Shown here piece by piece: positions 1 through 32,177 of a DNA stretch of 32,177 bases. Positions within the stretch are counted from its first letter, which is position 1. Each line of letters opens with the position of its first letter. Origin of the DNA: Deltaproteobacteria bacterium. GTDB lineage: Bacteria > Desulfobacterota > GWC2-55-46 > DRQE01. The translations under genes and the position numbers were made by a program. The stretch is taken from assembly GCA_024278765.1 (NCBI GenBank), contig JAJRSM010000017.1:1-32177 (forward strand), given 5' to 3'. Under the pieces are notes generated by a model, which was not told where the DNA came from, searched no databases, and worked only from the letters and a program-made list of their open reading frames with translations.

Positions 1-71
1 ACCATAATAAGACTTATTGCCTCGCGCTTGAACTCACGGTCAAAACTCTTACGACCTCGTTTCTCTTCCAT
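1..71 (-). CDS. IS3-family transposase OrfA, N-terminal fragment (runs off left edge)
   Basis: Only the first 23 codons are present, starting at ATG 71 behind a GGAGGTG ribosome site five bases upstream. The peptide begins MEEKRGRKSFDREFKREAIS, the basic start typical of IS3/IS911 OrfA proteins, which carry an N-terminal helix-turn-helix for binding the IS ends. In this family OrfA and OrfB are normally joined by a programmed -1 frameshift to give active transposase; that region is outside the window. The gene is cut by the window edge, not by an internal lesion. Confidence 0.8.
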   Translation of the reverse strand, partial: MEEKRGRKSFDREFKREAISLIM

Positions 72-113
72 CTGAACACCTCCTATGGTAGCTTTTTATC
101 ACTAACCTTTCGA

Positions 114-140
114 TGTGTCCACTAAACAGGGGCAAGGGCA
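114..140. repeat. IS3-family terminal inverted repeat (orfA side)
   Basis: Read from outside in on the minus strand it starts TGCCCTTGCCCC and ends AGTGGACACA. It pairs with the 27-bp repeat at 32038-32064, which starts TGATCTTCCCCC and ends AGTAGACACA. The TG start and the GTGGACAC core are typical of IS3-group ends. Confidence 0.75.
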
Positions 141-276
141 ATGCTCACCATCCCCTCAGTCCCCTCCCGTCAAGAGAGGGGGAAGACGAGATTGCTTCGT
201 CACTTTGTTCCTCGCAATGACATATTGTAAGGCACAGCCCTTCTTACAAAACTACTTATAATGAAAATTTGTTTTA
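141..276. repeat. Intergenic patch of small interspersed repeat modules, no gene
   Basis: No credible ORF lies here. Two modules stand out. One is a GC-rich hairpin with arms CCCCTC and GAGGGG around 164-181. The other, at about 190-222, reads on the minus strand TGTCATTGCGAGGAACAAAG followed by TGACGAAGCAATCTC. From memory, very similar sequences recur between genes in many unrelated bacterial genomes; I could not run a search. The end of the patch (about 250-280) looks like a degraded copy of the tandem repeat that follows. Confidence 0.5.
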
Positions 277-426
277 TTGGATTTTGCCGCGACGCAGTTG
301 GTGCTCGCCGCACGGCAGAGTCCATCAATAAGGTTGCACACTACTTATAATAAAAAACTGCCTATTGGACTTTGCCGCGACGAAGTCGCCTTGCCTCCGG
401 TGCAACCGGTGCCGCAACGCAGTTGC
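250..426. repeat. Degenerate copies of the 88-91 bp tandem repeat, abutting the prenyltransferase stop
   Basis: The module GCCGCGACGCAGTTGG lies at 286 and is followed by GTGCTCGCCGCACGGCAGAG, then an AT-rich part with CACTACTTATAATAAAAAAC. A second degenerate start occurs 88 bp later (374). The array ends in GCCGCAACGCAGTTGC at 411-426, immediately next to the prenyltransferase stop codon (427-429). The same 16-mer ends the array beside the DUF302 gene at 2680-2695. The unit contains short hairpins (GCAAC/GTTGC and GCCG/CGGC). Confidence 0.8.
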
Positions 427-1380
427 CTACCCCAACCAGACCCCGAGCGTAAGCAGAAGCCCTGTTATCAGATGAAGTCTTATTGTATCGAGGTTAGCAG
501 GGCGGAGCTCACGACTATCGTAATGGCGGTAAAGGACTTTTGTAGCACGATAAGCCAGGAAGATTCCAAGAAGCGAGAGCAAAACCCAGAGAGGAAAGAT
601 ACCTGAAAAGGCGAGAATAAAGACAGACAAAAACGCAGCAACGAAAAGCAAGACATAACCAATACGCGCTCGCCGCTGCCCGAGATAGACGATAAGCGTA
701 TTTTTTTTAGCGGCCTTATCCGCAGCGTAATCCGGAAATTCATTGATATAGATAATCGCCGTAACAAGCAGGCCAACAGGAATCCCTGCTAAAAAGGCCT
801 TCCATTCCAAAGTCCCGGTCTGGATAAGGGTACTGCCGCCGACCATTAACGGCCCCATATTCAGCCCTATCAAAAACTCTCCGAGCCCTCTTTTAGCTAC
901 AAAACGCAACGGCGGTGCAGTATAAAAAATTCCCGCCACCAGTCCCTCAAGACCCAGATACAAGACCGGCAGGCCCGCCCTGAAAAGTAGCGGAACTGCT
1001 GCAAGAGTACTAAAAACAAAAGCAAGAACCGAGACCATAAGCATACCGCGAGCGGATATAAGGCCGCTCTGTATAGTACGGCTGCCGCCGGTAAAGGGTG
1101 CTATATAGCTCTCGTTCGTAACGTCTGCACCGCTCTTGTTATCAAAATAATCATTCAGGGTATTAGTACCGATATGCAGAAAGGCCACGGCAAGCAGAGT
1201 AAGGGAGAGCCACCCAAGACTTACCTCGTAACCCAGACGATGCGCCATCGCAGCCCCTAGCAGGACAGGCACAAGGGTCGCCGTAAGAAATGGCAGCCGT
1301 GTAACCCTGCACCAGAACTTAAAGGTGCGACGATGGCGAGAAGTCACGGGCGATGCACTATCCTCAGAGACAGATCTCAT
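427..1380 (-). CDS. menA: UbiA-superfamily prenyltransferase, MenA-like (1,4-dihydroxy-2-naphthoate polyprenyltransferase)
   Basis: An integral-membrane protein of 317 residues that should attach a polyprenyl chain to an aromatic quinone precursor in the inner membrane, probably the DHNA-to-demethylmenaquinone step. Two Mg/diphosphate-binding Asp motifs are visible: NDYFDNKSGAD (about residues 76-86) and NEFPDYAADKAAKKNTL (213-229). Hydrophobic segments lie between and after them, as expected for the nine-helix fold. The start is ATG 1380, with a GGA ribosome site upstream. The C-terminus is short and normal, and the stop codon is directly followed by the repeat array at 250-426. Upstream, with a 27-bp gap, is a c-type haem membrane protein, so the two may be co-transcribed. 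UbiA-superfamily members acting on other acceptors cannot be excluded; no other menaquinone genes are in the window. Confidence 0.75.
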   Translation of the reverse strand: MRSVSEDSASPVTSRHRRTFKFWCRVTRLPFLTATLVPVLLGAAMAHRLGYEVSLGWLSLTLLAVAFLHIGTNTLNDYFDNKSGADVTNESYIAPFTGGSRTIQSGLISARGMLMVSVLAFVFSTLAAVPLLFRAGLPVLYLGLEGLVAGIFYTAPPLRFVAKRGLGEFLIGLNMGPLMVGGSTLIQTGTLEWKAFLAGIPVGLLVTAIIYINEFPDYAADKAAKKNTLIVYLGQRRARIGYVLLFVAAFLSVFILAFSGIFPLWVLLSLLGIFLAYRATKVLYRHYDSRELRPANLDTIRLHLITGLLLTLGVWLG

Positions 1381-1407
1381 CTTTTATACTTCCTCTGTTA
1401 TACTTCC

Positions 1408-2133
1408 TCAGTTTTTTGTCTTTGTCTTCATAAACCACATCTGGTACAGACTCATAAAAGACTGGAAGGCAAAACTCAGGGCCATCAGGGCCCCGCCGAT
1501 CAGGACCAGATAGGCAAAGACATGGGCATATCTGGTAAACCACCACGAACCTATATCCACAAATATAGCAACAAAAGGAATAATAACGGCTATGCGTTTA
1601 ACCAAAGGCGGCAGCTCGGTAAGCAGAAATATTCTACCAAGGAGATAGAAGATAATCGACAAACCAAAGAGATGAATATGCGAGGACCTGACGAGCGCAC
1701 CTATGCTCTGCCCCGTATCGACCTTGACAAACTTCTTAACATTAGAGTAACTCGTAAGGTTAACATAGGCCATAAAGCCGTCCGGGTTATGACACCCTAC
1801 GCAATTTGCCGAGAGTATCGGTTCTATTTCCTTATTGAAATCAGATTCTTTTGCGCCCAGATGAATCCATGAAACAATACTCAGAAGCTCTTCAGGAGAG
1901 ACGTATGCGTTCATGCCGCCGGTAAGTGCGGCCTCCAGCTTTGTACCGCTACGATTGCCATGATACTTGATTATAATATCCTCTACCGATAACCCGGGCT
2001 TTGCGTCTTTCTTTGAGACAGTATAAAATATCAGAAAGGTCGCAAAAAGATAGCCTATACCAAGGATAAGAATAAACGAGGTATGCAGTAGTTTTTCGGA
2101 GACCGAACAATTGGAAAATCTTTTCTCAGTCAT
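1408..2133 (-). CDS. Membrane protein with one c-type haem motif (CxxCH)
   Basis: A 241-residue membrane protein of unknown role. It has one N-terminal helix (about 17-39), a periplasm-sized loop, and three or four C-terminal helices (about 152-172, 180-197, 204-232). The loop holds a single c-type haem site, CVGCH, at residues 111-115, preceded by KEIEPILSANC, a pattern like that in many 'cytochrome c domain' proteins. Histidines in and near the C-terminal helices (SSHIH around 151-154; RYAHVF around 201-206) could bind further haem, but this is inference. The start is ATG 2133 with GGAG seven bases upstream. It lies just upstream of the MenA-like gene, which hints at a quinone-linked redox role. 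I recognise the general type, not a named family. Confidence 0.65.
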   Translation of the reverse strand: MTEKRFSNCSVSEKLLHTSFILILGIGYLFATFLIFYTVSKKDAKPGLSVEDIIIKYHGNRSGTKLEAALTGGMNAYVSPEELLSIVSWIHLGAKESDFNKEIEPILSANCVGCHNPDGFMAYVNLTSYSNVKKFVKVDTGQSIGALVRSSHIHLFGLSIIFYLLGRIFLLTELPPLVKRIAVIIPFVAIFVDIGSWWFTRYAHVFAYLVLIGGALMALSFAFQSFMSLYQMWFMKTKTKN

Positions 2134-2494
2134 ATTTCTCCTTAGTGGTGCAGGGCTTGAGCCCTAAAGCCTTACTTAAAACAAAAGATTGAAGGCAGAA
2201 CCCTGTAGGGTTGCCCTACGATAAAGATTAAAACAAGATCATTCACTAACCTTCAAAATAAAATAATGCACCCTGAGTTAATTTCAAGATCGATCTTTCT
2301 AAATACTTTAAATACAGATGCTGAACTAAATTCAGCATGACAAATTTCTTTTATCTATCCTAAGCAGAACTCATTTCAAAACTCATCGCAAAGGCAAAGC
2401 AATAAACAATACGCTCTGAATTGTCTCAAGGCCAGCCTTGCTCCCTCTCGACTTAGGAGTGGTCTCGCGCAGACACAGGCTGAGGTGAGGAGAC
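2134..2494. other. 360-bp intergenic stretch of palindromic modules, no gene
   Basis: No ORF with a credible start occurs here. Three short hairpin modules are visible: AGGGCT/AGCCCT (2152-2165), GTAGGG/CCCTAC (2205-2219), and ATGCTGAA/TTCAGCAT (2318-2338). The last is followed by GAC, so the minus strand reads GTCATGCTGAATTTAGTTCA, a sequence type I remember as a common intergenic repeat. The stretch also contains a GC-rich remnant (about 2440-2490), then the 91-bp tandem array. It looks like a collecting site for small repeats. Confidence 0.5.
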
Positions 2495-2695
2495 TTTGCT
2501 GCAACGCAGTTGGTGCTCGCCGCACGGCAGAGCCTATCAATAAGATTTCACACTACTTATTATAATAAAAAACTATTTGCAGATTTTTGCCGCAACGCAG
2601 TTGGTGCTCGCCGCACGGCAGAGCCTATCAATAAGATTTCACACTACTTATTGTAATAAAAAACTATTTGCCGGTTTTTGCCGCAACGCAGTTGC
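2495..2695. repeat. 91-bp direct tandem repeat (two full units plus partial third)
   Basis: The start GCAACGCAGTTG occurs at 2501, 2592 and 2683, giving an exact period of 91 bp. Units 1 and 2 are nearly identical: GCAACGCAGTTGGTGCTCGC, then CGCACGGCAGAGCCTATC, then an AT-rich half ending AATAAAAAACTATTTGC. The third copy is cut after 13 bp, where GTTGC joins the DUF302 stop codon (2696-2698). A period of 91 is not a multiple of three, so the plus-strand ORF the track draws through it is not a maintained reading frame. Confidence 0.9.
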
Positions 2696-3085
2696 TTACA
2701 GACCGTCCACAATCTTCTTTAAAAGCTTCCTTACCTCACCTGCGACCTCGCAGATACCGGCGTTATCAACAGAGCCAATCGAGACCATCGGATCGACTGC
2801 CGTTACGGTAGAGCCGCCACCGTCATTTTCATATACAATGATATTACACGGCATAAAGACGCCAATATTTAACTCGACCGTTAGGGCCTTATAGGCATAC
2901 TGCGGATTACATGCACCAAGGATAACATACCTTCTAAAGTCCTTATCAAGTTTCTTCTTAAGCGTTGCCTTAACGTCAATCTCTGATAAGAGACCAAACC
3001 CCTCTGGCTTAAGCGCGGCCTTTACCCGCTCTATCGCCTCTTCATAATCACAGTCAAGCCTCTTTGAGATTCCAAGATCACTCAT
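2696..3085 (-). CDS. DUF302 domain protein
   Basis: A 129-residue soluble protein made of one DUF302 domain. Hallmarks are GFGLLSEIDVKATLKKKL near the N-terminus, ILGACNPQYAYKAL in the middle, and the conserved IGVFMPCNIIVYE segment. The family's biochemical role is not established; members are often found near redox, haem or metal genes. I chose ATG 3085 over the track's 3163 start because GGAG sits six bases upstream of it, the domain begins there, and the extra 26 codons would run through an apparent transcription terminator (3120-3152). The stop codon is joined directly to the 91-bp repeat array. The terminator upstream implies its own promoter, which I could not pick with confidence. Confidence 0.8.
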   Translation of the reverse strand: MSDLGISKRLDCDYEEAIERVKAALKPEGFGLLSEIDVKATLKKKLDKDFRRYVILGACNPQYAYKALTVELNIGVFMPCNIIVYENDGGGSTVTAVDPMVSIGSVDNAGICEVAGEVRKLLKKIVDGL

Positions 3086-3119
3086 ATTATTCTCCTTGCA
3101 TTTTAAAATGCCTTTAAAC

Positions 3120-3152
3120 AAAAAACCCCGAGGCCTATTACAGCTCCGAGGT
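3120..3152 (-). terminator. Rho-independent terminator after rpoZ
   Basis: On the minus strand the sequence forms a stem ACCTCGGAGC / GCCTCGGGGT with two G-U pairs and one mismatch, an 8-base loop, then TTTTTTG. It lies downstream of rpoZ and upstream of the DUF302 gene. It would end the yicC-gmk-rpoZ transcript. Confidence 0.65.
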
Positions 3153-3213
3153 GTTGAACTCAAACAAAAGACCGTCCACTATGATTGTGGCTCTTAACCA
3201 GAGCCGAGTTTTA

Positions 3214-3408
3214 TCAGCTATCTTTATCTGCGACGTGTACGTCACCAATTGCTATCTCTCTAAGGGCCGTAACGACCTCTTTGTTCTCTGATTCAACAAA
3301 CCTTGGCGCACCCTTAAGGAGCTGACGAGCCCGGCTTGCGGCCAAATGCACTAGCGTAAACCTGCTTGATTCCTGCTTTAAACAATCCTCTATAGTAATT
3401 CTTGCCAT
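3214..3408 (-). CDS. rpoZ: DNA-directed RNA polymerase omega subunit
   Basis: A 64-residue omega subunit, which helps RNA polymerase beta' fold and assemble. It starts [12 protein letters not shown] and contains [18 protein letters not shown], the conserved N-terminal helix pair of RpoZ. Its length is typical for short omega proteins. ATG 3408 has a GGGAGGG ribosome site. It sits 18 bp downstream of gmk; the yicC-gmk-rpoZ order is common in Gram-negative bacteria and supports the call. A terminator follows at 3120-3152. Confidence 0.93.
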
Positions 3409-3426
3409 TTCTAAAAACCCTCCCTC

Positions 3427-4071
3427 TTAATCAATACTTATCTGGAAAAGACTTAGGACTTCCGGTGCTACTTGAGCCCTTTTCGCTCTTTCTGCGGTCA
3501 CTATCGCCTTAAATTTATCAAACGACTCACTTAGTCTATCATTAATAATCACATAATCATAGTCTTTTGCAGACTTCATCTCATCGCGTGCTATATTTAA
3601 CCTAGCTGCCAACTCCTCTTCCTTTAAATCTCCCCTTGCATCCAGCCGTTTGGCACAGGCATCCATAGAGGGCGGCAATACAAAGATATAAATTCCGTCT
3701 TTACGTGCCTCCATAAGCTGCGCTGCCCCTTGCACATCTATATCCAGCAGAACATCCACTCCTTCCTTTAGCAATTTTTCAATATCTGTGGCCGCCGTAC
3801 CATAGCACTTACCGTGCACTCCGGCGTGTTCCAGAAATTCGCCTTTATCAACCATCTCATTAAAAGACTTTTGATCTATAAAGCAGTACTCGACTCCATC
3901 GGTCTCTCCGGCACGCGGTGCTCTGGTAGTATAAGAGACAGAGAAGCTCATCTTGTCAAAGCACGCCAAAGCCTCGTTGCAGAGCGTACTTTTGCCCGCT
4001 CCCGAAGGCCCTGAGGCGACAAACAACTTCCCTCTACTCTGTGCTTTTTTATTATCTATCTTCTCAGACAT
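3427..4071 (-). CDS. gmk: Guanylate kinase
   Basis: A 214-residue cytosolic enzyme that makes GDP from GMP and ATP. The Walker A motif GPSGAGKSTL is at residues 21-30. It is followed by the GMP-binding segment with SVSYTTRAPRAGETDGVEY and by the C-terminal YDYVIINDRL, all typical of Gmk. The start is ATG 4071 with GGAG upstream. It lies between yicC and rpoZ with gaps of about 20 bp, so one transcript is likely. No unusual substitutions were seen. Confidence 0.96.
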   Translation of the reverse strand: MSEKIDNKKAQSRGKLFVASGPSGAGKSTLCNEALACFDKMSFSVSYTTRAPRAGETDGVEYCFIDQKSFNEMVDKGEFLEHAGVHGKCYGTAATDIEKLLKEGVDVLLDIDVQGAAQLMEARKDGIYIFVLPPSMDACAKRLDARGDLKEEELAARLNIARDEMKSAKDYDYVIINDRLSESFDKFKAIVTAERAKRAQVAPEVLSLFQISID

Positions 4072-4094
4072 TCTTAAAAACTCCTTCTCCTATA

Positions 4095-4967
4095 CTACTC
4101 TATATTCTGAACCTGCTCGCGGACTTTATCGAGCTCGCCTTTTACCTCTACCACGGCACGCGTTATATCGACTTCATGGCTCTTCGAGCCAATCGTATTT
4201 GCCTCTCTAAGCATCTCCTGACATAAAAAATCAAGCCTTCTACCAACGGCCTCATCCATGTTGAGATATATTCCGAATTGTTCAATATGGCTCCTGAAGC
4301 GTACCACCTCTTCTGTGATATCGCTCTTCTCGGCCAAGATAGCCGCCTCGGCAACTATACGTGTCTCATCAAAATTCTTACCAAGCAGCTCGCCCATATC
4401 CTTTATCAGTTTTTCCCTATAACGCCGAGACAACTCAGGGGCAAGCTTTTCGACCTGACCTAAATGTCGCTCAATAACAGCAAGACGCGTCGTTATGTCA
4501 TCAACGAGACGCGCACCCTCGTCGGTTCTCATAACACTGAGAGACTTAGCCGCTTCAGTAAGTGCCGTCCGCAGAACCAACCAGTCTTCACCAGCAGCTT
4601 CACCTCCCTCAGGAGTAGAGAAAATATCCTTCTGTCTTAAAAAGAACCCTGCTTGAAGTTCCCCACCTACTTCAAACTCTTTCTTCAACCTCTCGGCGGC
4701 ATCCTGATAAGACCTGACCAACGTAGTATTAAGCTCAAGATCTCGTCCCGTCCCGGGCAAGGCATTAATGAAAAGTGCAAAGGCACCACGTGAGAATTTT
4801 TTCTTTAGGGCATCCCGAACCTTTATCTCCAGAGGATAAAAACGCTCCGGGACACGTACGGATAACTCCAGATACCGATGATTAAGTGAGCGCAGCTCCA
4901 GACTATACGAACCTGCGCCAGCATCAAACTCTGACCTGCCATAACCTGTCATACTCTTAATAGCCAC
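4095..4967 (-). CDS. yicC: YicC-family endoribonuclease
   Basis: A 290-residue protein of the YicC/YloC family, described in other bacteria as an endoribonuclease acting on certain small RNAs and mRNAs. The start MAIKSMTGYGRSEF and the segment ELRSLNHRYLE are family hallmarks. The C-terminal DUF1732 part contains GRRLDFLCQEMLREANTIGS, also a signature. The start codon is GTG at 4967 behind GGGGG, in keeping with the conserved start. It is followed by gmk and rpoZ, as in many Proteobacteria. Full length, with no oddities. Confidence 0.93.
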   Translation of the reverse strand: MAIKSMTGYGRSEFDAGAGSYSLELRSLNHRYLELSVRVPERFYPLEIKVRDALKKKFSRGAFALFINALPGTGRDLELNTTLVRSYQDAAERLKKEFEVGGELQAGFFLRQKDIFSTPEGGEAAGEDWLVLRTALTEAAKSLSVMRTDEGARLVDDITTRLAVIERHLGQVEKLAPELSRRYREKLIKDMGELLGKNFDETRIVAEAAILAEKSDITEEVVRFRSHIEQFGIYLNMDEAVGRRLDFLCQEMLREANTIGSKSHEVDITRAVVEVKGELDKVREQVQNIE

Positions 4968-5005
4968 TGCAACCCCCTTGTTGTTGTGCTTCTAAGATTT
5001 CCATT

Positions 5006-6013
5006 CTACTTACCGGCAAGCCCCAGATTATGCGAGAGTGCCTCGGTAAACTCATCCGGCGTGAGTGTTGCCGTACCTAGTTTCTCAACGACCACACCGG
5101 CTGCGACATTTGCCAGTGCCGCACTCTCTCTGTAGCTAGCCCCTACGGCAAGTGCCAGTGCTAAAACAGCTGCGACGGTATCGCCGGCGCCACTGACGTC
5201 AAAGACCTCTTTTGCCGTAGTCGGTATATGCGTCTCACCGGTCTCTTCAAAGAGACTCATCCCGTGCTCTCCCCGAGTAATAAGAAGTGCGCCACAGCCA
5301 AGCGTCTCTGTAATCACATCCGCCGCTACCCGCAGGCTCGCCTCGTCTCTGATCTTCACACCTGCCGCAAGCCCCGCCTCACTACAATTTGGCGTTATCA
5401 GGTCCACACCAGTATAATAATCAAAGTGCTCTACCTTAGGATCAACTATAAGCGGCTTACCCGAACGCGAAGCTAAGTCTCTGGTAATATTTACCAGAGA
5501 CTCGGTCACCAACCCCTTTGCATAATCAGATATAACTACCACATCGGCATAACGCACCATCTTCTTTATATAATCATATACCTCTGATATTATCTTTGAA
5601 CTGGGCTCCTCATTGCTCTCCCTGTCAAACCTAACAACCTGCTGGTGATGTGCTATCACGCGCGTCTTTATCGTTGTTGGCCTACCTGCATCAACTATTA
5701 CTCCATCGGTCTTAATGCCGCTGCCAGCAAGCTCCTTAATAAGTCTTTTCCCGTCATCGTCCTTACCAATAATACCGGTTACGTAACACTTACCGCCAAG
5801 GCTGGTTATATTATGTACGACATTCGCGCTGCCGCCAAGCATCCGGGTCTCGCTGCTTACATCGACGACAGGGACCGGGGCCTCGGGAGAGACACGCGTA
5901 ACACTACCCCAGATAAAATGATCCATAATAAGATCGCCGACGACCAAGACCTTCGCCCCCTTAAAACTGCCAACCAGCGTACGTGCCTTCTTAAGGCTTA
6001 GCATCTTCTTCAT
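5006..6013 (-). CDS. hldE1: D-glycero-beta-D-manno-heptose-7-phosphate kinase (HldE kinase domain, RfaE1)
   Basis: A PfkB-family kinase of about 335 residues that phosphorylates heptose-7-phosphate to the 1,7-bisphosphate, the substrate of GmhB, which is encoded in this locus. Evidence is the N-terminal VLVVGDLIMDHFIWG, VSPEAPVPVV, the Gly-rich GGSANVVHNITSLG, and the C-terminal anion-hole motif DVSGAGDT. Fused HldE proteins continue with a nucleotidyltransferase domain; here the protein ends after the kinase domain, so a separate RfaE2 must be elsewhere. I prefer ATG 6013 (GGTGG five bases upstream) to the track's TTG at 6031. It lies between yicC and the epimerase gene and is separated from the epimerase by a 129-bp gap. 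Confidence 0.9.
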   Translation of the reverse strand: MKKMLSLKKARTLVGSFKGAKVLVVGDLIMDHFIWGSVTRVSPEAPVPVVDVSSETRMLGGSANVVHNITSLGGKCYVTGIIGKDDDGKRLIKELAGSGIKTDGVIVDAGRPTTIKTRVIAHHQQVVRFDRESNEEPSSKIISEVYDYIKKMVRYADVVVISDYAKGLVTESLVNITRDLASRSGKPLIVDPKVEHFDYYTGVDLITPNCSEAGLAAGVKIRDEASLRVAADVITETLGCGALLITRGEHGMSLFEETGETHIPTTAKEVFDVSGAGDTVAAVLALALAVGASYRESAALANVAAGVVVEKLGTATLTPDEFTEALSHNLGLAGK

Positions 6014-6142
6014 AAAAGCCACCTTTAACAAGATATATATTCACGAAATAAATAAGATTTCATTTGTAAGGACTAAGCCTTCCAAGTGATAAAGATATAG
6101 CACATTAATGCCTCAGGTTCAAATCCGAGAAAAGAAACCAAA

Positions 6143-7129
6143 TCAGCCTAGCGCGTCTTTATACCACTGGATTGAAAGCTCCAGCCCTTTTTCAAAGTCT
6201 ATTTCAGGAGCGTATCCCATAAGATCGCGGGCAAGACTTATATCAGCCAAACTATGACGCACATCCCCTGGACGCTCAGTGGCATAGACAGGGGTTATAT
6301 CTTTACCCAGCAGGAGGGCTATCTTTTGGTAGAGTTCATTTAAAGTAGCACGCCTACCGCAGGCAATATTAAAGCTCTTGCCGGAAGATTTATCACCAGA
6401 CAACGCTGCCTTTATATTGGCCTGGACGGCATTGTCAACAAATGTAAAGTCGCGGCTCGTCTCACCGTCACCGTTTATAGTGGGGGCTCGCCCCGCAAGA
6501 AGTTCACGAACAAAGATAGGGATGACAGCTGCGTAAGCAGACTCGGTATCCTGCATAGGGCCGAAGATATTAAAGTAACGCAGCCCGACCGTAGGTAGGC
6601 CGTAAACCCTGTGATAATTTGCAGCAAATAGCTCGTCCCCTAATTTTCCGGTTGCATAAGGCGAGAGTGTCGTACCCTCATTACCCTCGATCTTTGGCAA
6701 GGCCGGGGCATCGCCATATACAGAAGAACTCGATGCATAGACGAATTTCTTTACTTTATGCTCCTTTGCTGCCGTAAGCATATTGACCGTGCCCATAAGA
6801 TTAACCTCAGTAGAAGTTATAGGGTCGGCAATAGAACGAGGAACCGAACCAAGGGCTGCCTGATGCAAAACATAGTCAACCCCATTTGTCGCCTCCATAC
6901 ATACAGCACGGTCTCTGATATCACCTTTTATAAACCTAAAACGACCCGTATAGCCAGCAGCTGCGGCTATCTTATCGATATTTTCCTGCTTACCGGTTGA
7001 AAGATCATCAAGGGCTACAACAAATTGACCTAGCTCTATAAGCTTAAGAGATATATTAACCCCTATAAAGCCGGCTGCGCCGGTAACCAAAAATCTATAA
7101 CTATCATCCTGCAATTCAGGGTAATTCAT
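6143..7129 (-). CDS. NAD-dependent epimerase, WbpP/TviC-like (UDP-N-acetylglucosamine 4-epimerase type)
   Basis: An extended short-chain dehydrogenase of about 328 residues that should interconvert UDP-GlcNAc and UDP-GalNAc (or uronic acid forms) for surface polysaccharide. It has an N-terminal Rossmann motif, VTGAAGFIG, the catalytic YATGK (YxxxK), ASSSSVYGD, and the WbpP-type strings HQAALGSVPRSI and INGDGETSRDFTFVDN. The track starts it at 7204, but ATG 7129 has GGAG six bases upstream and gives the normal family start; the longer form reads through a duplicated start region (see 7067-7260). It follows the two kinase genes. Substrate choice between UDP-Glc, UDP-GlcNAc and uronates is not proven by sequence. 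Confidence 0.85.
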   Translation of the reverse strand: MNYPELQDDSYRFLVTGAAGFIGVNISLKLIELGQFVVALDDLSTGKQENIDKIAAAAGYTGRFRFIKGDIRDRAVCMEATNGVDYVLHQAALGSVPRSIADPITSTEVNLMGTVNMLTAAKEHKVKKFVYASSSSVYGDAPALPKIEGNEGTTLSPYATGKLGDELFAANYHRVYGLPTVGLRYFNIFGPMQDTESAYAAVIPIFVRELLAGRAPTINGDGETSRDFTFVDNAVQANIKAALSGDKSSGKSFNIACGRRATLNELYQKIALLLGKDITPVYATERPGDVRHSLADISLARDLMGYAPEIDFEKGLELSIQWYKDALG

Positions 7130-7260
7130 ATCAACTCCAAAATACTTCTCTTTTGATAAACTTAAAGCCGGCTGCGCCGGTAACCAAAAATCTATAACTA
7201 TCATTCTGCAATTCAGGGCAGTTCATATCAACTCCAAAATACTTTTATATTGGTAAACTT
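7067..7260. repeat. 97-bp tandem duplication of the epimerase start region
   Basis: Two copies of about 97 bp (7067-7163 and 7164-7260) carry the epimerase ribosome site, start codon and first 21 codons. They differ at scattered positions and most at their AT-rich ends. The upstream copy encodes a 31-codon mini-ORF (ATG 7226) that repeats the real N-terminus (NDSYRFLVTGAAGF), then runs into unrelated residues and stops in TGA one base before the true ATG 7129. Distances between matching start codons (7226-7129) and AAAGCCGG motifs (7164-7067) are both 97. Confidence 0.92.
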
Positions 7261-8092
7261 ATTTCTGTGCCATCGCCCTTCGCTTTAAGAGCTTGACCGT
7301 ATGGCGCGAGATCCGCTCGGCCTTGGCCATTATCTTTCTAATAAGTTTTTTATCAGCTGCGCTGAATTTGTCTTTACCAAGATATGCATAACCAAAGCGG
7401 ACAAGGTCAGAGGCCGAGAAGTTATCAATCGAGATTGCGGAGAAGACAAACTGTGCCAGGTCTTTTACTATCCATCTCTCAAGTGCCGGGCTTCTACGCT
7501 GAACCCTCTGGAGATCGACAAGAAAGAGCTCGCCTGTAGTGGGACGAATAAAGATATGGCCGAGATAGAAGTCCTGATGATTAAAACCCATCTCGTGAAA
7601 ACGTGCTGCAAGTCTTGCTACGCGCACTATGATATCGCGTTTTTCTAGAATCGCGTCGTCACCGAGCCCTGCAAGGGACGGTATGTGATCTTCTACCCTG
7701 ACACTGTCGTAGATCTCTTCTGTAACGGTCAAAGATCCTTTATTGGTCTCGCCATAAGCTACCGGGATCATCGTCTGAAAACCGGCATCAGCTAGCTCAA
7801 TCATACGCTCCCATTCATTGCGACCATCTTCCGGTCTTTTCTTCCTTAGGAAACGCCCGAGGCCGCGCCCTGCTCTATCGGCCTCTGGATCGAAGTGACG
7901 CTTAAGGAAAAAAGCCTTCATACCGCTGCTTGACTCAAGCTCAAAGCGTACTACAGAGCGGGCCTTTTTCTCTTTAAAGACGGTTCCTTCTTTACGCTGC
8001 ATCAAGGCCTCAAAACTATCAAGACGAGCCTTCTCCAGGACCTCCAAAAAAGCCTCGTTTATCAGAAGTCCTCCGCGCTCTATAAAATCCAT
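7259..8092 (-). CDS. Lipopolysaccharide kinase-like protein (Kdo/WaaP family)
   Basis: A 277-residue protein kinase-fold enzyme resembling WaaP/RfaP and KdkA, which phosphorylate inner-core sugars of LPS in the cytoplasm. Visible elements are an ATP-binding Lys in AFFLKRHF, the catalytic loop FNHQDFYLGHIF, and the metal-binding LVDLQRVQR in place of DFG, as in the WaaP group. The start is ATG 8092, 2 bp after the stop of the double kinase upstream, so the two are surely co-transcribed. The stop codon falls in the end of the 97-bp duplication that precedes the epimerase. Likely target: a core heptose; family membership alone cannot fix heptose versus Kdo. Confidence 0.75.
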   Translation of the reverse strand: MDFIERGGLLINEAFLEVLEKARLDSFEALMQRKEGTVFKEKKARSVVRFELESSSGMKAFFLKRHFDPEADRAGRGLGRFLRKKRPEDGRNEWERMIELADAGFQTMIPVAYGETNKGSLTVTEEIYDSVRVEDHIPSLAGLGDDAILEKRDIIVRVARLAARFHEMGFNHQDFYLGHIFIRPTTGELFLVDLQRVQRRSPALERWIVKDLAQFVFSAISIDNFSASDLVRFGYAYLGKDKFSAADKKLIRKIMAKAERISRHTVKLLKRRAMAQK

Positions 8093-8094
8093 TA

Positions 8095-9651
8095 CTACGC
8101 TCCAAGCTCCTTGTAAATATCAATCAGGTCCTTCGTAGGTCTTATCCCCAGCAGATAACTCTTATATCCAGCGAGAAAGCCGTCTTTTTCTTTCTGACTC
8201 AGGCCGAACTTATCTATCTCGGTCATAAAACGCTCCAGATCTTTCTTTATCTCCGAGCTCGTCAATTCAGTGCTAATGGAACTGCCATCAATATCAAGAA
8301 AGAAAATATCCGGATTAAAATTGTCAGCTGTCTTCTTTATTAGAATATTATTCCACTTAAGGTCTCCGTGATACCAACCTAGAATATGCATACGACGCAA
8401 CTCTCGTCCAATATGAAAGATTAGATCACTGAAACAACCAGTAGGTTTACAGTCTTCATCAAGGGCTAGGTCACTGAGCCTCGGAGCATCGTCGATAAAC
8501 TCGCTTATTATATAGCTTCTGCCAAGTACTCTGTTTTTTTTACGCTCCTCGATAAATGCCAGAGGCTCTGGCATCGGCAGGTCGCGAAGCTCCGCGCCGT
8601 AACTCATCTGCCACACCCTGCTGGCCCTTGAGGTACGGAAGATATTCTTTATAGTATGTACCGAGCCCTTTACGTTATATCTCTTAAGAAATACCTTTCT
8701 TCCGTCTTGAAGCTCTATCATCCCTGCCTTTACCGTGCGTCCGTCTTTAAAGATAACAGCTCGCTCACTATCTAGAAAGCCATCCGGGTCTTTTACTATC
8801 GGATCAAGCGCACCAGCCTCGTACCACACCTTCTTCATGTGGACCTCAAAGAAACCCTCGGTATACTCGGCAAAGAGTTTACCTCCGGTCATAGATCTTT
8901 GCGCCTTCTTCTTCCATATCTTTGCGGCTCTGGTAAGAGTTGCCAGTTCGACCTTCTCTACAACTGCCCGCAATGCTGCTTTATCTAAAAACAGGCCTTC
9001 TGCATATGCCTTTAAAAAATAATATTTCAGAGAAGGCTCCAGCCCTGCCAGATAGTTAAGGTTAATTAGCTCCAGATTCGCAATGCGATCGACTAGACTT
9101 ACCTTACCAATAAAATCGACCTCTCCCAGATCCAGCAGGCAAAAACCAACCTCACCGGCATCACTCGTAGCGTCTTCAACTACAAGCATATTGCCCATAT
9201 GTGGATCCTTGTGCATAGCCCCTTTATCATGTAAAAGACGAATAAAGGCTGCAAAATACCCGATCACTCTTCTCTTCTCTTCTCTGGTTAATTCTTTAAA
9301 AGTAGTAAAGAAGTACTCTTTGAGCACCTGGCTATGCGCGCCCTCTTCGGTTATAAGGACAGCACCGCCGCCACCATAACCACGCGCGGCAAGCACCGGG
9401 ACAGGAACTCCAAGCTTTGCGAGCCTATCTATCGAATCGGCCTCGCGCCGCTTTGCAGGCAGCCCGGATGAGCTAAAGAGCTTCACATAAAAGACACGTC
9501 CTTGCCTCTCTACCCGCCAGACCTCACGTTTTTTACCAAGCCTTCTAACACAGAGCCCATCACGCCCAAGGGCACTCAATGCCTGCATAGGATCAAAGCC
9601 CGGCAACACGTAATTCCATTTTATTTGATCTGTCTTGACCGACCGTATCAT
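8095..9651 (-). CDS. Tandem two-domain LPS/Kdo-kinase-like protein
   Basis: A 518-residue protein holding two protein-kinase-fold domains of the RIO/Kdo/WaaP type in one chain. Domain 1: ATP Lys in FYVKLF (about 57), catalytic loop HKDPHMGN (147-154), LLDLGEVDF (172-180). Domain 2: VFLKRYN (about 320-326), HGDLKWNN (428-435), FFLDIDGSS (450-458). Both keep the key His-x-Asp and Asn/Asp residues, so neither is an obvious dead domain. The start is ATG 9651 with only a weak AGG upstream. The next gene (8092) is a third kinase domain 2 bp away, pointing to consecutive modification steps on one LPS core. Fusion of two ancestral kinase genes is inference. Confidence 0.75.
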   Translation of the reverse strand: MIRSVKTDQIKWNYVLPGFDPMQALSALGRDGLCVRRLGKKREVWRVERQGRVFYVKLFSSSGLPAKRREADSIDRLAKLGVPVPVLAARGYGGGGAVLITEEGAHSQVLKEYFFTTFKELTREEKRRVIGYFAAFIRLLHDKGAMHKDPHMGNMLVVEDATSDAGEVGFCLLDLGEVDFIGKVSLVDRIANLELINLNYLAGLEPSLKYYFLKAYAEGLFLDKAALRAVVEKVELATLTRAAKIWKKKAQRSMTGGKLFAEYTEGFFEVHMKKVWYEAGALDPIVKDPDGFLDSERAVIFKDGRTVKAGMIELQDGRKVFLKRYNVKGSVHTIKNIFRTSRASRVWQMSYGAELRDLPMPEPLAFIEERKKNRVLGRSYIISEFIDDAPRLSDLALDEDCKPTGCFSDLIFHIGRELRRMHILGWYHGDLKWNNILIKKTADNFNPDIFFLDIDGSSISTELTSSEIKKDLERFMTEIDKFGLSQKEKDGFLAGYKSYLLGIRPTKDLIDIYKELGA

Positions 9652-9757
9652 TGCCTGATCTATCCCTTAACTCTAACTTCCTATAGTTTCATCTTCATAT
9701 AACGTACATTAAGTGACGAGGGCTTAAGCCTTTGGCTCTTCGCCTACAACCAACGAA

Positions 9758-10750
9758 TTATTTCTTACCACGACTCCTCCCTCGAAGCCCCCAGAGCGCA
9801 GGGCACCCGGCCAGATGCCAGGACAAGAGATGCAGATTCAGAAAAAGCCTGCCACGCGCCTTCTTTGAGGTAAAGAAACTGAAAACATTCACAACAAGTG
9901 CCCCTGCGACATTAAAGACAAGTTTGACGATCAACCCAAAGAGCAGCATAATATAATCCATCTTTGAGGCATGTCGCTTAAAATAACCATAGCGAGAGAG
10001 CCAGTACTCAACACGAGCTCGCGTATTAACTTCCTTTGCCGTTGCCCCTTGCAGGTGATAGATATTAATATCAGGATGATGCATTACCTTCCACCCATAA
10101 AAACGCATTCGCCTACACCAATCGGTCTCCTCAAAGAAAAAGAAGAAACCATCATCAAAAAGACCTGCGTCATGCGTTGCCTTATTGCGAACCACCATAC
10201 AGGCACCGATGACCGAATCGACCTCTATCGGCGAGCTAATGTCATGTTCTTTTCCGGGAAACTGCTCGGGAAAGAACCTGCGAAGCAGGCTCTTATTAAA
10301 TAACTCTGTCAAAAGAGTCGGATAATTTGCAATTGAATTCTGTTTAGAGCCGTCTTTATTGAGGAGTTGCGGACCGAGGATGCCGACATCTGGGTTATCG
10401 TCCATAAAGGCCACGAGCTTATCGAGCTGGCCTGCGGGTACGATTGTATCGCTATTTAAGAGTATTGCATATCTGCCAGCTCCTCTTACCAAGGCCTGAT
10501 TATTGGCCCTTGCAAAACCAACATTACCCTTGTTTTCTATACGCTTTACCTTTGGAAACTTCTTTTTAAGGGCCGCCACACTCCCGTCGCTCGATCCATT
10601 ATCAACGACCCAGACCTCTACATCCAGAGCAGAACCACCGCCGCCGTCCCCATCTTTGGGTTTAGTATCAAGGGAAGAAAACACAGAACCCACGCACGCA
10701 AGCAACAGGTCTTTCGTGTTATAATTTACTATAATAACTGAGATATCCAT
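9758..10750 (-). CDS. Family 2 glycosyltransferase (WbbL/rhamnosyltransferase-like)
   Basis: A 330-residue GT-A-fold enzyme acting at the cytoplasmic face of the membrane. It shows SVIIVNYNTKDLL, the nucleotide-binding WVVDNGSSDGS, NKGNVGFARANNQ, LLNSDTIV (DxD-like), and DGFFFFFEETDWCRR, all typical of WbbL-type GT2 enzymes that add deoxyhexoses to lipid-linked or core sugars. The C-terminus has a hydrophobic stretch (about 262-292) and a basic tail. A Gly/Asp-rich insert (KDGDGGGGSALD) lies at about 32-43. The ATG overlaps the stop of the upstream GT2 gene by one base (TAATG). Donor sugar not determinable by eye. Confidence 0.82.
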   Translation of the reverse strand: MDISVIIVNYNTKDLLLACVGSVFSSLDTKPKDGDGGGGSALDVEVWVVDNGSSDGSVAALKKKFPKVKRIENKGNVGFARANNQALVRGAGRYAILLNSDTIVPAGQLDKLVAFMDDNPDVGILGPQLLNKDGSKQNSIANYPTLLTELFNKSLLRRFFPEQFPGKEHDISSPIEVDSVIGACMVVRNKATHDAGLFDDGFFFFFEETDWCRRMRFYGWKVMHHPDINIYHLQGATAKEVNTRARVEYWLSRYGYFKRHASKMDYIMLLFGLIVKLVFNVAGALVVNVFSFFTSKKARGRLFLNLHLLSWHLAGCPALWGLRGRSRGKK

Positions 10751-11643
10751 TATTTAACAAAACTCAAGATGTAACGCCTGAGATATTTTCCTCCGCGCAC
10801 AAGCGAGGGGCAAAGCTCGCCGGCCTTTTTATAATATAAGCGATATTCCTTGGTGCGACCGCTGTGATAACAGGCTGTTGCGAGCTGAAGATATTCCTTT
10901 GCATAAAGCTTGTCCTTCTGCTTTAGTAATTTATCAGGCAGATTGTCGGTAGAAAAAAGCTCGTCAATGGCCTTTACCCCCTGCTCGATTATCTTGTCCG
11001 TATTGTCCTTTGCGCTCTGCTTGCTACGTCTAACCAGACAGACGCGCGTCCTGCAGAAGAAAAACTTAAGCCTTGCCGTCAGCCGCAATAGCAACTCATA
11101 GTCCTCATGATTAGTAAGGACTTCCTTGTACATACCACAGCTTAACATCAACTCCCTTTTAATCATATAAGAGTTGTTATTAATAAGCCTACGCTCCATA
11201 TATTCCGTAAGGATATCACCCTCTGGATAATCTAACGTCTCATCGGGCTCTAGCAGGCTTTCGTCCTGGCGTTGTCTGACGCTTAGTCCGTAGACTGCAT
11301 CTGCTTCTTTATTAATCCTAAAACATTCAAGCATAGCACTTATAGCACCTGGCAGCATAAGGTCATCAGAGTCGAGCATACAGAGGTACTTGCCTGTCGC
11401 CTCCGTAATACCCCTGTTCCTTGCAATACTTTTTTCCTGATTATGTTGGTATACAAAACGAATACTGCCGGCAAATCTATCAAGTATGGCCTTTCCGGTG
11501 CCATCGGTCGAGCCGTCGTCAACTACTATAACCTCAACGCCAGCAAGATCTTGGGCGAGGACACTCTCGATTGCCTCGCAGGTCTCTTCCCTGCGATTAT
11601 AGGTCGGTATAACTACGCTTACGAGCGTACTGAGTTTACTCAT
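10750..11643 (-). CDS. Family 2 glycosyltransferase
   Basis: A 297-residue GT2 enzyme with the classic N-terminus SVVIPTYNRREETCEAIESV, the nucleotide-binding VIVVDDGSTDGT and the acidic motif MLDSDDLMLPG. After about residue 200 the sequence is less conserved and probably forms the acceptor part. The start is ATG 11643, 20 bp from the GT4 gene, and its stop overlaps the next GT2 start. Consecutive GT4-GT2-GT2 genes in an LPS locus suggest stepwise growth of the outer core or a short glycan. Substrate unknown. Confidence 0.85.
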   Translation of the reverse strand: MSKLSTLVSVVIPTYNRREETCEAIESVLAQDLAGVEVIVVDDGSTDGTGKAILDRFAGSIRFVYQHNQEKSIARNRGITEATGKYLCMLDSDDLMLPGAISAMLECFRINKEADAVYGLSVRQRQDESLLEPDETLDYPEGDILTEYMERRLINNNSYMIKRELMLSCGMYKEVLTNHEDYELLLRLTARLKFFFCRTRVCLVRRSKQSAKDNTDKIIEQGVKAIDELFSTDNLPDKLLKQKDKLYAKEYLQLATACYHSGRTKEYRLYYKKAGELCPSLVRGGKYLRRYILSFVK

Positions 11644-11662
11644 ATACCTAAGACGCGCCCCT

Positions 11663-12796
11663 TTAAGTAGCCTTCTCCTTCATCACCAACTCGCAGAGCT
11701 CTATTATCTGCGAGGTACAGTTCTCTATCGTAAGCCCCTTTACTGCAAGAGCCGCTGCCCTTCCCATACGTCTGCGCTCTCCGCTCCCCTTTAAACGCAT
11801 AAAAAGCTCGGCGAGCTTATCATCATCATTCCAGTAGTCCAGAATAAAACCATTCCTACCTTCTGTTATAAACTCAGAGGCACCGTTCTCGGTAGTCGTT
11901 ATAACAGGAAGGCCTGAGGCCATGGCCTCAAGGCACGCATTGCTACACGGGTCGTAACGCGTTGGCAAGACAAAAAAATCAGCCGCGCCATAGTATTCTT
12001 CTACCGTCTGACTGGCACCTGCAAAGAAGAGATTACCCCCTCCCATCCCCATCCTTTTTACCGCCGCGTTCTGCAAGGCAGTCGAGCCCCTGCCAACGAC
12101 CAGCACCTTAAGATAAGGTGCTTTTGCCATCGCCCTGATAATCGTACCAAAGCCCTTTCTCTTCCAGTTATTTGAGACAAAGAGCGCGACAACATCCTGC
12201 TGCCCGATGCCAAGCCTCTCCCTGACATCCTTACGATGTTTTTTAAGGTCAGGATTAAAGACGCTATGGTCTATGCCATTATATATAACCCGGATCTTAT
12301 CACTTGGCACGCCAAAGAAACTCTCCATATGGCCCTTTACAAGCTTTGAGTTGGTTATAACGTAGCGGCAATTGCCCGGGGCCATGATTTTTTTCTCTAG
12401 CCTTAACATAGCCGGATGAACCGGGGCGAAGATAAACTTTAAAAGCCTCTGGTAAAAACTCGGATAACGCATGCGCATCCAGTGCGCGTATACCCCGCCT
12501 CCTGCGCGGTAGATATCAAGCGGATAGATCTGAGTAAGTCCAAAAACAATATCCTGATCCCCTGCATCCAGCAACTGACCGACCTTCTTGCTGAACCCCA
12601 GAATCTTAAGGGCAGAAGAAAAACCAGAGACCCGTACCTGCGTAACCGCAATGCCATCAACGCTCGGATCAGCTCGGGCCGAGTACAAGGCAACGCCGTG
12701 CCCCGCGGCCTTTAGAGATTTCGCCAGATTAACCCCGACCCTCTCTGCCCCTCCCCATGATGTGGAAAAGCCTCTACCTACAAGTGCTATCTTCAT
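11663..12796 (-). CDS. Family 4 glycosyltransferase, WaaG-like LPS core transferase
   Basis: A GT-B-fold retaining transferase of 377 residues. Evidence: the N-terminal Gly-rich acceptor motif GRGFSTSWGGAERVGVNLA, the linker VIYNGIDHSVFNP, the nucleotide part FVSNNWKRKGFGTIIRA, and the E-x7-E type motif in SNACLEAMASGLPVITT. These match WaaG-like LPS core glucosyltransferases, but I would not fix the sugar. The track uses a TTG start (12805); ATG 12796 gives the normal MKIALVG start. It follows the LpxL-like gene by 28 bp and precedes two GT2 genes, probably in one transcript. Confidence 0.83.
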   Translation of the reverse strand: MKIALVGRGFSTSWGGAERVGVNLAKSLKAAGHGVALYSARADPSVDGIAVTQVRVSGFSSALKILGFSKKVGQLLDAGDQDIVFGLTQIYPLDIYRAGGGVYAHWMRMRYPSFYQRLLKFIFAPVHPAMLRLEKKIMAPGNCRYVITNSKLVKGHMESFFGVPSDKIRVIYNGIDHSVFNPDLKKHRKDVRERLGIGQQDVVALFVSNNWKRKGFGTIIRAMAKAPYLKVLVVGRGSTALQNAAVKRMGMGGGNLFFAGASQTVEEYYGAADFFVLPTRYDPCSNACLEAMASGLPVITTTENGASEFITEGRNGFILDYWNDDDKLAELFMRLKGSGERRRMGRAAALAVKGLTIENCTSQIIELCELVMKEKAT

Positions 12797-12824
12797 AGTT
12801 ACCAATTACTTCCAGCTGAATTCA

Positions 12825-13733
12825 TTAAGACAACCCCTTGCCCTTGCTAAGACCGGCCTTCTTTCTACGCTCCCACCTTGAATGCAGCCAAAACCACTGA
12901 TCAGGATAACGTCTGATATAGTCCTCTATTGCTCGCGTAAAACGCTGCGTATTCTCTTTCATATCTTCAATCTTATCACCGGTACTAGCGAGCCTTAACG
13001 GCTCCATGCACTCAACCTTATGATAAGGGCCCTTTAGTCTTCTGATAAATACAGGGATAACCAGCGAATCAGTCTTCCGGGCAATCGCAGCAAGTCCTTT
13101 GCTGGTACTGGCCGGAGTACCAAAAAAATCCACCATTACGCCGTCTTTTGTCGAAGACCGCTGGTCAAGCAATATTCCCAGCACTCCGTTATCCTTTAAA
13201 AGCCCCAGCATTCCACGCAGGGCATTTGTCTTCTCTATTACGTGCCCTCCAAAAGCACTCCTTACCCTCTCAGTATACGCGTTCAGATAAGGGTTATCCA
13301 GCGGTCTTGCGACAACACCCATTGTAAAGCCCCGCAGGCTTAAGGCAGCATTAAGTAGCTCCCAATTATCATAATGCGCTGTTAGAGCGACCGTTCCCTT
13401 ACCCTTTTTAGCCGCTTGTTCAAAGTGCTCTAACCCCTCAAAGCTTACGTACTTGTCTATATATGCCCTGTCCACCTTGCCAAGCCTTACGAATTCGACC
13501 AGCATCATCCCCAGAGAGCGGAACATACCGGCGGCTATACCACGCGCCTCGCCCTCAGACAGGCTATCGCCAAAAGCCCGCCTAATGTTGAATAATGCAA
13601 GTCTTCGCCTGCTGCCGCCAAGGCGGTAGCAGGCAAACCCCAAGCCTCTGCCAAAACCAAGTGCTACCCTTAACGGCAGCAAGCTCGTAATGGAGGCAAA
13701 GGCCTTAAATAAAATATAGGCAAGGATATTCAC
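12825..13733 (-). CDS. Lipid A biosynthesis acyltransferase (LpxL/HtrB-like)
   Basis: A 302-residue inner-membrane acyltransferase expected to add a secondary fatty acid to Kdo2-lipid A. The catalytic HX4E motif is in TAHYDNWELL (His 120, Glu 125). Downstream, LGILLDQRSSTKDGVMVDFFG and the C-terminal RYPDQWFWLHSRWERR are hallmarks of LpxL/LpxM proteins. The N-terminal hydrophobic stretch acts as an anchor. The start is GTG 13733 with GGGGG upstream. Near residues 34-42 the DNA forms a 12-bp hairpin (13608-13633). Proteins of this family also appear as generic lysophospholipid acyltransferases, so the chain specificity is open. Confidence 0.87.
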   Translation of the reverse strand: MNILAYILFKAFASITSLLPLRVALGFGRGLGFACYRLGGSRRRLALFNIRRAFGDSLSEGEARGIAAGMFRSLGMMLVEFVRLGKVDRAYIDKYVSFEGLEHFEQAAKKGKGTVALTAHYDNWELLNAALSLRGFTMGVVARPLDNPYLNAYTERVRSAFGGHVIEKTNALRGMLGLLKDNGVLGILLDQRSSTKDGVMVDFFGTPASTSKGLAAIARKTDSLVIPVFIRRLKGPYHKVECMEPLRLASTGDKIEDMKENTQRFTRAIEDYIRRYPDQWFWLHSRWERRKKAGLSKGKGLS

Positions 13734-13769
13734 ATGCCCCCCAGAGCACAGGACCTTACAAGAGCTCTG

Positions 13770-13946
13770 CTAGCCAAGCTCCCGGGCCTCATCTAGTATC
13801 ATGGAAGGAATACCGTCTTTTACAGGAAAGAACAACTTGCAACTCTTGCAGATTATTCCACTGCCAGCACCGTCAAGGCTTACATCTCCCTTGCATTTCG
13901 GACAAGCAAGTATACTCAAAAGTTCACTATCTATCGGCATATTCAT
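13770..13946 (-). CDS. Trm112/YcaR-like zinc-ribbon protein
   Basis: A small protein of 58 residues missed by the ORF track. The sequence has LLSILACPKCKGDVSL, then IICKSCKLFFPVKDGIPSMI, that is two CxxC pairs ending in the FPVKDGIPxM box of the UPF0434/Trm112 family. In eukaryotes Trm112 activates methyltransferases; bacterial members often sit in LPS and peptidoglycan loci without a proven function. ATG 13946 has GGAGA five bases upstream; ATG 13940 (MPIDSELL) is an alternative. It sits between the flippase-like gene and the LpxL-like gene, close enough (21 and 36 bp) for one transcript. Confidence 0.9.
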   Translation of the reverse strand: MNMPIDSELLSILACPKCKGDVSLDGAGSGIICKSCKLFFPVKDGIPSMILDEARELG

Positions 13947-13967
13947 CTCTCCTTAGTTTTACAATAA

Positions 13968-14954
13968 TTAAGTTTCTTTCATAACATCAGGCATAGTCTT
14001 GGGCATCCGGGCCTTTCGACCACCTGCCCTAATGTACTCAACCGCTCCAGGCAGACTTATCACTACAGTCGTCACAAACCAGAGCAGGCTAAGCCCTAAG
14101 GCCGCTTCACTCGAAACTCCGACACCGGCAAAAAGAAAGATAAATACCCCTTCCCTTATACCAAGCCCAGCGAGCGAGAGCGGGATCATCGCAGCAGAGG
14201 TCGCCATCGGAACAAAAAGAAAATAATACCCTATCGGAGCATTAATTCCAAGCCCCCTTCCTAATATAAAGTAACTTAAGGCTACCCCACCTTGGACCAC
14301 CAGTGAGATCAGAAATATCCTGATAAGCAGCCCTTTTCCTTTGTATGCCATAAAAACTTTATAAAAACCGTCTATCTTATCGTTTAATTTGTAGAAATGT
14401 ATCCTTGCAGATATCGCAATAAGCCAACCATGCAGGAACTCGACCCAAACAAAAAGACTTGCCATTACAAACGCAGCTATAAGAAAAATAAAGACTAGTA
14501 AAAGCCACGGCCCTCCGATGCTAAGCACAACCTTGTAGCCTATAAGAAGGGCCATGGCCTCTATAAAGATCATCGCCGCAAAACCAGAGTACCTATCGAC
14601 AAATATAGATGCAAAAGATGCCCCGGCCTTACCACTCCTCTTGAAAAGATAATACCCTTTAACAAAGTCTCCACCAACAGCTGTAGGTAGAAAACTATTA
14701 AAAAACATACCAATAAAGTATATAGATAATAGGCTACGGTAAGATATTACTATATCTTTTTTAACAACCCTAGACCACCGATAAGTAGATATTAATTGAA
14801 CAATCAGAAGCGTTAACCCTGCACCCGCAAAGTTAAGCAGCGGCATAGCAGCAAACATATCCAGAAAGAGCTTGAAATCGAGGTTCCGGAATAGAAAATA
14901 GAGGATTACAGCACTTACTATGACCTTTACTATAATTAAACGAAGTTTCTTCAT
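13968..14954 (-). CDS. Flippase-like membrane protein (AglD / LPG_synthase_TM family)
   Basis: A polytopic membrane protein of 328 residues with about eight hydrophobic helices. It matches the lysylphosphatidylglycerol synthase transmembrane / AglD family: FFNSFLPTAVGGDFVKGYYL (about 90-110), VDRYSGFAAM, and the C-terminal IPLSLAGLGIREGVF are characteristic. Members have been proposed to move lipid-linked sugars; the direct role here is unknown. The ATG overlaps the upstream GT2 stop by 4 bp (ATGA), so the polyprenyl-phosphate sugar synthase and this protein are translationally coupled and likely partners. Confidence 0.85.
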   Translation of the reverse strand: MKKLRLIIVKVIVSAVILYFLFRNLDFKLFLDMFAAMPLLNFAGAGLTLLIVQLISTYRWSRVVKKDIVISYRSLLSIYFIGMFFNSFLPTAVGGDFVKGYYLFKRSGKAGASFASIFVDRYSGFAAMIFIEAMALLIGYKVVLSIGGPWLLLVFIFLIAAFVMASLFVWVEFLHGWLIAISARIHFYKLNDKIDGFYKVFMAYKGKGLLIRIFLISLVVQGGVALSYFILGRGLGINAPIGYYFLFVPMATSAAMIPLSLAGLGIREGVFIFLFAGVGVSSEAALGLSLLWFVTTVVISLPGAVEYIRAGGRKARMPKTMPDVMKET

Positions 14955-15952
14955 TTGTCTCGGAGTTTTTTATCCGCCTCGGTTATATTTGTTAAGACCT
15001 CACCAATATCCTGCCTAAAGACCTTCTTCACTACAAATATCGGCTTATCCTGAGATTCATGGTAGATGCGTGCTAGCATCTCGCCAAGCAACCCCATTAC
15101 AATAGCCTGAACGCCTAGGATCATAAGCAGAACCCCGAGCAGCAGGAGCGGCCTATTGCCGATCTGGACACCATGGATTATCTTCTCGTAGCTCAGATAA
15201 AGAGAGATCATAAAACCTACAAACCCCATCAAGAGCCCTGGAGGGCCAAAGGCATGGATAGGACGCGTAGAGAAACTCTGAAGAAATCTAACTGTTATAA
15301 GGTCAAGGACGACTCGTACTGTTCTGGATATGCCGTACTTTGAAGTACCAAAACGCCTAGGGTGGTGCTTTGTAGGGACCTCTACTATTTCGGCACCAAC
15401 CCAGCTGGCGATAGCCGGTATAAAGCGATGCATCTCGCCGTAGAGCTTTATATTCTCTACGACCTCCCTACGGTAAGCCTTAAGCGTACAACCGTAATCA
15501 TGCAGGCTAACGCCGGTCACCTTTGAGATAATCCAGTTGGCTATTAAGGATGGCAGTTTTCTTGACAAGAAGGGGTCTTTCCTATTCTTTCTCCAACCGC
15601 TGACGATATCCTTACCCTTTATCATCTCTATCATCATAGGGATATCGGTCGGGTCATTCTGGAGATCGGCATCCATAGTTATTATGACGTCTCCCTTTGA
15701 GTACTCAAAGCCCGCAGCCATGGCTGCGGTCTGACCAAAGTTGCGCCTAAAAGATACAACAACGATATGAGAATCCCGCTCGGCAAGCTCCTCCAAATAC
15801 TTCAAAGAGCCGTCCCTGCTGCCATCATCGACCAAGACGATCTCATAGGGGTTGTCTAGGCCCTCCATTACATCCTTTATAGCCTCATAAAGGCGAGGCA
15901 GGCTCTCGACCTCGTTATAGACCGGGATAACTATTGATATGGATTCAGGCAA
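14951..15952 (-). CDS. Polyprenyl-phosphate glycosyltransferase (GT2, ArnC/GtrB/DPM1-like) with two C-terminal helices
   Basis: A 333-residue membrane-bound GT2. The N-terminal catalytic part has SIVIPVYNEVESLPRL, VLVDDGSRDGS, SFRRNFGQTAAMAAGFEYS and the DxD motif TMDADLQNDP. The segment SLHDYGCTLKAYRREV is typical of ArnC/GtrB. Two helices near residues 228-250 and 265-290 anchor it, as in GtrB. It transfers a sugar to undecaprenyl phosphate at the inner face of the membrane. The start is TTG 15952 with GGAAGG spaced five bases. It overlaps the AglD-like gene by 4 bp, which suggests a lipid-linked sugar made and then moved across the membrane. The 114-bp gap upstream has no clear promoter. 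Confidence 0.9.
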   Translation of the reverse strand: MPESISIVIPVYNEVESLPRLYEAIKDVMEGLDNPYEIVLVDDGSRDGSLKYLEELAERDSHIVVVSFRRNFGQTAAMAAGFEYSKGDVIITMDADLQNDPTDIPMMIEMIKGKDIVSGWRKNRKDPFLSRKLPSLIANWIISKVTGVSLHDYGCTLKAYRREVVENIKLYGEMHRFIPAIASWVGAEIVEVPTKHHPRRFGTSKYGISRTVRVVLDLITVRFLQSFSTRPIHAFGPPGLLMGFVGFMISLYLSYEKIIHGVQIGNRPLLLLGVLLMILGVQAIVMGLLGEMLARIYHESQDKPIFVVKKVFRQDIGEVLTNITEADKKLRDK

Positions 15953-16066
15953 CTGTACCTTCCCTTTCCTATTTTGTAAGTCCTTATATCCTTTTCGGAA
16001 ATTCTAGAGATAACTTGTGCTATTTCATCTAAAAAAACTGCAAAAACCCTTTTCATTCACCTTTCA

Positions 16067-16642
16067 TCAAGAATTCTTAGCAGACTTATCTTCTTCAAGG
16101 TCATTTAGTATCCAATCTACGCCGTCCACTAGATTTTGCGCAACATAATCAGGCTGAAGCTCTAACTTAGCCAGTTCATCCTTACCGTATCCGGTAAGGA
16201 CCATAATGGCCTTTGCCCCGGCCCCGCGCGCCGCGCCCATATCAGAGACCTTGTCTCCTATAAAGTAGGCCGGCAGGCCGGCAAGATCGTGCTCACGTGC
16301 TGCCTGCTCGATAAGACCCGTCTCAGGCTTTCTGCACCTACAACCCTCGTCCGGCCTATGAGGGCAATAATATATTCCGTCCAACGCGCCGCCCTGGTCT
16401 TTTATAATCTCTGAGGCCCTCGCATTTACGGCAAAGAGCTCGCGCTCGGTAAAATAACCCCTGCCAATCGCCGACTGATTGCTAATAACAATCGCCTTTA
16501 TACCAGCATCATTCAAGGCCTTTATAGCCGCTGCCGCACCGTCAAGTAAAACAACCTTATCGGGGGTACTCAGATATCCCGGGTCATGGTTTATCGTCCC
16601 GTCACGGTCCAGATAGACAACGGCCCTTACTTCTCTTGCCAT
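16067..16642 (-). CDS. gmhB: D-glycero-beta-D-manno-heptose-1,7-bisphosphate 7-phosphatase
   Basis: A HAD-family phosphatase of 191 residues that removes the 7-phosphate in ADP-heptose synthesis. The DxDGT motif (YLDRDGTINHDPGY) is near residue 12, motif II SNQSAIGRGYF follows, and the zinc-binding loop CPHRPDEGCRCRKPETG is at about 93-109; the metal loop separates GmhB from other HisB-like phosphatases. The GGAGG-preceded ATG 16642 overlaps the waaF stop (TGATG); GTG 16645 is an alternative. Works directly after the HldE1 kinase encoded at 5006-6013. Confidence 0.93.
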   Translation of the reverse strand: MAREVRAVVYLDRDGTINHDPGYLSTPDKVVLLDGAAAAIKALNDAGIKAIVISNQSAIGRGYFTERELFAVNARASEIIKDQGGALDGIYYCPHRPDEGCRCRKPETGLIEQAAREHDLAGLPAYFIGDKVSDMGAARGAGAKAIMVLTGYGKDELAKLELQPDYVAQNLVDGVDWILNDLEEDKSAKNS

Positions 16643-17826
16643 CACACCTCCGGACCGGTCTCGGAATCGGCTTTAGAATTGGAATCGGCATCAGAACCGG
16701 GATCGGCATCAAAGCCGGGATCGGCCTTAAAGCTAGGATTAGCCTTAAAGCTAAAATTAGCCCCGGACTTTGCTAGAAGCTCAACAGAGGCGGCGTATAG
16801 CTCCTGCGCCGAGATGGTCTTCATACAGTTATAGTGCCCATAAGGACACTCTCTCTTAAAACAAGGACTGCACTCAATCTTCTTATATAAGACTTTTACA
16901 CAACGGCCAAGAGGGCCGGTCAGGGCAGTTGATGTAGATAGGAATATCGCTACCGTTGGTACACCAAGGGCAGCTACCACATGCATAGGACCAGAGTCAT
17001 TGGTAATAAAGAGCTGCGTCTTACCTGCTATAGCTATAAATTCCCTAAGGCTAGTCTTTCCGGCAAAGTTGACATGCTTGATACCGGCACTCGTCAGACT
17101 CATCGAGAGTGCCGTGCTGACCTCTATATCATCGCCGCCGCCGAATATTACAGGAGTTAGATTACACTCTCTGGATAACCTCTCCAGTACCTCGTGATAA
17201 CGCTCTATCGGCCATCTTTTGGCAGGACCAAAGCTCGCTCCCGGGGCGACCCCTACCATCGCAGCATCAGGGCCCAGGCCATACTCAGCCATCACCACAA
17301 GGGCTCGCTCCGCGTCATTAGCTCCTATACTAACCTGCGGCAATTCCAGTTCCTCTAAAGATAGATCCAGCCCCAGCTCTTTGATAATATTCAGGTAATA
17401 AAAGACCTGGTGTTTTTTTGAGATATGCTCGTCAAAATCTATTGGTTGAGTCAAGAGAGGAGTACGCAAGTCGCGCGCATAACCCACGCGCTTTGGTATA
17501 CCTGCCATAAACGCAATCAGGGCCGCCTCAAAGGCATTCTGAAACAAGACCGCCATCTGAAACTTACGAGGCCTGAGCTGATTTACAAGCCGGAACTTCC
17601 CCGAGAAACCAGAATGAGGTCCGCTCGGGTCGTACTCGATAACATCCTTTACGATCTTTTCTTTACCCAGATATAGAGGCAGGGTACGCGCCTTTGCAAG
17701 GACGGTTATCTCGGCCTCTGGATAAAGCCTTTTCAGGGCATGAAGCCCGGGCATGGATATCACCGCGTCGCCGATCCAGTTAGGGACACGAACCAAGATT
17801 CTCTTTATTATATCTTTATCGGGCAT
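16642..17826 (-). CDS. waaF: ADP-heptose--LPS heptosyltransferase II with a repetitive C-terminal tail
   Basis: A GT9 enzyme of about 394 residues that adds the second heptose of the inner core from ADP-heptose. It has ILVRVPNWIGDAVISMPGLH at the N-terminus, VGVAPGASFGPAKRWPIERY and FITNDSGPMHVVAALGVP in the C-terminal half, and the Cys-rich end CSPCFKRECPYGHYNC. After the normal family end it carries an unusual tail of about 37 residues made of six near-copies of a hexapeptide of the form A[ND]xx[FS][KD]. I chose ATG 17826, because the track's 37-residue extension has no family match; GAGG lies close upstream. A low-certainty promoter may lie between 17830 and 17900. Confidence 0.92.
   Translation of the reverse strand: MPDKDIIKRILVRVPNWIGDAVISMPGLHALKRLYPEAEITVLAKARTLPLYLGKEKIVKDVIEYDPSGPHSGFSGKFRLVNQLRPRKFQMAVLFQNAFEAALIAFMAGIPKRVGYARDLRTPLLTQPIDFDEHISKKHQVFYYLNIIKELGLDLSLEELELPQVSIGANDAERALVVMAEYGLGPDAAMVGVAPGASFGPAKRWPIERYHEVLERLSRECNLTPVIFGGGDDIEVSTALSMSLTSAGIKHVNFAGKTSLREFIAIAGKTQLFITNDSGPMHVVAALGVPTVAIFLSTSTALTGPLGRCVKVLYKKIECSPCFKRECPYGHYNCMKTISAQELYAASVELLAKSGANFSFKANPSFKADPGFDADPGSDADSNSKADSETGPEV
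16666..16773 (-). repeat. 18-bp tandem repeat in the 3' end of waaF
   Basis: The motif ATCGGC (later ATTAGC) recurs at 16666, 16684, 16702, 16720, 16738 and 16756, an exact 18-bp spacing over six copies. The copies diverge toward the inside of the gene. Because 18 is a multiple of three, the reading frame is kept and each copy adds six residues (for example ANPSFK, ADPGFD, ADPGSD). Confidence 0.9.
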
Positions 17827-17952
17827 AACCTCTGGAAAACACCTCTTCTTAGTAGATCTTGATCTAAATTTATCACAAAGATCAATAAAAAAGCAACCAA
17901 ATGAAAGAGTAATCAAATCAGCACCTTGCCGGAACACTATCCGTTAAATATG

Positions 17953-17982
17953 AAAAACCACGTCACTAAAAGAACAACGTGG
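17953..17982 (-). terminator. Probable terminator after the radical SAM gene
   Basis: On the minus strand a stem CCACGT / ACGTGG with a 13-base loop is followed by five T residues. It lies 36 bp downstream of the radical SAM/SPASM stop at 18018 and upstream of waaF. It would separate the heptosyltransferase/SPASM transcript from waaF-gmhB. The stem is short, so efficiency is uncertain. Confidence 0.5.
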
Positions 17983-18017
17983 CACTGATACCTACTTTGA
18001 AATAAATCCCTATAAGA

Positions 18018-18929
18018 CTACCTTCTCCCCTCACACGACAGGCAGATCTTTGGTTTCGAGAAGTCTCCCTTCAGGTGTCTGCGTCTTATACGCCTGAGTT
18101 TCTCATTATGGAAGATATCATAGACGCTATCTTTTTTGACGTTACCGAGTATCACCTTGCCGTCATAGTCCATGCAGCAGATAGAGACCTCGCCGTTCCA
18201 GAGTACGGTAAAGGTCTGCCAGACACGCAGGCACGGCAGCCCCCTTTTGTCTCCTCGCTCGCCGCCTTGCAGGCTTCCGCCCCAGTTATGGTAAGAACTG
18301 ATATCTATTGAATCGACTCGCCCCTTCCACCTTTTCATAAAGCCCTCACGCTCGTGGCTATTTTTATCGGTCTCGACAAAGACCAGCCCTATCTCCGGGG
18401 TCTTAGAGTTAAGCTCTTTCTTAACATCAATAAGGGCCTCTATATTCTCAACGACCTTATCAAAATCAAGGCCCTTCCTTATAACGTCAAAGGTCTCTTT
18501 ACTGTTGCCGTCGATACTGACCTTTATACGCGTCAAACCTGAACCTACCAGCTCTACTGCCTTCGCCCTATCCAGCAGCGATATATTAGAGAAGAGCCGC
18601 GTGCTTATTCCCTTCCCTGTTGCGTAGCGAATCTTATCAAAGATACCTTTATCAATGAAGGGCTCGCCAAAATTATGCAGATGAATGGAAGAGACCTTAT
18701 AAGAGGCGCACTCGTCGACGACCTTTTTAAAGAGTGCGAAGTCCATCACGCCCTTTTTTCTGGTCATGACTTGGCGCGTACAGGTGATGCAATCGGCATT
18801 ACAGTTGGCTGTGCTCTCAAGCCTTACTGTGCGAGGGAATTTAAAAAATCCAAGACTGTCAAGTAAGGGTAGCGCCAGACGCGCCCCTGCCAGTTGAGTT
18901 CGGTATAAAAGACTGCCCGGACGCGTCAC
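18018..18929 (-). CDS. Radical SAM/SPASM-domain protein of the LPS locus
   Basis: A radical SAM enzyme with an auxiliary Fe-S binding C-terminus. The core motif CNADCITC (CxxxCxxC) is near residue 43 of the GTG-started form. SIHLHNFGEPF is the usual SAM-binding Gly-Glu motif. The C-terminal cysteines (GLPCLRVWQTF, ISICCMDYDG, ICLSCEGRR) form a SPASM-type cluster site. The substrate is unknown; a sugar or peptide modification is conceivable. I prefer GTG 18929 over the track's ATG 18989, because GTGA overlaps the waaC stop by 4 bp and GGAGA lies eight bases upstream. It is a paralogue of the protein at 19946-20785. Confidence 0.8.
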   Translation of the reverse strand: MTRPGSLLYRTQLAGARLALPLLDSLGFFKFPRTVRLESTANCNADCITCTRQVMTRKKGVMDFALFKKVVDECASYKVSSIHLHNFGEPFIDKGIFDKIRYATGKGISTRLFSNISLLDRAKAVELVGSGLTRIKVSIDGNSKETFDVIRKGLDFDKVVENIEALIDVKKELNSKTPEIGLVFVETDKNSHEREGFMKRWKGRVDSIDISSYHNWGGSLQGGERGDKRGLPCLRVWQTFTVLWNGEVSICCMDYDGKVILGNVKKDSVYDIFHNEKLRRIRRRHLKGDFSKPKICLSCEGRR

Positions 18930-19933
18930 GAACCCAGTCTCCGAACGGCTGCTTTGTAGACCATATCGGGTGTGACCCGGTGCATGCACCTCATATCCTT
19001 ACACTCACGCTTGCGGCACGGTGAACAGCTGGCCTTCATGCTTACAACCTCTGCATTGTCTCCGTAAGGCCCGGTATAGGCCGGATCGGTCGGACCAAAG
19101 ACAGCGACGACTGCCGTCCCCTGAGAGGCCGCTATATGGGTAGCCCCGGAGTCGCAGCCAATATAAATATCAGCCGCTCTAAAGACCGCTGCCAACTGCG
19201 CTATATCGGTCTTACCAGCAAGATTTAAAGCCTTATGTTTCATCTTTTTTATTATGCCCTTTATATACTGCAAGTCACCGGGAGTACCTGTAAAGACGAC
19301 CTTAGCATTGTTTTGTTCTATAAAAATATCAGCGAGTGTCGCAAAAGAAGCCGCACCCCACATCTTGGAATCCCACCTCGATGTCGGACTCAGCACGAGC
19401 AGAGGCCCGCTACCAACGGCTTCTTTTAAAAGCCCTTCAGCCTGCCCAGTCGCCGCCTGAGAGACGGGCAACTCGGTACTTAGCTTAACGGGCAACTCTA
19501 TACCCAAAATCCCTGCTACAACCGATGCGTTCTCAACGACTGCATGGACACCGTCGGATCTGCTCGCGCCTATTTTTTCATTATAAAAGATCGCACTACC
19601 TTCGCGCGTATATGGGAAAGAGACACGCCGCTTCGCACCCGAAAAATAACCTATAACAGCGCTCTTTAAAAGCCCTTGCAGGTCAACAACCATATCAATA
19701 CGTCTGCTGCGCAGCACCTTTATGACCCGAAGCGTTGGCCCAAGACCACGCCCCTGTGCCACAATAACCTCATCGACAAAAGCTACGCCTTCGATAAGCG
19801 GCGCGTAAGCCTGATTTATTAACCAATGAATACGAGCCTCTGGCAATCCCTCGCGCAAGAGCTTTACCGCTGGCACGGCATTTATTATATCGCCAAGCGA
19901 GCTATATTTTACAACCAGTATATTTAAGGCCAT
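18926..19933 (-). CDS. waaC: GT9 heptosyltransferase, WaaC-like (heptosyltransferase I)
   Basis: A 335-residue GT9 enzyme that should transfer the first heptose from ADP-heptose to Kdo on lipid A. The N-terminal ILVVKYSSLGDIINAVPAVK is typical of WaaC, as is the acceptor-side MVVDLQGLLKSAVIGYFSGA. The C-terminal nucleotide-binding part has LSPTSRWDSKMWG and IGCDSGATHIAASQGT. Cysteines near the end (CSPCRKRECKDMRC) parallel those of waaF. It is flanked on both sides by radical SAM/SPASM genes (12-bp gap and 4-bp overlap). WaaC versus other GT9 (WaaQ-like) specificity is judged from motif style, so the symbol is moderately sure. Confidence 0.78.
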   Translation of the reverse strand: MALNILVVKYSSLGDIINAVPAVKLLREGLPEARIHWLINQAYAPLIEGVAFVDEVIVAQGRGLGPTLRVIKVLRSRRIDMVVDLQGLLKSAVIGYFSGAKRRVSFPYTREGSAIFYNEKIGASRSDGVHAVVENASVVAGILGIELPVKLSTELPVSQAATGQAEGLLKEAVGSGPLLVLSPTSRWDSKMWGAASFATLADIFIEQNNAKVVFTGTPGDLQYIKGIIKKMKHKALNLAGKTDIAQLAAVFRAADIYIGCDSGATHIAASQGTAVVAVFGPTDPAYTGPYGDNAEVVSMKASCSPCRKRECKDMRCMHRVTPDMVYKAAVRRLGS

Positions 19934-19945
19934 CGACCCGTGCCT

Positions 19946-20785
19946 CTAGCGGAGCTTATCGCAGTTATTACAGATGGGCAGCTTCTCGTACTCACCACGC
20001 TCGTGAATCCCTCTAAACCTGGTATACTTCTCACCCTTCCAGACCTCTGCGACCGTCTCTTTTTTAAGATCACCAAGGATCATCTTCCCGTCAAAGTCAT
20101 AACAACACGGTACGACAAGGCCGTCCCACAAGACCTGCATCACAGGGTCTATTACCATCGAGCACTTACGCTCGCTCTTTTCCTTCTCAGCCTTATTAAA
20201 GCCCCTGCCATAGCCGTAATTATGCATACGCGCAAAAGATATATGCGCCTTAAAACCCCATTGAAAGGCAAAGCGCACGAAGTCTCTGAGCCTACCTATA
20301 TACTTAACATCAATTTTGGTCACTGGCTTGCCGTTTTTTTTAATCTCTTTTCTTATCCGCAAAAGTCGCTCGACATTGGCCCTGACCTCTTCAAATTTAA
20401 GACCGTTGTGGATCTGCTCGTAACTTTCTTTTTCTACGCCGTAAAAACTGATCTTAAGCTTATCTAGGCCCGAGCTCAGCAGCTCGCGGCAGACCTTATC
20501 GGTTAAAAGCGAAGCATTCGTGACCATAAAGGTATAGGGCATGCCCGCGGCCTTTGCGGCCTTTATCTTCTTGATTATGGTCTTATCGAGAAATGGCTCG
20601 CCATAGCCCTGAAGGTGCAGCTCTTTTGTGCCTCCTTTAACCAACTGCGCAACTATCTTACTGAAGAAACCCAGCCCCATAGTACCCTTGGGTCTGGTAA
20701 GCATCTCTCTAGGACACATCGTGCAGACGGCGTTACAGAAGTTCGTATTCTCTATTCTGACCTGATGGGGAAACTCGACTAACAT
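19946..20785 (-). CDS. Radical SAM/SPASM-domain protein, first gene of the heptosyltransferase operon
   Basis: A 279-residue radical SAM protein with the core CNAVCTMCPRE (CxxxCxxC) near residue 16, ELHLQGYGEPFLDK as the SAM-binding Gly-Glu motif, and C-terminal Cys residues in VVPCCYDFDG and PICNNCDKLR for an auxiliary cluster. The track start (20860) would lie upstream of a reasonable promoter (20814-20842); ATG 20785 gives a normal family N-terminus (MLVEFPHQVRIENTNFCN), although no ribosome site is clear. It precedes the heptosyltransferase by 12 bp. Substrate unknown. Confidence 0.78.
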   Translation of the reverse strand: MLVEFPHQVRIENTNFCNAVCTMCPREMLTRPKGTMGLGFFSKIVAQLVKGGTKELHLQGYGEPFLDKTIIKKIKAAKAAGMPYTFMVTNASLLTDKVCRELLSSGLDKLKISFYGVEKESYEQIHNGLKFEEVRANVERLLRIRKEIKKNGKPVTKIDVKYIGRLRDFVRFAFQWGFKAHISFARMHNYGYGRGFNKAEKEKSERKCSMVIDPVMQVLWDGLVVPCCYDFDGKMILGDLKKETVAEVWKGEKYTRFRGIHERGEYEKLPICNNCDKLR

Positions 20786-20813
20786 ATCATGGTAAAATAT
20801 CAAAAATACAAAG

Positions 20814-20842
20814 ATTTTACAATTCAAATATAACTGTTGTAA
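20814..20842 (-). promoter_or_regulatory. Possible sigma70 promoter of the radical SAM-waaC operon
   Basis: On the minus strand TTACAA is followed by 17 bases and then TAAAAT. The start point would lie about 20 bases upstream of ATG 20785. The -10 fits well (5 of 6), the -35 is weak. No experimental support. Confidence 0.4.
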
Positions 20843-20884
20843 TGACACAAAAAGCTTCACCAGCCACCTGAAAGAGCTAATAGA

Positions 20885-20913
20885 TTGCGGTTTTTATTGA
20901 TTACAACTATACT
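20885..20913 (+). promoter_or_regulatory. Possible sigma70 promoter of the plus-strand block
   Basis: TTGCGG, a 17-base spacer and TATACT face the PfkB gene. With normal spacing the start of transcription would be at or near the ATG at 20920, giving a leaderless or nearly leaderless mRNA. The -35 matches only in its first three bases. Confidence 0.4.
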
Positions 20914-20919
20914 GAGAAG

Positions 20920-21855
20920 ATGATGCCAAAGGGAAAAACCACTAAATCCGCAGAACTAGTAGCCGTTGGCCTTGGTCAGTGCTCACTCGATGAGATAGCG
21001 GTTGTCTCTGATTTTCCAGCGGAAGACTCAAAGCCCGAGGCCAAAGAGCTCTTAACGCAAGGCGGAGGGCCAGTGGCTACGGCCCTCGTAACACTTGCGA
21101 GGTTTGGCGTGACATCTAATTTCATGGGTGTTATCGGCGATGACGACGCTGGCATGGCCATAAAAAAAGGCCTTATAGCTGAAGGCATCTCGACCAAAGG
21201 GCTGATTACGAGAAAAGGCACTACCTCGCAGCGGGCCTGTATCATCGTCAATATAGGCAATAGCTCAAGAACCGTTATCTGGCAACGCGCAAGCGCAACG
21301 CCTCTGGCACCGGCAGAGATCAGAACCGAGCTTATAAAAAACGCCTCAATCCTGCTCCTTGACGGTCTAATGAAAGATGCCTCACTGGCTGCGGCTGAGT
21401 TTGCAAAGGACTCGGGCGTACCAATACTGCTGGACGCAGGCAGCATGCGCCCGGGTATGATGGAGCTTGCAAAGGTCTCGGATTATATAGTCGCCTCCGA
21501 GAGCTTTGCACGGGCCGTAGCAAGTAGCCCGGTCAAGGCATTAAAAGAACTTCGCGCCTTAAATCCACAGGCAAAGGCCATTACCATAACCCTTGGTAAA
21601 GAGGGCAGTATTACCTGCGCCAAAGGCAAACGCATCTTCAGAGAGGCCTACAAAATCAATGTCATTGATACGACAGGGGCCGGCGACGTCTTTCACGGCG
21701 GCTTTGCCTACGCAGTCATTAACGGCTGGACAATAGAGAAGACTATCGAGTTCGCTTCAGCTGTAGCTGCCCTTAAGTGTCAACAACCCGGAGGACGCAC
21801 CGCAATACCAACCGTAAAAAAAGCCCTAAAGCTTACAAAAGATCAGGCCATCTAA
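20920..21855 (+). CDS. PfkB-family sugar kinase
   Basis: A 311-residue carbohydrate kinase. It has the N-terminal GGGPVATALVTLARFG substrate loop and the C-terminal PfkB signature DTTGAGDVFHGGFAYA, with the catalytic Asp in GAGD. The general style resembles ribokinase/sulfofructose-kinase-like members; the substrate cannot be read from sequence. It starts with ATG-ATG (20920 and 20923) directly behind GAGAAG, without a spaced ribosome site. It opens the only plus-strand operon and is followed after 1 bp by a TVP38-like membrane gene. Confidence 0.85.
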   Translation: MMPKGKTTKSAELVAVGLGQCSLDEIAVVSDFPAEDSKPEAKELLTQGGGPVATALVTLARFGVTSNFMGVIGDDDAGMAIKKGLIAEGISTKGLITRKGTTSQRACIIVNIGNSSRTVIWQRASATPLAPAEIRTELIKNASILLLDGLMKDASLAAAEFAKDSGVPILLDAGSMRPGMMELAKVSDYIVASESFARAVASSPVKALKELRALNPQAKAITITLGKEGSITCAKGKRIFREAYKINVIDTTGAGDVFHGGFAYAVINGWTIEKTIEFASAVAALKCQQPGGRTAIPTVKKALKLTKDQAI

Positions 21856-21856
21856 G

Positions 21857-22516
21857 ATGAAGAAAAAGACACTCAGACTTGCGGTATTACTTATTCTAGT
21901 AACAGCCTTTGCCGTGATACTAAAGACCAACCCCGGTGCCGTAGAGCTAAGCACCGAGCGACTCACGACCTATATTGACAGCCTAGGCATGCTTGGCCCG
22001 GTTGTTTTTATACTTATCTTTACGGTAACCCCTACGCTACTCCTTCCGGCCCTACCTCTAACAATCGCAGCTGGCATTCTCTTTGGCCCTCTCTGGGGCG
22101 TCGTATATGTCGCTATCGGCTCGACCAGCGGAGCGGCCCTTGCTTTTCTTGTAGCCCGACTGCTGGGGCGAAAATGGGTCAAAAAGATACTTAAAAAAGG
22201 CGGCCTTGGCTCTCTCGATAAACGCGTCAAGAAAGACGGATGGAAGATAGTCGCGATCACACGCCTCATTCCGCTCTTTCCGTATAACCTCTTAAACTAC
22301 GCCTTTGGTCTCTCCGACATAGGATTTAAGGCCTATATAATACCCACATTTATATTTATGCTACCGGCGACCATAGCCTACGTCACCTTCTCAAGCTCAA
22401 TCCCTGATATCGCCAGAGGGCAGGTAGGCTGGCCTCTCATTGCAGGGCTTGGCCTTATCATAATCCTCTCAGTCGTTACCCTTATATATAAAAAGAAAAA
22501 AAGCTACAACCACTAG
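21857..22516 (+). CDS. TVP38/TMEM64 (DedA-like) membrane protein
   Basis: A 219-residue inner-membrane protein with about five hydrophobic helices. It carries the SNARE-associated/VTT domain features: LLPALPLTIAAGILFGPLWG, GSTSGAALAFLVARLLGRKW and the IPLFPYNLLNYAFGLSDIGF segment with the conserved Pro-Asn. VTT-domain proteins elsewhere have been linked to lipid scrambling or polyprenyl-phosphate recycling; the role here is not proven. ATG lies 1 bp after the PfkB stop, so the two genes are coupled. A 176-bp gap follows before the HEAT-repeat gene. Confidence 0.85.
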   Translation: MKKKTLRLAVLLILVTAFAVILKTNPGAVELSTERLTTYIDSLGMLGPVVFILIFTVTPTLLLPALPLTIAAGILFGPLWGVVYVAIGSTSGAALAFLVARLLGRKWVKKILKKGGLGSLDKRVKKDGWKIVAITRLIPLFPYNLLNYAFGLSDIGFKAYIIPTFIFMLPATIAYVTFSSSIPDIARGQVGWPLIAGLGLIIILSVVTLIYKKKKSYNH

Positions 22517-22692
22517 ACGCGACCACGCCCCCAAACAAAGACTCCTATTTTCTCAATTTTACCGCCCTCTTTGCCGATATATAGGTATTGGACAGTAAAA
22601 CCTCGCAGATGCGAAACCCGACCATTAATCATCATAAGGACTTAAACCAATAAAACCGTAGACCTGAGCCTTTAATATAATAGGAGATTACA

Positions 22693-25164
22693 ATGAGTGA
22701 CGATAAAGATGATTTCAGCGGCATCTCTGATGAGGATCTGCCAACGGCCCCTTCTGTAGAGCCTGCCGGTATTGCAGATTCAAGCGGCACACCGCCGCCA
22801 CCCACGACGGCGAGCAGGGATAAGCTCTCAGGCATAGGCACACTCTTCAGAAATACCTTGGGTGTCTTTAAGGCACGCTTCTGGACACTTTTCCTGATAA
22901 CGATACTAACCTCCATACTGATGATTATAGGTTCAGCCATAGCTTTTGTGCCGATCTTGATTACCCCAGCATTCATCCCCATATCCGTAATTCTTTATCT
23001 GATCCTCATATCTTATCTCTTGGCACGATCTTACCCTGCACTCTACTACGCCATACCTCGTGATTGCGGTGTAATAGAGGCATTCAAAGAGACCAAAGGG
23101 CGAATCCTGTCATTTCTATGGATAGTTTTATTGCAATCATCTGTAATTATGGGTGGCTACTTTCTCTTCATCATCCCTGGCATCATACTTAGTATATGGA
23201 TCATGTTTTCAATATTTGTCTTTATGGAAGAAGACGAACGCGGAATGAATGCGCTTTTAAAGAGCATGGCGTACGTAAGGGGGCACGGACTAAGTGTTTT
23301 CTTAAGACTCCTTGTCCTAACGATTGTATTGGCTGTTTTAGTGCTTATTCCTATAGTAGGCTTTATCGTATCTATAATATGCGGTCCTTTTTTAATGATC
23401 TATTTATTTCTTATCTATAAGGAACTAAGAGAGATCAAAGGAGACTTTGATTTTCAGCCCTCCAGAAAATGGAAGATCGGCTTTATCTTAATCGCGCTGT
23501 TAGGGCCGCTGGTGCCTATAATCATTATAATCACAATGATCGGAGCAATGGGGCTTACGATGCTACCAATGCTGATGCTAGGCATGACAGGCATGCAGAA
23601 AAATATGACCTTTCAGATGCAGCAACAAGACGGCAACAGGACGACCACCACAAGATTGAATATCCAGCAAAGCGCACCGCAGGTGCCGGGCATCACCAAT
23701 GATATAAAAACACTCCTGAACAAAGATAACCAGAGCTTTGAGCGTGGTCAGGCAGCTATGAAGCTTGGCAACTCAGGCAATCAGAAGGCCGCAAAATCAC
23801 TGATCATAGCTCTGGAAAAAGACGACAACTGGGTTGTCAGGCAGAATGCGGCAGAGGCTCTAGGCAGGCTCAAGGCAAAGAACGGGGTCGCCGCCCTTAT
23901 CAACATACTGGAGCAAGACGATAGCGTCTTCGTTAAAAAAGCAGCGGCCACGGCTCTAGGCGAGATTGGTAACAAGATCGCAATAGGGCCGCTGAAAAAA
24001 GCCCTTAAAGACCCTGATACAGTCTCTGTCTATAAGCAGGACGGGACATATACAAATGAAAAAAGCGTTGCAATCGCCGCCAAAGAGGCCCTTCAAAAGA
24101 TGGGGGTCACGGCAACGATCCAAAACCCTGAAAAAGAAACAAAGCTAATCAGACCAAAGGCCCTAGCTAAAAAGACGGCAGAGAAAACAACGAGACCAGC
24201 AACGACCACAAAGAAGATAAAAATATTAGTTGACACCGAAAAACTAGCTACAATCGCCCAGGATAAAAGCAGGTCAGGGAAAGAGCGAGTAGCGGCCATA
24301 AAAGAGCTCAGAAAAAACCACGACGATAAAACCATGCAGGTGCTTATAAAAGCACTTAAAGACGATACCGAGTGGAACGTACGCCAGCACGCGACACTTG
24401 CCCTTGGCAAGTATAGTGATAACGATCAGGCAGTAACCGCGATGAAGGCAGCTCTTCGGACCGATAAAAGCGTATGGGTCAGACGCGCTGGCGCACAAGC
24501 ACTAAAGAACAAAGACCACGCGACAATCAGTATTTTCATAGATGCACTAAACGACGATAGCGACAGCGGTGTACGTGGTTACAGCGCAATATATCTGGGT
24601 AATATAAAAAGAATATATACAACAAACGCCCTGATTAATGCGCTGGAAAAAGAAAAAGACCCAAAGACTCGCGTAAAAATAATAAAGGCACTGGTCACCT
24701 CGCGTGATGCCAAAGCAAGCTTTGCCATTAAAAAACTATTGAATGATAAGGCAAGCTATAAGTTCTCGGGCAAAAAAGAGGCAACAGTTGCAGAGGCCGC
24801 CAAAACGGCACTTGCGACGATAAAAGCAAGAAAGCCCTCTAAACCCGTCAAGAGATGGGTAAGGGTAAAATACAGCTTTACCCAGTTAATAAAACGCTCG
24901 ACCAATAAAGGCCTGCCATGGGTTGAACGCGTCGAGGCCGTAAGGGCACTGGGTAACTCCGGCAAAAAGGCAGCTTTACCTACACTAACCTCGGCACTAA
25001 AAAACGACTCCGAGCCGTTTGTCAGACGCGAAGCCGCGATTGCGCTTGGAAAACTCGGCGATATAAGGAGCTTTGATGAACTGAACCTGGCAATATATGA
25101 TGAAAACCAAGGTGTACGCGAAGAGGCTTACGCGGCACTACAGAAACTTCTTAAGAAAAAATAA
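22693..25164 (+). CDS. Membrane-anchored HEAT-repeat protein
   Basis: A large protein (823 residues). Residues 1-50 are acidic and Pro-rich. A membrane region follows at about 62-300 with around six helices; it includes FLFIIPGIILSIWIMFSIFVFMEE, the IPG motif shared by DUF975/YciC-like and glycerophosphodiester-phosphodiesterase membrane domains. After a Gln/Thr-rich linker (about 301-330) come HEAT/PBS-lyase-type helical repeats in three blocks: about 335-470, 515-710 and 740-823, separated by Lys/Thr-rich linkers (480-510, 710-735). Hallmarks are VVRQNAAEALGRL, VFVKKAAATALGEIG, WVRRAGAQAL and FVRREAAIALGKLG. No catalytic motif was seen; a scaffold role is inference. GGAG precedes ATG 22693 by 6-7 bases. 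It ends in a strong terminator. Confidence 0.85.
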   Translation: MSDDKDDFSGISDEDLPTAPSVEPAGIADSSGTPPPPTTASRDKLSGIGTLFRNTLGVFKARFWTLFLITILTSILMIIGSAIAFVPILITPAFIPISVILYLILISYLLARSYPALYYAIPRDCGVIEAFKETKGRILSFLWIVLLQSSVIMGGYFLFIIPGIILSIWIMFSIFVFMEEDERGMNALLKSMAYVRGHGLSVFLRLLVLTIVLAVLVLIPIVGFIVSIICGPFLMIYLFLIYKELREIKGDFDFQPSRKWKIGFILIALLGPLVPIIIIITMIGAMGLTMLPMLMLGMTGMQKNMTFQMQQQDGNRTTTTRLNIQQSAPQVPGITNDIKTLLNKDNQSFERGQAAMKLGNSGNQKAAKSLIIALEKDDNWVVRQNAAEALGRLKAKNGVAALINILEQDDSVFVKKAAATALGEIGNKIAIGPLKKALKDPDTVSVYKQDGTYTNEKSVAIAAKEALQKMGVTATIQNPEKETKLIRPKALAKKTAEKTTRPATTTKKIKILVDTEKLATIAQDKSRSGKERVAAIKELRKNHDDKTMQVLIKALKDDTEWNVRQHATLALGKYSDNDQAVTAMKAALRTDKSVWVRRAGAQALKNKDHATISIFIDALNDDSDSGVRGYSAIYLGNIKRIYTTNALINALEKEKDPKTRVKIIKALVTSRDAKASFAIKKLLNDKASYKFSGKKEATVAEAAKTALATIKARKPSKPVKRWVRVKYSFTQLIKRSTNKGLPWVERVEAVRALGNSGKKAALPTLTSALKNDSEPFVRREAAIALGKLGDIRSFDELNLAIYDENQGVREEAYAALQKLLKKK

Positions 25165-25176
25165 AAATAAAACTAT

Positions 25177-25220
25177 AAAGGCTTGGAGAGCTTTCTAGCT
25201 CTCCAAGCCTTTATTTTTAA
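25177..25220. terminator. Strong bidirectional Rho-independent terminator
   Basis: A perfect 15-bp stem (AAAGGCTTGGAGAGC with its complement) and a 6-base loop, with TTTATTTTT on the plus strand and an A-rich run on the other side. It lies between the convergent HEAT-repeat and radical SAM genes and can stop transcripts from both. Confidence 0.93.
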
Positions 25221-25261
25221 ATCTATAGATCCCTGATTGCCAACCTAACCAGCCCCTGCGA

Positions 25262-26068
25262 CTAACCCTCGCAGATCAGCCCTCGCAGATCTGGATGATA
25301 TGGGCCATCAATAAGAGAATAGCGAAGCTCCTCTGAACCATGCAGCCCCATCCTTATAATCTTTATACCGGCATTATCTAAAACCGCCACTGCCTTCTTT
25401 AGGAGCTCGACCATAACCGGCAGCTCCCATGCCTTGTAACGCCCTGCAACATGCAAGACCGCAAGCTCGGTATCCTTAATAACCAGAGTAGGATAGATCC
25501 TTACAAAATCAGGGGCCAGTGCAACCGTACTGTGTATCGTCTGCATAAAACGCTCAGCACTATCACCCGGAAGCCCGGGCATAAGCTGGATACCAAGCGC
25601 AATGCCTGCCTCTTTTATGAGGCCCGCAGCAAGCTCTACAGCACTACGATCATGCCCTCTACCCGACAACTTAAGGACCTCGTCATCGAGCGACTGCACC
25701 CCAAGCTCAACCGTCTCTACCCTGAAACGCAGCAGACGCCTGATCACCTCCACACCGATATAATCAGGGCGCGTTGAGATGCGCAGGGCATCAATCCTAC
25801 CATCGTCTACAAAGGCCTTTGCGACAGCCAGATATTCTTCTTGAATATCTACGGGAAGCCCTGTAAAACTACCCCCATAAAAAGCAACCTCACGACGCCC
25901 CGTCCCCTTCCAAGAAGAAAGATACTCAGTGACCTTACCAGAGACCTCTTGGACGGTCGGCATATCGCTCTGCCCGGTAATGTCTCGCTGATTACAAAAG
26001 ACGCATTTATGCGGACACCCGCCGTAAGGAATAAATACAGGAATAATAAGTTGCTTTTTTTTTGCCAT
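25262..26068 (-). CDS. Elp3-like radical SAM protein, C-terminally short
   Basis: A radical SAM enzyme of 268 residues with CPHKCVFCNQRDITG (CxxxCxxC) near residue 18, VAFYGGSFTGLP, ISTRPDYI, VELGVQSLDDEVL and LMPGLPGDS. These match the Elp3/MiaB-like coproporphyrinogen-oxidase-type subgroup often annotated only as 'radical SAM protein'. Relatives I remember run to roughly 330-350 residues and continue after the GPYHP motif; here the protein stops 13 residues after GPYHP. The end lies in a 12-bp direct repeat spaced 14 bp apart. ATG 26068 has GAGG six bases upstream and lies 8 bp after rnc. Function unknown. Confidence 0.82.
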   Translation of the reverse strand: MAKKKQLIIPVFIPYGGCPHKCVFCNQRDITGQSDMPTVQEVSGKVTEYLSSWKGTGRREVAFYGGSFTGLPVDIQEEYLAVAKAFVDDGRIDALRISTRPDYIGVEVIRRLLRFRVETVELGVQSLDDEVLKLSGRGHDRSAVELAAGLIKEAGIALGIQLMPGLPGDSAERFMQTIHSTVALAPDFVRIYPTLVIKDTELAVLHVAGRYKAWELPVMVELLKKAVAVLDNAGIKIIRMGLHGSEELRYSLIDGPYHPDLRGLICEG

Positions 26069-26076
26069 TAGATACC

Positions 26077-26796
26077 TCAGACCTTGAGGCTATAGCCCTT
26101 CTCACCCAAGGCCTTTATTGCTTCTTTAGCAGCAGACTGTTCCGCGTCTTTTTTGCGGGCACCAGTGGCCATGCCCAGCACCTCGCCACCGACCACGGCC
26201 TCGACGGTAAAGACCCGCTCGTGCGCGGGCCCCTGCTCATCTATCACCCTATAAAGAGGAGGCTCTTTAAAAAACTTCTGCGCGATCTCTTGAAGTTCCG
26301 GCTTAAAAGCAAAGTGTCCTTGCTCCTCAAGACCCGTCTGCATAAGCGGGGTAAATACCTTCTCGATAAGTGCCGCTGCCTGCTCGTAGCCCTGATCCAA
26401 AAAGACCGCGCCAAGCACCGCTTCAAAGGTATTAGAAAGTATCGTCGGGTTCTCCCTGCCCCCTGCCATAAGCTCGCCCTTACCTAGCAAGAGCAACGGA
26501 CCAAGCCCCCAGTCCTTACCAAGCCCGGCTAGCGTTCGCCTGTTTACAAGACGTGCCCTGAAACGAGTCAGCTCGCCTTCGGCGAGCTCCGGGAACTTCT
26601 CATATAATAACTTACTGATGACAACACCGACAACGGCATCGCCCAGAAACTCAAGACGCTCATTAGACTCAAGCCCCTGCTTTATCTTTTCATTTATGTA
26701 AGAGCTATGGACAAAAGCCAACCCAAGGATTGAATCGTCTTCAAAGACAAACGGCAGAGTTGATTTAAAATTCTCTATTATTTTTTTTCTAGTCAT
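26077..26796 (-). CDS. rnc: Ribonuclease III
   Basis: A 239-residue double-strand-specific endoribonuclease for rRNA and other RNA processing. The catalytic signature NERLEFLGDAVVG is at about 45-57 with Glu and Asp metal ligands; the second set lies in FEAVLGAVFLDQGYE (about 123-137). A double-stranded RNA-binding domain starts near 165 (PELQEIAQKFFKEPPLY) and ends with KKDAEQSAAKEAIKALG. ATG 26796 overlaps the mtaB stop by 8 bp behind GGGGGAG. Full length. Confidence 0.96.
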   Translation of the reverse strand: MTRKKIIENFKSTLPFVFEDDSILGLAFVHSSYINEKIKQGLESNERLEFLGDAVVGVVISKLLYEKFPELAEGELTRFRARLVNRRTLAGLGKDWGLGPLLLLGKGELMAGGRENPTILSNTFEAVLGAVFLDQGYEQAAALIEKVFTPLMQTGLEEQGHFAFKPELQEIAQKFFKEPPLYRVIDEQGPAHERVFTVEAVVGGEVLGMATGARKKDAEQSAAKEAIKALGEKGYSLKV

Positions 26797-28123
26797 AGCT
26801 CCCCCTCATACCGTCTTTTAAAATATCGGTCAATCTAACCGAAACCTCTTTACACTTTAGCTCATCACCACCCTCTACCAGAACCGGAATATAATTTGTC
26901 GTACGTCCTTTTAAGAGCCCTGTTTTACGGTCCCGGCCCGACTCGATCAAGACCGTCATTTCACGCCCGAGGAAACGATTATAAAAAGCCCGCCTCTTCC
27001 TTGCGTCCAGAGCATGCAACCGCGCGGCACGCTGCTTAATAATCTTCGGATCATTATGACCGGGCATATCTATGGCCAAGGTCTTAGCTCTCTTTGAATA
27101 TGGAAATATATGCAGATAGGATATCGGCAAGGCCTCTAGTAAATCATATGTATTCTCAAATTCTTGCTCGCCCTCACCCGGAAAACCAACAATAACATCC
27201 GTACCAATGGCAATATCAGTAACCTCTTTGGCAAGACCCCTTACAGTACCGGCAAATGATTGTGCGCTATAAGGCCGGTTCATCATTTTTAAGACCTTAT
27301 CATCGCCGCTTTGCACAGGCAGGTGCAGGTGATTACAGATCGAGCTTGCACTCGCCAAAAACTCTATCATCTCAGGAGAGACCTCATCAGGGTCGAGCGA
27401 GCTTACCCGGAACTTCGCGTCAAAGCCAGCACCATCGATCTCTCGCAAAAGCTGCAAAACAGAATAGCCAGCTGTAAAGTCAATGCCATAAGCACCCAGA
27501 TGAATGCCGGTCAGGACCATCTCTTTAAAACCATTTTTGACCAACCCTTTTATCTCTGCCATCACGTCCGTCAACGCAACGCTCTTGGACCTGCCCCTTG
27601 CAAGCGGAATGACGCAGAAGGCGCAATTCTTATTGCAGCCGTCCTGCACCTTTAGGTTTACGCGCGTGCGAATATTACGACCAGACTTTGGCCTAATATA
27701 GTTTTGCACACGAAGCTTAAGTGGCGTACCCTTCTGGTAATCACCGACCACAACATGCGCACCGTTTTTTTGTCTACCTTTTTTTATACACTCGACGACT
27801 CTATCTTTCTCGGGATTACCCAGGACGTAATCAACGCCATCAATCTCTGCGACTTCATCAGGCGAGACCTGAGCGTAACAGCCCGTAACTATTATCACGG
27901 AATCAGGGTGCTTGCGCCTAACCTTCCTGACCAATTGCCGGCCCTCGCCGTCAGTCTTGTGCGTAACCGTGCAGGTGTTTATAATATAGACCTCGGCCTC
28001 AGCTGAAAACGGCGCGACCTCAAAGCCGGCATCCGTGACAAAATCCTCCATAGCCGTGGAGTCATATTGATTCGACCTACAGCCAAGCGTTGTGATTGCC
28101 ACTCTTTTATCTATTGAATCCAT
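26789..28123 (-). CDS. mtaB: tRNA (N6-threonylcarbamoyladenosine(37)-C2) methylthiotransferase
   Basis: A 444-residue methylthiotransferase that adds a methylthio group to t6A37 of tRNA. The N-terminal cluster ligands are Cys 15, 51 and 82 (TTLGCRSNQYDS, INTCTVT, TGCYAQ). The radical SAM core has DGCNKNCAFCVIP (Cys 163, 167, 170). A C-terminal TRAM domain includes VLIESG and RTTNYIPVLVEG. The start sequence with TTLGCRSNQYDS fits MtaB rather than MiaB or RimO. It sits 28 bp after mnmA, another tRNA modifier, and overlaps rnc. Needs two [4Fe-4S] clusters from the Isc system encoded upstream. Confidence 0.92.
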   Translation of the reverse strand: MDSIDKRVAITTLGCRSNQYDSTAMEDFVTDAGFEVAPFSAEAEVYIINTCTVTHKTDGEGRQLVRKVRRKHPDSVIIVTGCYAQVSPDEVAEIDGVDYVLGNPEKDRVVECIKKGRQKNGAHVVVGDYQKGTPLKLRVQNYIRPKSGRNIRTRVNLKVQDGCNKNCAFCVIPLARGRSKSVALTDVMAEIKGLVKNGFKEMVLTGIHLGAYGIDFTAGYSVLQLLREIDGAGFDAKFRVSSLDPDEVSPEMIEFLASASSICNHLHLPVQSGDDKVLKMMNRPYSAQSFAGTVRGLAKEVTDIAIGTDVIVGFPGEGEQEFENTYDLLEALPISYLHIFPYSKRAKTLAIDMPGHNDPKIIKQRAARLHALDARKRRAFYNRFLGREMTVLIESGRDRKTGLLKGRTTNYIPVLVEGGDELKCKEVSVRLTDILKDGMRGSYD

Positions 28124-28151
28124 CTAGAAAATCCCTTTAACAATTATTCGT

Positions 28152-29336
28152 CTAGGCCTTTATAGCCCTATTGATCCATCCGCCACCAAGGACTTGATCT
28201 CCATTATAAAAGACAACGGCCTGCCCGGGCGTCACAGAACGCTGCGGTTCTTTAAATTCTACTCGCAACTCTCCGTCTTTGATATCTCCTAGCGTCGCCA
28301 AAACACCTTGGTGACGATAACGTATCTTGACCGTCACCTCATTAAGATCCGGTGCCGCGCCAGAGATCCAGTTAAGCTCTCTACAGATCAGGCCACCGGC
28401 GAATAATTCTTCGTCTTTACCAACAATCAGGCGATTACTCTCCAGATCAGTACCAAGCACATAATACGGCCCTGCGCCGTCTTTAATATCAAGCCCCCGA
28501 CGCTGACCTATCGTATACCTGAAGAGCCCTTTATGTTTGCCAACAATCCTTCCGGTGCCATCAACTATATCACCGGTATCTTCCTTTTGAGGTTCACCCG
28601 CCTTCTGCTCAAGCCGATCTGCAAGAAACTCACCGTAATCGCCATCGATAAAACATATCTCCTGGCTCTCTTTTTTACCGGCGACCTTAAGCCCTACCTT
28701 TGCAGCCAGCCTTCTGACCTCGTCCTTGGTAATATCACCTACAGGGAAGAGGGTCCGTGCAAGCTGGTCCTGCGTCATTGTAAACAGAAAATAACTCTGA
28801 TCTTTATTTGAGTCAACTCCTTTTAAAAGCCTGTAGCCATCGCCTGCGGCAGCAGGCGTCTCTATACGCGCGTAATGGCCGGTTGCCAGATAATCAGCAT
28901 CCAGTTCGCGAGCCCTCTGCAAGAGCACCTGAAACTTCATCACGTCATTACACTTTACACAAGGGTTCGGGGTCTCGCCACTGAGATAACTACCGATAAA
29001 ATAATCAACGACCTCGCGCTTAAAAACCTCTTCCAGATTTGCCACATAAAAAGGTATCCCTAACTTATAACAGACGCGGCGAGCATCTTGCAGATCATCG
29101 AGTGAGCAGCAGCTTCCTGCCGTTGCGGCTACCCCAACACCATCATCTGAACTATCACCCGCGCCGTCACCCGAGCCGTCTGGCTCGGAGTAATCCCAGA
29201 GCTGCATAGAGATACCAATGACATCAAAGCCCTGTTCTACAAGAAGTGCCGCGGCAACAGAAGAATCCACACCACCGCTCATTGCAACAACGACCTTTTT
29301 TGCTGCTACACCTTTTTTTTTGTTTTTATCTGCCAT
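28152..29336 (-). CDS. mnmA: tRNA-specific 2-thiouridylase
   Basis: A 394-residue enzyme that adds sulfur to U34 of tRNA, using persulfide from IscS. The PP-loop VVAMSGGVDSSVAAALL is near the N-terminus. The catalytic cysteines lie in NPCVKCNDVMKF and SQEICFIDGDYG, and IGQRRGL marks the central domain. An unusual Gly/Asp-rich loop (about residues 49-74) lies just before the SCCSLDDLQDA segment and makes the protein longer than most MnmA. I chose ATG 29336 by family; the track's TTG 29360 or ATG 29357 (AAGG upstream) are possible. A terminator lies directly upstream, and mtaB follows. Confidence 0.94.
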   Translation of the reverse strand: MADKNKKKGVAAKKVVVAMSGGVDSSVAAALLVEQGFDVIGISMQLWDYSEPDGSGDGAGDSSDDGVGVAATAGSCCSLDDLQDARRVCYKLGIPFYVANLEEVFKREVVDYFIGSYLSGETPNPCVKCNDVMKFQVLLQRARELDADYLATGHYARIETPAAAGDGYRLLKGVDSNKDQSYFLFTMTQDQLARTLFPVGDITKDEVRRLAAKVGLKVAGKKESQEICFIDGDYGEFLADRLEQKAGEPQKEDTGDIVDGTGRIVGKHKGLFRYTIGQRRGLDIKDGAGPYYVLGTDLESNRLIVGKDEELFAGGLICRELNWISGAAPDLNEVTVKIRYRHQGVLATLGDIKDGELRVEFKEPQRSVTPGQAVVFYNGDQVLGGGWINRAIKA

Positions 29337-29376
29337 ATCAAAAACCATCCAAGGCATCAAGCCTTAGTCTTAAAAT

Positions 29377-29402
29377 AAAAAAAACGAGGCCATTTGGCCT
29401 CG
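29377..29402 (-). terminator. Rho-independent terminator between iscU and mnmA
   Basis: On the minus strand CGAGGCC / GGCCTCG form a 7-bp stem with a 4-base loop, followed by eight T residues. It ends the iscR-iscS-iscU transcript. Because it stands only about 40 bp upstream of mnmA, it may also act as an attenuator; this is inference. Confidence 0.85.
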
Positions 29403-29458
29403 CCTTCTCTAAACAAAAATCGCCAATCTGAAAACCCTATCAAATCTGACGTATAAAA

Positions 29459-29836
29459 CTACTTTGCTTCTTTCTTCTTTTTATAGTCATCAATAGCGGC
29501 TTGCAGCGCATCGGCAGCCAGATTAGAGCAATGCATCTTTACCGCAGGTAGACCATCGAGCGCATCTGAGACTGTGTTGTTAGAGATATCACCGGCCTCA
29601 GATAGCTTCTTACCCTTAACTAGCTCTGTTACCATTGAGCTCGTTGCGATAGCGGCACCACAACCAAAAGTCTTGAACTTGACCTCTTTTATAACATCAT
29701 TATCATCTACCTTTATGGAGAGCTTCATTATATCTCCGCATGCCGGATTACCGACCGTACCGACGCCATTTGCGTCATCCATCTCTCCGACATTCCTCGG
29801 ATTAGTAAAATGATCCATTACCTTTTCACTATACAT
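29459..29836 (-). CDS. iscU: Iron-sulfur cluster scaffold protein IscU/NifU-N
   Basis: A 125-residue scaffold on which IscS builds [2Fe-2S]/[4Fe-4S] clusters. The three ligand cysteines are at 33 (GNPACGD), 59 (TFGCGAA) and 103 (VKMHCSN), with the conserved Asp 35. It starts MYSEKVMDHFTNPRNVGEM, a typical IscU/NifU N-terminus, and lacks the C-terminal NifU extension. ATG 29836 has GGAGGG upstream. Unlike most isc operons, a 163-bp gap separates it from iscS; the gap may hold a promoter and a small hairpin (29859-29875). Confidence 0.96.
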   Translation of the reverse strand: MYSEKVMDHFTNPRNVGEMDDANGVGTVGNPACGDIMKLSIKVDDNDVIKEVKFKTFGCGAAIATSSMVTELVKGKKLSEAGDISNNTVSDALDGLPAVKMHCSNLAADALQAAIDDYKKKKEAK

Positions 29837-29946
29837 TTCTTAATACCCTCCGCCTTAGACGGGTCATATTCCCGTTGATTATTTTATAGTTTTTAATGCA
29901 CATGACCGCCTCTGCGATCCCACGATAAATATTGCGCCTTCCATAT

Positions 29947-29955
29947 ATTATAACA
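29947..29955 (-). promoter_or_regulatory. Possible extended -10 promoter before iscU
   Basis: On the minus strand TGTTATAAT is a perfect extended -10 (TGnTATAAT). No good -35 was found, as is usual for extended -10 promoters. The start point would lie about 100 bp upstream of iscU, inside the unusually long iscS-iscU gap. Confidence 0.35.
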
Positions 29956-29999
29956 GGCAATGGCTCGCCCATTCTACTTATTTCTTACGTGCAGACCTT

Positions 30000-31196
30000 C
30001 TAGTCAAAGTCCAGTTCAATCCCCTTCTGCGCCTTTGTGTCCCAGAGCGGTGACATCCCTCTGATACGCTCTACTATCGACGGCATCTCTTTTATGAGGT
30101 AATCAACCTCTTCTTCAGTATTAGAGCGGCCAAGACTGAACCTGACCGAGCCATGCGTAAGCTCTGCCTTGACACCCATTGCATTAAGGACATGCGAAGA
30201 CTCAAGGCTACCCGAGGTACAGGCCGAGCCACTGGCTGCTGCGATACCCAGCATATCCATACTTAAAAGTAGCGACTCACCCTCTACAAAATCAAAGGCA
30301 ACATTCGCCGTATTAGGGATTCTGGAATCTCTCTTACCATTTATCCTGAGTGCCGGAATGCCTTCCAGCAGACCTTTCTCAAGCCTATCTCTAAGCTTCG
30401 CTACCCTTGCTGATTCCCCTGCCATATCACGCATCGCTACCTCACAGGCCTTGGCTAGACCAACAATCCCTGCTACGTTCTCTGTACCGCCGCGCCTGTT
30501 GCGCTCATGATGGCCTCCGTGGATAAGCGGAACAATCCTTACGCCACGCTTTACAAAAAGTGCGCCAACACCCTTAGGACCATAAAGCTTATGGCCTGAG
30601 ATACTGAGCAGATCAACATTAAGGTCTGCTACATTTATAGGAATCTTACCTGCGCTTTGTACGGCATCGGTATGAAAAGTAATCTTATGCTCACGCGCTA
30701 TAGCACCGATCTCTTTGATAGGAAAGACAACGCCTGTTTCATTGTTGGCAAACATGGTAGTTATCAAAGTAGTCTCCGGAGTAATCGCAGAGCGTAGCTC
30801 ATCGAGATCAAGCATGCCGTCTTTGTCAACACCAAGGTAGGTTACTTTAAAGCCCTCTCGCTCTAGGAACTTGCACGGATTCAAAACAGCCGGATGCTCT
30901 ACCTTAGTAGTAATAATATGATTGCCCTTTTTCTTCTTTGCATAAGCAACACCCTTGATGGCAAGGTTATCACCCTCCGAGCCGGAGCTTGTAATGACAA
31001 GCTCAACTGAAGAACATCCCAGAAACTCACAGATCTGATCCCTTGCTTCGTCTATCGCCTTGTGCGGACCACGCCCGGCCCAGTGAATGCTGGACGGGTT
31101 GCCCCACTGCTCTGTAAGAAAAGGCTTCATAGCCTGAAAGACCTCACCGTCAACCGGTGTGGTCGCGTTATGATCAAAATATATCTGCTTACTCAA
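30000..31196 (-). CDS. iscS: Cysteine desulfurase
   Basis: A 398-residue PLP enzyme that takes sulfur from cysteine as a persulfide for IscU and MnmA. Key residues are His 100 (KVEHPAVL), the PLP Lys 202 in SGHKLYGPKG, and the catalytic Cys 325 in GSACTSGSLESSHVL. YFDHNATTPVD at the start is typical of NifS/IscS. The start codon is TTG 31196 behind GGAGG. It lies 61 bp downstream of iscR and is likely under IscR control. Confidence 0.96.
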   Translation of the reverse strand: MSKQIYFDHNATTPVDGEVFQAMKPFLTEQWGNPSSIHWAGRGPHKAIDEARDQICEFLGCSSVELVITSSGSEGDNLAIKGVAYAKKKKGNHIITTKVEHPAVLNPCKFLEREGFKVTYLGVDKDGMLDLDELRSAITPETTLITTMFANNETGVVFPIKEIGAIAREHKITFHTDAVQSAGKIPINVADLNVDLLSISGHKLYGPKGVGALFVKRGVRIVPLIHGGHHERNRRGGTENVAGIVGLAKACEVAMRDMAGESARVAKLRDRLEKGLLEGIPALRINGKRDSRIPNTANVAFDFVEGESLLLSMDMLGIAAASGSACTSGSLESSHVLNAMGVKAELTHGSVRFSLGRSNTEEEVDYLIKEMPSIVERIRGMSPLWDTKAQKGIELDFD

Positions 31197-31257
31197 GGAA
31201 AAACCTCCGTTGAAATCTATATTTTACTATTTCACTAATATCAGAATATCAGGCTAA

Positions 31258-31710
31258 CTAACGGCTCTGTATATCACACATATGCGCACTGCCACTCGCC
31301 TCTTCCAGCTCCGACAGTAGATCCTCTACACTTATCGAGTTTAAAAAACCCTTTATCCTATCGCCCAGCCCCTTCCAGATATTCTGAGTTATGCAGTTAT
31401 CAGCCCTTGTACAGACCTCTGCGTCATCATCTAGACAGGCCACCGGATTAAGCGGCTCTTCCACCACCGAGATCACATCGCCGACGCTTATCTCAGCAGC
31501 ACTGCGTGCCAGCACATAGCCACCGCCCGGCCCCCTAACGCTCCTGACAATATCACCCTTACGAAGCTTCAGAAAAAGCTGCTCTAGATAGGCCAGAGAA
31601 ATCCCCTCTTCCTTTGAAATATCTTTGAGGGATACCGGCTCGCCACCACGGTGCGAGGCGAGCTTGACCATAGCACGAACTGCATATTGTCCTTTTGTAG
31701 TTAATCTCAT
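31258..31710 (-). CDS. iscR: Rrf2-family Fe-S regulator IscR
   Basis: A 150-residue winged-helix transcription regulator. The N-terminus MRLTTKGQYAVRAMVKLA and the wing GPGGGYVLAR are typical of IscR. Three cysteines that would hold the [2Fe-2S] cluster are at 92, 100 and 106 (spacing C-x7-C-x5-C, slightly wider than the C-x5-C-x5-C of E. coli). First gene of the isc operon. A near-palindromic IscR type-1 box overlaps its promoter, so autorepression is likely. ATG 31710 has a weak GAGAG ribosome site. Confidence 0.94.
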   Translation of the reverse strand: MRLTTKGQYAVRAMVKLASHRGGEPVSLKDISKEEGISLAYLEQLFLKLRKGDIVRSVRGPGGGYVLARSAAEISVGDVISVVEEPLNPVACLDDDAEVCTRADNCITQNIWKGLGDRIKGFLNSISVEDLLSELEEASGSAHMCDIQSR

Positions 31711-31810
31711 ATTGACTCTCTATAAAGTTCCTTTTAATTACCAACCCTTAGGTGAAACACGAAAAGACACCATTAATATACATTGAGCGTAAAGGTAAGG
31801 TATTCTTTAT

Positions 31811-31839
31811 AATTTAATATACCTTATCAATTTTGTCAA
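31811..31839 (-). promoter_or_regulatory. Probable sigma70 promoter of the isc operon
   Basis: The minus strand has a perfect -35 TTGACA (31834-31839), a 17-base spacer, and TAAATT (4 of 6 matches) as -10. The leader to iscR would be about 95 bases. The IscR box covers the -35. Confidence 0.6.
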
Positions 31840-31843
31840 GTAT
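31819..31843 (-). promoter_or_regulatory. IscR type-1-like operator
   Basis: A 25-bp site with half-sites ATACTTGAC and, reversed, ATACCTTAT around an AT-rich centre. Its length and ATAC-T half-sites match the known IscR type-1 pattern (ATASYYGAC...GTCRRSTAT) apart from the inner GTC, which reads GAT here. It overlaps the -35 and spacer of the iscR promoter. Confidence 0.65.
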
Positions 31844-31944
31844 TCTCTTCTTCCTTTTTATTTAATACTTACTCGAGATGTCTTTACCATCAGGTACAAA
31901 CCCTAAAATGCCTACTTTAAAGCCCAAATAAATCGCTTTTGCAA

Positions 31945-31984
31945 TAAAAAAATCACCCCTTTGCAACACGAGCAAAGGGGTGAT
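31945..31984 (-). terminator. Rho-independent terminator of an unidentified upstream minus-strand unit
   Basis: A perfect 13-bp stem (ATCACCCCTTTGC with its complement) and a 7-base loop are followed by TTTTTT on the minus strand. It would stop transcripts coming from beyond 31985, where only about 50 bp separate it from the IS end at 32038. No gene is recognised there; the stretch 31844-32037 otherwise holds only the isc promoter's upstream side. Confidence 0.85.
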
Positions 31985-32037
31985 CGGCATAACGGTGAGG
32001 CTTGAACGGTGGGGGGATGCCGGATATGTTACCACTA

Positions 32038-32064
32038 TGATCTTCCCCCGATAAAGTAGACACA
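32038..32064. repeat. IS3-family terminal inverted repeat (orfB side)
   Basis: A 27-bp end repeat starting TG and ending GTAGACACA; it matches the repeat at 114-140 at 19 of 27 positions by hand alignment. It lies directly after the OrfB stop codon. Confidence 0.78.
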
Positions 32065-32067
32065 GAG

Positions 32068-32175
32068 TTAAGCTACTTTTCGCTGTTCTTCAAATGCGAG
32101 AGGCGATTTGTAGCCGAGAGTAGAATGTTTTCTCTGTCTGTTATAAAAGACCTCTATGTAATCAAATATCTTGCT
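32068..32175 (-). CDS. IS3-family transposase OrfB, C-terminal fragment (runs off right edge)
   Basis: The last 35 residues plus TAA of a DDE (rve-type integrase) transposase. The peptide contains [20 protein letters not shown], then PLAFEE, the highly typical C-terminus of IS3-group OrfB including the final conserved E-x-FYNxxRxHSxLGY box. Too short for the ORF track. The catalytic DDE triad's first residues lie outside the window. Confidence 0.93.
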
Positions 32176-32177
32176 TC

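Follow-up and report, generated by a model that had tools for sequence, protein, structure and literature searches.

Among the carbohydrates of LPS, the heptose-Kdo inner core is generally regarded as the most constant, and we know of no radical step in the textbook pathway for its synthesis. What, then, might two radical SAM proteins be doing when their genes enclose that of a predicted heptosyltransferase? The question is raised by the window analyzed here, a stretch of 32,177 nucleotides that makes up a single contig in a metagenome-assembled genome (2.2 Mb) from an uncultured member of the Deltaproteobacteria. The most likely answer is that the three genes make up a transferable module for the inner core, with BtrN-like enzymes that modify the sugar added or accepted by the glycosyltransferase.

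Layout and gene order of the block

All three genes lie on the minus strand. RS2, the first gene of the block (19946..20785; 279 aa), runs from an ATG at 20785 to a stop at 19946 and is followed after 12 bp by GT9a (18926..19933; ATG at 19933), which encodes a GT9 enzyme of the heptosyltransferase family with a WaaC match. RS1 (18018..18929; 303 aa, with an N-terminal helix at residues 7–25) completes the block, its GTG start overlapping the GT9a stop by 4 bp as GTGA (18926–18929). The first-pass annotation had described two radical SAM genes enclosing a WaaC-like gene with this same gap and overlap, and its coordinates hold, as do the PF04055, PF13186, and PF01075 matches. It had also spoken of one operon, a description that is safe for RS2-GT9a-RS1 only: the HepII gene is set apart by an 80-bp gap and a terminator-like hairpin at the RS1/HepII junction (17957..17983, minus strand; an 11-bp stem and then a T run, −9.2 kcal/mol), the hairpin being a consensus match only. 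The joints within the block are also tight in relatives, unlike the RS1/HepII junction, which measures 70–283 bp in six of them. Judged by gene spacing, RS2, GT9a, and RS1 thus appear to be a unit of their own. In one relative (L059), the RS1/HepII joint carries a stronger terminator-like hairpin than that of the window.

The block is present in seven of the nine genomes of the family, representing six genera and with differing upstream genes, so the arrangement is conserved far beyond chance. A foreign base composition was considered and rejected: the GC content of the block (47–51%) is similar to that of its neighbors, with slightly higher GC3 in RS1 and RS2 only (57.6 and 58.9%), and there is accordingly no sign of recent arrival.

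The genes downstream place the block at the head of an LPS core and lipid A region. First come GT9b, a WaaF-type HepII (16642..17937, minus strand; TIGR02195, 237.8 bits against a cut-off of 134.6), and a GmhB-like heptose-1,7-bisphosphate phosphatase (16067..16645, minus strand; NF006506, E 1e-49, slightly below cut-off). An ArnC-like GT2 gene (14951..15952, minus strand) then opens a series of LPS genes for a flippase-like protein (13968–14954), LpxL (12825–13733), GT4/GT2 enzymes (9758–12805), two adjacent Kdo/WaaP-type kinases (7259–9651), an epimerase, and the HldE kinase domain, a heptose-7-phosphate kinase (5006..6031, minus strand; TIGR02198, 377 bits against a cut-off of 345). The match of the larger Kdo/WaaP-type kinase (518 aa) is confined to its C-terminal part. 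A WaaA gene is present in the genome, away from the block. The idea that a radical epimerase might explain a loss of HldD, the ADP-heptose 6-epimerase, proved uninformative, as the curated HldD cut-off is reached in none of the 39 genomes of the order, whether the pair is present or absent; D,D-heptose, or a different epimerase, may be in use in this order. Elsewhere in the window (25262–26068), a short Elp3-like radical SAM protein of 268 aa, without an acetyltransferase domain, is encoded beside RNase III and MtaB.

Family and cluster ligands of RS1 and RS2

RS1 and RS2 both match PF04055 (Radical_SAM) and PF13186 (SPASM) above the Pfam cut-offs, and the radical SAM motif CX3CX2C (C43/C47/C50 in RS1) is invariant in all 94 relatives. 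The SPASM motif of seven cysteines and two auxiliary clusters reads CX9-15GX4C-gap-CX2CX5CX3C-gap-C (PMC6231123), a pattern absent from both proteins. What they contain is four cysteines matching BtrN C169, C187, C232, and C235; in RS1 these are C233, C251, C296, and C299, with a spacing of 18/45/3 that is exactly BtrN's, and both C-termini lie only 3–4 residues beyond the CX2C, leaving ligands for the first auxiliary cluster only. Because the C-terminal cysteines would supply a single predicted cluster, we class RS1 and RS2 as twitch proteins; the radical SAM/SPASM label given at first pass keeps its PF13186 match and its auxiliary cysteines but not the full SPASM domain. All 28 GT9-adjacent members retain the three radical SAM cysteines and the four auxiliary ones of BtrN.

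BtrN is the 2-deoxy-scyllo-inosamine dehydrogenase of the butirosin pathway (PDB 4M7S/4M7T). It was the best match in a PDB sequence search for both RS1 (E 1.3e-14) and RS2 (E 3.8e-16), it led a sequence-profile search of solved structures (3.6e-31, the next match being 1.2e-11), and, with bound AdoMet and substrate, it headed the fold search with AlphaFold models (pLDDT 88.8 for RS1 and 79.9 for RS2) at E 3.2e-14 and 2.7e-13, respectively. DesII and BlsE were among the next-best solved matches, and SuiB also ranked high for RS2. RS1 and RS2 share with BtrN the CX3CX2C motif, one four-cysteine auxiliary [4Fe-4S] site at identical spacing, the overall fold, and the length, but identity in the fold alignments is only 18–20%, and their genes lie in an LPS core context whereas BtrN belongs to an aminoglycoside cluster. 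Nor are they BtrN proper: R152 and E189 of BtrN, which we take to be substrate contacts, are W/Y and M/Y/L in the RS1/RS2 family, so their substrate presumably differs from BtrN's. Among NCBIfam radical SAM families, the tungsten-cofactor maturase TIGR04317 was rejected for RS1 and RS2 at 118.5 and 111.5 bits against a cut-off of 380, and all other matches were likewise below cut-off.

The closest solved enzymes take cyclitol or sugar substrates, BtrN acting on a cyclitol, DesII on a nucleotide sugar (TDP-sugar), and BlsE on a glycosyl-nucleoside, and by this analogy the action of RS1 and RS2 on a sugar is supported indirectly. The first-pass proposal of radical chemistry on heptose, Kdo, or the lipid is to that extent partly upheld: heptose and Kdo are candidate substrates, and a lipid may also be one.

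In a tree of the 94 relatives, RS1-type and RS2-type proteins separate, with moderate support only for RS1-type monophyly. Uniting RS1 and RS2 in a single clade, as a local duplication would require, is rejected (AU p 0.00013), which indicates ancient paralogues that were brought together. The two are thus paralogous, as had been proposed, but not local duplicates. Adjacency to GT9, treated as a label on this tree, requires 5 changes compared with 24 when labels are shuffled, a contrast inflated by near-copies.

GT9a and the heptosyltransferase I position

GT9a belongs to family GT9, with a PF01075 score of 168.4 bits, above the Pfam cut-off, and the catalytic D/K/D residues. It matches E. coli WaaC along its whole length and conserves the equivalents of D13, K192, D261, and H266. 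It departs from WaaC at several donor-side positions, scores below the heptosyltransferase I equivalog TIGR02193 (149.7 against a cut-off of 185.3 bits) and exactly at the cut-off of TIGR02195 (134.6 bits), belongs to a lineage apart from the HepI of the order, and is flanked by radical enzymes on both sides. GT9a and HepII, both in the window, are the only GT9 genes of the genome. Because GT9a is the sole GT9 besides HepII in a genome that has WaaA, we place it at the HepI position and infer that it performs this step.

Where the pair is absent, most relatives in the order, G002 of the same family among them, have the gene order HepII-GmhB-HepI, often followed by an ArnC-like GT2; a second such member of the family (G003) retains GmhB and HepI, which lie on a short contig. 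Where the pair is present, RS2-GT9a-RS1 lies upstream of HepII, and our GT9 search found neither the inherited HepI nor a third GT9. By the GT9 tree, HepII appears to be vertically inherited within the order. GT9a forms a clade of its own (100/100), and the RS1-linked GT9 of Auribacterota is its sister group (98/88). The candidate reading that GT9a is the family's inherited HepI, which would group it with that of G002 and G003, is rejected (AU p 0.005). A sister position to the HepI of the whole order is not rejected (p 0.207), and uniting all RS1-linked GT9s in a single clade gives a tree that fits no worse than the best one. In this family the module has taken the place of the inherited HepI gene; most simply, an RS-linked GT9a would have assumed the HepI step upon acquisition of the module. 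Its presence in place of that gene was absent from the first-pass annotation and is new here.

Gene linkage, reactions, and alternative readings

Tight coupling to inner-core synthesis had been proposed from the gene order of the window alone, and our neighborhood survey bears this out. The refuting outcome set beforehand, an absence of any GT9 link in other genomes, did not occur: 20 of the 22 RS1-type loci have a GT9 gene as immediate neighbor, and these 20 are spread over Desulfobacterota, Planctomycetota, and Auribacterota. They comprise all seven loci of the family, all 11 of the Pirellula group, one in Auribacterota, and one in a further planctomycete (convergent). By comparison, none of 57 more distant relatives, many of them from polysaccharide clusters, has a GT9 gene within 300 bp. 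In the Pirellula MAGs, no other LPS genes were found beside the RS1-GT9 pair. Two RS1-type loci have no GT9, and at one (L150, 7632–9629, in genome G252) the RS1-type gene lies beside an ELM1 gene (PF06258); the search with GT9a found no GT9 in that genome.

Outside the family, RS2-type genes have ArnT-like or WaaA-like neighbors or lie downstream of KdsB/KdsA. An RS2-type gene follows a WaaA-like Kdo transferase gene by 17 bp in a Syntrophaceae MAG (L085, 8484–10852), and another follows KdsB and KdsA at a distance of a few genes in a Saganbacteria MAG (L101, 5182–10840). In two Auribacterota loci (L148, 9305–10177; L146, 1735–2589), ArnT-like GT83 lipid A glycosyltransferase genes directly follow the RS2-type gene, a second lipid A-linked pairing of these enzymes.

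We consider it fairly probable that RS2-GT9a-RS1 is an inner-core LPS module in which GT9a adds the first core heptose and RS1 and RS2 alter the sugar that it accepts or has just added. Each radical enzyme would use its N-terminal [4Fe-4S] cluster to cleave SAM and would then take a hydrogen from a carbon of the sugar; the auxiliary cluster would help to end the reaction in one of two ways. In one, the invariant cysteine beside this cluster would donate a hydrogen, giving epimerization; in the other, an electron would be lost to the cluster and an alcohol oxidized to a ketone. Both endings have precedents. BtrN oxidizes an alcohol to a ketone with its auxiliary cluster as the likely electron acceptor (PMC9012708), whereas the hydrogen donors of radical SAM epimerases are enzyme cysteines, such as C223 of EpeE (PMC5682303) and C249 of NeoN (PMC10991966). 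NeoN and HygY, twitch aminoglycoside epimerases, act on the assembled glycoside with an enzyme cysteine as donor (PMC10991966), and according to the title of a paper cited there, one cysteine change turns HygY from an epimerase into a dehydrogenase. By likeness to these descriptions only, C252 of RS1 and C228 of RS2 would be the donors.

C252 adjoins the auxiliary ligand C251 in RS1, and a cysteine at this position (F188 of BtrN, next to ligand C187) is present in all 28 GT9-adjacent members; H214-N215 is invariant as well. The invariant cysteine leads us, as a weakly held first guess, to favor epimerization slightly over dehydrogenation; the argument is weak because many SPASM/twitch proteins share the CC motif, including 38 of the 66 other relatives. 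We would put epimerization somewhat short of an even chance and ketone formation at rather less. The presence of two enzymes could mean that two sugar positions are altered, or that one enzyme acts on the acceptor and the other on the product. A fuller version, in which a transferable module of two or three genes swaps the first heptosyltransferase and inner-core heptose or Kdo is epimerized or oxidized after transfer, we put forward only tentatively.

The best-placed alternative, which we nonetheless regard as unlikely, is that RS1 and RS2 act on Kdo or the lipid A sugars of the acceptor rather than on heptose, GT9a having co-evolved to use the altered acceptor. The RS2-type genes beside WaaA-like, KdsA/KdsB, and ArnT-like genes would fit this reading, as would the N-terminal helix of RS1, which in the model could sit at the membrane, but RS1-type genes are found specifically beside GT9 in four lineages. 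Less probable still is DesII-like action on a soluble donor, ADP-heptose or another nucleotide sugar, such that GT9a would transfer an altered sugar in place of normal heptose. DesII and BlsE are indeed close structural matches, and GT9a both differs from WaaC on the donor side and falls below the HepI cut-off; GmhB and the HldE kinase domain, however, are still in the cluster, and RS2-type genes in other phyla accompany Kdo or ArnT-type rather than heptose genes, which makes a shared donor sugar unlikely.

There is only a slim chance that the radical SAM genes serve O-antigen or another glycan and stand beside GT9 without functional significance. Clusters for O-antigen and other polysaccharides often contain relatives, yet the adjacency to GT9, absent from the 57 distant relatives, recurs among differing flanking genes in three phyla and, in Pirellula, leaves the RS1-GT9 pair as the sole shared unit. 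Finally, many SPASM/twitch proteins are peptide maturases, and metalloenzyme maturases are among the NCBIfam near-matches (TIGR04317, 118 bits against 380), but it is very improbable that RS1 and RS2 mature GT9a or a small peptide and lie in an LPS cluster by chance, as the 12-bp gap and 4-bp overlap leave no room for a peptide gene, neither protein has an N-terminal peptide-recognition domain, and the closest structures are small-molecule enzymes.

Our preferred reading, an inner-core module with sugar-altering enzymes, suggests an unrecognized chemical change in a nearly constant part of the bacterial surface. If true, the inner core would be open to chemical re-editing, and BtrN-type enzymes, known from antibiotic pathways, would gain a role in basic envelope building; RS2-GT9a-RS1 offers a small, defined, and testable gene set. 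A search of the open-access literature for radical SAM proteins together with heptosyltransferases or the LPS core returned nothing relevant and no account of the RS-GT9 module, of its occurrence in three phyla, or of the replacement of HepI. What is already known is BtrN-type chemistry and the occurrence of radical SAM proteins, mostly uncharacterized, in glycan clusters. One such case is the Brachyspira plasmid pBHWA1, with uncharacterized radical SAM/SPASM proteins in a surface-glycan cluster (PMC4267127); family and polysaccharide context are shared with RS1 and RS2, but identity is only about 25–32%, and no GT9 is among the annotated neighbors shown. In B. hyodysenteriae, this plasmid cluster (L243) contains five consecutive radical SAM/SPASM genes. 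A single Anammoxibacter genome (G426; L100) encodes eleven relatives of RS1 and RS2, several of them in a row.
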